From the NCBI RefSeq assembly GCF_000314995.1, contig NZ_BAEO01000055.1, positions 62,001 through 126,000 of the forward strand: a stretch of 64,000 nt of DNA. The letters are read 5' to 3'. The position numbers were made by a program, and so were the translations under genes. How positions within the stretch are numbered: position 1 is the first letter of the stretch; each line of letters opens with the position of its first letter. Origin of the DNA: Paraglaciecola arctica BSs20135. Lineage in GTDB: Bacteria; Pseudomonadota; Gammaproteobacteria; Enterobacterales; Alteromonadaceae. Of the stretch, positions 1 through 64,000 are shown piece after piece. The notes below the pieces were generated by a model. The model saw only the letters and a program-made list of their open reading frames with translations, had not been told where the DNA came from and made no database searches.

Positions 1-96
<96 letters not shown>

Positions 97-129
97 TCAA
101 ATACGAGCTATTGAGGTTATTTTAAGTTA

Positions 130-1044
130 ATGCAGCTTAAATTTACGGGAATTCTAAATTTTCAACAAAACATGACAGTAACAAAACGATTTTTGTTACT
201 GTTTTTTGGCCATTGTAAAAAAGACAAAATAACGGTTTCTGCTGGGCATTTAGCCTATGTCTCATTGTTATCACTGGTCCCTTTCATCATGGTTTTTTTT
301 ACCATGCTGTCCGCTTTTCCTGCTTTTGCGGAAGTCAGAGGCGATTTAGAAGAACTCATTTTTAATAGTTTTGTACCTACGGCTGGAGACCAAGTACAAA
401 CCTATATGGCTGAGTTTGTTGGTAATGCATCGGGTATGGGCGCTATTGGAATACTTTCTCTGGTTATTGTTGCTTTATTGCTGATATCTAACATTGATAA
501 AACCCTAAACAGTATTTGGCAATCTAAGAGCGAACGACCGCTTATTTTTACCTTTGCAATTTATTGGATGGTTCTGACCTTAGGGCCGCTGTTGATGGGC
601 TCTAGCGTTATAATGAGTTCATACCTAGTGGGATTGGCCAATTATGCCGAGGAGTACACCGCAGGTCTAACCACTACCTTGTTAAAAACCTTACCTTTTA
701 TTACCTCAGTATTTGCCTTTTTTATTATTTATATGTTGGTGCCAAATAAAAAGATTTCACCCAAACATGCAGCTTGTGGAGCTTTGGTGGGGGCGGTTTT
801 GTTTGAAGCAAGCAAAAAACTGTTTGCTGTTTATGTAACAAGTTTTCCTTCATATCAGCTTATTTATGGCGCGTTAGCGGTCATACCTATTTTGTTTGTA
901 TGGGTATATTTATCTTGGGTCGTGGTGCTGGTGGGTGCAGAAGTCACTCATGTTTTAGAGGTGTTTTTGAACGAAGAATCGGAAGATACATTTACAGAAG
1001 ATGATGGCGAAGATCATTCGTCATCATCTTCTAATGAATGTTAA
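130..1044 (+). CDS. yihY: YihY/BrkB family inner membrane protein
   Basis: 304-residue polytopic membrane protein. The motifs AYVSLLSLVP near residue 43 and FPSYQLIYGALAVIPILFVWVY near residue 240 are diagnostic of the YihY/BrkB (UPF0761) family, and about six hydrophobic segments are visible. The C-terminus is an acidic, serine-rich tail. The molecular role of the family is unsettled; the old label ribonuclease BN is wrong. The start is taken at 130, with a distant GAGG; the ATG at 172 is an alternative. Its stop overlaps the stop of the convergent DUF2959 gene by a few bases. Confidence 0.9.
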   Translation: MQLKFTGILNFQQNMTVTKRFLLLFFGHCKKDKITVSAGHLAYVSLLSLVPFIMVFFTMLSAFPAFAEVRGDLEELIFNSFVPTAGDQVQTYMAEFVGNASGMGAIGILSLVIVALLLISNIDKTLNSIWQSKSERPLIFTFAIYWMVLTLGPLLMGSSVIMSSYLVGLANYAEEYTAGLTTTLLKTLPFITSVFAFFIIYMLVPNKKISPKHAACGALVGAVLFEASKKLFAVYVTSFPSYQLIYGALAVIPILFVWVYLSWVVVLVGAEVTHVLEVFLNEESEDTFTEDDGEDHSSSSSNEC

Positions 1045-1676
1045 CTTTTCATGCTAGAAATAAAGCTATTTGATTCAGATATCGCTTTATTCATTTCTAA
1101 AATCAATTGATTAATTTCCTTCTTAATTCCATTGAACTCACCTTGTAGTGCACCTACTGCACTAGCGTTTAGGTTGTGCTTTAAATACAGTACGTTATCT
1201 CTAAGTGCAGATAAGATGGGAGCCATAGTGCTCTCAGCTTTGCGCATAGTGCGAACTAAGGAAGTATAGCGACTTTGGGTATCTTTTAGTTGCTTTTGAC
1301 TCTCACGTTTAAGTTTGACGTTAGTATACTTTTCCAGTTCATCTTCCCATTCATCAAATAATGCTTCTGCAACACTCTCTACTTTGTCAATTCGGCTGGT
1401 TAATGTGTTGGCAGATTCTTCACTAGCTTCAAACTGGTCTTTGAGCTGCTCATAAACGTCTTGTAATTCACCTCCATTAAAGTTTATTAACTGGCTGAAT
1501 TCGTCTAGTGCTGAGCTAAATTGTTGTTGTGCATCTTCTTGTGAATCTTTTGCGTCTTCTACCCTATCGACCAAGATATCGCGTTTTTCTACACCAACTT
1601 TTTCCCAAGCTGCATAATAGGCACTTTGGCACCCAGCTAAGAAAATTATCAATGATACTAATATTAGTTTTTTCAT
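1041..1676 (-). CDS. DUF2959 family lipoprotein
   Basis: 211 residues with a lipoprotein signal peptide and lipobox LAGC (Cys16). The rest is almost entirely charged helix with heptad-like spacing (QSAYYAAWEKVGVEKRDILV, then long E/K/Q-rich helices), as in DUF2959 proteins. It is predicted to be a coiled-coil lipoprotein anchored in the envelope; no function is established for the family. It lies 2 bp downstream of the small membrane-protein gene and is probably co-transcribed with it. Confidence 0.88.
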   Translation of the reverse strand: MKKLILVSLIIFLAGCQSAYYAAWEKVGVEKRDILVDRVEDAKDSQEDAQQQFSSALDEFSQLINFNGGELQDVYEQLKDQFEASEESANTLTSRIDKVESVAEALFDEWEDELEKYTNVKLKRESQKQLKDTQSRYTSLVRTMRKAESTMAPILSALRDNVLYLKHNLNASAVGALQGEFNGIKKEINQLILEMNKAISESNSFISSMKS

Positions 1677-1678
1677 AA

Positions 1679-1906
1679 TTAACCTTTATAACGGGCGGCA
1701 TCAATAATGGCCCAGATATGAAAAATAAAGCCAAAAAAAGCCATGAAAAACAAAATTCCCGTGGCTGCTAAAGCATAATTTACACTCACCAACACAAAAA
1801 ATATGATGGCTGCTAAAATTCTACCTTGTACTAGTTGGCCTAAGCCGGGAATAAAAAAATTGCAAATCGCGGCAATTACATTGCCACCTGAACCTTGACC
1901 TGACAT
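1679..1906 (-). CDS. Small membrane protein with TM2-like motif
   Basis: 75 residues. A Gly/Ser-rich N-terminus precedes a first hydrophobic segment carrying FIPGLGQLVQGR, the glycine-rich turn seen in TM2-like small membrane proteins. A second long hydrophobic stretch follows, ending in a WAIIDAARYKG tail. ACGGAGACAG upstream of the ATG supplies a Shine-Dalgarno sequence. It is first in a two-gene unit with the DUF2959 lipoprotein, which suggests a shared but unknown envelope role. Confidence 0.75.
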   Translation of the reverse strand: MSGQGSGGNVIAAICNFFIPGLGQLVQGRILAAIIFFVLVSVNYALAATGILFFMAFFGFIFHIWAIIDAARYKG

Positions 1907-2001
1907 ATTCTGTCTCCGTTAAAATAAAGTAAATCTTGATACGTTTAAGTAGTAAATTAAAACATTAAAGAACAATTAACAAATGGGATATGTAAATTAA
2001 T

Positions 2002-2970
2002 ATGACTCAATTTTTCCCCTCGATCCAACCTTTTTCATCTGAAATGTTAGGAACATCTAATGGTCATTCGTTATATCTAGAACAAACCGGCAATCCTAAG
2101 GGCATACCAGTACTTTACATCCATGGTGGCCCAGGCGCAGGAATTGGAGAAGATTACCGTAGATTTTTTGACCCTGATAAATATTGGATAATAGGTTTTG
2201 ACCAAAGAGGATGTGGTAAATCTACACCATTTGGAGAGCTTGAAAATAACAACAGTCATGCTTTAGTCGACGATGTACTTTTGATACAGCAACACCTCGG
2301 GATTAACAAGTGGGTGTTATTTGGTGGTTCTTGGGGCTCAACTTTGGCTTTGCTGGTGGCTATTCGTCAACCCGAGAGTGTAATTGGCCTTATCTTACGT
2401 GGAATTTTTCTAGCCAGAGAGCAAGATTACACTTGGTATTTAGAAGCGTCAGGTGGCGCTGCACAACTTTTCCCAGAATACTATCAGGACTTCATAGCAC
2501 CAATTAAAAACAAACCTAAGAATGTCTCGATTGTTGATGCTTATTATCAAATATTCACTAGCAATAACGAAGTGCAAAAAATGGCGGCCATCAAGGCATG
2601 GTGTCTGTGGGAAGCTCGGATCAGTCGTTTACATTGTCAGCTTGACGAAGAGCTGTTGGTTGCAGATGTGCATCGAGCTATTAGTTTGGCTTTGTTGGAA
2701 TGTCATTACATAAAACATGCTTGTTTTATCCCTGAAAACCATATTTTGAATAACATTGGCAAGATACAACATCTACCCGCTACTCTTATTCACGGTCGCT
2801 ATGACAGTGTATGTAAAATTGAAGCGGCATATTCGTTAAGTCGACAGTGGCAAAATAGTCGACTCAATATCGTGCCTGAATCTGGGCATAGTGCAGTTGA
2901 AAAAATGATTACTCAGGCGTTATGTGCGGCCAGCCAGTCTATGGCTAACTTTTGGTTGGGACAACAATGA
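2002..2970 (+). CDS. pip: Prolyl aminopeptidase (alpha/beta hydrolase, S33)
   Basis: 322-residue alpha/beta hydrolase that removes N-terminal proline from peptides in the cytoplasm. The sequence shows the oxyanion motif HGGPGAG near residue 41, the DQRGCGKS segment near 67, the nucleophile elbow GGSWGS (Ser110), the acid in HGRYD and the catalytic His in ESGHS near the C-terminus. The length matches the monomeric family. Its TGA overlaps the ATG of dtd (ATGA), so the two are translationally coupled. Confidence 0.92.
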
Positions 2971-3404
2971 TTGCGCTAATCCAAAGAGTAAAGCAGGCTA
3001 AAGTTGAAGTCGCAGGGCAGACCATAAGCGAGATTGGTCAAGGAATTTTGGTGTTGTTAGGGGTAGAAAAAAACGATGATAAAGTTAAGACACAAAAACT
3101 CTGTCAGAAAGTCATGAACTACCGTATTTTTTCTGATCAACAAGGAAAAATGAATCTAAATGTGCAACAAGTGGCAGGTGAATTGTTAGTGGTTTCACAG
3201 TTTACCTTGGTCGCGGATACGCAAAGTGGTAATCGCCCGAGTTTTTCAAGTGCTGCGCCTGCCCAGTTAGGCGAAGAGTTATACCAATATTTTGTCGAAT
3301 GTTGTCAAACAAGTGGAGTGCCTTGTCAAACAGGAGAGTTTGCTGCAGATATGCAGGTTTCATTGCTGAATGACGGTCCTGTTACTTTTCAACTACAAGT
3401 ATAA
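2967..3404 (+). CDS. dtd: D-aminoacyl-tRNA deacylase
   Basis: 145 residues from ATG 2967, beginning [15 protein letters not shown], the standard N-terminus of DTD. The active-site motifs SQFTL (near residue 78) and the C-terminal NDGPVTF are both present. DTD hydrolyses D-aminoacyl-tRNA and Gly-tRNA(Ala) as a homodimer. An upstream TTG at 2952 would add five residues inside pip and is not favoured, because ATG 2967 overlaps the pip stop in the usual ATGA arrangement. Confidence 0.95.
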
Positions 3405-3490
3405 TTTGCCGCTGCCCGTTTTATAGTTTCTAATAGCTTGTTGTGGTTAAGCTTCTTCAGCTAACTAAATACATAGGGAGCCTTGATTAG

Positions 3491-4393
3491 ATGTATAAAA
3501 TTGATACGCCATCGAGTGAACAAGATTTTACTGAGTATTTTGCATTTCGTTGGAAAATGCTAAGAGAGCCATGGAAATTCCCTGAAGGCTCTGAGAAGGA
3601 TGAATACGAACAAGTGAGTCAACATCGGATGATGCGTAATCCCGATGGTGATGTGATTGCAGTTGGCCGAGTGCATATGAATTCGGCTGAAGAAGCTCAG
3701 GTACGTCATATTGCTGTCGAAAAAGCTTACCAAGGCAAAGGGTTAGCTAAAATGTTAGTGGCCTCCTTAGAGGCGGTAGCCAGAGCAGAAGGTGCAATAC
3801 GTATTGTGACCAACAGTACTCAGGCATCAATCCCACTGTTTACTAGCATGGGGTTTAAAGCGCAAAAGGGAGCACCCAAAGAACTAGGAGAGCAACAGCG
3901 TCAGCAAATGGTGAAAAAGCTCACCGATCCAAGTAGTATTCTGTTGCATCCCAAATGGTGTAAATTATTACAAAGTACTTGGCATGACACCATTCCTATT
4001 AGTGAACAAATGGGTATAAAACTGCACCAATATACCGGGCGTACGCTTGAGACGCGGGCATCACTGAATAAAAATATCAATCTGCATGGCACTATGTTCG
4101 CCGGCAGTATTTTTTCTCTGGCGACATTGACTGGTTGGGGGATGATATTTTTGCAGCTCAAAGAAAAAGGACTAGATGGTGAAATCGTATTAGGTGATGG
4201 CAATATTCATTACCATAAACCTATAACCATGCAGCCTAGAGCGTTATGTAATATTGAGTCTCTGGCTGGCAAGCTTGAACCTTTGGATAAGAACAAAAAA
4301 TGCCAAATTAAGCTGAATGTCGCTATTTTAGATGGTGATAGTGCTGTCGCTGAATTTTCTGGAGTATTTTGGATATTACCCAAGACTGAATGA
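3491..4393 (+). CDS. GNAT acetyltransferase fused to hotdog domain (YiiD/MadA-like)
   Basis: 300 residues in two domains. Residues 1-145 form a GNAT fold with the acetyl-CoA loop AYQGKGLAKML. Residues about 155-300 form a hotdog (YiiD C-terminal type) domain with NLHGTMFAGSIFSLA, where the helix packs over the active site. This is the architecture of E. coli YiiD, reported as malonyl-ACP decarboxylase MadA, which feeds initiation of fatty-acid synthesis; assigning the same reaction here is inference. AGGGAG lies about 10 nt before the ATG. A bidirectional terminator follows. Confidence 0.85.
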   Translation: MYKIDTPSSEQDFTEYFAFRWKMLREPWKFPEGSEKDEYEQVSQHRMMRNPDGDVIAVGRVHMNSAEEAQVRHIAVEKAYQGKGLAKMLVASLEAVARAEGAIRIVTNSTQASIPLFTSMGFKAQKGAPKELGEQQRQQMVKKLTDPSSILLHPKWCKLLQSTWHDTIPISEQMGIKLHQYTGRTLETRASLNKNINLHGTMFAGSIFSLATLTGWGMIFLQLKEKGLDGEIVLGDGNIHYHKPITMQPRALCNIESLAGKLEPLDKNKKCQIKLNVAILDGDSAVAEFSGVFWILPKTE

Positions 4394-4417
4394 GTGAATC
4401 ATTGAATTTTGGACAAT

Positions 4418-4445
4418 AAAAAAGCGCGATATTCGCGCTTTTTTT
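4418..4445. terminator. Bidirectional intrinsic terminator
   Basis: A-tract, then GCGCGA-TAT-TCGCGC, then T-tract. The stem is 12 bp with a 3-nt loop. It lies between the convergent GNAT-hotdog gene and rpoH and has U-runs in both directions. Confidence 0.85.
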
Positions 4446-4470
4446 GTAACTGTTAATTAGTAATTTATTA

Positions 4471-5325
4471 TTACGCAGTCATTGAATTTTGTAGCTTTTT
4501 CATTGCGTTCTTTTCGATTTGACGAACCCGCTCTGCTGATACTTGGTACTTATCTGCCAAGTCTTGCAAGGTCGTTTTGTCATCCGACAGCCAACGAGTT
4601 TGGATGATATGTTGGCTACGATCGTCAAGTGTTTTTAGCGCCGCATACAATCTGCTAGACGCATTAGAATCCCAATCAGCATTGATTACATCGGACTCTA
4701 CATCTGTTGTTTTATCTTCAAGAAATTGTACGGGTGCAAAACTACCACTTTCGTCATCGTCAGCAGACAAATCGAAAGCCTGATCATGACTGCTCATGCG
4801 AGCTTCCATTTGCAACACTTCTTTGGTACTTACACCCAAGGTTTCTGCTACATTTTGTACTTCTGCATGGGTAAACCAACCAAGACGTTTCTTGTTTTTG
4901 CGTAGATTAAAAAACAACTTACGTTGGGCTTTAGTAGTGGCAACTTTTACGATACGCCAGTTCTTCAATACAAATTCATGTATCTCAGCTTTTATCCAGT
5001 GCACCGCAAAAGAAACTAAGCGAACACCAACGGTTGGATCAAAACGTTTAACGGCTTTCATCAAACCAATGTTGCCTTCTTGAATTAAATCAGCTTGCGG
5101 CAAACCATAACCAGAATACGATTTTGCGATATGTACCACAAAACGTAAGTGCGACATAATCAGCTTTCTAGCAGCTTGTAAATCATCATCTTGTTGTAAA
5201 CGTTCAGCTAGCCCACGCTCGTCTTCAGCGCTGAGCATATTAATACTACTTACTGCCTGGACGTAAGTTTCGATACTTCCCGTCTGCGGGACAGTTAATG
5301 TCAGTGTGCTTAAATCTGTGCTCAT
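4471..5325 (-). CDS. rpoH: RNA polymerase sigma-32 (heat shock sigma factor)
   Basis: 284 residues, the usual RpoH length. Region 2 carries [19 protein letters not shown] and [19 protein letters not shown], followed by the RpoH-specific box QRKLFFNLR at residues 134-142. Region 4 ends in a helix-turn-helix with [16 protein letters not shown]. It directs core polymerase to heat-shock promoters. Unlike E. coli, it is not preceded by ftsY-ftsE-ftsX; the upstream 700 bp hold no intact gene. Regulation by mRNA structure and DnaK/FtsH is known for the family but was not checked here. Confidence 0.97.
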
Positions 5326-5517
5326 AGTTACCTCGTATTACACATTGGCTCGCGATTCTAGCAAAAAAAAATCTGCTCTGCGACCTAAATTCATTCCATA
5401 AAATTTGGAGTTATTTGGCCTTACTTTAATAGACCGTTAACTTGTGAAAAAATTCCAACCGATTAGAAGATGTTGTGTCATAAATAGTTATTTCAACCCT
5501 GAGGAAAGACATTAACA

Positions 5518-5830
5518 TGTTGCTGGTTGCGAGTTTAGGTTAGTTTAGACTACGAAGTGATGATCCATATGATCAAACCTCCTCTTATATAGGCGTTTTT
5601 AGGCGTTTTGGAAAGCTAAGTGTACATATTCGCCCGCGCCAAACATTCCGGCTAAGCAATATTAAAGCGGCGTTATATAGTGTCGAAAGATAGTGTTGAA
5701 AGTGAAATTAAACAATTATTATCATTGATAGAGCATTGAAGCTGAGTATTGGATCGGGGCTGCCAATATTTCTAAACAATTGCCTCATGACTTAAAAATG
5801 ACGCAAGCATTCTACAACGAGTCGTTGCAG
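5518..5830 (+). pseudogene. Possible decayed gene read through three frames
   Basis: Within the 700-bp gap between rpoH and the EAL-HDOD gene (5326-6027), protein-like stretches follow one another in successive frames. They are MLLVASLG from ATG 5518, then a 50-codon stretch to the TAG at 5691, then SKDSVESEIKQLLSLIEH, then AEYWIGAANISKQLPHDLKM ending at 5830. GAGGAAAG lies just before the ATG. Restoring one base at each junction would give one protein of about 100 residues. I do not recognise the family. The rest of the gap should hold promoters for the two flanking genes. Confidence 0.3.
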
Positions 5831-6027
5831 TAAGGCATTGCGATGCAGCAATCTGCGAGTGACGAAATACAACATTAGCTGTATTAAAAACAGTCTATTC
5901 ATCGCCTTTTTTTTAGTGCTATGATAACCGTTATACTATTTTTTTAAACTCGTCAATCAATACACACAGTCTGATAATATTGATCTAGCGAATAGCCCAC
6001 AATAAAAAATACTTGGACAGGACGTAT

Positions 6028-7269
6028 ATGTTTGCTTTTATAGCTCGCCAACCAATATTAGATAGAGACAAAGAAGTTTTTGCTTACGAGCTTTTTTTCA
6101 GAGATGGTAAAAATGATTGTTATCCCCACGTAGAAAGAGATGAGGCAACTACCAAGCATATTGCCAAAAATTATCAAACACTTAATTTGGATGATATCTC
6201 TTGCAGCAAAAAATCTTTTATTAATTTTCAATCTGAAACACTGATGGGGGGCTTGCCAGCTTCTCTTGATCCAGAAAATATAGTGGTGGAATTGGAGACT
6301 GGACGTAACAACGATAATAGCCTGTTGGATATGTGTAAGCATGTTAAAAAAATGGGATATAAAATTGCTTTGGAGGATCGCCGCCTGAAGCCTAGTTGGG
6401 ACGACTTTTTACCTTACGTTGATATGCTTAAAGTGAATTCTAATCATGAAAACTTAGACTTTTTCGCTAAAAATGTTAATCGATTTATTGATTCTAATGT
6501 GCAACTGATTGCAGATAAAGTTGAAACTCAAGATAGTTTCAGTATTTTTAAGGATATGGGCTTTGATTATTTCCAAGGTTACTTTTTTGCCCGCCCTGTA
6601 TCTGTCACGAACAAAAACTTACCGACCTCCAAACTTACCTTAGTAGAGCTGATGGGCGCTAGTTCTAGTGAATCATTTGATGTTGAAAGCATTAATAGTG
6701 TGATCGAGCATGATGTAGGTTTGTCGTATATGTTATTGCGATTTATCAATAATCCAATGATTAATAAACGTTATAAAATCACTTCATTGCGACATGCCCT
6801 GAATTATATGGGCGAGGTAGAAATCAAGAAGTTTATTGCCTTGCTGGCTTTGGCCAAATTATCCGATGATAAACCTTTAGAGTTACTGCATTTATCTTTG
6901 GTGCGAGGCAAGTTTTGTGATCTAGTGGGTACAGAAAAAAATATCGGCAGTAACCCTCCTACTGCATTCTTAGTTGGATTGTTTTCAATGTTGGACGCCT
7001 TGCTTGATCAAGAAATGGAGTCGCTGGTCGAAAAATTGCCATTAGTTGATGAGGTGAAAGAGGCTTTGTGTGGTGGTCAAAATGATTTATCTATGTACTT
7101 GATGTTAGTCAAAGCTTTTGAAAGTGGTAATTGGTTAAAAGTAATTAGAATTTCTAAAATTCTAGAAATAGATCAAAAACTCCTGCATAGCCTATTTAAC
7201 GAAGCTATTCTCTGGGGAAATGGCGTTCGCCGCTCTATATCCCCGCATTTTCCAGCATCTAAAGTATAG
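6028..7269 (+). CDS. EAL-HDOD signalling protein with degenerate EAL domain
   Basis: 413 residues from ATG 6028 (AGGAC ahead; the upstream TTG 6013 is less likely). The N-terminal half is an EAL domain starting MFAFIARQPILD, as in the YuxH family. The C-terminal half is an HDOD domain (LMGASSSESF to about residue 330). The phosphodiesterase signature is lost: the EAL motif reads ELFFR, the DDFG motif reads EDRR, and the metal-binding Asp is Asn in LKVN. It should therefore not hydrolyse c-di-GMP and may act as a binding or scaffold protein. It is probably a single-gene unit. Confidence 0.88.
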   Translation: MFAFIARQPILDRDKEVFAYELFFRDGKNDCYPHVERDEATTKHIAKNYQTLNLDDISCSKKSFINFQSETLMGGLPASLDPENIVVELETGRNNDNSLLDMCKHVKKMGYKIALEDRRLKPSWDDFLPYVDMLKVNSNHENLDFFAKNVNRFIDSNVQLIADKVETQDSFSIFKDMGFDYFQGYFFARPVSVTNKNLPTSKLTLVELMGASSSESFDVESINSVIEHDVGLSYMLLRFINNPMINKRYKITSLRHALNYMGEVEIKKFIALLALAKLSDDKPLELLHLSLVRGKFCDLVGTEKNIGSNPPTAFLVGLFSMLDALLDQEMESLVEKLPLVDEVKEALCGGQNDLSMYLMLVKAFESGNWLKVIRISKILEIDQKLLHSLFNEAILWGNGVRRSISPHFPASKV

Positions 7270-7296
7270 AATTTTTCGACAGGACGCAGCAGTTGC

Positions 7297-8412
7297 ATGA
7301 ATAAGTTGTTCAAAGAGCACCTAGTGGTGGCGCAAAACGCATCTGGCAGAAACATGAATGTGCCTTTGTATCGGTTTGTTGGTGTGAAGCCGGGACCTAA
7401 GGTTTATATTCAGAGTTCAATTCACGGTGCTGAAGTGCAAGGCAATGTGGTTATTTATCAACTTATTCAATGGCTTAAAACATTACCTATTTGTGGCGAG
7501 GTGTTATTGGTTCCCAACTGTAATCCGGTCGGCACCAACATCAAAGCAGGTGAATATACCTTAGGGCGTTTTGACCCTGTTAATGGCACAAATTGGAATC
7601 GTGGCTATTACTATGATGATGCTTTTATCCATGAGTTTGCACAAAGCATTGATGATGAAGAATCTATACAGTCGATAAAATCTCGATTTCGACTAAAAAT
7701 GAAACAACAATTACAAACTAGATTAAGTGAAACTTGGGGTATCGGCCTAGCCCAACACCTTAATTTGAAGCTGCAACAATTAGCATTTGATGCAGATTAT
7801 GTACTGGACTTGCATAATGGACCAGTATCAACACGGCACATTTACGTACCTGAATATGCCAAGGTTTCTGCAAGTTTGTTTAATATTCCCCATGTGATAT
7901 TTATGCCCAATGTGTTTTCTGGCGCCTTGGATGAAGCCACGTTTTGCCCATGGTGGTTATTGACAGATTTAGTCAGTAGCAAGCGTAAGGTGCCAGTTGA
8001 TTTTGAAGTTGAGGCTTTTACTTTGGAGATGGGTAGCCAAGAAGTTATCAGTTTTAAAGATGGTGAATATGACGCTAAAAGTATCCTAACTTATCTAACT
8101 GCCAAGGGATGTTTACCCGGCAGTTCAATTTTGCCCGAGAATATGTCACGCAAAGCTGTCACGCTAAATCACTATAAGACACTTTTTACGCAGCAAGGTG
8201 GCATAGTGGAATATATCGCCAAACCTGGCGACTTGGTCAAAAAAGATCAGGTTTTAGCGCGGGTGCTTAATGTCGACAATTTAGATACAGATAGGGCGAC
8301 GACAGATATATTGGCGCCTTGTGATTTGGTGGCTATTTTACATTTTCCTTCCGCTTCTGTTTTAAGCGGTACTCAGTTGTATAAGTGTTTTACCGAGTAT
8401 TTTGAGCTTTAG
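7297..8412 (+). CDS. Succinylglutamate desuccinylase/aspartoacylase family protein
   Basis: 371-residue M14-type zinc hydrolase. The zinc site is visible as SSIHGAEVQGN near residue 45 (His, Glu) and LDLHNGP near residue 170 (His). The early motif VPNCNPVGTN supplies the substrate Arg/Asn region of the family. The last 80 residues, with GGIVEYIAKPGDLVKKDQVL, form the C-terminal beta domain resembling a biotinyl/lipoyl fold. The substrate is unknown; similarity is to AstE-like proteins outside arginine catabolism. It starts 27 bp after the EAL-HDOD stop. Confidence 0.85.
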   Translation: MNKLFKEHLVVAQNASGRNMNVPLYRFVGVKPGPKVYIQSSIHGAEVQGNVVIYQLIQWLKTLPICGEVLLVPNCNPVGTNIKAGEYTLGRFDPVNGTNWNRGYYYDDAFIHEFAQSIDDEESIQSIKSRFRLKMKQQLQTRLSETWGIGLAQHLNLKLQQLAFDADYVLDLHNGPVSTRHIYVPEYAKVSASLFNIPHVIFMPNVFSGALDEATFCPWWLLTDLVSSKRKVPVDFEVEAFTLEMGSQEVISFKDGEYDAKSILTYLTAKGCLPGSSILPENMSRKAVTLNHYKTLFTQQGGIVEYIAKPGDLVKKDQVLARVLNVDNLDTDRATTDILAPCDLVAILHFPSASVLSGTQLYKCFTEYFEL

Positions 8413-8432
8413 CGTTTGAGGCTTTTTATAGG

Positions 8433-8900
8433 TCACACTTTGGGTAGAACAGTTCCGTTTATTTGGTCGTAAATCAGCGCAGTTTCAACATGCTTGACTT
8501 CTTTTCTTGCGGTAATGGCATTAAACACAAAGTCTCTTAAATGTTCTGTATCCCCCAAGCTTGCATGGAGTAAAAAATCATTTTCTCCACCCATATGATA
8601 AAGACTTATCACTTCTGGCAGCATCGCCAACTGCTTTTGAAACGTATCCACAGTGGGTCGACTGTGATCAGATAGGCGGATAGAAATCATCACTTGAATA
8701 TTGCCACCTAAGGCTTGGAAGTCGACGTTTAATTGGGCGCCCTTTATTACCTGTTCACTTTGTAATTTTTTAATTCTTTCAAGACATGAAGAGGGGGCCA
8801 GTCCAACTAACTCTGCAATATCTTTATTGTTCATTCTGGCGTCTTTGTACAATGCAGCCAAAATAGCAATATCTGTTTTATCCAGCGGGCGTTTTGTCAT
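8433..8900 (-). CDS. Lrp/AsnC family transcriptional regulator
   Basis: 155 residues. An N-terminal winged helix-turn-helix (DKTDIAILAALYKDARMNNK, then ELVGLAPSSCLERIKKL) is followed by the RAM/AsnC ligand-binding domain with GGENDFLLHASLGD. It probably forms dimers or octamers that sense an amino acid; the ligand is unknown. Its ATG lies only 2 bp after the anmK stop, so it is translated with the peptidoglycan-recycling gene. This placement raises the possibility that it responds to cell-wall amino acids. Confidence 0.92.
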   Translation of the reverse strand: MTKRPLDKTDIAILAALYKDARMNNKDIAELVGLAPSSCLERIKKLQSEQVIKGAQLNVDFQALGGNIQVMISIRLSDHSRPTVDTFQKQLAMLPEVISLYHMGGENDFLLHASLGDTEHLRDFVFNAITARKEVKHVETALIYDQINGTVLPKV

Positions 8901-8902
8901 TA

Positions 8903-10018
8903 CTATTCTCTACCTGGGCAATAGGTGCCTAATATTGCCCCTTTTGTTGCGCCAGTCACGCTAGCAACACTGCCTTGAATTTTATTAATATGTGCATAGG
9001 CAAGCCAAGCAAATGCCATGGCTTCGACTGCATCGGCTTCTACGCCGAGTTCAGCTGTGGTAAATAACTCACATTCATGTAGTTCGGATTCGAGTTCTTC
9101 AACTAAAAATTCATTTCGAGCACCACCACCGCAGAGAAATACTTGCTCAACATCTTTAAATTGTAAAACTTGCTTGGCAATTGTATGAGTGGTCAACTTG
9201 ACTAACGTTGCCTGCACAACTTGCGGATCGATATTGCGAGATATGCTCTCTAAGTTTAGTTGCAACCATGGCAAGTTGAATTGCTCACGACCGGTACTTT
9301 TAGGTGCTGGAGCGGAAAAATACGGGTGGCTGCACAAAAGTTGTAACAATTCAGGATCTGCAGAACGTTGAGCAGCCCATTGCCCTTTCTCGTCATAGTT
9401 ATTCCCTGTATGTAGCTTACACCAAGCATCTAATAAGGTATTTCCCGGGCCAGTGTCATATCCAATAATGTCTTCAGAATCGCGTTGTGGGAGATAGGTA
9501 ATATTCGAGATCCCCCCAATATTGATAACAACTCTTGATTTTAATTGGCTGGCAAACACCGCTTTATGAAACGCCGGCACCAAGGGGGCGCCTTGGCCGC
9601 CTAAGGCGATATCTTTTCGCCTAAAGTCGGATATAACGTCAATGCCAGTTAGTGCCGCTAGAGTGTTAGGGTCGCCAATTTGCAAACTAAAGCTATGTTT
9701 ACCAGTTGGGATATGACGAATAGTTTGCCCATGTGAACCTATTGCTTTGACTTGGTCAGGACGAACATAGTTGTCTTTGAGCAACTGCAGCGACGCCTCA
9801 GCAAACACCTCAGCTACAGCTCTATCGGCACGGCCCATTAGTTCGATTTCATTGTCACTGGGTGCGCATAGTTGATGTAATTCATCACATAGAGACGATG
9901 GGAAAGGGAAGGTCTTGCAATCTAACAGTCTTGGGTGAGAACCAGAAAAATCTACTAATGCAGCGTCAACTCCATCAATACTGGTTCCAGACATCAAACC
10001 TAGATATAGTTGTGGCAT
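8903..10018 (-). CDS. anmK: Anhydro-N-acetylmuramic acid kinase
   Basis: 371 residues with the ASKHA-fold signatures LMSGTSIDGVDAALVDF at the N-terminus, IGGISNITYLP near residue 168 and YDTGPGNTLLD near 188. AnmK phosphorylates and opens 1,6-anhydroMurNAc from recycled peptidoglycan to MurNAc-6-P. The length is typical. It sits 8 bp after the M23 peptidase gene and 2 bp before the Lrp gene, in the mepM-anmK order next to tyrS seen in many gammaproteobacteria. Confidence 0.96.
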   Translation of the reverse strand: MPQLYLGLMSGTSIDGVDAALVDFSGSHPRLLDCKTFPFPSSLCDELHQLCAPSDNEIELMGRADRAVAEVFAEASLQLLKDNYVRPDQVKAIGSHGQTIRHIPTGKHSFSLQIGDPNTLAALTGIDVISDFRRKDIALGGQGAPLVPAFHKAVFASQLKSRVVINIGGISNITYLPQRDSEDIIGYDTGPGNTLLDAWCKLHTGNNYDEKGQWAAQRSADPELLQLLCSHPYFSAPAPKSTGREQFNLPWLQLNLESISRNIDPQVVQATLVKLTTHTIAKQVLQFKDVEQVFLCGGGARNEFLVEELESELHECELFTTAELGVEADAVEAMAFAWLAYAHINKIQGSVASVTGATKGAILGTYCPGRE

Positions 10019-10026
10019 AAAAGCCC

Positions 10027-11334
10027 CTAATTCATTGCCAGCATTATACGTTTGTTATTATTGAGTTGCTGCAATCTGTTTGCGGCAATATTAGTAAATT
10101 TATCTTTCTCTTTCTTGGCAATGGCTTGCGCTTTTGGTAAATCTACAGTGCGTGGGTTGCGGTGCACCCCGTTCACTAAAAATTCATAATGTAAGTGCGG
10201 GCCAGAAGCCAAACCTGTAGAGCCTACAGTACCTATCACTTGTCCTTGTTTAACTGTTTGGCCTTTTTTCACTTTGCGTTTTGTAAAGTGTAGATATTTG
10301 GTCACATATTTTTCACCGTGTTGAATAAATACATGATTACCATTGTATTTGTCGTAGCCTGATTTAATGACTTTACCGTCACCTGCCGCTATTACTGGAG
10401 TGCCACGATCAGCTGCATAGTCTACGCCTCTATGGGCCTTCCAGCGTTTTTGTACTGGGTGGAAACGCTTTTTCTTGAAACTTGAACTTATGTACCTAAA
10501 GTTAACTGGCGCTCGCAAAAAGCTCTTGCGCATACTGCGGCCGTCAGGTGTATAAAAGTTACCATCATCATAACGTATGGCTGTATACGCTTCTCCTCGA
10601 TTCACAAATTGCGCGGCAACTATGTCGCCATTTTCAATGAACTCACCATTTATGTAATGTTCTTCAAACATTACATAAAAGCTATCGCCCGCTCTAAGAC
10701 CTAAGGCAAAATCAACATCCCATCCAAAAATACCTGCTACTTGCATGATTTGGTTATCAGTTAAATTGGCCTTCAGGCCCGCATTCCAAAAACTATTGGT
10801 CACATCACCTTGGGTATAATTTAAACGGGTATCTACTTCGATGGTTTCAATTTTACTGCTAAAGGTATTGTTTTCACTTTTGGTGATAACTAAGGTATCA
10901 GTGCTTGAATATGGGTATTGCAATGAGACTAACTGGCCTTGCGGGTCAATTTGTAATTCTAATACGTCACCGGGCATTATTTTTAGTAGTTTTTTGGCCA
11001 GTTCACCTGCTTTGCTAACGTGATAGGTTTGCTGTGGGGATAAACCACTGCGTTTAAATATCATAGCTAAGTTATCGCCTTTTTTGACTACAACTGACTT
11101 AGTTTTATTTATTTCCTCAAGACCTGAAAAGTTTTCAATAGTGAAATTATCGAAGTTAACTTCTAGACCGTAACGTTTACCAACCTCTAGGGTAGAGGCG
11201 GAGTTTTTGTATGCACTAACTGGCTCAGAAGGGAAAAGAAACAAAACAAACAAAAAACCAGCAACCCCAGATATGAACCATCTGTGCGGTTTAGGTATAT
11301 TTTTAAAGGTCTTTTTAATCACAATACAACACAT
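10027..11334 (-). CDS. mepM: M23 family peptidoglycan endopeptidase (MepM-like)
   Basis: 435 residues. A single membrane anchor at about residues 18-36 is followed by an OapA/LysM-like region with VVKKGDNLAMIFKRSGLSPQ. The C-terminal LytM domain carries HRGVDYAADRGTPV and GPHLHYEFLVNG, which hold the zinc ligands. MepM-type enzymes cut D-Ala-mDAP crosslinks to let the cell wall expand. The cluster with anmK and the divergent tyrS is standard. The start is uncertain because no clear Shine-Dalgarno is visible; a GTG four codons in is possible. Confidence 0.92.
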   Translation of the reverse strand: MCCIVIKKTFKNIPKPHRWFISGVAGFLFVLFLFPSEPVSAYKNSASTLEVGKRYGLEVNFDNFTIENFSGLEEINKTKSVVVKKGDNLAMIFKRSGLSPQQTYHVSKAGELAKKLLKIMPGDVLELQIDPQGQLVSLQYPYSSTDTLVITKSENNTFSSKIETIEVDTRLNYTQGDVTNSFWNAGLKANLTDNQIMQVAGIFGWDVDFALGLRAGDSFYVMFEEHYINGEFIENGDIVAAQFVNRGEAYTAIRYDDGNFYTPDGRSMRKSFLRAPVNFRYISSSFKKKRFHPVQKRWKAHRGVDYAADRGTPVIAAGDGKVIKSGYDKYNGNHVFIQHGEKYVTKYLHFTKRKVKKGQTVKQGQVIGTVGSTGLASGPHLHYEFLVNGVHRNPRTVDLPKAQAIAKKEKDKFTNIAANRLQQLNNNKRIMLAMN

Positions 11335-11371
11335 TTTTTAAAACATAACTGCAGAATATATGGATTACGAA

Positions 11372-11403
11372 GGTTTTTCCAGTTATGGCTGGTTTTTCCA
11401 GTT
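11372..11403. repeat. 13-bp direct repeat in the mepM/tyrS intergenic region
   Basis: GGTTTTTCCAGTT occurs at 11372-11384 and again at 11391-11403, a 19-bp period. It lies just upstream of the mepM start and could be a pair of regulator half-sites or a simple duplication. Confidence 0.6.
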
Positions 11404-11529
11404 GTTTATTTGGTGTAGCTAATCACTTTAAGTTATCGTTAAAAATACCATAGCCCTTTCATTACAGGGGCTTGCCAAGTAAAATGGCTTTAATGAGATA
11501 AATGGTAAATTTTTAACAAGGTTACAAAA

Positions 11530-12729
11530 ATGTCGGATTGGCAAAGTGCGATGGCTGAAATTCAGCGCGGAGCAGAAGAAATATTATTAGAAGACGAACT
11601 GATTGCCAAACTAAAGGAAGGTAAACCTTTAAAAATTAAAGCCGGATTCGATCCTACCGCGCCTGACTTGCATATAGGTCATACTGTCTTAATCAACAAG
11701 CTACGCACTTTTCAGCAATTAGGCCATGAGGTCATCTTTCTTATTGGTGATTTCACTGGGATGATTGGTGATCCTACTGGTAAAAATGTCACCAGAAAAC
11801 CACTGACTAGAGAAGACGTGTTAGCTAACGCCGAAACTTATAAAGAACAAGTTTTCAAAATTCTTGATCCAGCAAAAACAACTATTCGTTTTAATTCACA
11901 GTGGATGGAAAAACTGGGTGCTGCAGGCATGATAAAATTAGCCTCAAATCAAACCGTAGCGCGGATGTTAGAAAGAGACGACTTTAAAAAACGTTATGCC
12001 GGTGGTCAACCTATAGCAATTCATGAATTTCTGTATCCATTGGTGCAGGGCTGGGATTCAGTTGCATTAAAAGCCGATGTTGAACTAGGTGGAACCGATC
12101 AACGCTTTAACCTGCTGATGGGTAGAGAATTACAAAAATCTGAAGGTCAAAGACAACAAACAGTATTGATGATGCCGTTACTTGAAGGTTTAGATGGCGT
12201 CCAAAAAATGTCTAAATCTTTGGGTAATTATATTGGTATTACTGATGCGCCTAATGACATGTTTGGCAAAATAATGTCTATATCTGATGATTTGATGTGG
12301 CGTTATTATGATTTGTTGAGCTTTAAACCTAAAAACGAAATTGAAGCTATTAAACAAAAAGTTGCCGCAGGGTTGAATCCTAGAGATACAAAAATCGATT
12401 TAGCGAAAGAGTTGATTGCGCGTTTCCATAACGAACAAGATGCTGAAGCTGCCCATCAAGATTTTATTCAACGCTTTCAGAAAAATGTCATTCCTGATGA
12501 AATGCCAGAGTTTGAATTTGTGCTGCCAAGTGAAGGTTTGATGATTGCGAATATACTGAAAGACGCCGATTTAGTTAACTCAACCTCTGATGCTATGCGC
12601 ATGATAAAACAAGGTGCGGTGAAGTTAGATGGTGAAAAAGTCGATAATATTAAACATCAGTTTACTCAAGCTTCACAGGTAGTTTTACAAATAGGTAAAC
12701 GCAAATTTGCTCGCATAACTTTTAAGTAA
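11530..12729 (+). CDS. tyrS: Tyrosyl-tRNA synthetase
   Basis: 399 residues, class I synthetase. HIGH is at residues 48-51 and KMSKS at 226-230. The tyrosine pocket motif GGTDQRFN is near residue 188. The C-terminal S4-like RNA-binding domain contains [19 protein letters not shown]. It charges tRNA(Tyr). AAGGTTAC precedes the ATG. The length and C-terminus fit the TyrZ-like subgroup common in gammaproteobacteria. Confidence 0.97.
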
Positions 12730-12735
12730 AAAGCG

Positions 12736-12765
12736 ACGGGTCAATTTTCTTATAAATTGGCCCGT
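12736..12765. terminator. Hairpin between convergent tyrS and DUF2721 gene
   Basis: ACGGGTCAATTT pairs with AAATTGGCCCGT (one G-U type mismatch) around a 6-nt loop. The T-run lies on the minus-strand side (CGCTTTTTAC), so it is a better terminator for the DUF2721 gene than for tyrS. Confidence 0.6.
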
Positions 12766-12780
12766 AAAAAATAATATTGA

Positions 12781-13200
12781 TTAGCTCTCTTTAGATTTAT
12801 GCCAAGAACGTTTTTTCGCTGGTAAATTCAAGTGACTCAAATGTAAATCTAGCGCTTCGACAGAAATGTGAATTTCTCTCACTGATAACCATAATGAATA
12901 CAACAGTAGCACTAAGCTAGAGGCGAATATTGTGCTTCCTATGGTTTGGTATTCAGCGTAGATAGCCAACATGGATAGTACACACAAGAAAAAGCTCCCC
13001 ATGCCAGCACCTTGCATATTTTTGATTAGTTGAATACGTGAGCGTAGGCTTTTGATTTGTTGCTGATCATTTTCGTTGCTATCACTTAAGTCAAAATTCC
13101 TTATGATACTGGCAAGGGCTAAAAATCTATTGGTGTAGGCTAGTAATAATAGAGATATAGCAGGGAATAACATCGCAGGCGTGGTTAAGGTAATATCCAT
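12781..13200 (-). CDS. DUF2721 family membrane protein
   Basis: 139 residues with three hydrophobic segments (about residues 7-30, 67-85 and 88-107) and the family motif LAYTNRFLALASIIRN after the first. The C-terminus is basic (PAKKRSWHKSK). DUF2721 proteins are small inner-membrane proteins of unknown function. The gene stands alone, 29 bp downstream of the rhodanese gene on the same strand, and may be co-transcribed with it. Confidence 0.85.
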   Translation of the reverse strand: MDITLTTPAMLFPAISLLLLAYTNRFLALASIIRNFDLSDSNENDQQQIKSLRSRIQLIKNMQGAGMGSFFLCVLSMLAIYAEYQTIGSTIFASSLVLLLYSLWLSVREIHISVEALDLHLSHLNLPAKKRSWHKSKES

Positions 13201-13229
13201 AATACGAGTCTACTTAACCTAACTTAACT

Positions 13230-13604
13230 TTATTTTTCAACAGCTAAGCCTTGTTTTAACCAAGCCTGCATATCACCTTCTAGGTGACTAAGGTTTTGAT
13301 AGCCATCTTTTTGTAAAGCTTTGGCTGCTTTTCCTGCTCGGTATCCTGAACGACAATAAAGCACTATAGATTTTTCTTTCGAAGATGCCAAAATAGCTGG
13401 ATTATCAATAATCTCACTTAAAGGAACATTTATCGCGTTTGGAACATGTCCCTGTTGAAATTCTTCAGGTGTACGAACGTCGACTATAACTAAATCCTTA
13501 GCGTTTGCTTCAAGCAATTCTTGTTGGCTGATATTATTAACATTACCAGAAAAAGCCGAAAAGCTTAGTAAGCTCAATATCCATAAAGCTGTGTGTTTAA
13601 ACAT
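13230..13604 (-). CDS. Periplasmic rhodanese-like sulfurtransferase
   Basis: 124 residues with a signal peptide of about 19 residues ending SAFSG. A single rhodanese domain follows with VDVRTPEEFQQGHVPNAINV and the active-site loop CRSGYRAGKA (Cys84). Single-domain exported rhodaneses are of the PspE type and transfer sulfane sulfur in the periplasm, or act as carriers for an unknown partner. The nearest neighbours do not identify a partner. Confidence 0.9.
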   Translation of the reverse strand: MFKHTALWILSLLSFSAFSGNVNNISQQELLEANAKDLVIVDVRTPEEFQQGHVPNAINVPLSEIIDNPAILASSKEKSIVLYCRSGYRAGKAAKALQKDGYQNLSHLEGDMQAWLKQGLAVEK

Positions 13605-13720
13605 AATGTAATCTCTGTCTCGTGTAATAAGTTCTGATAGTAAGTAGTGCTGTGTAGTGTGTAAAGGACATTAGTCATAGATAGGCGTATTTTGAGGCAG
13701 AATGCATAATTTTACCTAAA

Positions 13721-14683
13721 TTATCTAATGAGTAAAAACGACAGCGCACATCCCATAAAATAAAACGTTAACCAAACCCAGGTAGCTCGATTAATAGCCG
13801 ATAAAGCTCTTATGTTGTCGGCTAATATAACTTGCCTGGGTCCTCCGCATTTTCTGGTGCGCACTTTTTGTTGTTCATAATACGCAGGACCTCCGAGTTC
13901 TATGCCTAAACTGGATCCACACAGGTTTAATATAAATAAGTGATTGCATTGATAGCTTACACGTTGAAATAAAGCAGTTGAGCCGAGACTAATGTTAACT
14001 GCTAGCACAACACTCAAGCTGGCCAACTTACTGGGCAGCCATTGTAATATATTAGCTAGGTGGCGTACTGGTTGACCAAAATACTGAAATTTCGGTAACT
14101 TATTATTCCAACTTAAGGATAATTCGTAGATCAATCGATAGATAAGAGCACCAACGCCCCCTGTTAGCAGGTACCAAAAAACCACTGAACAATATTGGTA
14201 ACTATAGCGTAATAATACTGACTCGATATTAGCTTTGACCATGCCTAAGGGAGACATCTTCTGGGTTTCCCTTATGACTATTTGTGATAAAGCGTGTCGA
14301 GCTAACATCTTTTTTTGTTTAGCTAATGCTGTAGTGATTTTGTGGGTTTGTTTCGGAATATCTTGGAAACGTAAAGCCACAAGCAGCATCAATGCTTCAA
14401 AAAAAACTGGATATTCGGATAAGTACTTAAACACCGCTAATATTGCACAAAAAGGCAGTAATAAAACAATACTGGCTAGGCTGCCTGATATTTTTTGTTG
14501 CCTAATGGAACTTGTTTTGGCTGAAAGTACTTTAGCCTGCATACCCATAGCTAATGCTTTTATAAAACTAATGGGATGGTATTTGTCAGGCCAAGGTAGG
14601 TAACGTTCAACAAAAACAATTATCAGCAATACCCAAAATGACAACAGTTGTTCACTTAATAAGGTATTAAAAACACTGTTCAT
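13721..14683 (-). CDS. CobD/CbiB family membrane protein
   Basis: 320-residue polytopic protein. ERYLPWPDKYHPISFIKAL near the N-terminus, IESVLLRYSYQYCSVVFWYL in the middle and GGVGALIYRLIYELS after it match the CbiB/CobD layout. That enzyme attaches aminopropanol to cobyric acid in B12 synthesis. No other cobalamin gene is in the window, so salvage or a divergent role is possible. Its ATG overlaps the TGA of mtnN (TGATG), which shows translational coupling. Confidence 0.75.
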   Translation of the reverse strand: MNSVFNTLLSEQLLSFWVLLIIVFVERYLPWPDKYHPISFIKALAMGMQAKVLSAKTSSIRQQKISGSLASIVLLLPFCAILAVFKYLSEYPVFFEALMLLVALRFQDIPKQTHKITTALAKQKKMLARHALSQIVIRETQKMSPLGMVKANIESVLLRYSYQYCSVVFWYLLTGGVGALIYRLIYELSLSWNNKLPKFQYFGQPVRHLANILQWLPSKLASLSVVLAVNISLGSTALFQRVSYQCNHLFILNLCGSSLGIELGGPAYYEQQKVRTRKCGGPRQVILADNIRALSAINRATWVWLTFYFMGCALSFLLIR

Positions 14684-15378
14684 CAGGCTAATTTGGCAAT
14701 AGTTTGCATCACCAGAGTCGCCGAGTTTTTGGCTGCCTGATCTAAGTATGTTTCAAAAGAGACGGTCGATGTTTTACCTGCTATATCAGATAATGAGCGG
14801 ATCACTAAAAACGGTGTGCCTAACAAATGGCAACTCTGAGCAATGGCTACCCCTTCCATTTCTACCGCACAAACAGCAGGGAAGTTCTGACGTATAACGG
14901 TTGCGGCTTCATCACTGCCAACAAAAGAATCTCCGGTACAAATAAGTCCATGCTGCACTTGCACATTTTGCAAGCTAGAGGCAGCCTCAGATGCATGTTC
15001 AAGTAAATGTTTGTCACATTCAAAATATGCCGGCATACCAGCAGTTTGGCCCAGTTCGTAGCCAAAGTGCGTTAGGTTAGCATCGTGATGACGTAATTCA
15101 GTGGCTATGACTATATCGCCAATGTTGAGGTGACTCGAAAAGCCCCCTGCTGAGCCAGTGTTTATGACAAAATCTGGGGCGAAATGATGGATTACAACGC
15201 TGGTTGATACCGATGCCGCCACTTTACCAATTCCGCATTTAACTAAAGCAACCTCTACTTCACCAAGCTTGCCTACATAAACAGTAAGATGATTAAACGT
15301 TTGTACTTGGCAATTCTGCAACGATGCTCGGATAAGGGTTATTTCTTCATCCATGGCACCTAAAATAGCTATTTTCAT
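14683..15378 (-). CDS. mtnN: 5'-methylthioadenosine/S-adenosylhomocysteine nucleosidase
   Basis: 231 residues. The catalytic acids Glu12 (GAMDEE), Glu175 (AVEMEGVAIA) and Asp198 (RSLSDIAGK) line up with E. coli MtnN. It cleaves MTA, SAH and 5'-deoxyadenosine to adenine plus thioribose products in the cytoplasm, removing inhibitors of SAM enzymes and feeding AI-2. It is translated ahead of the CbiB-like gene. An exported relative is encoded at 59226-60239. Confidence 0.95.
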   Translation of the reverse strand: MKIAILGAMDEEITLIRASLQNCQVQTFNHLTVYVGKLGEVEVALVKCGIGKVAASVSTSVVIHHFAPDFVINTGSAGGFSSHLNIGDIVIATELRHHDANLTHFGYELGQTAGMPAYFECDKHLLEHASEAASSLQNVQVQHGLICTGDSFVGSDEAATVIRQNFPAVCAVEMEGVAIAQSCHLLGTPFLVIRSLSDIAGKTSTVSFETYLDQAAKNSATLVMQTIAKLA

Positions 15379-15508
15379 ATGGTTTTCTTTATTTTTAATT
15401 AGTTGTGATCAATTGCTCCTAAGTCTAATACGTCTGCTAGTGTTATAAAACAATTCAAAGGTAATCAGCCTCTGAAGTTAGAAATTTAGTGTTTATCAAA
15501 GGTGCTCT

Positions 15509-16669
15509 ATGCAAATTTTCAAATTTTTGCTTACATCTATTATATTGCTTGGTTGTCAGGCCGCTCCTGAAGTATTGTTTGGCCAAAAATCTTTGCTTTT
15601 TGATCAAGGTTTTGAAGGATTTGAAAATGTTGCGATAGAGAGTGAAAAAGAAATTTTTGAATTGCATGACGAAGCCAAAACCTTCGCTAAATTGGCGGTA
15701 AAAGGACTATTGAAGCCTGAAGAAAAAATTAAGGCATTGGTTCAACATGTGTTTGCTCGTTCAGACTTAAACTTATTGTATCGTGCAGATGCAAACACAG
15801 TCGCCAGTCAAACTTTTCAGAATAGGGCAGCCAACTGTCTATCAATGTCAATTATGACTTTTGCTCTAGCTAAAGAGTTAGGTTTTGATGTGCGTTTCCA
15901 AGATATAGAAATTCCCGAGTACTGGACCATAAGAGAAGGGCAAAGTTTGCTGAATCGGCATATCAATCTGCAAATAATACCTAGGCAAAAAAATCAAATA
16001 TACTTTCATTTTATCACTCGAGGATTTGAAGTCGATTTTGATGCACAAGCGACTCGCCAGCATTTTCCCAAAACACTACTTAAACTCAAACAAGTTGTCG
16101 CCATGTTTCACAATAACAATGGTGCAGATGCATTATTAAAAAGAAACTACGTGAAGGCATATGCTTACTTTCGAGCAGCTATTTTGCAATCCCCAGACCT
16201 CTCATCTGCTTTGGCAAACCTAGGGTATTTATATCGGCTTACAGGCCATTATACGTTTTCAGAGAATGCTTATTTGCAAGCAATTAAAAAAAGCAAAAAC
16301 AACTTGTCTGCTTGGGGGAATTTAGCGCATTTATACAGATATTTGGGAGACGATCAAAAAGCCATGGATATAGTAAATAGAGTGTCACGTAAACGTTCAA
16401 GTAATCCTTTTTTTCATATCAATATGGGTGACAAGGCGTTTGAGAAAGAGCAATGGCAAGTCGCGTTAGAGCATTATCAGCGGGCACTAAAGTTAGATAA
16501 AAGTTACCACGAAGTTTACTTTGGGCTAGGCAAAACCTATTTTGAATTAGGTAACGTTCAACGTAGTCATCATTACTTAAAGCTTGCTAAAAAGAAATCA
16601 AGAACTGAACAGGAACAGGCGGTGTATCAAGGAAAAATAGATATGTTGGCCAGCATTAAGTCAGGATAA
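15509..16669 (+). CDS. Transglutaminase-like TPR lipoprotein, copy 1
   Basis: 386 residues. The lipoprotein signal has lipobox LLGC (Cys16). A papain-like transglutaminase core follows with a candidate triad Cys110 (AANCLSMSIM), His151 (LLNRHINL) and Asp176 or Asp178 (EVDFD). From about residue 195 there are TPR repeats with A/L/Y heptads such as AYAYFRAAILQSPDLSSALA. AAAGGTG precedes the ATG. It is predicted to be an envelope peptidase or amidase with a TPR platform; the substrate is unknown. The next gene is a paralogue. Confidence 0.8.
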   Translation: MQIFKFLLTSIILLGCQAAPEVLFGQKSLLFDQGFEGFENVAIESEKEIFELHDEAKTFAKLAVKGLLKPEEKIKALVQHVFARSDLNLLYRADANTVASQTFQNRAANCLSMSIMTFALAKELGFDVRFQDIEIPEYWTIREGQSLLNRHINLQIIPRQKNQIYFHFITRGFEVDFDAQATRQHFPKTLLKLKQVVAMFHNNNGADALLKRNYVKAYAYFRAAILQSPDLSSALANLGYLYRLTGHYTFSENAYLQAIKKSKNNLSAWGNLAHLYRYLGDDQKAMDIVNRVSRKRSSNPFFHINMGDKAFEKEQWQVALEHYQRALKLDKSYHEVYFGLGKTYFELGNVQRSHHYLKLAKKKSRTEQEQAVYQGKIDMLASIKSG

Positions 16670-16757
16670 GTCAGCTATTTTTTGCGTCGAATTAAGTAGC
16701 AGTTATTTACTAAAACTACTATGTTAATAGTATGTTATTTCTGCTGAGGTGCTCATC

Positions 16758-17927
16758 ATGCAGCAACTTTCATTTATTCAGAAGGTTTTAATCTCGTTCA
16801 TCTTCCTAGTGTTTTTTTCTGCATGTCAGTCTACGGTTGTTCATGTTCTCCCTTCTGAGGAGGTGTTATACGATCAGGGGTATTCAGGATTTTCCGAAAT
16901 CAGCATCGAATCTGAAGAGCAAATTTTTTATTTAGATGAAACAGCTAAGGCATTTGTAGTATCTACCATTGGGGCAAGGAACAATAAATTTGATCAAATG
17001 GAAGCATTGGTGAAGGCAATATTCGACCGTTCTTCACTTAATTTACTTTATCAAGGTGATGCCAACACTATTGCAAATGATACTTTTCACTCTCAAGCTG
17101 CGAATTGTTTGTCTATGTCTATTATGACTTATGCTTTGGCAATCGAAGCTGGATTTGATGTGGATTTTCAAGAAATAATGATCCCCGAGTATTGGACTAG
17201 ACGTGGGGGTTTTAGTCTGCTAAATGGGCACATAAATCTTAAGATGTTGGCGCCCCATGAACCGAATGTATTTGTTTTTAGTACTCGTAGTTATCAAGTT
17301 GATTTCGATCCGCAGTCATCAAGACGTGGATTACCCAAAAAGGTAGTGAGTAAAGACTCTATTGTAGCGATGTTTTATAATAACAAAGGGGCGGATGCCG
17401 TGTTACGAAAAGACTATGTAGCGGCTTACGCCTATTTTCGTGCTGCTTTGCTGCTGCAGCCAAGTTTTCACTCTGCATGGATTAATCTAGGAATTCTTTA
17501 CCGACTAAGTCAATATTTTCCACAAGCCGAAAGCGCATATCATCATGCACTTGCTCTAAATTCAGATAGTTTGACCGCTGCGGAAAACTTAGCTTATTTG
17601 TATATGTTTACCGGGCGAAATGAAGAAGCTGCAGAAATTTTAGCTAAAGTTGAGGAGCAGCGAAATAGTAATCCTTTTTACCATGTTAATTTGGGTGAGC
17701 AAGAAATGGAACAAAAGCACTGGGATCAAGCCCTTGCACATTTTCGTAGGGCTTTATCCTTAGACAGAAGCAAACATGAAGTATACTTTGGGCTTGCTCG
17801 TGTCTATTTTGAAATAGGTGAGTTGCAGCAAAGTGAGCGTTATTTGAAACAAGCTAAAAATACAGCGAAGAATAAGCACGATGAACAAAGGTATCAATCT
17901 AAACTGGAATTTCTGAGTAGTTTGTAG
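16758..17927 (+). CDS. Transglutaminase-like TPR lipoprotein, copy 2
   Basis: 389 residues from ATG 16758; GAGGT sits 7 nt upstream, so the GTG at 16749 inside the Shine-Dalgarno is rejected. Lipobox FSAC (Cys23). The triad is conserved with copy 1: Cys117 (AANCLSMSIM), His158 (LLNGHINL) and Asp182 (QVDFDP), followed by TPRs. The two proteins are alike along their whole length, including LSMSIMT and RRALSLDRSKHEVYFGL, which points to a tandem duplication. The M28 peptidase gene begins 2 bp after its stop. Confidence 0.8.
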   Translation: MQQLSFIQKVLISFIFLVFFSACQSTVVHVLPSEEVLYDQGYSGFSEISIESEEQIFYLDETAKAFVVSTIGARNNKFDQMEALVKAIFDRSSLNLLYQGDANTIANDTFHSQAANCLSMSIMTYALAIEAGFDVDFQEIMIPEYWTRRGGFSLLNGHINLKMLAPHEPNVFVFSTRSYQVDFDPQSSRRGLPKKVVSKDSIVAMFYNNKGADAVLRKDYVAAYAYFRAALLLQPSFHSAWINLGILYRLSQYFPQAESAYHHALALNSDSLTAAENLAYLYMFTGRNEEAAEILAKVEEQRNSNPFYHVNLGEQEMEQKHWDQALAHFRRALSLDRSKHEVYFGLARVYFEIGELQQSERYLKQAKNTAKNKHDEQRYQSKLEFLSSL

Positions 17928-17929
17928 AT

Positions 17930-18871
17930 GTGATAAAGTTTTTTGATATTTTCATTTTATATGTCTGCTTTTGTTCACAGCTGTATGCCAAATGCGAACT
18001 GCGGCAGTCTAATGGATTGTTAAATGAAACCCTCTTAATTGACGATCTCGCTATGTTGTCGTCGGCGCAAATGTTAGGTAGAAAAACAGGCACTGTTGGC
18101 AGTTATAAGGCAAAGAGTTTTATCCAATCCCGTTTCAAAAAAATAGGGTTAGCGCATTTTCCAGAGTATTCTGAGTTTCTTCAAAAATTCCCATATCCAA
18201 AAGATTTCTCAGATAACCAAGGCTTTAATATAGTTGGGTGGTTAAAAGGCACACATTACGAACAGAAATATATAGTTGTCACAGCCCATTATGATCACTT
18301 AGGAGCAAAAGGCAGCCATATATATTATGGCGCTGATGATAATGCGTCTGGTGTTGCCGCTTTACTTGCAGTTGCAGCTAAAGTGTCTGAGCTTGGTTTA
18401 GCTCACTCGGTTATATTTTTGGCAACGGATGCAGAGGAAAAAGGGCTTTACGGTGCTAAGGCTTTTATAAAAAATATACCAGTCAATAAAAACGCTATAT
18501 TGCTGAATATTAACCTAGATATGTTGGGGGAGGGTGGTCGCAGAAATAGACTATATGCAAGCTTTTCTAGAGGTGACGAACAATTAGCCGAATTCGTCAA
18601 AAACGTTGCTGATACTGCGGGATTATGTTTGATAAGTGGCCATCGGAAAAGCCAAAATTTCAGACAGTTCGAGAAAAAAATCAATTGGCGTAAAGCTAGT
18701 GATCATGCTGTATTTTCTAACATCGATATCCCTTATATATTTCTCGGCGGAGGCGTGCATAAGCGCTACCATACATCCAAAGATAACTTTGAAAATATTA
18801 ATCAAAAATTTTATGTCACTGCAGCTGAGACCGCCTGGCTTATATTGCAGGCGGCGGATTCTTATCAGTGA
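17930..18871 (+). CDS. Exported M28 family zinc aminopeptidase
   Basis: 313 residues from GTG 17930, with a signal peptide ending near QLYA (residue 20). The two-zinc site of M28 peptidases is complete: His120 and Asp122 (TAHYDHLG), Asp136 or Asp137 (GADDNASG), Glu169-Glu170 (TDAEEKGLYG), Asp197 (NLDMLGE) and a late His in KRYHTSKDNFE. It removes N-terminal residues from peptides in the periplasm or outside. It is tightly linked to the TPR lipoprotein genes, suggesting a joint role in peptide processing. Confidence 0.88.
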   Translation: MIKFFDIFILYVCFCSQLYAKCELRQSNGLLNETLLIDDLAMLSSAQMLGRKTGTVGSYKAKSFIQSRFKKIGLAHFPEYSEFLQKFPYPKDFSDNQGFNIVGWLKGTHYEQKYIVVTAHYDHLGAKGSHIYYGADDNASGVAALLAVAAKVSELGLAHSVIFLATDAEEKGLYGAKAFIKNIPVNKNAILLNINLDMLGEGGRRNRLYASFSRGDEQLAEFVKNVADTAGLCLISGHRKSQNFRQFEKKINWRKASDHAVFSNIDIPYIFLGGGVHKRYHTSKDNFENINQKFYVTAAETAWLILQAADSYQ

Positions 18872-18872
18872 A

Positions 18873-19715
18873 TTAGGCGACGCCTAACTCTTCAAGACGC
18901 TCCTTCAAGTAACTTTTGGCTGTGTATCTTTCAGACAACACTACCTCTGGATTGGGATGTAAAAACAGTGGTAAAGAAACACGTGCCTTAGTTTGATCGC
19001 TACCTTGTGGATTAACAACTCTGTGGGTAGTTGATGGGAAGTACCCGCCAGATGCCTCTTGTAACATATCGCCAATATTCACAATTAAGTTTCCGAAATC
19101 GCAAGGTACATCTATCCATGAATCTCCTGTGCCTTTTACTTGTAAGCCTGGTTCATTGGCCGATGGTAATAAGGTAAGTAGGTTAATATCTTCATGAGCC
19201 GCGGCGCGTATAGCGTCTGGCTCTTCAGACCCATCTAAAGGTGGATAATGCAGGATACGCAGCAGAGTTTGTTCACTATTGGTCACCATGCTTGATAGAG
19301 ATTGTGTATATTTAGCTGAAACCTCTGGTGGTGAGTATTTCTCAACCCAAGCGAGTAACTCTGAAGCCAATGTATTGGTGTCTCGATAATAATCTGCTAC
19401 TTCTTGTTTTAACGCTTCAGGGCAACGTCCCCAAGGATAAAAGTGAAAGTATTCTTTAATATCTTTCTTTTTAAAACCCTTAGCCGTTTCAGATATTTCA
19501 GTTGAAAAAAATCCATCGTGTGTGTCTTTATTGAATGTAAATTGATTTTTTTCTTCACTATTAAAAAAAGCTTCCCAGCGTTTATAAATGCTACTGACTC
19601 TGTCTTGACTAATCGGGTGATTTTTCAATACACCAAAGCCGGTTTTATGTAAAGACTCTACAAAAAGTTTGTCTGCATTGGGTGCTTTGTAATCTACTGC
19701 GACTAATTCCATCAT
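18873..19715 (-). CDS. 2-oxoglutarate/Fe(II) oxygenase, isopenicillin N synthase family
   Basis: 280 residues. A DIOX_N-like N-terminal part precedes the double-stranded beta-helix core with iron ligands His174 and Asp176 (AAHEDINLL) and His231 (STTHRVV), plus Arg245 (KARVSLPLF) for 2-oxoglutarate. It catalyses hydroxylation or oxidation of a small molecule. It is the last gene of a minus-strand unit after udk and nupC (27-bp gap), so a pyrimidine base or nucleoside is a reasonable substrate guess. The stop is 1 bp from that of the convergent M28 gene. Confidence 0.85.
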   Translation of the reverse strand: MMELVAVDYKAPNADKLFVESLHKTGFGVLKNHPISQDRVSSIYKRWEAFFNSEEKNQFTFNKDTHDGFFSTEISETAKGFKKKDIKEYFHFYPWGRCPEALKQEVADYYRDTNTLASELLAWVEKYSPPEVSAKYTQSLSSMVTNSEQTLLRILHYPPLDGSEEPDAIRAAAHEDINLLTLLPSANEPGLQVKGTGDSWIDVPCDFGNLIVNIGDMLQEASGGYFPSTTHRVVNPQGSDQTKARVSLPLFLHPNPEVVLSERYTAKSYLKERLEELGVA

Positions 19716-19742
19716 TATATCTCTACTTGTTCTTTATTCTGT

Positions 19743-20951
19743 TTAAAGGCTAAGGTAAAAACCGGCTAAGGCAGCGCTCATAAAATTAGCCAATGTAGCT
19801 GCTAATACCGTTTTCAATCCTAGCTGAGCAATTTCTTTTCGTCTATTTGGGGCTAATGCCCCTATACCACCCATTAATATGGCAATTGACGAGAAATTTG
19901 CAAATCCACAAAGGGCAAATATTACTATTGCTTGAGAATGGGGGGACAACTGGCTTTGATTTTGTAAAAAATCTAAATAAGCGACAAATTCATTAACGAC
20001 TATTTTTTGGCCGAGAAAACTACCAGCAATATTCGCTTCTTCCCAAGGTATCCCAAGTGCCCAAGCAATTGGTTGGAAAAGATACCCAAGAATGACCTGA
20101 AAACTCAGCGCTTCTGTACCAAATAATCCTCCTGCCCAACCAATTAAACCATTGAGTAAGGCAATCAACCCAATAAAGGCTAATAACATCGCGCCAACAT
20201 TTAGCGCCAGATGCAAACCATTGGCAGCACCTGTGGCCGCTGCATCAAAAATATTGGCGTATTCATTATCTTTGTTTTCTTGTTCGTTGAGCTCATTCTT
20301 AAATTCTTCAGTTTCTGGAATAATAATTTTGGCCATTAACAAGCCACCTGGGGCTGCCATAAAGCTGGCCGCCAGAAGGTATTCGATATTAACCCCCATC
20401 TGTGCATACCCTGCCATTACCGAGCCGGCAATTGAGGCTAAGCCTCCTACCATGACTGCAAATAACTCAGAGCGGGTTAAATTCGGGATAAAAGGTTTAA
20501 TGACTAGTGGTGCTTCGGTTTGACCAACAAAAATATTGGCTGCCGCAGACATTGACTCCGGGCGACTGGTTTTAAGGAAAAACTGTAAAAAACCACCTAT
20601 TGTCCTAATGATCAGATTCATAATTTTAAGATGATACAAAACCGAGATCAATGACGAGAAAAATACAATTACTGGCAACACGTTGAATGCAAAAATAAAT
20701 CCCATGGACTTATCACCCATTGGACCAAAAATAAAATTGATCCCATCTTGGCTGTAATTAATAATATTTTGAACATAAACGGTTAAAGTTAATAAAAATT
20801 CTTTTCCAGGCGGGAAATATAATATCAACGCACCAACCGAAGCTTGAATGGCAAAGGCACCTCCTACAGTGCGCCAATTAATTGCTTTTTTATGAGCTGA
20901 AAATACAAATGCAATGAATAGCATTAATGCTACACCAATCAGACTAATCAT
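19743..20951 (-). CDS. Concentrative nucleoside transporter (NupC/CNT family)
   Basis: 402-residue polytopic protein. CNT signatures include [12 protein letters not shown] near residue 165, the [14 protein letters not shown] stretch near 239 and [14 protein letters not shown] near 350, which form the nucleoside and cation sites. It imports nucleosides with Na+ or H+ across the inner membrane. Uridine kinase lies 53 bp upstream and the 2OG oxygenase 27 bp downstream, forming an uptake-and-conversion operon. Confidence 0.93.
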
Positions 20952-21004
20952 ACTTTATCCTTCTTTTTCTTCTTATTATTATTTGAGCAGCATGCAACGG
21001 GAAG

Positions 21005-21628
21005 TTACAGCAAGCTTTGTTGAATATGAGATTTAATGACATCTAAAGCAATGCGGTTTTTGCCACCTTGAGTGACAATAACATCAGCGGTAAAGCGGCT
21101 AGGGGAGATAAACTGATGGTACATAGGTTTAACTGTTGATTCGTATTGGTTTGCCACAGACTCTAATGTACGGCCTCTCTCGGCTATGTCTCTTTTCATG
21201 CGGCGTAATAAACAGATATCTAGCGGAGTATCGACAAAAATTTTAATATCAAATAAAGGCTGTAAGGCCTCATTTGCTAATAACATAATTCCTTCGATGA
21301 TAATCACGGGTGCCGAAATCAGGTGTTCCGTCTGTTCAAGACGTGTATGAGTCTTGTAACAATAATGAGGATACTCGATGGCTTTCCAATTTTTTAATGC
21401 TTCTAAATGCTCTACTAATAACTCATGCTCAAATGCTTTTGGATGATCGTAATTGTTTTTTTCACGTTCAGACATGGGTAAATGATCTTGAGATCGATAA
21501 TAGTGATCTTCTCTGAGAATTTGAACGGGTTTGCCGTCATCAGAGAACTCTTTTAATAAATTCTCAGTAAACAAAGACTTACCAGAACCTGATGCGCCAG
21601 AAATGGCAATAACTAAAGGGGTAGACAT
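21005..21628 (-). CDS. udk: Uridine kinase
   Basis: 207 residues. Walker A GASGSGKS is at residues 11-18. The substrate segment EDHYYRSQDHLP and the motif IIIEGIMLLANEAL are present, followed by the lid region RRMKRDIAERGRT. It phosphorylates uridine and cytidine to UMP and CMP. It is the first gene of the udk-nupC-oxygenase unit, so imported pyrimidine nucleosides are trapped as nucleotides. Confidence 0.95.
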   Translation of the reverse strand: MSTPLVIAISGASGSGKSLFTENLLKEFSDDGKPVQILREDHYYRSQDHLPMSEREKNNYDHPKAFEHELLVEHLEALKNWKAIEYPHYCYKTHTRLEQTEHLISAPVIIIEGIMLLANEALQPLFDIKIFVDTPLDICLLRRMKRDIAERGRTLESVANQYESTVKPMYHQFISPSRFTADVIVTQGGKNRIALDVIKSHIQQSLL

Positions 21629-21824
21629 ACCAAACTGCTTAATAAAGAATTTAATTGATACGAAAGATACCAGCGAACTTGATAAAAGTCAGTTCACAAT
21701 GTACATTTTTCTACTTGACCCCTTGGTCAGGTTTGTGAGAATTTTGTTAAAACATGTTGCTAACTTGTTTCATTTGGTATGAGAAATGCGACAGTTTGAT
21801 GAAATTACACCAACACTATTATGG

Positions 21825-21842
21825 CTGTAATAAAAGTGTCAT
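21825..21842 (+). promoter_or_regulatory. Candidate PhoB box and promoter for the TonB receptor gene
   Basis: CTGTAATAAAAGTGTCAT matches 16 of 18 positions of the E. coli Pho box, with the two 7-mers spaced exactly 11 bp. A -10-like TAAACT follows at 21854-21859, 11 bp downstream, the geometry of a PhoB-activated promoter in which the box replaces the -35. The rest of the udk/receptor gap (21629-21986) shows a partial dyad TTGACC-CCTT-GGTCAG at about 21716 and nothing else clear. Confidence 0.6.
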
Positions 21843-21986
21843 AATTAATCTGTTAAACTGAGGCAAGTGGGATAAGAAGTCGATTTGAATCGATCAACCA
21901 AACCTTATACATTGCTTTACGGCATTTTGTACAGACAACGGTTCGGAACAATTAGTTCAGAACACATAAAAATTAGGAAACACACC

Positions 21987-24900
21987 ATGTTTAAAAAAAC
22001 AAAATTCAATCGCATAGCGATTGCAGTTGCTATGGCAGTTGGTATGTCAACTGCGGCTATGGCGCAAGAAACATCCTCATCAATTGAGGGTAATATTACC
22101 TCCCCTATAGGCGCTCCTGCTGCAGGCACTAAAATTACTGTGATTCATGTGCCATCTGGTACATCCAAATCTGCCGTAGTAAGTGACAATGGTAGGTTTA
22201 CATTGTCAGGATTACGTGTTGGTGGTCCATATAAAGTTATAGTAGATTCTACTGAATTTCAGGATACTACAGTTGATGATGTATTCTTAAGTCTTGGTGA
22301 AACTTACCAAGTTGGTCTTCAACTAGATGAAGCATCAAACATAGAAGTTATCAGCGTTACTGCCAGTCAGTTATCATCTGGCGTGTTAGGTATGACAAGT
22401 CCTTCTGTTACCTTTGATCTAGAAGATTTACAAAAAGCACCTTCAATCAACCGTAATATAACTGACGTTATCCGTATGGATCCTCGAGTATATGTTGATG
22501 AAACTCGTGGTGATTCAAACCCTGTTCAGTGTGTTGGTAAGAGTAACCGCTTCAACAGTCTGACTGTTGACGGTGTGAAAATGAACGATTCATTTGGTTT
22601 AGGTTCTAGTGGTTACCCTACTGTTAGAATGCCTTTTTCTTATGACGCAATTGATCAAGTATCAGTAGAAATAGCACCATTTGACGTGGTTTATACAGGT
22701 TTCACTGGCTGTAATATTAACGCAGTAACTAAATCAGGTACTAACACTGTTAAAGGTGGCGTATTCTTTGATTACGGAAGTGATTCTTTACAAGGTGATA
22801 GCCTTGAAGGTGACAAAGTTAATGCGCCTAGCAACAGTGACAAACGTTATGGATTCAATGTTGGCTTGCCTCTTATCGAAGATACATTATTCGCCTTTGT
22901 ATCTTATGAAAAATATGAAGGTAATAGTGTTTTTACTCGTGGAGCGATTGGTTCTGGCGCATTAAATGAAGTTAATCTTCGTCAAGAAGATTTAGACGAA
23001 ATTATTCGTATTTCTAATGAGTTGTACCAATATGACCCAGGTCCAGTTCCAACAAGTTTGCCTGAAGAAGATGAAAAAATATTAGTGAAGCTTGATTGGA
23101 ACATCAATGATGATCACCGTTTAAGTTATACCTATAACTATAATGATGGTTATTTTATGAATACCTCTGATGGTGATATGGATGAGTTTGAACTGCTTAG
23201 CCACATTTACGAAGTAGGTACGGAACTTAATTCTCATCAGTTCTCTTTGTATTCTGATTGGTCAGACAAATTTTCAACTGAACTAAGATTGTCTTATTTA
23301 GACGTAGATAATCGCCAAATTTCAAATGCAAATACCAATGGTGAAATTGGTGGTGTTGATTTTGGTGAGATTCAGATTAATGTTACAGAACCCGTTTCTG
23401 GCGAAGAAGTAACAGTATATTTGGGTGGTGATGATAGTCGTCAAGCCAATGATCTAAATTATGATGTTGCTGGACTTATTTTCCGCGGTAAATACTTAAC
23501 AGATAATGATCATACTCTTACTTTTGGTTACGAGCGTGAAGAACTAGAAGTGTTTAATGTATTCTTACAACACACTGAAACAGAAATGCGTTTTTATGGT
23601 GGTATCAGTGCATTTGAAGCTGGATTACCAGGTGCTATTTATTATAACAATGCTCCGTCGGGCGATCCAAATGATGCGGCTGCAGAATGGGATTATGCGG
23701 TTAATTCTTTGTATGTTCAGGATGAATTCTATCAGACCGACAAACTTAAACTGATAGTAGGTTTACGTTACGATTGGTATACAACTGATTCAGCACCAGT
23801 CGAAAATACTGATTTTACCGCTTCTTATGGTTTTGCTAACAATGCCAACCTTGACGGTGCCGGTTTACTGCAACCTCGTATTGGATTTAACTATACTTTA
23901 GACGATAACACTGACTTACGTGGTGGTATTGGTATTTTTAGTGGTGGTAACCCTAATGTTTGGTTCTCAAACAATTTCTCTAACAATAACGTACTTCAGT
24001 TTGGCGCTCGTGGTAGAGACTACGGTTATACTAATGGCTCACGCTCATTGTTTGATGACGATGTAGTTTATAGTGGCGTTGAAGATGGTGCACCTGCAGG
24101 ACCTGGTTATGGTATTCCTTCTGAGCTATATGACGCAGTTGCAGCAGGTAGTGGTGCTAACAACGATATTAATTACTTCGATCCTGACTTCACAATTCCT
24201 ACTGAAACTAAAATTTCATTTGGTGCAACACACGTAACAGATGAAGATTATGTATTACAAGCTGATTTATTAGTATCAATTACTAAAGACCAAGCAATTG
24301 TATTACGTGGTGATCTGGAACAAGTTGGTACGAATGACCAAGGTTACCCAGAATACGACAGTGTTCGTGTGTCGTCATTAGTATTAACTAATAGCCACGA
24401 AGACAGTACATCTTATACAGTTTCATTTGGTTTGATGAAGTCATGGGATAATGGTATCAACTTAACAACTGGTTATGCTTATAACCATGCTGAAGATATC
24501 CAGCCTATGACTAGCTCAGTGGCGTTCTCAAACTATCAATACCGCGCGTTTACCGACCCACAAGAGCAAGTTTCTAGCTTATCTGATTATAATATTGAGC
24601 ATAGATTTACGGCTTCTCTAACTTATGATACAGAGTTCTTAGATGGATACGATACTACCTTCTCCGCTTTTGGATTGGTGCAATCTGGAAAACCATATAG
24701 CCTTACATACTCTAGAAGCGACAGTCAGGATATTTACAATGACCCTTACCTAGACAGTAATAACGTGTTGCCTATGGGTAACGAACGTAATGGTGAAGAT
24801 GGTTCTTGGTGGAACAAAATTGATGTACGTGTGAGTCAGCAATTACCTGGTTTTACCAAAGATCATAACGCAAACGTGTTTTTCGTAATCGATAACTTTA

Positions 24901-25040
24901 CCAACCTTCTAAATGACGATTGGGGTATTTCTGAGAGCGTATCATTTAACACTGTTGTTGTAGGTGACACTACTCCAGAAAGTCGCAATGGTGATGCGTC
25001 TTTATGGCAAATGCGTGTTGGTTTTAACTACAACTTCTAA
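21987..25040 (+). CDS. TonB-dependent receptor, Oar-like, with carboxypeptidase-regulatory domain
   Basis: 1017 residues from ATG 21987, with TTAGGAAA ahead; the in-frame TTG at 21885 is rejected. A signal peptide ends at AMAQ. Next comes a CarboxypepD_reg-like beta sandwich (SSIEGNITSPIGAPAAGTKI onward), a plug domain with SVTFDLEDLQKAPSINRN, and a large beta barrel ending in a terminal aromatic (MRVGFNYNF). It takes up an unknown substrate through the outer membrane. The upstream PhoB box and the downstream exported EEP enzyme point to a phosphorus compound. Confidence 0.9.
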   Translation: MFKKTKFNRIAIAVAMAVGMSTAAMAQETSSSIEGNITSPIGAPAAGTKITVIHVPSGTSKSAVVSDNGRFTLSGLRVGGPYKVIVDSTEFQDTTVDDVFLSLGETYQVGLQLDEASNIEVISVTASQLSSGVLGMTSPSVTFDLEDLQKAPSINRNITDVIRMDPRVYVDETRGDSNPVQCVGKSNRFNSLTVDGVKMNDSFGLGSSGYPTVRMPFSYDAIDQVSVEIAPFDVVYTGFTGCNINAVTKSGTNTVKGGVFFDYGSDSLQGDSLEGDKVNAPSNSDKRYGFNVGLPLIEDTLFAFVSYEKYEGNSVFTRGAIGSGALNEVNLRQEDLDEIIRISNELYQYDPGPVPTSLPEEDEKILVKLDWNINDDHRLSYTYNYNDGYFMNTSDGDMDEFELLSHIYEVGTELNSHQFSLYSDWSDKFSTELRLSYLDVDNRQISNANTNGEIGGVDFGEIQINVTEPVSGEEVTVYLGGDDSRQANDLNYDVAGLIFRGKYLTDNDHTLTFGYEREELEVFNVFLQHTETEMRFYGGISAFEAGLPGAIYYNNAPSGDPNDAAAEWDYAVNSLYVQDEFYQTDKLKLIVGLRYDWYTTDSAPVENTDFTASYGFANNANLDGAGLLQPRIGFNYTLDDNTDLRGGIGIFSGGNPNVWFSNNFSNNNVLQFGARGRDYGYTNGSRSLFDDDVVYSGVEDGAPAGPGYGIPSELYDAVAAGSGANNDINYFDPDFTIPTETKISFGATHVTDEDYVLQADLLVSITKDQAIVLRGDLEQVGTNDQGYPEYDSVRVSSLVLTNSHEDSTSYTVSFGLMKSWDNGINLTTGYAYNHAEDIQPMTSSVAFSNYQYRAFTDPQEQVSSLSDYNIEHRFTASLTYDTEFLDGYDTTFSAFGLVQSGKPYSLTYSRSDSQDIYNDPYLDSNNVLPMGNERNGEDGSWWNKIDVRVSQQLPGFTKDHNANVFFVIDNFTNLLNDDWGISESVSFNTVVVGDTTPESRNGDASLWQMRVGFNYNF

Positions 25041-25066
25041 TGATTGCCTAAATTAATTAGTACTTC

Positions 25067-25096
25067 AAAAAGCCGATCTTGATGATCGGCTTTTTT
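25067..25096 (+). terminator. Intrinsic terminator after the TonB receptor gene
   Basis: AAAAAGCCGATC, loop TTGAT, GATCGGC and six T residues. It lies 26 bp after the receptor stop and 25 bp before the EEP gene, so read-through rather than a separate promoter may limit the level of the second gene. Confidence 0.85.
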
Positions 25097-25121
25097 ATTT
25101 GTAATCCAACATGGTTTAACA

Positions 25122-26291
25122 ATGAATAAAATAGCTCTTATTTTCTTAATGGTGTTCAGTATGTTATCTAATGGTCAAAGTGTTCGAGTTGCGACTTTTA
25201 ATGTGAGTATGGATGGCACAAATTATGTTGAGCAGGGGCATATAATAACTGGAAATGAGTTGCAGCATAATCTGCAAGAAGGCGAACATAAACAAATTAA
25301 AAATATTGCAGAAATAATTCAACGTCTACGACCTAATATCATTGTGTTAAATGAATTTGATTATTCACAACAGTCAGCAACAGATGTTCAAAACTTTATA
25401 AATAACTATCTCAAAGTTTCTCAGAACAGTAATAAACCTATTGATTATCCCTATTTTTATAGCGCCCCAGTAAATACAGGAGTCGATTCTGGTGTGGATC
25501 TAGATAATGATGGTATAGCTTCTGGCACTAAAGATGACGCTTTTGGGTTTGGTTTTTTTCCAGGCCATTATGGGATGTTAGTGCTGAGTCAATATCCTAT
25601 TGAGTTTGAGCAAATCCGAACATTCCAACATTTTCTTTGGAAAGATATGCCAGACAATTTATTGTCAACTATCATCGATGCAAGCGGGGAGCCATATTAC
25701 AGCCAAGAAGCCCAGCAGATACTGCGACTGTCTTCTAAATCCCATTGGGATATTCCGATTAAAGTGGGCGAACATACTATCCATTTGTTAGCTAGTCATC
25801 CCACGCCACCAGTATTTGATGGATCAGAAAATCGTAATGGCAAACGTAATCACGATGAAATTCGTTTTTGGACTGACTACCTATCAGGTAACGAACGATC
25901 AGCTTATATTTACGATGACAAGAGAAAATTAGGTGGTTTCAAAGGCGAACACTTTGTTATCGCGGGTGATTTAAATGCTTCTCCCGATGAAGGTGATGGA
26001 ATAAAAAGTGCTATTAGAGGGTTGCTTGGCCATCCTTCAGTGAACGATTCATTTGTACCAAAAAGTGAGGCTGGTCAATTACATACACCGGACAGTCAAT
26101 ATGCTGCACAACATACTGCTGACTGGGCAATGCGTGCAGACTATGTACTACCTTCTACTTCACTCGACGTAAAAGCAAGTGGTGTATTTTGGCCCAAACT
26201 AGATGATCCTTTATTTCGTTTAATCAAAGACCGTAAAAGCTCCTCAGATCATCGATTGGTGTGGGTGGATGTTGCTTTAAAATATTTCTAA
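25122..26291 (+). CDS. Exported endonuclease/exonuclease/phosphatase (EEP) family hydrolase
   Basis: 389 residues with a signal peptide ending near SNGQS (residue 20). EEP motifs follow in order: VATFNVSMDG (Asn), IIVLNEFD (Glu, metal), LLASHPTPP, VIAGDLNASPDEGDG (Asp, Asn) and SSDHRLVWVDV (Asp-His). The family hydrolyses phosphodiesters or phosphomonoesters; DNA, RNA or a small organic phosphate are all possible here. It sits behind the PhoB-box receptor gene, consistent with phosphorus scavenging. Confidence 0.85.
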   Translation: MNKIALIFLMVFSMLSNGQSVRVATFNVSMDGTNYVEQGHIITGNELQHNLQEGEHKQIKNIAEIIQRLRPNIIVLNEFDYSQQSATDVQNFINNYLKVSQNSNKPIDYPYFYSAPVNTGVDSGVDLDNDGIASGTKDDAFGFGFFPGHYGMLVLSQYPIEFEQIRTFQHFLWKDMPDNLLSTIIDASGEPYYSQEAQQILRLSSKSHWDIPIKVGEHTIHLLASHPTPPVFDGSENRNGKRNHDEIRFWTDYLSGNERSAYIYDDKRKLGGFKGEHFVIAGDLNASPDEGDGIKSAIRGLLGHPSVNDSFVPKSEAGQLHTPDSQYAAQHTADWAMRADYVLPSTSLDVKASGVFWPKLDDPLFRLIKDRKSSSDHRLVWVDVALKYF

Positions 26292-26482
26292 CCACAGAGG
26301 GCACAGAGGGCACAGAGGAAAAACAAAATGAGTTTATTTTCTTAGTGCAGCGAAGCGCTTTGTGTTCTCGGTGGTAAATTTATTGCTGTTACGACATAAA
26401 AGATTAAGATCACAGTCGTTCAGAAGGCAAAATAATAGGTATATTTTCTCTGTGTAGCGAAGCGCTCTGTGCCCTCTGTGGT
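26291..26482. repeat. Cluster of short palindromic repeats
   Basis: Two 39-bp direct copies lie at 26337-26375 and 26444-26482. Each has the inner palindrome AGCGAAGCGCT followed by a CTGTG-CCCTCTGTGG type end. An inverted partial copy at 26291-26318 is extended by repeats of GGCACAGAG. The ends of the first block pair as ACCACAGAGG with a degenerate CTCGGTGGT. No gene is present in 26292-26577; the block fills the gap between the convergent EEP and gltD genes. Confidence 0.8.
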
Positions 26483-26511
26483 TCAAATCTTTTGGCTTTT
26501 TGTCTAAGATC

Positions 26512-26536
26512 AAAAAAGGGGCTCACGCCCCTTTTT
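26512..26536 (-). terminator. Intrinsic terminator after gltD
   Basis: GGGGC-TCAC-GCCCC flanked by A- and T-runs. It is 40 bp beyond the gltD stop and can also act on plus-strand transcription from the EEP gene. Confidence 0.85.
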
Positions 26537-26577
26537 CAGTTTAACTTATGTCTTTAGCTGCTTACATAGCTAGTAGC

Positions 26578-32471
<5,894 letters not shown>

Positions 32472-33019
32472 TTATGCAAACTCCTTCAACCTTCGACTGG
32501 GCAGGGTGTTGTATGTTGTTAGTGCTAATCATACATCTAAGATACGTGTATGAACCTGAGGTGGCGTCATGCCCTGATGCTTATTTTCCGGTCGTAATTA
32601 TTATTGGAGATACCAGTCGAGTATCGAATATTTATACTAAGCAGGTCGTACAAAATACCGAGGATTATTTTATAAATCAATTCTCTTATATAGTGTATTT
32701 TGTATTTTTCATAACATGCATGCTAATTAACGTTAAAAATTCTTTTATTTCAATGGTATAGCGGATTGTTGTGGCTTGGTTATAAGCTATAAAAAAAAGC
32801 TAAAAAACCATGCCATTTGTTATTAAAAGGTTAAAAAAAGGCTTTCATTTCTTTTGATGGCATAACTGTCATTGAATTAATATCTAATAAAAGTGCATAA
32901 ATAGTCTTTTTGGAGTTGAGTTATACACTTTAATACTTTGTTAAGTTTTGATCCTCGGAATATTCTTGCTAGCATGTCGCGAATTGGCTAAAACCACAGA
33001 TGTTTGAGACCTCCGTATT
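32472..33019. other. gltB/arcB divergent intergenic region
   Basis: 548 bp, AT-rich, between two divergent start codons. It should contain both promoters. A 95-codon plus-strand reading frame at 32474-32761 has no Shine-Dalgarno, starts on the gltB start and has implausible composition, so it is not called. I see no convincing operator or hairpin. Confidence 0.5.
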
Positions 33020-35365
33020 ATGACGAAAAAAACCTCAGTTGAGCCATGGGCGATGCGCATTGCTCAGTTAATCAATCGCTTCGGTGCGGTAAAGTCCAGT
33101 ATATTGTTTGTTATTGTGACTTTGATATTTACCTTCGCTGGCACCTACTTTCTAAGGGGCATCATCAGTGATAATGCTCATACTGAAGACTTTATTAGTG
33201 CTTCCATTTTAACTTTACTCAGTGCCCCTTGGGTATTGTGGTTTTTTAGCGAACTAGTCAAACAATTGGAACGCTCCAGAGAGAGTCTTGAATACGCTGT
33301 TACTCAGTTAGAAAAACTCCGAGAAGAGGACGAGTTACTCAATCACACTTTACAAAATAATATTAAACAGCTTAATCATGAAATTGAGCAGCGAAAAAAC
33401 GCTCAGCTAGAGCGAGAAAGTGTATTTACCGATCTAGAGCGTGAAATCACTGAGAAATCTGAGAAAGAAAAACAAGCGTCACAGTTATCTACTCTACTGA
33501 GATCTATTATTGATGCATCTCCAGACTTGATCTACTACCGCAATCAAGAGGGGCGGTTTGCCGGCTGTAACCGTGTGGCTGAACAAATGACAGGTAAAAC
33601 CGAACAAGAGTTGATTGGTTTAACTCCCCACCAAGTGTACGACGAAGAACTGGCCAGTCAAGTGGTTGCTAGTGATCATGAAGTACTCGAAAACGACGTT
33701 AGTGTTACCGAGGACCTATGGTTGCGCTTTGCTGATGGCCGCCGCCGCTATTTTGAAATGCGTAAGGTTCCATTCTATAGCGCAGATGGCACTCGCCTTG
33801 GAGTACTTGCTTTTGGCCGTGATACCACTGAACGTAAGCAGGCAGAGAACGCGGTTAATAAAGCCAGCAAAGATAAAACAGCTTTTATCGCCACGATCAG
33901 TCATGAGTTGCGAACACCACTAAATGGCATTGTTGGCTTAAGCAGAATGTTGCGTGATACCAACCTGACGAGCGAGCAGTTTGCTTGGGTCAGTACCATT
34001 TACGCCAGTGGTATTACTCTAGGCAATATATTTAACGACATTATTGACTTAGACAGGCTAGATAGAGACAGGCTCGAATTGTCTCTGAAAACTGTATCGA
34101 TAAAAGATTTTACCCAAGAACTTGGCAGTATTATTGAATTATTAGCTGATGATAAAGAGCTGACTTTTGCTGCGCATGTTGAGGATCCTATGCCCGCTTT
34201 GGTCGAAGTCGATGGCACAAGATTAAGACAAATTTTATGGAATTTGCTGTTTAATGCCGTTAAGTTCACCCAAAAAGGTGTTGTTTCGTTAGAAGTCAAA
34301 GCAAAAGCGATCGATGCTGAAACTAGCATGGTCACATTTAAAGTATGTGATACAGGCGTTGGCATACCTCCGCAAGAGTTAGATAAAGTATTTGCGATGT
34401 ATTACCAAGTTAACTTACCTGAACATCAAAGCGCTACCGGTACGGGTATCGGCCTCGCAATCTGCCAACAAATGGTGTCGTTGATGAATGGTACTATTAG
34501 TGTCAGCAGTGTGGTGGGCGAAGGCACCTGTTTTACAGTTGACCTGCCTCTTGAAATTAGCAAAAAGCCAATTCAAGTTGAAACGCTCAAAGTCACAGGT
34601 TTGCAGATATTGCTTGTTGAAGATATTGAGTTAAACGTGATGGTAGCCAAAGCTCTGTTGGAAAAACTTGGGCAGCATGTTGACGTAGCCATGACAGGTA
34701 ATGAAGCCATTACTATGGCACGAGATAAACAATATGATTTGATCCTATTGGATATTCAATTACCTGATATGAACGGATTTGAAGTTGCGAATGTGCTACA
34801 TGACGAATCTTTGGTAGAGCAAACTAGTATTGTGGCCTTGACCGCCAATGTGATTAAAACACGTCAGGAATACCTCGATAATGGTATGGATGACGTTATT
34901 GCTAAGCCGGTTAAAAAGAGTCGTATTATTGAGGTGTTCAATAAACTGTTTTGTGAACAACCTAGTGAACCACACCAACCTGCTCCCGAGCCTAAAAAAG
35001 ACCATCTGAACACTATTCTCGACTTAGAACTTTTGCAAATGTTAGTGGATACTATAGGCCACGAAATGGTGCGTACTAGTGTTAAAGTATTTCAGGAAAA
35101 AATACCTGAATATTTGGAAATTTTGCAGATTAGTTTAAGTGCTGATGAAAAAGACGAGGTTTGCTCCCAAGCCCATAAAATCAAGGGAGCTGCTGGTTCA
35201 GTAGGTCTAGCCAGAGTGCAAAAAATTGCCAATGAAATCCAACAAGGTGATCATCCAGCTTGGTGGCAAAATGTGCACGATTGGGTTGAGCAGCTAAATC
35301 AGGCTGCTAATCAAGATCTGCAAAAATTAATTAATTGGTTGAGCCAACAAGATATAGATGATTAA
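33020..35365 (+). CDS. arcB: Aerobic respiration control hybrid sensor kinase
   Basis: 781 residues. Two N-terminal membrane segments are followed by a coiled-coil linker, a PAS domain (SIIDASPDLIYYRNQEGRFA), HisKA with His295 (ISHELRTPLNG), HATPase (NAVKFT, DTGVGIP, GTGIGLAI), a receiver with Asp578 (LLDIQLPDMNG) and an HPt domain with His719 (QAHKIKGAAGS). These match E. coli ArcB His292, Asp576 and His717. It senses quinone redox state and phosphorylates ArcA. The neighbouring gltB is as in E. coli. Confidence 0.96.
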   Translation: MTKKTSVEPWAMRIAQLINRFGAVKSSILFVIVTLIFTFAGTYFLRGIISDNAHTEDFISASILTLLSAPWVLWFFSELVKQLERSRESLEYAVTQLEKLREEDELLNHTLQNNIKQLNHEIEQRKNAQLERESVFTDLEREITEKSEKEKQASQLSTLLRSIIDASPDLIYYRNQEGRFAGCNRVAEQMTGKTEQELIGLTPHQVYDEELASQVVASDHEVLENDVSVTEDLWLRFADGRRRYFEMRKVPFYSADGTRLGVLAFGRDTTERKQAENAVNKASKDKTAFIATISHELRTPLNGIVGLSRMLRDTNLTSEQFAWVSTIYASGITLGNIFNDIIDLDRLDRDRLELSLKTVSIKDFTQELGSIIELLADDKELTFAAHVEDPMPALVEVDGTRLRQILWNLLFNAVKFTQKGVVSLEVKAKAIDAETSMVTFKVCDTGVGIPPQELDKVFAMYYQVNLPEHQSATGTGIGLAICQQMVSLMNGTISVSSVVGEGTCFTVDLPLEISKKPIQVETLKVTGLQILLVEDIELNVMVAKALLEKLGQHVDVAMTGNEAITMARDKQYDLILLDIQLPDMNGFEVANVLHDESLVEQTSIVALTANVIKTRQEYLDNGMDDVIAKPVKKSRIIEVFNKLFCEQPSEPHQPAPEPKKDHLNTILDLELLQMLVDTIGHEMVRTSVKVFQEKIPEYLEILQISLSADEKDEVCSQAHKIKGAAGSVGLARVQKIANEIQQGDHPAWWQNVHDWVEQLNQAANQDLQKLINWLSQQDIDD

Positions 35366-35404
35366 GCTAGCTTAATGCTGCCTCTCAAATGTTAGTTTTG
35401 GGCG

Positions 35405-35445
35405 TAACCTATTTGTTATTGGCTATGTAAATAACAAATAGGTTA
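35405..35445. terminator. AT-rich perfect 16-bp hairpin between convergent genes
   Basis: TAACCTATTTGTTATT pairs exactly with AATAACAAATAGGTTA around a 9-nt loop, 39 bp after the arcB stop and 40 bp beyond the stop of the convergent operon. It lacks a GC-rich stem and a T-run, so it may be a terminator, a processing signal or a protein-binding dyad. Confidence 0.6.
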
Positions 35446-35484
35446 TATAACTGAAGAAGTGATAGGTTTTAACTCGAGTGCAGG

Positions 35485-36042
35485 TTAAGTAAAATCGAGT
35501 TGCCTTATGGTTACCAGTAAGTCTGTGATGGATCCATCATCATTTGAGTATTGGGCTAACCACAAGCTCATCTCCTCGCCACTAAGTTTACCGTCTATAG
35601 CAGGGAGTTCGGATGGTAATAGATCCAGTAGTTTTTTAATTTGCAGATGTTCAATTTTATTGTACGCAGAATCGATACGTTCGATTAACTGTTCTTCAAG
35701 TGAATAAACGTTGCTCATATAAGTATCAATGTCAAAATCACCTTCTTGTTCAGGTGTATTCGTATGGAGTTCACTTGCAACATCTTTTAGAGGAGGAGGT
35801 GATACGGGTTCAGTAATATTAGTATCCATTTCAGGATCATAAAATTCTAAACCTTCCATCGCATCAAAATTTAGGTCTTCTAAATTAGTTTCAAGTTCAA
35901 ATTCTAGAGTTAGGTCAGCGTTCTCAATAGGTTCAAGGTTATCGATTAAAGAATCTAAATCTGAGGATAAATTGCGAAGTGCCAACTCAGTTAGGCAATT
36001 CGCATTGACATAAATATAGTGAAAAGCTTGTCTAGTTATCAT
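35485..36042 (-). CDS. Acidic protein of unknown function in the lipase operon
   Basis: 185 residues with no signal peptide and very many Asp and Glu residues (for example LTLEFELETNLEDLNFD). The C-terminal third is helical (EEQLIERIDSAYNKIEHLQI). I do not recognise the family. It starts 24 bp after the lipase stop on the same strand, with only a weak Shine-Dalgarno. Possible roles are a chaperone, adaptor or cytoplasmic partner of the lipase; none is shown by sequence. Confidence 0.65.
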   Translation of the reverse strand: MITRQAFHYIYVNANCLTELALRNLSSDLDSLIDNLEPIENADLTLEFELETNLEDLNFDAMEGLEFYDPEMDTNITEPVSPPPLKDVASELHTNTPEQEGDFDIDTYMSNVYSLEEQLIERIDSAYNKIEHLQIKKLLDLLPSELPAIDGKLSGEEMSLWLAQYSNDDGSITDLLVTIRQLDFT

Positions 36043-36066
36043 TTTTTAAGTTTTAAAGTCCAATTG

Positions 36067-37368
36067 TTACAAAGTAGAAGCTGCAGACAAAGCCCAAGCA
36101 GTACCTAGACCAATGCTTAATGGTGTAATATTTCGGCTAATAAAGGCTAGTGAATTTGCGGCTAAACTTCGAAGCGCGGACAACATTTTTGATAAAATCA
36201 TTTTAATAATTCCAGCTGTAAAATCTGCTCCTTCTACAGCCTTAATACCAGCCCAAACCGCAGCATGTTTGAGTAGTGTGTAGATGTTTTGCCCTAGTAA
36301 TTTTAACCTGTTCAGTCCTTTCATTAAAATTTCAGCCAATAAGTCAACGGCAGTTAATCCTAATATTAAAACTGAGCTGATACTTTTCAGAACATGACTG
36401 AATAGTTTGAACAATATGGAGAGTGTTTTTGCTGATGCATACGCGACCCATCCAGCATCGTTAGTATCATGCAATAACCAACGGGAAATAAGTGCGTTAT
36501 CATGTTCGACTGAATTTGAGGCTAAACGTATTTGGTCCCAACTTAGTAAGCCTACAGAGTTGATATACTCACGCATATCATGATTTGCTGTGCTCAATAA
36601 TTTTCCCGTTGGGGATAACATTGTCATGTTGTTAGGATCATTTGGTTTCGGCTGCACATGAATATAAGGATAAGGTGCAATCAAGGTAATAGGGTCAAGA
36701 TCATGGCTTACGCGGTAAATGTTATCTACACCAATAGCCTGTTCAATGGAAGAATAGGTATTCAAACACCCAACTCTTGGACTGCCAAAGGTATAAAGTT
36801 TCACATTTTTCCGAGATGCAGCAATATCGGCTGCAATTAAGGTGGCGACCCCACCACCTAAACTATGACCTACGCAGTGCACTACATCTGCATCAGCTAT
36901 AAGACTAGTATCTCTTTTGAGACTAGTTTGTATACTATCAAATGTTCGTTTAAAGCCTTTGTGTACCGAGCCAAAACTACCAAAGGGAGTCGCAGACGCA
37001 CGCAAATCAGTGATAATGTCTGGTACACCACTCATCTCAGGACGGGTGCCACGGCTAGCAATAATAACGTGTTTTTTTCCTTCGGCTTGGTAGGTTAAGG
37101 TATAACCAAAGCCCGAACTTGTGCCAAACCCAGTTGTAGCTGAATGGACATTACCTAATTGTGAAGATGCCATTCCAGTTGATTGTAATGACGTATTTGC
37201 ATGGCCACCAGTGCCCACAGTCCCAGAACCAATCACTCTATTTTGTATATTTGATCTAGATTCCACTCCAGCTGATGGCTCGTTATTGATCCAATCTTTT
37301 AGTGTGAAGTAGCTATTAGTCGCAATATGAGCTGCTTCTTTTGGGGTAAGGGTATTTGCTATCGGCAT
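36067..37368 (-). CDS. Class 3 lipase with hydrophobic C-terminal region
   Basis: 433 residues. A Gly/Ser/Thr-rich N-terminal stretch (about 45-90) leads into a Lipase_3 core with nucleophile Ser169 (VGHSLGGG), Asp225 (SHDLDPITLI) and His263 (TANHDMREYI), a complete triad. Residues about 310-433 form several hydrophobic or amphipathic helices. There is no N-terminal signal peptide. ACGGAG precedes the ATG. A leaderless lipase with a membrane-active tail next to an exported partner fits an antibacterial phospholipase effector; an ordinary membrane-bound lipase is the alternative. Confidence 0.8.
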   Translation of the reverse strand: MPIANTLTPKEAAHIATNSYFTLKDWINNEPSAGVESRSNIQNRVIGSGTVGTGGHANTSLQSTGMASSQLGNVHSATTGFGTSSGFGYTLTYQAEGKKHVIIASRGTRPEMSGVPDIITDLRASATPFGSFGSVHKGFKRTFDSIQTSLKRDTSLIADADVVHCVGHSLGGGVATLIAADIAASRKNVKLYTFGSPRVGCLNTYSSIEQAIGVDNIYRVSHDLDPITLIAPYPYIHVQPKPNDPNNMTMLSPTGKLLSTANHDMREYINSVGLLSWDQIRLASNSVEHDNALISRWLLHDTNDAGWVAYASAKTLSILFKLFSHVLKSISSVLILGLTAVDLLAEILMKGLNRLKLLGQNIYTLLKHAAVWAGIKAVEGADFTAGIIKMILSKMLSALRSLAANSLAFISRNITPLSIGLGTAWALSAASTL

Positions 37369-37413
37369 TTCAAACTCCGTTTGAGCTATTAATAATGAAT
37401 TTATAAGGTACTG

Positions 37414-38319
37414 TTAATTGGTCAGTACCTTCGACAGATCTAAAGACCATATATATGATTTTGGATCTTTATGATCGCGATTATCAATTGTGTGTAAAAG
37501 TAGCTTTTTATCAATGACCTGCCAATCTTCGACATTACCGTCGTCAATACCAAGTTTGAGGATTTCGATGCCTTGAGGATGTTTATCTGAGAACAGTACT
37601 ATATTGTTATAATAATTGTGATAAATCTCCGCTGATTTTCGCTTTGTCTCACTGTAATAAATTATGACTGATTCGCCGCTATTTAAGCTTTTCTGATCAA
37701 AGTATTTATCAAGATTTTGTGCATTTGTATCTGCTTCAGAGAAAAGACTGAAACTTTGGTTCGCTGTGTCATATAAATACAGCGCTATTTTTGAGCGTGG
37801 ATCATAATAATTTACTGCGACTAGTAATTGCTGTTCTGGTAAACAGGCAACATCAACTACGCTGTAATGTATCCAATTTTTAGAGCGAGAGCTAAGCTCA
37901 TTAGTGGACACCTTTTTTACTGGCTTCAGTGAGTTTATCGACTCGAGTTCCCATACATCAAAGCGTGCATTGGCTTGATTGTTGATAAGTGCAATAGGGG
38001 AAGCAGAGTTCCATACAAAAGCGGATTGAGAAGGTTCTATATAACCATCTTCTATAGTGAGAACTAGAGGTGCAGTTCCCTGTATTTTTGCTTTGATACA
38101 GTTTTGGTTATGCCCTTCTGGAAGATAAGTATTTGCGGGGTAGCTAGGCAATTTTGTTAATTTAGCGTCCAAGGAAGCATGCACTACAGTAGGCGCAACT
38201 TTGTCTTTAGTAAAAAAGGAAAACATATCAAAGCCCCAGGCGTTTGCAGTATAAATAGTAAGAATACTGGCACTAAAGGTCAGAAAGAATACTATCAAGT
38301 ATGATGATCGCACATTCAC
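37414..38319 (-). CDS. Membrane-anchored or periplasmic protein, candidate lipase partner
   Basis: 301 residues from GTG 38319, with a strong AAGGAGGGA. A hydrophobic N-terminal segment (about residues 7-26) acts as signal peptide or anchor. The rest is beta-rich, with repeated aromatic/acidic strands such as QLLVAVNYYDPRSKIALYLY, reminiscent of a beta-propeller. I do not recognise the family. It is first in the operon, 45 bp before the lipase. Its envelope location would suit an immunity protein that blocks the lipase. Confidence 0.7.
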   Translation of the reverse strand: MNVRSSYLIVFFLTFSASILTIYTANAWGFDMFSFFTKDKVAPTVVHASLDAKLTKLPSYPANTYLPEGHNQNCIKAKIQGTAPLVLTIEDGYIEPSQSAFVWNSASPIALINNQANARFDVWELESINSLKPVKKVSTNELSSRSKNWIHYSVVDVACLPEQQLLVAVNYYDPRSKIALYLYDTANQSFSLFSEADTNAQNLDKYFDQKSLNSGESVIIYYSETKRKSAEIYHNYYNNIVLFSDKHPQGIEILKLGIDDGNVEDWQVIDKKLLLHTIDNRDHKDPKSYIWSLDLSKVLTN

Positions 38320-38560
38320 GATAGTCCCTCCTTAAAAAACGTGATTATCAAGTTTGATATAATCAATCGTCATGTTTTAATTTTCACTCAATTAAACTAG
38401 AACGATAAACTATCAGCACTTTTCTTACAAAGTTATTTTAGATAATTTACAATTTTATCCGGTCTTTTTTATTCTCAAGAGGCTTTTCGCTGATTAAATG
38501 CTATGCATTGGTTTAGCTCTCCACATCATTGTGTCTGACGCTATGTAATACCTATGCTAA

Positions 38561-39433
38561 TTAGCGTTTATTTTTAGCCAAAATCACTAACATTATTCCA
38601 CCTAGTATCACACTGGCAGATAGAGCGAGGTGTAAATCAATAGGCTCTGCGACTAGCAGTACACCGCCTAATGCTGCCCAAATTGGCACTGACAATTGAC
38701 TGACCGCTGCGATGCTAGGTTTTAGGTGGGGTAGCACTACATACCAAACCGCGTAACCTACTCCTGAGGCTAATGCTCCTGAGCCTATAGTGTAGAGCCA
38801 GCCTTGTAAACTCATCTGAAGATCAGTGGTAAAGTAGCTCCAAACTAAGGTGATTAAAACAATAGGTAATAGCCGAATAAAGTTACTTGCCGTATCTAAA
38901 AGAGGTTGGGTAGATCGTGCTCCTATCAAGCTATACATAGCCCAAGCTACCCCTGCCAAACCCATTAGTATGCAGCCTATAAAACTGGGTTTTTCGAGTT
39001 CAGGATAGATGAAATAAAGAAACCCAAGAAGTGACAAAATAATGCCTACATACTCTTGCCTTGTCATTTTGACGCCGGCTAACCAGCCTTTAAGCAACAT
39101 AGTAAATTGCACACAAGCGAATAAAATGAGCGCGCCAGTTGCGGTGCCTAGTGAGACATAGGCATAGGAAAATCCTGCCGCATAAATAAATAAGTAGAAT
39201 GCACCAGAATGACTACCGAATTGGGATACTTTACTGAGGTTGGTGCTATTTTTGACTGCCACAATAAGCGCCAAAGTGATTGCTGCTGATAACAACCGAA
39301 TGGCAGTAAAATTTGCAGGGTCAACTTGCTCGGTACTCAGAGCTAAACGACAAAGTACAGAGTTGGCCGCAAAAGCAAAGAGAGAAGTTAGCGTAAATAG
39401 AATCGTTCGAAAGGTATTCACATTAACAGCCAA
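38561..39433 (-). CDS. EamA/DMT superfamily transporter
   Basis: 290 residues with about ten hydrophobic segments in two EamA repeats. The N-terminal repeat has NSVLCRLALSTEQVDPANFT, and the second ends in VPIWAALGGVLLVAEPIDLH. It is a drug/metabolite-type exporter or permease of unknown substrate. Its start overlaps the 3' end of mgtE by 16 bp on the same strand, so it is coupled to the large minus-strand cluster upstream. Confidence 0.88.
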   Translation of the reverse strand: MAVNVNTFRTILFTLTSLFAFAANSVLCRLALSTEQVDPANFTAIRLLSAAITLALIVAVKNSTNLSKVSQFGSHSGAFYLFIYAAGFSYAYVSLGTATGALILFACVQFTMLLKGWLAGVKMTRQEYVGIILSLLGFLYFIYPELEKPSFIGCILMGLAGVAWAMYSLIGARSTQPLLDTASNFIRLLPIVLITLVWSYFTTDLQMSLQGWLYTIGSGALASGVGYAVWYVVLPHLKPSIAAVSQLSVPIWAALGGVLLVAEPIDLHLALSASVILGGIMLVILAKNKR

Positions 39434-40773
39434 GTGGCTGAACCTAAAAAGGCAAATATACCAACCACATCAGTAATAGTGGTTAAAATCACGCTACCCG
39501 CCAACGCAGGGTCTATTTTCAATTTTTTCATTATAATGGGTAAACTTGCACCGGCGAGACCAGCTGCAACCATATTGATCATCATAGCAAAAGCAATGAC
39601 TGCACCTAACATTATATCTTGTTTCCAAATTGCAATAACGGATGCAATTAGTACTGACCAAATCACACCATTTAAAAAACCAATGGCCAATTCTTTGCTA
39701 ATTAACCATCTGGCGTTAGCTGAATTAACATGACCCAGAGCCATACCACGAATAACCAGGGTAAGGGTTTGATTACCTGCTACACCACCCATACTAGGGA
39801 CAATAGTATTGAGAATTGCCAATACAGCCAGTTGGCTTAAGGCAGCTTCAAATAAGTCACTAACTGCAGCTGCCATTAAGGCGGTAAGTAAGTTAACACC
39901 CAACCAAATTGAACGGCGCTGGGTACTTTTGACGACTGGTGCAAAGGTATCTTCTTCATCGTCTAAACCCGCCATACTCATCATTGAGTGCTCTGCATCT
40001 TCACGAATAATATCCACCACATCATCAATGGTGATCCGCCCTAACAATTGATTTTTTTCATCCACTACTGGAGCCGACAACCAATTGTATCGTTCAAATA
40101 AACTGGCTACTTCGTTATCCATCATAGTGGCGGGAATGGCTTCAGAATCTTTAATTAAGGATTCTATTGGCGTATCAGGAGCGGCAGTTATGAGACTGGT
40201 AAGCGCCACGCCCCCCATTAACTTATCGTTGCGATCGACGACATATAAGGTATCTGTGTGTTCTGGCATACCACCTTTTAGGCGCAAATATCGCAAGATC
40301 ACATCTACATTAATGCCAGGTCTAAGGGTAATGGCATCTGTATTCATGATAAAACCGGCAGTTTCATCACCGTATGACAACCCGAGCTCGGCCCGTGAAC
40401 GGTCTTGTTCATCCATGGCTGCTAATAAATCTTGTGCTACTTCTTGTGGTAAGCCACGTAAAGTATCCACTAGGTTATCTGTGTCCATCTCTTCTAGAGC
40501 ATCGGCGACCTTATCTGGTAGCATTTTTCTGATAATGCCATTACGTACATCATCTGAAAGTTCTTCAAGCACGTCGCTGTACAAATCAGGTGGTATAAGT
40601 TGCCATATATCCAAACGATTGCGGCTACGACTCGATTCTAAAAGCAAAGCAAGATCACCGGGTTGCAGCTGATGCAACATCTCTTTGGCGTGCTCTATTT
40701 GACCACTACCTAAAGCTTCATTGATGTCATGAAGTTGGTTGTTACTGCTTTTGGCTTCGAAGGTATTTGGCAT
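39418..40773 (-). CDS. mgtE: Magnesium transporter MgtE
   Basis: 451 residues. The N domain (helical superhelix, to about residue 130) contains DVRNGIIRKMLPDKVADALEEMD. It is followed by two CBS domains (to about 260), the plug helix and five transmembrane helices with VPSMGGVAGNQTLTLVIRGMALG, which forms the Mg2+ pore. The cytoplasmic domains close the channel when Mg2+ is high. It is 70 bp downstream of the HPr-like gene. Confidence 0.95.
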   Translation of the reverse strand: MPNTFEAKSSNNQLHDINEALGSGQIEHAKEMLHQLQPGDLALLLESSRSRNRLDIWQLIPPDLYSDVLEELSDDVRNGIIRKMLPDKVADALEEMDTDNLVDTLRGLPQEVAQDLLAAMDEQDRSRAELGLSYGDETAGFIMNTDAITLRPGINVDVILRYLRLKGGMPEHTDTLYVVDRNDKLMGGVALTSLITAAPDTPIESLIKDSEAIPATMMDNEVASLFERYNWLSAPVVDEKNQLLGRITIDDVVDIIREDAEHSMMSMAGLDDEEDTFAPVVKSTQRRSIWLGVNLLTALMAAAVSDLFEAALSQLAVLAILNTIVPSMGGVAGNQTLTLVIRGMALGHVNSANARWLISKELAIGFLNGVIWSVLIASVIAIWKQDIMLGAVIAFAMMINMVAAGLAGASLPIIMKKLKIDPALAGSVILTTITDVVGIFAFLGSATWLLM

Positions 40774-40843
40774 GGTTTAGATGAACTTATTTAGTATGAA
40801 TTAAATGGTTTTCTACATATTTGAATTAAAGATAATGTGGTGA

Positions 40844-41119
40844 TTATTCCTCTTCATTAAACTTTGTGGCGATTAATTTTTCTACGGCGTCTAGCGCAGC
40901 CTGTGCATCTTTGCCTTCACTCACAACTCGTACTTCTTTACCTTGATGACTTTCGAGCATCATTAGACCTAATACACTGTTGGCTGATGCTTGTTTGTCG
41001 CCTTGGTGTAGGGTTATCTCTGCATCAAATTTATTCGTCAGTTGTACTAATTGTGTAGCAGCTCGTGCATGCAGACCCAACTTATTAACGATAACGACTG
41101 TTTTTTCGAAGCTAGGCAT
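40844..41119 (-). CDS. ptsO: Phosphocarrier protein NPr
   Basis: 91-residue HPr-fold protein. The phosphorylation site is His17 in KLGLHARAATQL; the Ser46-like region reads ASANSVLGLMML. NPr passes phosphate from EI-Ntr to EIIA-Ntr in the nitrogen PTS regulatory chain. It is 18 bp after rapZ, and ptsN is one gene further, the usual gammaproteobacterial order. Confidence 0.95.
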   Translation of the reverse strand: MPSFEKTVVIVNKLGLHARAATQLVQLTNKFDAEITLHQGDKQASANSVLGLMMLESHQGKEVRVVSEGKDAQAALDAVEKLIATKFNEEE

Positions 41120-41137
41120 AAGTTTAATACTCTCTTG

Positions 41138-41983
41138 TTAGCGATTTAACTCGCGGTGGCGAATTTGTACGTCAGGATGAGAGTCGCTAAAGGTTTTAGC
41201 TAAGGTTTCGGCAACATAAACTGATCTGTGTTGACCGCCTGTGCAACCAATGGCTACGGTTACGTAACTGCGATTATTGCGCTCTAAATGGGGTAGCCAA
41301 GTAGAAATTAGATTTTGGATCTGCCAAATAAATTTAGTGACTATGGGTTGTGAGCCTAAAAATATCTGCACTGGAGCATCCAATCCTGTCAGGTGTTTGA
41401 GGTCGGGTTCCCAATGAGGGTTAGGTAAAAAGCGTCCATCAAATACGTAATCGGCATCTTTGGGTATGCCGTGTTTAAATCCAAAGGATTCGAATACCAA
41501 GACCAATCTAGAGCTCTTTTTGCCTAGAATACGTTCGCGGACTAATTCTGCTAGCTGGTGGACTGACAATTGATCAGTATCTAAGTATAGATCGGCACGT
41601 TCGGCAATGGGAGCCAGTAATTCACTTTCAGCTCGAATGGCATCAGACAAAGATTTATTTTGCTTGGATAAAGGATGTAGCCGTCTTGTTTCGCTAAAAC
41701 GTTTAATCAATACGTCATCGCTAGCGTCTAAATAAAGTATGGTCATGTCCCAAGTCGAGGGTAGGTAATCGAGGATTTCTACTAGCTCGTTAGGATTTTT
41801 AGGTAAGTTACGTACATCTATACTAACGGCAACTTGGTCGTATTCATCCACTACAGTGTGAGTCAGTGTGGGTAAAAGGTTAACGGGGATATTGTCTACG
41901 CAATAGTAGCCAAGATCTTCTAGCGAGCGCAGCACAATCGATTTACCTGATCCAGAGCGTCCACTAATAATGATAAGTTTCAT
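41138..41983 (-). CDS. rapZ: RNase adapter protein RapZ
   Basis: 281 residues. Walker A SGRSGSGKS is at residues 7-15. The C-terminal domain has GCTGGQHRSVYVAE, the conserved metabolite/RNA-binding motif. RapZ binds GlcN6P and steers sRNA GlmZ to RNase E, setting glmS and so UDP-GlcNAc supply. It lies directly after ptsN with no gap. Confidence 0.95.
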   Translation of the reverse strand: MKLIIISGRSGSGKSIVLRSLEDLGYYCVDNIPVNLLPTLTHTVVDEYDQVAVSIDVRNLPKNPNELVEILDYLPSTWDMTILYLDASDDVLIKRFSETRRLHPLSKQNKSLSDAIRAESELLAPIAERADLYLDTDQLSVHQLAELVRERILGKKSSRLVLVFESFGFKHGIPKDADYVFDGRFLPNPHWEPDLKHLTGLDAPVQIFLGSQPIVTKFIWQIQNLISTWLPHLERNNRSYVTVAIGCTGGQHRSVYVAETLAKTFSDSHPDVQIRHRELNR

Positions 41984-42427
41984 TTAGCCTAATGCCTCAA
42001 ATAACTCTTGATCTGTTTTGGCATTGCGCATTCGACTCAAGGTTTCTTTGTTATTGAGTTTTGTGGCAATTGCAGACAAAGTGCCTAAATGTTCAGACGC
42101 TTTGTTTTCAGGGACCAAAATAGCAAAAAAAATGTCAACTGGTGCATTGTCTATTGCGTCATAATCGATTGGTTTTTCACTGGTAACCACAACTGCCATG
42201 ACATTTTCTAGATCTTGTAGGCGACCATGAGGTAACGCAATACCATTACCGATGCCAGTACTGCCCATTTTTTCTCTGCACGTCAGACTAGACAAAATAG
42301 TCGCTTGATCAATATCCATTAAATATTGATTGGCAATTTGACTAATGAGTTCAAGTACTCGTTTTTTACTAGTTCCCTGAACTGCACATAAAGTGCAGTC
42401 AGGGTGTAAAATATCTTTAATTTCCAT
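41984..42427 (-). CDS. ptsN: PTS IIA-like nitrogen regulatory protein
   Basis: 147 residues, EIIA mannitol-type fold. The active His67 lies in GNGIALPHGRL. EIIA-Ntr controls K+ transport, phosphate sensing and sigma-54-linked processes through its phosphorylation state. It sits between hpf and rapZ in the rpoN operon. Confidence 0.95.
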   Translation of the reverse strand: MEIKDILHPDCTLCAVQGTSKKRVLELISQIANQYLMDIDQATILSSLTCREKMGSTGIGNGIALPHGRLQDLENVMAVVVTSEKPIDYDAIDNAPVDIFFAILVPENKASEHLGTLSAIATKLNNKETLSRMRNAKTDQELFEALG

Positions 42428-42461
42428 TATGGATTCTAATTGTGGTTAATCGTTGATGCGA

Positions 42462-42749
42462 CTAATGTCGTTTAATTTTTTCCTTGTGCTTAATCACTTG
42501 TCGGTCAAGTTTATCGATTAAAGCATCTATTGCTGCATACATATCTGAATGTTCAGATGTAGCAAACACCTCTGTTCCGCTGAGGTGTAAAGTGGCTTCA
42601 GCTTTTTGGTTCAGCTTCTCCACGTTTAAGATCACATGCACATTATTTATGTGATCAAAATGTCGTTCCAGTTTGGTAAATTTGTTGTCGACGTAGTCTC
42701 TTAAAGAATCTGTAATATCTACATGATGACCGGTAAGGTTAATTTGCAT
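42462..42749 (-). CDS. hpf: Short ribosome hibernation promoting factor
   Basis: 95 residues, the short HPF type, beginning MQINLTGHHVDITDSLRDYV with the sigma-54 modulation/S30EA fold. It binds the 30S decoding centre and promotes 100S dimers with RMF in stationary phase. It lies 25 bp after rpoN. Confidence 0.95.
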   Translation of the reverse strand: MQINLTGHHVDITDSLRDYVDNKFTKLERHFDHINNVHVILNVEKLNQKAEATLHLSGTEVFATSEHSDMYAAIDALIDKLDRQVIKHKEKIKRH

Positions 42750-42774
42750 ATCGCCTATTCCTTCTTCAATAAGC

Positions 42775-44268
42775 CTAAAGTAGGCTTTTACGTTGGTTTG
42801 ACGGTGGGATCATTAGTGATTCCCGGTATTTTGCTATTGTCCGCCGCGCTACCATAATACCTTGGTCGGCCAACAATTGTGCAATCTTGCTGTCACTTAA
42901 AGGTTTACTGGGTTTTTCTGCTGCCACTAACTTTTTAATTAATGCTCTGATAGCCGTTGATGAGCATTCTCCGCCTACATCAGTGGCTACGTGGCTAGAA
43001 AAGAAATACTTCAGCTCAAAAATACCTCTTGGTGTATGCATATATTTTTGAGTTGTGACTCGAGAAATAGTGGACTCGTGCATATCTACCATTTCAGCCA
43101 CATCGTTCAAAACCATAGGTCTCATCATTTCGGGGCCGTGTTCAAAAAATCCCATTTGTTGCTGCACTATACAGTTGGACACTTTAAGAAGGGTTTCGTT
43201 GCGACTTTCGACACTTTTAATAAACCATTTGGCTTCTTGTAAATGTGAACGAATAAATTGGCTGTCTGAAGAGTTCTTAACACTTTTACTCATGGCCGCA
43301 TATTGCTGATTAACATTGAGTTTAGGCAAACTATCGGGGTTAAGTTCTACTGTCCAGCGGCCATTCTTTTTAGCTACTGATACGTCTGGGATCACGTATT
43401 CAGATTCGCCCGTGACTATGGCCGTGCCAGGTCTAGGGTTAAGGGTTTGCAATAAACGCATGGCTTCCCGCAACTCTTCTTCCTTGAGACGGGTTTTACG
43501 CATAAGCGTACGATAGTCCTTACTACCAATAAGGTCGCAGTAATCAGTAATTAACATCTTAGCTTCTTCGAGCCAAGGTGTATCTGCGGCAAATTGTCTT
43601 AGTTGGATCAGTAAACATTCTTGCGCGCTGCGCGCTCCCGAGCCTATGGGATCAAACATCTGAATGCGTTTCAGTACTACTGCTACTTCGTCCAGATCAA
43701 TTTCTTCGTCATCCATACTGGCTAGCACTTCTTCAATGCTAATCGTCAAATAACCTGCTTCATCGATAGAGTCGATGATTGCTATAGCTATTGCAATATC
43801 GGTGTCGCTAAAATGGGTTAAACGCATTTGCCAAAGCAAATGGTCTTGAATGTTGTCAGTGGTTTCGCCTTGGAATACTTGATCGTCATCGCCTGCTGAG
43901 CCTGCGCTGCTCATAGAGGCAGGGGCAGATGACGCGCTTAGATATTCATCCCAAGTACTGTCCAGAGGTAAGTCTTCTGGGATGTCATTGTTTTGTAGCG
44001 CATCGCCGCTCTCGACACTATCTACATTCACTTCAGCCTGTTCGTTTGCTGCATCATTGCTATCAGCACTGTGGTTAGTTTCAAGGGCCTTTTCGCCACT
44101 ACCACTATCATTTTGCTCGTCTACTTCTAACAAAGGGTTTGAATCTAGGGCTTCTTGAATTTCAGCTTGTAAGTCCAAAGTAGACAACTGCAAGAGCTTA
44201 ATAGCTTGTTGCAGTTGCGGTGTCATCGTAAGTTGTTGGCTAAATCTTAACTGTAATGAGGGTTTCAT
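42775..44268 (-). CDS. rpoN: RNA polymerase sigma-54 factor
   Basis: 497 residues. Region I begins [19 protein letters not shown] with Q/L-rich activator-responsive helices. A long acidic region II follows (about residues 50-130). The core-binding domain, HTH ([17 protein letters not shown]) and the RpoN box [10 protein letters not shown] near the C-terminus are present. It requires bEBP ATPases and reads -24/-12 promoters. The operon is rpoN-hpf-ptsN-rapZ-ptsO. Confidence 0.97.
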
Positions 44269-44447
44269 CTACTTCTTATGGTTAATCTGTTGTTGTTATC
44301 AGCCGAGTTAAACTCTTCATTCTAGAAATTACAGCTGTGTTGTCGAAGTCATCCTACTTCAATCATATGTAAACTCAATACTTATGAAGTTCGCCTGCTT
44401 GACAGCCCTGCTGAATTCCCATTATTTTGAATTATTCCTGAGCTTAA

Positions 44448-45173
44448 CTATAGCCTGAATTGTTCACCTAGGTATACATCTCTTACACGTTGATCACTTA
44501 AAACTTCTTCTGCGGTGCCAGATGCTATTAACTCGCCATGGCTAACTATGTATGCCTTCTCACATACATCTAAAGTTTCACGTACGTTGTGATCGGTAAT
44601 TAATACCCCTAGACCTCTATCCCGTAATTGTTGAATTATTTTTTTTATGTCGTTTACTGAAATAGGATCAACCCCAGCAAAGGGTTCATCTAGTAAAATA
44701 AACTCCGGATCCGCTGCCAAAGCTCGCGCAATTTCTACTCTTCTGCGTTCGCCACCAGACAAGCTCATACCTAAACTATTGCGAATATGGTTGATATTAA
44801 ATTCGTCCAATAGTGAGTCGGCCTGTTGTTCTCGCTGTTCTTTGGATAATTCTTTTCGGGTTTGTAATATCGCCATCAGATTTTGATACACAGTTAATTT
44901 TCTGAATATCGACGCTTCTTGAGGTAAATACCCTATTCCTTGTCTAGCGCGTACGTGCATAGGTTGCAGAGTTAGTGACTGTTGATCAATATAAATGTCA
45001 CCTTTATCTAGAGGCACCAAGCCTACAATCATATAAAATGTGGTGGTTTTACCGGCGCCATTTGGCCCTAATAAGCCCACTATTTGGCCTGTCGATACTT
45101 CAATACTGACATCTCGTACCACTTGCCTCGATTTGTAAGACTTTGCTAAATGTGTGGCTTTTAATATGGCCAT
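44448..45173 (-). CDS. lptB: LPS export ABC transporter ATP-binding protein
   Basis: 241 residues. Walker [13 protein letters not shown]-loop, signature [16 protein letters not shown] and Walker [14 protein letters not shown] are all present. LptB powers extraction of LPS from the inner membrane by LptFG. Its start codon overlaps the lptA stop. A 179-bp gap to rpoN should hold the rpoN promoter. Confidence 0.97.
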
Positions 45174-45721
45174 TAAGGTTGTTTATCCTGTTGTTTCGTT
45201 TTTGGTTCTTTGGGCTTTGATACAGGCTGGAAAGTGGTAATAACGCGGCCACTCTCTTGATCACTACCTTGAGCTATGATTTGTTCAAGTTCCATATTAA
45301 ATTTGATCGACTTACCTTTCACGCTACTGGAGTTTTGTTTTATTTCCGCATTTCCCTCTAATGTCAGAGAGCGAGTTTGTCGATGATACTCAATCTTATC
45401 TGCATGTGCAGTGACAATACTGCCATCTTCTTGCTGTTGTGAATATTTAGCTGGATTACCGGTGGCGATAAATATTTCATTACCCTCACCTTTGCTGGCA
45501 TCAATTTCCAATTCATCAGCACTCACTTTTAATGAACCTTGCACAATCACAACATTGCCTTGATAAGACGCTCTTTTGGCTATGCCATCGGCATTTTGGT
45601 ACAGGGAGGCCAGCTCAATTTTTTTAGTAAAATCATCTTTTCCAGCATAACTATCTGCCGAAAATAACAACGCCACTAAAATACTAGCGCTGTATAGACG
45701 GTTGGTAAACGGTTTTAACAT
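45173..45721 (-). CDS. lptA: Periplasmic LPS transport protein LptA
   Basis: 182 residues with a signal peptide cut near SYAGK (residue 27). The OstA/LptA beta-jellyroll has [25 protein letters not shown], and the tail is Lys/Gln-rich. It forms the LPS bridge across the periplasm between LptC and LptD. The gene start lies inside the 3' end of lptC (38-bp overlap). Confidence 0.94.
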
Positions 45722-46250
45722 GATCTAATAACTCGTATCTTTGGGTTTCTAGGCTAGCGGTAAAGCCATTACTTTTTATCACATAATTTGGTCCGACAAT
45801 CTCTACCGGTTGATCAGAATACATGGTTTTGTCCGCTAAGTTCACTTCGACAAAATTGGTGCGGATAACTTGTATATAGCCTTGTTTATCTAGGCTAGTA
45901 ATTTCAACGTTGGTCTCAAATTGGATACGTTGATCTTCATACAAAGTGCCTTCCTGTGCGTCGACTTTCCAAGGGTGTAACGATTGTGCATATAATAAAT
46001 AGTTAGGTTGTTTAAATAATGTGAACCCAAGTAAATCAAAATTTTCCATCTTTTGGGCAAATACCTGATGATTTATCTGACCGAATTTATCATATAATGT
46101 ACTGCGCATTTTAGTTGCTTGGTAATTTGGAACCCAAGCTTCTTCTGTTTGTGAGTCTACTTTAATTTCATCCTCAGAAAGCCAGCCTGGCAGACTCAAG
46201 GCTAAGGCTAAAATAAATAACATCACAATACAGAGGGTAACGCGATTCAT
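45684..46250 (-). CDS. lptC: LPS export system protein LptC
   Basis: 188 residues with one N-terminal transmembrane helix and a periplasmic jellyroll (GFTLFKQPNYLLYAQSLHPW, then GPNYVIKSNGFTASLETQRY). LptC docks LptA onto the LptBFG complex. It follows kdsD by only 34 bp, leaving no room for kdsC, which sits between them in E. coli. Confidence 0.93.
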   Translation of the reverse strand: MNRVTLCIVMLFILALALSLPGWLSEDEIKVDSQTEEAWVPNYQATKMRSTLYDKFGQINHQVFAQKMENFDLLGFTLFKQPNYLLYAQSLHPWKVDAQEGTLYEDQRIQFETNVEITSLDKQGYIQVIRTNFVEVNLADKTMYSDQPVEIVGPNYVIKSNGFTASLETQRYELLDHVKTVYQPSIQR

Positions 46251-46284
46251 ATACTGGCGCCGTGAATAGTCTCTAACTTAGACA

Positions 46285-47244
46285 TTAAATTATCCCTGCC
46301 TGAAGCAGTAACTGCATATTGATTGCACCTATAGGTTTGCCATTAGTGTCGGTTACAAACAGCGAACTTATTTTATGTTTTTGCATAAGCAAGAGCACTT
46401 CGGCGGCCAACATCTCAGGCTTGGCAGTAATACTATTGGGCGTCATAATTTGATAAATTTGAGTTTTGTGGATATCAATTCTATCGTCGAGCACTCTGCG
46501 CAAATCACCATCTGTAAAAATACCCAATAACTTGCCATTGTCATCTATTACACCAGCCATGCCTAAGGCTTTTTGTGAAATGACCAATAAAACTTCACGC
46601 AAAGTTTGTTGCCCTGAAACCAAAGGTAAAGATGCTTCTTTAACCATCACGTCTTCTAGTTTAAGCAACAACTTTCTACCTAGTGAACCACCAGGGTGAG
46701 ATAAGGCAAAATCTTCTGAAGTGAAACCTCGTGCATCTAGCAAGGCGACGGCTAGTGCATCACCCATAACTAAGGTAGCGGTTGTACTTGATGTAGGAGC
46801 AAGGCCAAGTGAACAGGCTTCCTGCTCCACTTTAATGCACAGGTTAATGTCGGCATATTTGCCAAGGGTACTTTGGGAATTTGCTGTCATGGCAATAATA
46901 GGCACACCCATTCGTTTCACCACAGGGATTAACGCTAAGAGTTCGGCCGTTTCGCCTGAATTTGAGATGGCCAACAAAATGTCTTGCTCGGTCAGCATCC
47001 CCAAATCACCGTGATTGGCTTCGGCCGGATGCATAAAAAAGGCTGGGGTGCCCGTACTGGCAAGTGTGGCCGATATTTTATGGCCGATATGACCTGATTT
47101 ACCCATTCCACAAACAATCACTTTACCTTTACAAGGTAAAATCAATTGGCAAGCTTCTACAAAAGCGTCATCAATATACTGAACTAATTGTGCGATAGCC
47201 TTTTGCTCAATTTCCAATACTCTTAAAGCCGATTGTTTAATCAT
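46285..47244 (-). CDS. kdsD: Arabinose-5-phosphate isomerase
   Basis: 319 residues. The SIS domain has GKVIVCGMGKSGHIG near residue 40 and SNSGETAELL near 94; two CBS domains fill the C-terminal third (FTDGDLRRVLD). It converts ribulose-5-P to arabinose-5-P, the first step to Kdo for LPS. It is 14 bp after yrbG and precedes lptC. Confidence 0.95.
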   Translation of the reverse strand: MIKQSALRVLEIEQKAIAQLVQYIDDAFVEACQLILPCKGKVIVCGMGKSGHIGHKISATLASTGTPAFFMHPAEANHGDLGMLTEQDILLAISNSGETAELLALIPVVKRMGVPIIAMTANSQSTLGKYADINLCIKVEQEACSLGLAPTSSTTATLVMGDALAVALLDARGFTSEDFALSHPGGSLGRKLLLKLEDVMVKEASLPLVSGQQTLREVLLVISQKALGMAGVIDDNGKLLGIFTDGDLRRVLDDRIDIHKTQIYQIMTPNSITAKPEMLAAEVLLLMQKHKISSLFVTDTNGKPIGAINMQLLLQAGII

Positions 47245-47258
47245 AGTGTGATTCTAGG

Positions 47259-48215
47259 TTAACTAAATAACAAAAATTGATAAGCACAGAAGCATAATAT
47301 CAGACAAAAACCTTCAGTTCGGTTAATGCGCCTACTTCTTTTGAAATTAAAGCTAAATATGATGAGTAAGCCAGTTAAACCTAACATCACATAACTGTCG
47401 CGCGAAGCAGCATTTTCATCTATTAACCCTGGTGCTATTAGACCAGGCATGGCCAGTACTGCTAACAGGTTAAAAATATTAGAACCGATAATGTTACCCA
47501 AAGCTAAATCATCTTCGTTTTTTAATACTCCCGCAATACAGGCTGCTAGCTCTGGCAAACTTGTGCCAATAGCAATAATAGTTAAACCGATTACCAATTC
47601 ACTTAAACCGAAGTGTCGCGCTATCACTTCGGCAGAATCTACCATAAAGTGGGCACTCAAAGGCAGAAGTATCAAACCTACGACTAACCACATCACTGCT
47701 TTGGAGGTAGGCACGCCAGAAGGAATTTCATTTTCTGTTTCGGATTGTAATAGATCATCTTTTTCCATATGGAAAGACATCCAAGTTAACCCGCCTATTA
47801 CAACAAAGAATAAAGTAATCAAAATGATCCCTTCTACTTTGAGCAATAAAAAGTCAGATAAGAAATATACCGCGAGTAAGGTAACTAGCAATAATACTGG
47901 CATTTCTTTTTTCAGGGTACTTGATGCAATAGATAGCGGTTTAAATAATGCGGTTAAACCCAAGACTAAGGCTATATTAGTTATATTTGAACCGAGTGCG
48001 TTACCCACTGCCGTATCTGTGTTGCCATTGAGGGAGGCTGTCGCAGCTACCATTATTTCTGGAGCAGATGAACCCATGGCGACTATAGTAAGACCAATAA
48101 TCATAGGCGATACGCCTATATTTTTAGCTAACACTGAGGCGCCAAAAACAAATCTATCTGCGCCCCAACTTAAAACAATAAGCCAAATCAGGAAATAACA
48201 AGCTTCTAAAATCAC
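47259..48215 (-). CDS. yrbG: Calcium/sodium:proton antiporter family protein YrbG
   Basis: 318 residues, about ten hydrophobic segments in two inverted CaCA repeats. The alpha motifs are GSSAPEIMVAATASLNGNTD near residue 47 and GTSLPELAACIAGVLKNEDD near 215. It exchanges Ca2+ or Na+ across the inner membrane. It is the first gene of the kdsD-lpt run, divergent from the mla operon. Confidence 0.92.
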   Translation of the reverse strand: MILEACYFLIWLIVLSWGADRFVFGASVLAKNIGVSPMIIGLTIVAMGSSAPEIMVAATASLNGNTDTAVGNALGSNITNIALVLGLTALFKPLSIASSTLKKEMPVLLLVTLLAVYFLSDFLLLKVEGIILITLFFVVIGGLTWMSFHMEKDDLLQSETENEIPSGVPTSKAVMWLVVGLILLPLSAHFMVDSAEVIARHFGLSELVIGLTIIAIGTSLPELAACIAGVLKNEDDLALGNIIGSNIFNLLAVLAMPGLIAPGLIDENAASRDSYVMLGLTGLLIIFSFNFKRSRRINRTEGFCLILCFCAYQFLLFS

Positions 48216-48638
48216 AAAATTTCACTTCTAGTTTTTATAAAGGTTAAAAATAGTCGAATCAATTGTCGCAAAAAGCTAAGGCTTTGCATATGAAGTTTAT
48301 ATAAATTAGTTTCGCAACTTTTTTGCTGCTCTATAGGTCTAGAGTCAACATGTATCTATTTGTTATTTCGATATATGCATCAACAGTCACGAAAGCAAGT
48401 ATGTATAATGTATCTGATTTGCTTTAAGTCGGTAAGAAAGCAGCAAGCGAGACCAAATGATCTTATCATCAATGGTTAGTGTTAAGCTGATATTCAGCAA
48501 TAGCTGTATTAAATCGAATATACCTTGTTACTTTTTGCTTTTGTTCTTTTATGCAGAAAACTAATACAATAGTCATCTTTATATCGGGTTGTTTTTTATA
48601 CTTAGCTCGATTAACCAAATTGGAATGTTCCTATCTTA
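48216..48638. other. yrbG/mlaF divergent intergenic region
   Basis: 423 bp with no open gene. A possible mlaF promoter has -35 TTGTTC and -10 TACAAT near 48545-48575 with an 18-bp spacer. Other AT-rich -10-like sequences occur, such as TATAAT near 48403. No hairpin or known operator stands out. Confidence 0.35.
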
Positions 48639-49439
48639 ATGGAAAATTTGATTGAAATTAACAATCTGACCTTTAGTCGTAGTGGTCGAATTATATACGA
48701 TGATATTTCACTACAGATTAAAAAAGGCAAGACTACCGCCATTATGGGCCCAAGTGGTATTGGCAAAACAACTATGTTGCGCTTGATGGGGGGCCAGTTG
48801 GTGCCTGACAAAGGTGATATTAAATTTAAAGGTGAGTCTATACCCGGTATGCGTCGCAACCGTCTTTATGAAGTGCGAAGACAAATGAGCATGTTATTTC
48901 AAAGTGGTGCCTTATTTACCGATATGACAGTGTTCGACAATATTGCTTTCCCTCTTAGGGAGCACACAAAATTATCTGAATCTATTATTCATACTGTGGT
49001 CTTGCTTAAATTACAGGCAGTAGGTTTAAGAGGTGCGGCAGATTTAATGCCTGCTGAATTATCTGGTGGTATGGCGCGTCGTGTTGCATTAGCAAGAGCT
49101 ATTGCACTGGATCCAGAGCTGATTATGTATGATGAACCATTTGGAGGGCAAGATCCTATCTCAATGGGGGTATTAGTAAAGTTGATCAAAGCCTTAAATG
49201 ACGCTTTACAATTAACCAGTGTGGTTGTAACTCATGATGTGACTGAAGTATTAACTATTGCTGACTATATTTACATTTTGGCAGAGAAAAGGATTATTGG
49301 TAGTGGTACCCCTGAGCAAATTAAAAATAGTGATTCGCCGTTGGTACAACAGTTTTTGCAAGGTGAAGCAGATGGTCCAGTGCCTTTTCATTATCCTGCG
49401 AGTAGCATTGCTCAAGCTTTTTTAGGTAACGAATCATGA
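48639..49439 (+). CDS. mlaF: Phospholipid ABC transporter ATP-binding protein MlaF
   Basis: 266 residues. Walker [12 protein letters not shown], signature [17 protein letters not shown] and Walker [14 protein letters not shown] are present. The C-terminal extension beyond the ATPase core contacts MlaB in the family. It drives phospholipid movement between membranes to keep outer-leaflet asymmetry. Its end overlaps mlaE by 4 bp. Confidence 0.96.
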
Positions 49440-50215
49440 ATTGGTTAATAAATTTGGGTGCTCACACCTTAGAGCGCTTAGAAATGTTTGGTCGCGCCGC
49501 TTATATGTTGTTTGGGGCTATTATTGCCAAACCTCAGCCTTTAAAGATGCTTCCCTTAACGATTAAGCAAATACATGTAGTAGGTGTGCAGTCACTACTG
49601 ATTATAGTGGTATCTGGTCTATTTATTGGCATGGTAATGGCTTTGCAAAGTTATACTGTTTTAGTGGATTATGGCGCTGAAGGAAGTCTTGGGCCAATGG
49701 TCGCCTTATCCTTATTAAGGGAGTTAGGCCCAGTTGTGACAGCTTTATTGTTCGCTGGACGAGCAGGTTCGGCACTGACTGCTGAAATAGGTTTAATGAA
49801 AGCGACGGAACAGTTAAGTAGTTTGGAAATGATGGCCGTTGATCCACTGCGCAGAGTCATTGCTCCGCGTCTTTGGGCGGGTATTATATCCATGCCAATG
49901 CTAGCTCTCATTTTTAGTGCAGTTGGTATTTTGGGAGGACATATAGTCGGCGTTGATTGGTTGGGCGTAGATTCAGGCAGTTATTGGTCTATTATGCAGT
50001 CAACTGTGGATTGGAATAAAGACGTGGTGAACGGGATTATAAAGAGCATAGTGTTTGCTTTTGTGATTACTTGGATTGCCACTTTTAAAGGATACGATTC
50101 TATACCCACCTCTGAAGGGATAAGTAAGGCAACAACAGAAACAGTGGTGTTTTCTTCGTTAGCGGTACTTGGGCTAGATTTTATATTAACCGCATTAATG
50201 TTCGGAATTGAGTAG
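49436..50215 (+). CDS. mlaE: Phospholipid ABC transporter permease MlaE
   Basis: 259 residues, with the MlaE core [31 protein letters not shown] at about residues 98-128 and [16 protein letters not shown] next to it. Five or six hydrophobic segments form the inner-membrane permease dimer. Overlap with mlaF and 11-bp spacing to mlaD show one operon. Confidence 0.96.
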
Positions 50216-50226
50216 AGGAAATGGGA

Positions 50227-50694
50227 ATGAAATCCAGGAAAGCGGAATTATTAGTAGGTGTGTTTGTCGCAATAACGATAGCAGCAGGTTTAATGTTAGC
50301 ACTGAATGTCGCCAATAAAAGTATGTCGAGCAATGATGATACCTATATCTTGTACGCAAAATTTGACAATATTGGTGGCTTAAAAGTTCGTTCAGCTGTG
50401 AAGGTAGGTGGGGTAACAGTGGGTAGGGTCGATAAAATCACCCTTAACAATAGCGATTTCACACCTGTAGTGACCATGAGTATTTTGTCAGAATTCAATC
50501 AATTTCCAGAAACCAGTTCGGTATCTATACTTACCTCGGGTTTATTAGGAGAGCAATATGTTGGTTTTCAACCAGGTTTTGCTATTGAGGGTGTTGAAAG
50601 CTTGTCTCAAGGGGACTACATAGAAGACACAAAATCAGCGTTAGTATTAGAAGATCTCATTGGTCAGTTTTTATTTAGTAGCAACGACGGTTAA
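50227..50694 (+). CDS. mlaD: Outer membrane lipid asymmetry protein MlaD
   Basis: 155 residues from ATG 50227, which has AGAGGAA at good spacing; ATG 50221 is too close to that site. One membrane anchor (residues 6-25) is followed by the MCE domain with LYAKFDNIGGLKVRSAVKVG and TSGLLGEQYVGFQPG. The end KSALVLEDLIGQFLF forms the hydrophobic pore helix of the hexamer. It is shorter at the C-terminus than E. coli MlaD. Confidence 0.94.
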   Translation: MKSRKAELLVGVFVAITIAAGLMLALNVANKSMSSNDDTYILYAKFDNIGGLKVRSAVKVGGVTVGRVDKITLNNSDFTPVVTMSILSEFNQFPETSSVSILTSGLLGEQYVGFQPGFAIEGVESLSQGDYIEDTKSALVLEDLIGQFLFSSNDG

Positions 50695-50721
50695 GCTATG
50701 TTGTCGATTGGAGAAAATAAC

Positions 50722-51366
50722 GTGATAAACAAATGGGCACTTTTATTATTGAGTGGGATATTAATTTTTTGTTCTGGTATCGCGCAGGCACAAAACGAAA
50801 ATCCCTATGTAATGTTAGAAGATGTAGCAACCAAAACTTTCAGCAGAATTAAGAAAGAGCGGCAGCTCATAGAAGTCGAACCAGAACTTTTACGCACTGT
50901 GATGGAAGAGGAATTATTGCCTTATGTTGATTACAGCTTTTCTGCGTTAAAGGTTTTGGGAAAGTACTATAAAAAAGTACCAAGAGACAAAATACCCGAA
51001 TATATTAGTGTTTTTCGTTCATATTTGATCACAACTTATGCATTAGCCATGGCCTACTATGATGGCCAGGATGTTGAATTTCAGCCGGTTCGTGAAGTAA
51101 CAGATGAAAAAACAGTAACGGTCAGAGCTGTGGTTAGAGAACCCGGGCGACCAGACATTAATTTGGCTTTCAAATTACGTAAAAATAATAAAACTAATGA
51201 GTGGAAAGCTTACGATATGGTGGCTGAAGGTATTAGTCTTTTATCGAGTAAGCAAAGCGAATTCCAATCTATCTTGCGAAAGGATGGTATACAAAAAGTA
51301 ATTGATTTAATGAATAACACTATTAGCAAACCTATTAATATTGACCCCGAAAAAAAGGAAACTTAG
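50722..51366 (+). CDS. mlaC: Periplasmic phospholipid-binding protein MlaC
   Basis: 214 residues from GTG 50722, preceded by GGAG at 9 nt. This gives a clean signal peptide (INKWALLLLSG to IAQAQ). The ATG at 50698 lacks a Shine-Dalgarno and would add eight polar residues. The Ttg2D/MlaC fold is recognisable from VDYSFSALKVLGKYYKKVP and FQPVREVTDEKTVTVRAVV. It ferries phospholipid between MlaA and MlaFEDB. Confidence 0.92.
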   Translation: MINKWALLLLSGILIFCSGIAQAQNENPYVMLEDVATKTFSRIKKERQLIEVEPELLRTVMEEELLPYVDYSFSALKVLGKYYKKVPRDKIPEYISVFRSYLITTYALAMAYYDGQDVEFQPVREVTDEKTVTVRAVVREPGRPDINLAFKLRKNNKTNEWKAYDMVAEGISLLSSKQSEFQSILRKDGIQKVIDLMNNTISKPINIDPEKKET

Positions 51367-51681
51367 GTGACTAAATTGCAAGTAACTGAGTCTCCTAAAG
51401 GATATTACAGCTTACAAGGCGAGTTGAATCGCAACACTATAGCTAAGTCAGATGCCTTGGCCATACTTAAACAAAACAATCAAAAAAACGCTAGCGATGA
51501 TGTTTTTACTCTCGATATGTCTGGAGTGAGTCATTCTGATACCGCAGGGTTAGCATGGTTAATGAACTTCCTCAAAGACAACCAGCAACAGAATGTTCAG
51601 TTTAAGCTTAAGAACATCCCAAAAAGCTTGATAAAGCTTGCAAAAATAAGCGACGTAGACAGTTTTTTGTCGGTACAATAG
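51367..51681 (+). CDS. mlaB: STAS domain protein MlaB
   Basis: 104 residues from GTG 51367, which directly follows the mlaC stop. The STAS motif DMSGVSHSDTAGLAWLMNFL around residues 55-75 places Ser and Thr at the conserved loop. MlaB binds and stabilises MlaF ATPase dimers. Confidence 0.9.
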   Translation: MTKLQVTESPKGYYSLQGELNRNTIAKSDALAILKQNNQKNASDDVFTLDMSGVSHSDTAGLAWLMNFLKDNQQQNVQFKLKNIPKSLIKLAKISDVDSFLSVQ

Positions 51682-51710
51682 TCGATTATTTTTACTCATC
51701 TGGACTTGTC

Positions 51711-51968
51711 ATGGATAATCAACAAATTGAAGCGCTTTTACTTGAAACATTAGGCTTAGCCGAAGCACACGTGAATGGTGATGGTTCGCATTTTCAAGTC
51801 ATAGCTGTAAGTGATCAGTTTGCAGATATGAGCCGAGTTAAGAAACAGCAGTTTGTTTATGCGCCTTTGGCTGCAAAAATTGCTGAAGGTAGTATGCACG
51901 CAGTTTCCATTAAAACCTTTACCGAAAGCCAATGGAAGCGGGAGAAGATGTTTAATCTTCCTCAATAA
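51711..51968 (+). CDS. ibaG: BolA family protein IbaG
   Basis: 85 residues, BolA/IbaG fold with EAHVNGDGSHFQVIAVSDQF and the VKKQQFVYAPLAAKIAEGSMHAVSIKTFT segment; the His in MHAV is a usual Fe-S ligand when paired with a monothiol glutaredoxin. It sits between mlaB and murA, the order seen in E. coli. Confidence 0.93.
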   Translation: MDNQQIEALLLETLGLAEAHVNGDGSHFQVIAVSDQFADMSRVKKQQFVYAPLAAKIAEGSMHAVSIKTFTESQWKREKMFNLPQ

Positions 51969-52004
51969 TATCCGCAAAAACATCATCCTAGTAACATCGA
52001 ATAG

Positions 52005-53276
<1,272 letters not shown>

Positions 53277-53286
53277 AAGCACTGAG

Positions 53287-54339
53287 CTATAATTCATCTA
53301 CTATCATTTTTAATTTGAGTCTTTGTTCATCTCTACGGATTTCCAACTGTATTTCTTTTCCTGGTTGAGTGTTAGAAATATATTCTAAGGTTTTACGTAT
53401 GTTATTGGCTGGAATATCGTCTACAGATAATATGACATCGCCTACCTGCAACCCACCTATGTCCGCAGGACGACCTTGATCAATTGAGGTAACCGTAATC
53501 CCGACACTTGATGGTCCATCTTGAGCCCCTCCAAAGCCTAATGCTCCACGGGTGACCTTTCCGGTAGCAATTATTTCAGTCATAACCTTTTTAGCTAAAG
53601 TGTAAGGTACCGCAAAAGATACGCCATCAACGGACTCTACGCGGCTGCGGCTGACGCGAGTTTTAAAATTAGCATTGTTAATACCAATCAAGAAACCTTC
53701 ACTATCTACCAATGCCCCACCAGAATTCCCCTCGTTAAGCACTGCGTCTGTTTGAATATAATCGAAGTAGTGATTTAAGCCGTTGTTACTAATTCGACTG
53801 ACAATACCTTGGGTAACTGTTTGTCCTAAATTGTAAGGATTACCTAAGGCTAATACAACGTCACCGACTAATGCATTAGGATTGTCAAGTTGCGGGATTG
53901 GGTGCAGGTTTTCAGCGGAGACGCTAAGTACTGCTAAATCAGTTATAGGGTCATAACCTAAGATTTGTGCTTCTTCGAATCGCCCGTCTTGAAGTCCCAC
54001 TACAATAAGTTTAGCGTTAGCAATAACGTGATAACAGGTGAGAATGTAGCCGCTTGAAGTCATAACTACGCCAGAGCCTAAGCTTGAACGTTCAACCGGG
54101 TGCCTGCGGTTGTATCCCGAGCTGTCGATACCAATGCTATATATATTTACAACCGCCGGGCCAGCATCATTGACGGCTGAATTGAAGCTTCGTTTCTTTG
54201 GGGAAGTGTCATTGTTGGTAAATAATGTCAAGGGTAGACCACTACCTTGCCGTAAATCAGGTACTAACAATAAGATGATCGATGAAATGATCACGCCAAT
54301 GATGATGGATTTTAGTAAAAAAGATAAGGTTTTTAGCAC
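53287..54339 (-). CDS. degS: Site-1 periplasmic serine protease DegS
   Basis: 350 residues. One N-terminal transmembrane anchor (about 8-26), trypsin-like domain with His104 (CYHVIANA), Asp134 (DPITDLAVL) and Ser206 (NEGNSGGAL), and a single PDZ domain (GVSITV-like to the end). DegS cleaves RseA on sensing misfolded porins and so activates sigma-E. It is convergent with murA and follows degQ. Confidence 0.95.
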   Translation of the reverse strand: MLKTLSFLLKSIIIGVIISSIILLLVPDLRQGSGLPLTLFTNNDTSPKKRSFNSAVNDAGPAVVNIYSIGIDSSGYNRRHPVERSSLGSGVVMTSSGYILTCYHVIANAKLIVVGLQDGRFEEAQILGYDPITDLAVLSVSAENLHPIPQLDNPNALVGDVVLALGNPYNLGQTVTQGIVSRISNNGLNHYFDYIQTDAVLNEGNSGGALVDSEGFLIGINNANFKTRVSRSRVESVDGVSFAVPYTLAKKVMTEIIATGKVTRGALGFGGAQDGPSSVGITVTSIDQGRPADIGGLQVGDVILSVDDIPANNIRKTLEYISNTQPGKEIQLEIRRDEQRLKLKMIVDEL

Positions 54340-54399
54340 GAGTAATATTAAGAATTTTTCACGTCAGATAATATTAATAATAACATTGAAATCAGTGAG

Positions 54400-54434
54400 T
54401 TGATAGCGATACTATGGCCTAGTACCGCTATCAA
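54400..54434 (-). terminator. Hairpin just downstream of degQ
   Basis: TTGATAGCG pairs with CGCTATCAA, with a further TAC/GTA pairing inside. It begins 10 bp beyond the degQ stop. There is no T-run after it, so it may stabilise the mRNA end rather than terminate. Confidence 0.4.
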
Positions 54435-54443
54435 TAGAGAGTT

Positions 54444-55814
54444 TTATTGGCGTATCACCAAATATAAAGAAGAGATACCGCGTTTTACATTAAGCGCTAT
54501 GACGCCTTTTGCATCTTCTAGTTCAGTGCGTAACTGCATAACATTATCCACCTTTTTGCGGTTAATACCTATTATTACATCACCATCTTGTAAGCCAATG
54601 CGAGCCGCAGGGGAGCGGGATTCAAGCTCTGAAATGACTATGCCATTATCGCCTTGTTTAGTTTTACCGTTGGTCAAGGTAGCGCCTTCTAAAGCAGGGT
54701 GTATCTCTTTAGCTATCACCACATTTTGTGTAGCGTCGCCTAGAGTAACGTTTATTTTTTCACGCTTGCCTTTGCGTAATACCGTTAATTCAAGTTCAGC
54801 ACCTGCCCCTCTACTGGCAACTTTTGCTCTTAATTCTTGGAAACTGGTAACTGGTCTTCCATTTATTTCTGTAATAATGTCACCAGCCTGAATTCCGCCT
54901 TTATCAGCCGCTGAGTCTGGCGACACTTCACTTACAAATGCACCTTGGTTGACATCGAGGTTCATGGCCTCTGCTAAACCAGAGTCGATATCTGCTCCTA
55001 CGATACCAAGTAAACCACGACGGACTTCACCGAACTCTATGATTTGATCGACCAAATTTTTCATCATATTGCTGGGTATAGCAAAACCAATGCCGACGTT
55101 TCCACCATTAGGTCCAAAAATAGCGGTGTTAATTCCGACTAACTCCCCGCGCAGACTGACCAAGGCTCCACCTGAGTTTCCGCGGTTAATTGCAGCATCA
55201 GTTTGGATAAAGTTTTCGTATCCACCTATGTTTAAGCCAGAGCGTCCAAGTGCGCTGACAATCCCTGAGGTTACTGTTTGATTCAGCCCAAAAGGGTTAC
55301 CAATAGCAACAACAAAATCGCCGACTCGCAACTCATCTGAATTAGCGAGAGGCATAGCAGCCAATGCATCAGGTTCAATTTTTAATAATGCGATGTCGCT
55401 TTGCTCATCTGCACCCAATTTTTTAGCTTTGAATTCACGACCATCTGTTAGTTTGACGATAATCTCATCAGCATTATCTACCACGTGATTATTGGTCACT
55501 ACATAGCCTTTTTGGGCATCGATAATGACGCCCGAACCTAACCCTTTAAAAGGCCTTTCTTGCACTTGTTCATCTGTTCCTCCAAAAAAGTGCTTAAACA
55601 TTTCTGGTACACGTTGCCGAGATACTTGAGTACCTTCCACAGAAATACTGACAATGGCTGGCGTAGCTTTGTCTAACATCGGCGCGAGACTAGGCACTTC
55701 ACCTTTGTCTGTTGAAAAGAATGGTAATGCAGCGTTAGACACTAAATTTACCGACATGCTTGCTGTCACTATGCAACAAGCCACAAAAAAACGATTTACT
55801 ACTTTTTTATTCAT
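54444..55814 (-). CDS. degQ: Do family periplasmic serine endoprotease (DegQ/DegP)
   Basis: 456 residues with a signal peptide cut near SNAAL (residue 28). Protease domain with His110 (TNNHVVDNA), Asp140 (SDIALL) and Ser214 (RGNSGGALV); two PDZ domains follow (GDIITEINGRPVTS and GDVIIGINRKKVDN). It lacks the long Q-linker typical of DegP, so it fits DegQ better. It degrades or holds misfolded envelope proteins. degS lies 104 bp downstream. Confidence 0.94.
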   Translation of the reverse strand: MNKKVVNRFFVACCIVTASMSVNLVSNAALPFFSTDKGEVPSLAPMLDKATPAIVSISVEGTQVSRQRVPEMFKHFFGGTDEQVQERPFKGLGSGVIIDAQKGYVVTNNHVVDNADEIIVKLTDGREFKAKKLGADEQSDIALLKIEPDALAAMPLANSDELRVGDFVVAIGNPFGLNQTVTSGIVSALGRSGLNIGGYENFIQTDAAINRGNSGGALVSLRGELVGINTAIFGPNGGNVGIGFAIPSNMMKNLVDQIIEFGEVRRGLLGIVGADIDSGLAEAMNLDVNQGAFVSEVSPDSAADKGGIQAGDIITEINGRPVTSFQELRAKVASRGAGAELELTVLRKGKREKINVTLGDATQNVVIAKEIHPALEGATLTNGKTKQGDNGIVISELESRSPAARIGLQDGDVIIGINRKKVDNVMQLRTELEDAKGVIALNVKRGISSLYLVIRQ

Positions 55815-55915
55815 CGATTATTATCTCCAACATCTAAAATTAATAACAATACACAGACACTCTAGAACACTGACTGGGTAGAACACAAAGAGTATCTAGT
55901 ACGCGAGAAAGTTCA

Positions 55916-56359
55916 TTATTTGGTTTCTTTGGCTGGTGTTTCTTCTTGTCCTGAAAATAACCCTGAACTTTTTGAAGAAAAATCTAATGGCTGTATATCT
56001 GCACTAGAATCCTTACGTGTAGGCTTCGGACTTTTATTACGTAGGTAAGCTGTAGTGTGCTCTCCAAAATAGTTCAATGAACTCCCTTCAGGCCCTGCTT
56101 GTTGGCTGATGAGCAACTGTTCATAATTTTCAACCTGCTGTTGTAATCTAGCTGATTGATCAACTAGTTTTTCTGCAATTTGTTTGGTTTCTTGAATATG
56201 CATAGCAGCTTGCTGGTGCATTAATTCTTGAATAGTTTGCCCACCTTGGGCCTTATCTGATTCACTTTGTTTTTCTTGATTGAAATATTTTGCAACAAAA
56301 AAGCCAATAATACCGCCAACAAGCAACAACAATAACCCTATTAACCAATCCATAACCAC
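55916..56359 (-). CDS. zapG: DUF1043 family cell-division/envelope protein ZapG (YhcB)
   Basis: 147 residues. One N-terminal transmembrane helix (WLIGLLLLLVGGIIGFFVAKY) is followed by a coiled coil (about 30-85) and the conserved LNYFGEHTTAYLRN motif, then a disordered tail. YhcB/ZapG links division and envelope synthesis in E. coli. Its place between degQ and zapE is as in E. coli. Confidence 0.92.
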   Translation of the reverse strand: MVMDWLIGLLLLLVGGIIGFFVAKYFNQEKQSESDKAQGGQTIQELMHQQAAMHIQETKQIAEKLVDQSARLQQQVENYEQLLISQQAGPEGSSLNYFGEHTTAYLRNKSPKPTRKDSSADIQPLDFSSKSSGLFSGQEETPAKETK

Positions 56360-56530
56360 TCCTATTAATCTATTTATTTCTGCTCATCTGGTTCGCTACT
56401 AATTTATAACGTAATGACAATGAGCAAGCTCGCAATATGCGTTATTATACGCCCAGCATTTTCAATGCGGTCATTTTATTTGTATTCAAGTGTTAAAAAT
56501 ACCCATATGTGAAAGGAAAAATACCAAAGA

Positions 56531-57637
56531 ATGATTGAGTATACGCCATGGCAAAAATATCAAAGAGATCTACAAAATCCTGAGTTTAAATATGATGCGG
56601 CTCAGGAAAATGCTGTAAAAGAATTGCAGCGGTTGTATGACGAATTAACTCATCCAGAGAAAAAACTGACTTGGCGAATAAAGTTACAAGGTAAGTTTGG
56701 AAAGGGGATGTCTAAACCTAGTATTCAAGGGTTATATTTTTGGGGGGGAGTAGGGCGTGGTAAAACTTACTTAGTTGACACTTTTTATGAATGTTTACCT
56801 TTTGAAAGAAAGATGCGTATTCACTTTCACCGTTTTATGCATAGGGTGCATCAAGAACTCAAAACCCTAGAAGGTCAACCAGATCCACTAAAAACCATAG
56901 CTAAAACCTTCGCAAATGAGACTAGGGTGATTTGTTTTGACGAATTTTTTGTCTCTGATATTACCGATGCCATGATTTTAGGCACTTTGATGGAAGAGCT
57001 TTTTGGTCATGGTATAGTTTTAGTTGCCACGTCAAACATAGTACCAGACGAGCTTTATCGTAATGGTCTACAACGAGCAAGGTTTCTGCCTGCTATAGAG
57101 TTAATTAATCAAAATACTCGCATAGTGAATGTAGACAGTGGAGTAGATTATCGTTTACGAACCCTAGAGCAGGCTGAAATTTTTCATTATCCATTAGATA
57201 ATCAAGCCTTCCACAATTTACATAAATATTTTATACAACTAGCGCCTGAGCTTGGAACTGAAAATCAACAAATTGAAGTGGAAGGCCGCATGATCCCAAC
57301 CTTGCATCATTCTGATGGGGTGGTGATGTTTGATTTTCGTGATATTTGTGATGGACCCAGAAGTCAGACGGACTATATGGAGATAAGTCGTCTCTATCAC
57401 ACTGTGTTGATTGCTAATGTAGAGCAAATGGGACAAGCAATAGATGATATTGCGCGACGTTTTATTGCCATGGTAGATGAGTTTTATGAACGTCATGTTA
57501 AGTTGATCATGTCTGCAGAAGTATCTATGGAAACCCTTTATTTAGATGGTCAGCTTTCTTTTGAATTTAGGCGTTGCCTAAGTAGACTGAAAGAAATGCA
57601 GTCTCATGATTACCTTGCATCACAACATGTTCCTTAA
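56531..57637 (+). CDS. zapE: Cell division AFG1-like ATPase ZapE
   Basis: 368 residues. Walker A WGGVGRGKTY is at 71-80, Walker B VICFDEFFVSD near 137, sensor ATSNIVPDELY near 178 and the conserved FDFRDICDGPRSQTDY segment near 273. It is an AAA-like ATPase acting on the Z-ring under stress. It is divergent from zapG; rplM-rpsI, which follow zapE in E. coli, are absent here. Confidence 0.95.
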   Translation: MIEYTPWQKYQRDLQNPEFKYDAAQENAVKELQRLYDELTHPEKKLTWRIKLQGKFGKGMSKPSIQGLYFWGGVGRGKTYLVDTFYECLPFERKMRIHFHRFMHRVHQELKTLEGQPDPLKTIAKTFANETRVICFDEFFVSDITDAMILGTLMEELFGHGIVLVATSNIVPDELYRNGLQRARFLPAIELINQNTRIVNVDSGVDYRLRTLEQAEIFHYPLDNQAFHNLHKYFIQLAPELGTENQQIEVEGRMIPTLHHSDGVVMFDFRDICDGPRSQTDYMEISRLYHTVLIANVEQMGQAIDDIARRFIAMVDEFYERHVKLIMSAEVSMETLYLDGQLSFEFRRCLSRLKEMQSHDYLASQHVP

Positions 57638-57750
57638 TAAATGTATGTTGTATTGAATGGTTTTTGTTATCTGCCTTAAATATCGGTAAAATCCGCCGTA
57701 TTAAATCTAATCGAGCCGTTTGTTCGATATTATTAGAAGAGAATAATTAA

Positions 57751-58476
57751 ATGGGAAGAAAGTTCGAAGTACGTAAAATCTCCATGGCTAAAACTGCTGG
57801 AGCCAAAACCAAAGTGTATTCTAAATATGGCAAAGAGATTTATGTTGTTGCCAAAAATGGTGGTACAGATCCTCAGGCAAACTTGGCTCTGCGCAGACTG
57901 ATCGAAAAAGCTAAAAAAGATCAAGTACCGAGTCATGTCATTGATAAAGCTATTGATAAAGCAGCAGGCGGTGCAGGTGAAGATTATGTACCTGCTCGTT
58001 ATGAAGGATTTGGCCCAGGTGGCTGTATGGTGATAGTTGACTGTCTAACAGACAACAACAATCGCACTATTACTGATGTACGTAATTGTTTTACAAAAAC
58101 CGGTGCTAAGTTGGGTGTTGAAGGTACTGTCGGCCATATGTTTGATCACCAAGCGGTATTTGCTTTTAAAGGTGATGATGAAGACGCTGTTCTAGAAACG
58201 TTAATGGAAGCTGACGTTGATGTCACAGAAGTAGAATGTGAAGAAGGAGTGGTAACGGTTTATGCTCCTCACACCGAATTTAACAATACCCGTACTGCTT
58301 TAGTCGATGACAGCCCAGATATTGATTTTGAAGCAGAAGAAATTACTTTTATCCCACAAACAGAGTCAGTTGTTAGCGGTGATGATGTAGCGACCTTTGA
58401 CAAATTTATGGATATGTTAGAAGACTGCGACGATGTGCAACACGTTTATCACAATGCGGTGGTTGAACGCGAATAA
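57751..58476 (+). CDS. YebC/PmpR family protein, YeeN type
   Basis: 241 residues. It starts [17 protein letters not shown] rather than the MAGHSKWANI of YebC, and shares [16 protein letters not shown] and [15 protein letters not shown] with E. coli YeeN. YebC-family proteins act as translation factors that relieve stalling on proline runs or as transcriptional regulators; which applies here is unknown. AGAAGAGAA precedes the ATG, and a terminator follows. Confidence 0.9.
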
Positions 58477-58498
58477 TGGTTCAGTAAATAAAATGTTT

Positions 58499-58526
58499 AA
58501 TGCCCTCATTGCCGGAGGGCATTTTT
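58499..58526 (+). terminator. Intrinsic terminator after the YebC-family gene
   Basis: ATGCCCTC, loop ATTGCCG, GAGGGCAT and a T-rich tail. It begins 23 bp after the stop. Confidence 0.85.
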
Positions 58527-58634
58527 GTTTGTGCTTTATGTCAGCATAGAGCTGATCAACGGTCATACGTCTAGGTTATGGTGTATGACAAGTATACTGA
58601 GAAAGCAGATGGTGACATCCTCCCGTCTATTATC

Positions 58635-58660
58635 CGTCATTCCCGCGAAGGCGGGAACCT
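58635..58660 (+). repeat. 26-bp palindromic repeat, left copy
   Basis: Begins CGTCATTCCCGC, has loop GAAG and then GCGGGAA, so it can form a 7-bp hairpin. The exact reverse complement is at 59072-59097, on the other side of the GIY-YIG gene. Confidence 0.9.
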
Positions 58661-58691
58661 CCAAACCAACTGGCTAATCTAAAAGAATCGT

Positions 58692-58741
58692 CCTTTTCAA
58701 CATGACAATTTCTGCATATATTTATTAAACGATTGAAAAGG
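58692..58741 (+). promoter_or_regulatory. Possible leader stem masking the GIY-YIG ribosome binding site
   Basis: CCTTTTCAA at 58692-58700 is complementary to TTGAAAAGG at 58733-58741, which contains most of the Shine-Dalgarno AAAAGGAA of the GIY-YIG gene. Pairing across a 32-nt loop would hide the site if the transcript starts upstream. Confidence 0.35.
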
Positions 58742-58750
58742 AATTCAACA

Positions 58751-59041
58751 ATGAAACGGCCCTGCTTATACATTCTCACTAATGATAACAACAGTACGCT
58801 ATACATCGGGGTAACAAGTAATTTAGTGCAGCGCATTTATCAACATAAAAACAAACAAGTGAAGGGCTTTAGCTCAAAATACAATTTGAATAAACTAGTC
58901 TATTTTGAGCAACTTGAAGATATGGATAGCGCAATACTTCGAGAGAAAAGGCTCAAGAAATGGAACAGAGAATGGAAAAATCGGCTCATCAATGAGTTAA
59001 ATCCTAGCTGGAAAGACTTATATTTTGACTTGGTTGGGTGA
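58751..59041 (+). CDS. GIY-YIG family endonuclease-like protein
   Basis: 96 residues from ATG 58751 (AAAAGGAA ahead; the TTG at 58733 is rejected). A single GIY-YIG domain: Tyr7-Ile8 (CLYILTN), Tyr18-Ile19-Gly20 (LYIGVTSN), Arg28, Glu65 (LREKRLKKW) and a late Asn. It resembles the UPF0213-type small nucleases with no other domain. These residues would form the one-metal cleavage site. It lies between perfect inverted 26-bp palindromes, suggesting that it acts on or moves with them. Confidence 0.88.
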   Translation: MKRPCLYILTNDNNSTLYIGVTSNLVQRIYQHKNKQVKGFSSKYNLNKLVYFEQLEDMDSAILREKRLKKWNREWKNRLINELNPSWKDLYFDLVG

Positions 59042-59071
59042 GAATAGATTGAGTCTACTGGGGCTATTAGT

Positions 59072-59097
59072 AGGTTCCCGCCTTCGCGGGAATGACG
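59072..59097 (-). repeat. 26-bp palindromic repeat, right copy
   Basis: Exact reverse complement of 58635-58660, ending GCGGGAATGACG on the plus strand. It starts 30 bp after the GIY-YIG stop. Confidence 0.9.
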
Positions 59098-59225
59098 TGT
59101 AATATCTTGAAAATCATCACCGTCAGCTTACTACTATTTGTGATCGTTAAGTGATTTGTTCACCATCGGCAGGTAATGGCACATACGAGACAAGAGCCTA
59201 ATATTTCAAAGTTAAAGATTTACTT

Positions 59226-60239
59226 TTATTGTTCCAAAGCGACAATCTGGTCGAGCAAACCAATCATTAATTTTGTACCTGTACCAGAAGCAATGCCATC
59301 AAATACATTCTCAACATTTTTGCCGTGTTGTGCGCCGGCTAAATCACTAATTGAACGAATGATTATCCAGTCTACGTCATTAACAAAACATACTTGTCCA
59401 ACAGCCGCAGATTCCATTTCTGTTACTTGAGCACTGTATACCCGTTGTAACCATTTACGATACTCAGCGTTATCTAAAAATACCGAACCTGTAACTCCGT
59501 TACCGCCCACTTTGATGTTAATGGGTTTGCCGGAAGGCATATTGATTGGGCTCACAGCCTTAACGGCTTTTTTTGCCAGCTCAATTAGTTCAGGAGTGGC
59601 GCTAAAATAGGGCATTTGTTGAGGTTTATCCCAACCCTGTTTAACAACTGTCATTTCTTCAGGGTGAATATAACCAAAGTTCTCATAAGCCGGTGAATGG
59701 GGATCTTGTTTGCGTCTTTCTTGGTATTGCTTTTGTGCACTTTCATAAAAATCAGGTAAAACAAAACTACCCGCTTTTTTTGGATCAGGGTTTACATAAA
59801 TTGATTCATCATGAAAATACCAACGTTCTGGTACAGCAATGTCTCCTGGTTGGAAGTTAGGATTGACGGCACCAGCAATACCCATCATCACTACTCGGTC
59901 TATAGGGAAATAATCCAGCGCCATCTGCATCGTCATAGCGGCATTAGGCACACTTATGCCCGTAGTAAATATTACAACTGGCTCACCTTTGTATGTCCCT
60001 AATTGGTATTTAACTCCCTTTATGGTCAGCGTTTGATTGATCTGAGCATCAGGGAGTTGCGCGAATGCTTGGTCAATAGCTTTAATTTCTGGAGCATAGG
60101 CGGCAACAATCGCAGTCCATTTATTTTTGTCTGTAAATTCTTTTGGCCCATAAGCGCTAATATCTTGTGCATAAGAATTATGGGCGCTTAGCATGATGCT
60201 AAAAATTAAGAAATAATGGACCCGGAATTTTTTAAACAT
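59226..60239 (-). CDS. Exported nucleoside phosphorylase/nucleosidase family protein
   Basis: 337 residues with a signal peptide ending NSYAQ (residue 25). A PNP/UDP-type fold follows with MGIAGAVNPNFQPGD, the purine-site EMESAAVGQVC and catalytic Asp in RSISDLAG, as in MTA/SAH nucleosidases. An insert of about 60 residues (YVNPDPKKAGSF onward) separates it from cytoplasmic MtnN. It probably cleaves nucleosides in the periplasm to free bases for uptake; the exact substrate is unknown. Confidence 0.82.
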   Translation of the reverse strand: MFKKFRVHYFLIFSIMLSAHNSYAQDISAYGPKEFTDKNKWTAIVAAYAPEIKAIDQAFAQLPDAQINQTLTIKGVKYQLGTYKGEPVVIFTTGISVPNAAMTMQMALDYFPIDRVVMMGIAGAVNPNFQPGDIAVPERWYFHDESIYVNPDPKKAGSFVLPDFYESAQKQYQERRKQDPHSPAYENFGYIHPEEMTVVKQGWDKPQQMPYFSATPELIELAKKAVKAVSPINMPSGKPINIKVGGNGVTGSVFLDNAEYRKWLQRVYSAQVTEMESAAVGQVCFVNDVDWIIIRSISDLAGAQHGKNVENVFDGIASGTGTKLMIGLLDQIVALEQ

Positions 60240-60423
60240 AATAACTTTCTCGTTAATGAAACATGCCTATGCGCTCTAAAAGTGCAAAGCAAGAGTAAAT
60301 ATTTGGGTAAGTCATGAGTATTTAATCTTGACTGAACCAGCTTAGAGAGCTTTATGTCTCAGGATGTAAAGTATGGGAAATCCATGCCAATATTTGTTGA
60401 CATGGCATTAATCTACTAGAAAT

Positions 60424-60978
60424 TTATTTGCCAATTAAGCGCAAGAATTCATTACGGGTGGCATCAGATGTGCGCATAGAACCCAACATCACTGAGGTGA
60501 TCATAGAAGAGTTTTGCTTTTGCACACCGCGCATCATCATACACATATGTTTACCTTCCATAATCACGCCTACACCAGTAGCACCAGTAACTAACTGCAC
60601 TGCATCGGCAATTTGTTTTGTTAAGCCTTCTTGGATCTGTAAACGTCTAGAGTACATATCTACAATGCGAGCAAACTTCGATAATCCTAATACTTTGCCA
60701 TTAGGCAGGTAGGCAATATGACAACGCCCGATAAAAGGTAAAATATGATGTTCACACAATGAGTAGAACTCGATGTCTTGGATAATGACCATTTCATCTG
60801 TGTCGGCTTCGAAAATAGCGCCATTTACTACACCATCTAAGTCTTTTTCATAACCATCGGTTAAAAATTGCATTGCTTTGGCGGCGCGCTTGGGCGTATC
60901 TACCAATCCCCCACGACTGACGTCTTCCCCTAATATTGAAAGAATACCTGAGTAGTGGTCGGCTAATTTATCTGACAT
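60424..60978 (-). CDS. folE: GTP cyclohydrolase I
   Basis: 184 residues. The zinc ligands are Cys and His in [18 protein letters not shown] and the second Cys in [22 protein letters not shown]. It forms the decameric enzyme that turns GTP into dihydroneopterin triphosphate for folate. It appears to be a single-gene unit; upstream 61-kb genes are on the same strand but 140 bp away. Confidence 0.96.
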
Positions 60979-61120
60979 GTAATTTGGCTCTTCGATAAGT
61001 GTATGAATTAAATATGTGGATACAGGGTAAACCCATAATTAGATTACCGAATGATAACATTGTCTGAGGATAGGATTAAATACCACAGTCATATTTAAAT
61101 CTTTTGAACTGCTCGGAGGT

Positions 61121-61303
61121 TTAAGATCTTTTGCCCTTTTGTTGCATTGATAAGCGGATCTTTACCATATATTCATCAAGGGCAGATTTGGCTTCTTCAT
61201 AGGCTTGAGCGTAATCTTCTGATGCGGGATGTTGTTTATATAGTTCAAATGCTGAGTCAGTCTGATCGGCTAAAGACTTGAGGCGTTTTTGGTTGACATC
61301 CAT
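61121..61303 (-). CDS. Small protein of unknown function
   Basis: 60 residues, helical and charged (KRLKSLADQTDSAFELYKQH, then EEAKSALDEYMVKIRLSM), with no membrane segment. AAGGAGAATCG gives a strong Shine-Dalgarno before the ATG, which supports a real gene. It lies 48 bp downstream of the hemJ-like gene on the same strand. I do not recognise a family. Confidence 0.65.
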   Translation of the reverse strand: MDVNQKRLKSLADQTDSAFELYKQHPASEDYAQAYEEAKSALDEYMVKIRLSMQQKGKRS

Positions 61304-61351
61304 ATCGATTCTCCTTGAGTTTTAGATAGAGTATATTGCTTCAACAACATT

Positions 61352-61780
61352 TTAAAGAAACTTTACAATCGCTAGAATAATAATTGCCAAAACAATTAAA
61401 ACAGGCGTTTCATTTAAAAAACGGTAGAAACGTGGTGAATGAGTGTTTTCATCTTTGGCAAATTTTCGCACTAGTACAAATAAGTAGAAATGATAGGCAT
61501 ATACAGCCATAACTAAGGTGAGTTTAAGATGCAACCATTTGGCCGCTACAAACCATTCTTTGCCATACAAACTTATCAACCAGACACCAAAAATCAAGGT
61601 TAATATGGCAAAAGGTGTAACAAAGAACCATAACCGCCTCTCCATTATTTTGAACTGATCTTTAACGGCCTGAACATCAGTCTGAGCATGGTAAACCATC
61701 AATCTAGGCAAATAAAACAAGCCTGACATCCATGCAATCATAAAAAATACATGTAGCGCTTTTATCCAAAGTAGGGTCAT
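61352..61780 (-). CDS. hemJ: HemJ/UPF0093 family protoporphyrinogen oxidase
   Basis: 142 residues with four hydrophobic helices. His10 in KALHVFFMIAWMSGLFYLPR and Lys in AAKWLHLKLTLV are the conserved residues of HemJ. The family oxidises protoporphyrinogen IX to protoporphyrin IX in bacteria lacking HemG or HemY. It begins 8 bp after the ClC channel gene, so they are co-transcribed. Confidence 0.88.
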   Translation of the reverse strand: MTLLWIKALHVFFMIAWMSGLFYLPRLMVYHAQTDVQAVKDQFKIMERRLWFFVTPFAILTLIFGVWLISLYGKEWFVAAKWLHLKLTLVMAVYAYHFYLFVLVRKFAKDENTHSPRFYRFLNETPVLIVLAIIILAIVKFL

Positions 61781-61788
61781 TGTGTGTC

Positions 61789-63513
61789 CTAGTAATTTGC
61801 TTTATGCAGGTGATGTCTGAGCGTTTTCCAAGTAATAATACCCATTATTTGCTGCGATGTAGTTGAAAATATATACACTGCACCATCTCTATTAAGTTCA
61901 AGTAAGCTGTATACTTCAGCTAGGGTATCCTGAAAGTTGACCCCTTGCATTGGAATGAAACTTAAACGCATTGCGTCGCCATCTTTTCCTTTGTCGTATT
62001 CCACTAGTGAGTATTTACTAACCCCTTCAGTATCCACTGAATGTTGTACTACTGTGCTAGTGTGTTCTTTATCTAAGGCACTTATAAGTTGTTCGTTGTT
62101 CTCACTAAACACTGTAAATTCTTTGTTCATTACCGCTAAAACCCCTGTCTTTTGTAGTGATTCCATGACTGAAGAAATAGTATAAGGCAGTTTTTGAGAG
62201 TCTAGTTGTTGCGTGAAAATAGAACTGTTACCTAAAAATTGTGTAGAAGTCACATAGGCAGGAACGATCACCAAGATAGTAGGTAGGATCAACTCTGGAC
62301 TATAGGATAATTCCATAACGGCTGATAAAGCTGCTAATGGAGCATGAATAACTGCGGTCATCAGCCCCGCCATGCCCAGCAGTGAAAAACTGCCATTTAA
62401 GTTACTCACATCATCTAAAAAGAAACCCAGTGGAGAAGCAAGTACAACACCGCTAAGCATTCCAAGAACAAATACTGGGCCAATTATGCCTCCGGGGACT
62501 CCTAGCCCGATGGCAAAAATTGTTAATAAAAATTTTGCTGCTACCACTCCGATAAGTAATTGAATATTTTCATGTTGTGCGATTAAAACATGTGCAGAGT
62601 GGAAGTGTGCACCTAAGGCATCAGGCAATATATATCCTACTGCGCCAGTAATTAAGCCTGCAATTAATAATCGACGCACCATATTGATACGGCCAAATCC
62701 GTTGATAACTAACATTAATGTTTTATTAAACAAAGTAGCTAGGCAACCCAATAGGATGCCAAAGATAACCAAATATAGATAAATCCATCGGCTAAACTCG
62801 TTGAATTGAATAAAAGACAATTCTTGTACTTCGCCAAAGACAATACGCGTTAACACAGTGCCACAAGCAGCAGCTAACATAATGGGTATAAAAATATGGA
62901 TCCTGTATTCCCGAAATACAACTTCCATAACAAAAATCACAGCTGCAAAAGGGGTGTTAAATGAAGCTGAAATGCCAGCCGCAATACCACAACCAGACAA
63001 AATACGGATACTGTTGTGAGGAAACTTCAGCCATTGGCCAAAAAAACTACTGCCGAAAGCACCTATATGTACAGAGGGCCCCTCTCGGCCTACTGAGAAA
63101 CCGCAAACTAAGGCTAAAGCACCTCCAAAAAATTGATTGATGGTGGTCCTAAAAGGAATGTGCCCAAAATAGTGTTTAATTCTATGGATAACAAAAGGGA
63201 TACCCATACGATAGTGTTTAAATCCTGTCATATAAGCGATTAACACTATAGCTATGGCGCCTATGCATGGGATCAGAAATCGCATGTATGGCTCTAAAGA
63301 TTCAAATTGATTTATCTCTGGTAAAAATAATCTCTGCAGCCATTCAACGCTTAAACGAAATAGAATAATTAAAGAAGCTGCACAAATACCGCCCACAATG
63401 CCGATGATACACAGCTGAATTGAGGTACGTGGAGTGGCAAGTTCTTCTCTAAAAGCGTTGAGGTTCACAATTACTAATTTGACTGATAACTGAGATGACC
63501 AAGAGTTTATCAC
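61789..63513 (-). CDS. ClC family chloride channel/antiporter
   Basis: 574 residues from GTG 63513 with AAAGG ahead; a later GTG at 63468 is an alternative. ClC selectivity motifs are present: GFSVGREGPSVHIGAF (GREGP) near residue 135, the GCGIAAGISASFNTPFAAVIF stretch near 172 and GVPGGIIGPVFVLG near 340. The last 130 residues hold CBS-like sequence (VMESLQKTGVLAVMNKEFTV). It moves Cl- across the inner membrane, perhaps with H+ exchange, as the gating Glu is retained. Confidence 0.93.
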   Translation of the reverse strand: MINSWSSQLSVKLVIVNLNAFREELATPRTSIQLCIIGIVGGICAASLIILFRLSVEWLQRLFLPEINQFESLEPYMRFLIPCIGAIAIVLIAYMTGFKHYRMGIPFVIHRIKHYFGHIPFRTTINQFFGGALALVCGFSVGREGPSVHIGAFGSSFFGQWLKFPHNSIRILSGCGIAAGISASFNTPFAAVIFVMEVVFREYRIHIFIPIMLAAACGTVLTRIVFGEVQELSFIQFNEFSRWIYLYLVIFGILLGCLATLFNKTLMLVINGFGRINMVRRLLIAGLITGAVGYILPDALGAHFHSAHVLIAQHENIQLLIGVVAAKFLLTIFAIGLGVPGGIIGPVFVLGMLSGVVLASPLGFFLDDVSNLNGSFSLLGMAGLMTAVIHAPLAALSAVMELSYSPELILPTILVIVPAYVTSTQFLGNSSIFTQQLDSQKLPYTISSVMESLQKTGVLAVMNKEFTVFSENNEQLISALDKEHTSTVVQHSVDTEGVSKYSLVEYDKGKDGDAMRLSFIPMQGVNFQDTLAEVYSLLELNRDGAVYIFSTTSQQIMGIITWKTLRHHLHKANY

Positions 63514-63655
63514 AAGCCTTTGTATTTTATAGAGTTAATCTTTTTAACTAGGATCAAAAGGTGAATGTTTGATAAATCAATCGACTAATTTAAATGACTA
63601 AATGATAATATCTGAGCAAAGTAGAAAGGCTTTGTAGCTTTAAAAAGGGCATAAA

Positions 63656-64000
63656 TTGATTATTTCTGATCTAAAGAATAAATTGGGCGCATTTCAGTTT
63701 TATTTCATATTAATAGTGAGCATTGCAGCTACTCTGTATGCTGGTTTTTTCTGGGGTAATGCGCATTACGCTCAACAACAAATGACTATATCCACTCATG
63801 AGAAAAGTATTCAAAACCTTAAGCTCGAAAATGAGAAATTGACTAAAAATCTGAATGTTTTAGGGGTTGAACTTGAAGTAGCAAGATTGACTCAGCAGCA
63901 ACATGTTGTAGAAATTGGAAAAAGTATTGATGTAGAAAAGGACTTACGCACGCAACTTGCTTTTTATCAACAAGTGATGGCGCCAGAACTGAATGAACAA
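63656..64000 (+). CDS. Inner-membrane coiled-coil protein, 5' part (DUF6776-like)
   Basis: 115 codons to the window edge, starting at TTG 63656 with AAGGG ahead and an in-frame stop at 63641. One transmembrane helix (FQFYFILIVSIAATLYAGFF) is followed by a coiled coil (IQNLKLENEKLTKNLNVL) and LRTQLAFYQQVMAPELNEQ, which resembles DUF6776 proteins. The function is unknown and the 3' end is not in the window. Confidence 0.7.
   Translation, partial: MIISDLKNKLGAFQFYFILIVSIAATLYAGFFWGNAHYAQQQMTISTHEKSIQNLKLENEKLTKNLNVLGVELEVARLTQQQHVVEIGKSIDVEKDLRTQLAFYQQVMAPELNEQ

Follow-up and report, generated by a model that had tools for sequence, protein, structure and literature searches.

Introduction

The repeats known as CGTC-tagged REPs were described in 2013 as sequences that 'apparently lack a dedicated transposase' (PMC3733652). 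In the accessible part of that study they are recorded from five phyla, CGTC-1 of Neisseriae being the repeat dRS3, and no RAYT gene is reported to have CGTC REPs at its flanks. CGTC-1 is defined there by a CGTC tag beside a stem with a 4-nt loop, and 'almost all' or 'most' of its members have complementary A-T in stem positions 1 and 2 and a CCA tail.

Two hairpins that look, in their sequence, like CGTC-tagged REPs frame a small GIY-YIG nuclease gene in the stretch of Paraglaciecola arctica DNA analysed here (the window, 64,000 nt). Measured against CGTC-1, as far as the accessible text of PMC3733652 describes it, they have the same CGTC tag, 4-nt loop and arrangement as dimers in opposite orientation, and are likewise dispersed in the genome (22 places). 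Unlike CGTC-1, their first stem pair is A-C, their tail is CCTCC and not CCA, and an enzyme gene lies between them, whereas no dedicated transposase is credited to CGTC-1 in that text. The motif ATCCAG is present in the REPs of many relatives.

The locus shares with REPtrons an enzyme gene framed by inverted REPs and dispersed gene-less REP pairs, but the enzyme is a GIY-YIG protein and not a Y1 HUH enzyme (RAYT), and the tag is CGTC instead of GTAG. GIY-YIG homing endonucleases carry the same kind of domain, and the cut-and-repair spread that we infer below would be a further likeness; however, the protein encoded here is a lone domain of 96 aa, without intron or separate DNA-binding domain, and, as to the interruption of its own target that marks a homing endonuclease gene, REPs remain intact at both ends of the present element, and forms with a single REP also exist. 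A study of 2025 in Nature Communications is said to describe Ssn of Neisseria meningitidis, a GIY-YIG site-specific ssDNA nuclease whose target is repeated and which has many homologues. By that description Ssn resembles the enzyme of the window, a small single-domain GIY-YIG protein with a putative cognate repeat, and the nuclease half of the system probably belongs to the Ssn family. If the description holds, this half is already known, and the present analysis contributes its connection with CGTC REPs together with evidence for an exchangeable cassette. Among the top-ranked matches of a literature search, for which bioRxiv and most subscription papers were outside the scope, no paper linked GIY-YIG to REPs and none dealt with dRS3 and GIY-YIG together. 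A co-mention of 'GIY-YIG' and 'RAYT' was discarded as a link, 'RAYT' being an author's name in the accessible text.

The reading favoured here, to which we give a probability of about one half, is that of a selfish REP-gene-REP cassette set in outer arms, which would encode a REP-specific nuclease and spread by cut and repair.

Organisation of the locus

The GIY-YIG gene is situated between a gene that we take to be yebC (57751-58476) and a minus-strand gene, presumably nucleoside-phosphorylase-like (59226-60239). The features of the locus, in window coordinates, are as follows.

58549..58634, plus strand: outer left arm (LE), with an approximate left limit, drawn from similarity only; 0.50-0.78 against the left arms of 17 own-genome copies
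58635..58662, plus strand: left CGTC-tagged REP hairpin, from inverted-pair comparison, pattern search and ssDNA folding
58688..58744, plus strand: 5' leader with predicted hairpin CCTTTTCAA / TTGAAAAGG, limits approximate, pairing with the likely ribosome-binding site
58751..59041, plus strand: GIY-YIG nuclease gene, 96 aa, from PF01541 match, alignment, AlphaFold2 model and fold comparison
59070..59097, minus strand: right CGTC-tagged REP hairpin, inverted, from inverted-pair comparison, pattern search and ssDNA folding
59098..59183, plus strand: outer right arm (RE), ending in ...TGGCACA, resembling its counterparts in other copies, with a limit drawn from similarity only

A sequence-only reading of this DNA had proposed that the gene is bracketed by perfect inverted palindromes of 26 bp. 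The two copies are indeed identical and inverted over that length (58635-58660 is the reverse complement of 59072-59097), and the inverted similarity reaches 38 nt at 89%, but each copy taken alone is an imperfect hairpin. It is made up of the CGTC tag and the stem TTCCCGC/GCGGGAA with loop GAAG, and as ssDNA each REP forms a stem of 7 bp closed by a 4-nt loop, equally good folds arising in 0/200 and 3/200 shuffles. The 23-nt REP pattern (up to 3 mismatches) occurs twice in the 64-kb window and not once in 100 shuffles. The right hairpin lies about 30 nt past the stop codon, and no T-run was seen 3' of it in the window. The leader hairpin is weak as DNA (z -1.59; equally stable shuffles 17/200); over the likely ribosome-binding site it is also found in the close copies L018, L060 and L061, and was not seen in L062-L067. 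Three matches to Rfam families were rejected, every one being below the gathering score. Phage records gave no match, and records of a plasmid collection gave 32, all below 60% identity and several in records of chromosome size.

The ORF of 96 aa matches PF01541 (E 2.4e-17), which bears out the earlier identification of a small GIY-YIG gene between the repeats. Its AlphaFold2 model has a mean pLDDT of 94.2, and the best solved folds for the model are UPF0213 BH0048, Slx1 and the UvrC N-domain, with every Foldseek E-value at 0.001 or above. Alignment of 22 GIY-YIG sequences, the window protein included, gives 13 invariant columns, among them two tyrosines, an arginine and an asparagine that we take to be the active-site residues of the superfamily. 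Among the best 80 of at least 574 relatives, the nearest named locus is L087 from Paraglaciecola sp. MB-3u-78 (93% identity over residues 1-75). In this locus (2501-2773) the gene core is 95% identical, the 3' part is deleted and the reading frame terminates inside the right REP; it has no yebC beside it in the 5.2 kb that were read.

Copies in the P. arctica genome

The unit of the window is not unique. In the P. arctica assembly (a draft of 72 contigs) the REP stem pattern is dispersed over 22 places, few for a REP family, and the reversed control over none. The GIY-YIG protein has three copies, all framed by REPs that lie 435-436 bp apart, and 15 gene-less two-REP versions are present. Fifteen of the 16 stem places outside the gene copies are in gene-less two-REP elements, with cores of 121-124 bp, and three more such elements were detected through their arms. 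Similarity among the copies continues outside the REPs, and the whole dispersed element in this genome includes outer arms of about 86 bp each. A right-arm query returned 20 matches at E ≤1.3e-4, two of them fragments of one copy, and the window's own right arm (about 70% identical) is absent from these 20; a left-arm query returned 9 at E ≤1. No shared cargo gene other than GIY-YIG was seen by eye in the aligned copies.

Cores and arms have differing histories, with switch points at the REPs, in a comparison of 18 own-genome copies and a copy from genome G131 (the rows C66 and C23 were not counted). The three gene copies have cores with identities of 0.93-0.95, but the window's arms reach 0.69-0.71 (left) and 0.70-0.72 (right) against those of the other two. 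Gene-less copies C8 and C48 have identical cores and arms at 0.66 and 0.74, and C46a and C11a have a right arm in common at 0.95 and unrelated cores. As cores are common to copies with differing outer arms, the REP-to-REP segment appears to behave as an exchangeable cassette. The 463-bp unit, which the sequence-only reading offered as a possible mobile cassette, is not the whole dispersed element. Two gene copies on C46 resemble each other both in core and in arms (0.90, 0.88), and in the near-copies C8 and C61 core and left arm are fully common and the right arm is at 0.97; such copies, alike throughout, indicate that the arms travel too, which counts against the favoured reading. Two collapsed forms have only one REP, or part of one, between their arms (L040, at a contig end, and L038).

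In the gene-less copies C8, C48, C3 and others the right REP stem is changed yet complementary (TTCCCTC/GAGGGAA), and the CGTC tag is retained.

The site of the window in related genomes

The presumed yebC gene is present in 21 of 22 genomes searched, P. arctica included, and its site was read in 19 other loci (L173-L191), one more match being without a locus. The element is absent from nearly all of them, 18 of the 19 giving no element match at E 1e-3; the exception (L176) holds a gene-less element with a short core. The window's next gene also matches in 11 of the 19, and in L178 the matches to both neighbour genes are separated by 82 bp, compared with 749 bp in the window. The G131 copy matches the window in RE (79%) and in half of LE (86%), and its core has no match, so that at a single site one species has the gene core and another species a short one. 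No target-site duplications were found by eye. The relatives have diverged too far to offer an exact empty site.

Repeats and gene within the family

Genome-level tests were made on the same 118 genomes of the family with a gene match threshold of 1e-10, at which 24 have the GIY-YIG gene. The CGTC-1 REP occurs in 12 genomes (gene in 7), the TTGCGGC REP in 7 (gene in 4), and the TCGTGGC REP in two, G053 with 10 copies and G060 with 3, the gene match of the latter being a fragment with a stop. With any of the three REP types the gene is found in 9/16 genomes, compared with 15/102 others (Fisher p 6.5e-4). Repeats scattered without any association to GIY-YIG genes, an outcome that would have spoken against the sequence-only reading, are thus not what was found, but 7 of the 16 REP genomes, such as G051 (28 copies) and G037 (8), lack a gene match at 1e-10, which counts against the favoured reading. 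Of the 28 CGTC-1 REPs of G051, 25 have the same orientation, and many lie about 117 bp apart, on several contigs.

G053 has two full copies of the element, 92.4% identical over 528 bp and set in unlike flanks; the ends of one copy form a perfect inverted repeat of 48 bp. In L208 and L211 a stretch over the 5' part of the gene is missing, L210 is a lone REP, and L209 is interrupted by a contig end. At the two places where the full copies stand, the gene is absent in 9/9 and 12/12 other loci of the genus; right-hand synteny is visible in only two of these loci, which makes them weak empty sites. No target-site duplication was seen in the G053 copies, a further point against the favoured reading.

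Framing of the gene across bacteria

A wider scan, with one genome per species, gave at least 574 relatives, and the titles of the best 80, which were kept, come from several phyla and include many metagenome bins. Of 110 loci four were too short, and the remaining 106, own three copies included, were compared with 323 mechanical ORFs of at least 100 aa. One or more GTC-tagged hairpins lie within 200 bp at 92/106 gene loci and 38/323 controls (Fisher 6e-47), tagged hairpins stand on both sides at 57/106 and 3/323 (2e-37), and the inverted-repeat score is 15 or more at 56/106 and 3/323 (1e-36); these counts ignore relatedness, and several loci are copies from the same genome (L016-L018, L063/L083, L064/L084, L067/L085). 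The association of gene and hairpins is thus general, not universal. No tagged hairpin was seen near the gene at 14/106 loci, and the score is below 15 at 50/106, both of which count against the cassette reading; relatives within the family reach a score of 15 or more in 12/27 and both-sided tagged hairpins in 13/27. The earlier suggestion that a GIY-YIG gene occupies the position of the Y1 gene in a REPtron is borne out and recurs among relatives. Orthologues usually without flanking repeats, the outcome that would have spoken against it, were not what was found (hairpins are near the gene at 92/106 loci), but 49/106 are not framed on both sides.

When no tag was assumed, GTC was found 0-2 nt from 163 of 195 flank hairpins, compared with a mean per triplet of 17.3 (L016 and L017 dropped as near-copies). 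Matching tagged hairpins occur on both sides of 43 loci, or 39 after removal of near-copies, and their stems vary among lineages: TTCCCGC in 20/39, and in others, for example, TCGTGGC, TTGCGGC, TCCTTGC or TCCCACC. Stem distance is correlated with protein distance (Mantel r 0.42, p 2e-4, n=39), also outside the family (r 0.33, p 0.02, n=29); within the family no correlation was found (r -0.14, p 0.70, n=10), which counts against the favoured reading. The stem label is clustered on the tree, with 8 changes against a shuffled mean of 13.3 (2/500 as low), on a tree with good support for only 5/36 branches and with one very long row. Judged by these comparisons, the stems appear to follow the enzyme in part.

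Discussion

In the favoured reading the GIY-YIG protein is most likely the site-specific endonuclease dedicated to its own CGTC-tagged REP, which we infer it to recognise, and probably acts on the REP hairpin in ssDNA, as is reported for Ssn. Repair of a cut at a gene-less REP site would take a gene-bearing copy as template for the REP-to-REP segment, which would amount to a homing-like motor, and after partial events gene-less REP pairs or single REPs could remain. We know of no joining activity for a lone GIY-YIG domain, which counts against such spread. The framed block seems to change its genomic place and recurs with differing hairpins, and the enzyme may therefore be the missing partner of these REPs. 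A bolder proposal, possible but in our view rather doubtful, is that of autonomous transposable elements in which the GIY-YIG nuclease is the only enzyme and the missing mobiliser of CGTC REPs, working through cleavage of the hairpin and repair by the host; the REPs and REP pairs of many phyla would then be non-autonomous derivatives.

The mosaic could also be produced by RecA recombination without any enzyme of the element, and host recombination is the strongest rival because the REPs are the best-conserved stretches that the copies share; the exchange points fall on such stretches, which is what homologous recombination would produce. In its fuller form this explanation holds that the enzyme is a REP-specific ssDNA nuclease that restricts or directs the uptake and recombination of DNA, as is reported of Ssn in Neisseria, and that the cassette is moved by host recombination and transformation, with the nuclease not acting as its motor. 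The N. gonorrhoeae relative (L119), a candidate Ssn with 57% identity to the window protein among the best 80 of at least 574 relatives, fits this picture, lying among 11 dRS3-like palindromes. Taken alone, however, it leaves the frequent position of the gene between its own repeats without explanation and does not account for the IS-like copies and deletion derivatives in G053, and we consider it unlikely. As to the arrangement in L119, the gene lies inside the array of palindromes (1944-3115), which fit ATTCCC-N8-GGGAAT.

Movement by a transposase in trans (Y1/RAYT or other), with the GIY-YIG gene as cargo, appears improbable. Five Y1 matches exist in the P. arctica genome, and the lack of a visible target duplication is as with Y1 elements, but in the 1.5 kb that were read, none of the five loci shows the REP stem or GTCATTCC, so that a RAYT as mobiliser is not supported. 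Nor do the aligned copies share, by eye, any other cargo gene, and the accessible text of PMC3733652 describes no RAYT gene with CGTC REPs on its flanks.

That the hairpins serve a static small gene as terminators or as stabilisers of its mRNA, an idea already disfavoured, is very improbable: the right hairpin is suitably placed about 30 nt past the stop codon, but no T-run follows it, a hairpin stands upstream of the gene as well, both-sided tagged hairpins occur at only 3/323 control ORFs, and P. arctica, G053, G087 and G115 each have several gene copies.

A recurrent nuclease partner with varying stems, together with exchangeable cassettes, makes the origin and spread of CGTC REPs directly testable, and the natural pairs of enzyme and hairpin would provide a series for sequence-specific cutting of ssDNA. 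Some own-genome copies (L041, L042, L045) have a further repeat (TTTTCACCACAGAGG... / ...CTCTGTGCTCTCTGTGTCC) beyond one arm or beyond both, and the elements may thus be nested in a larger composite.
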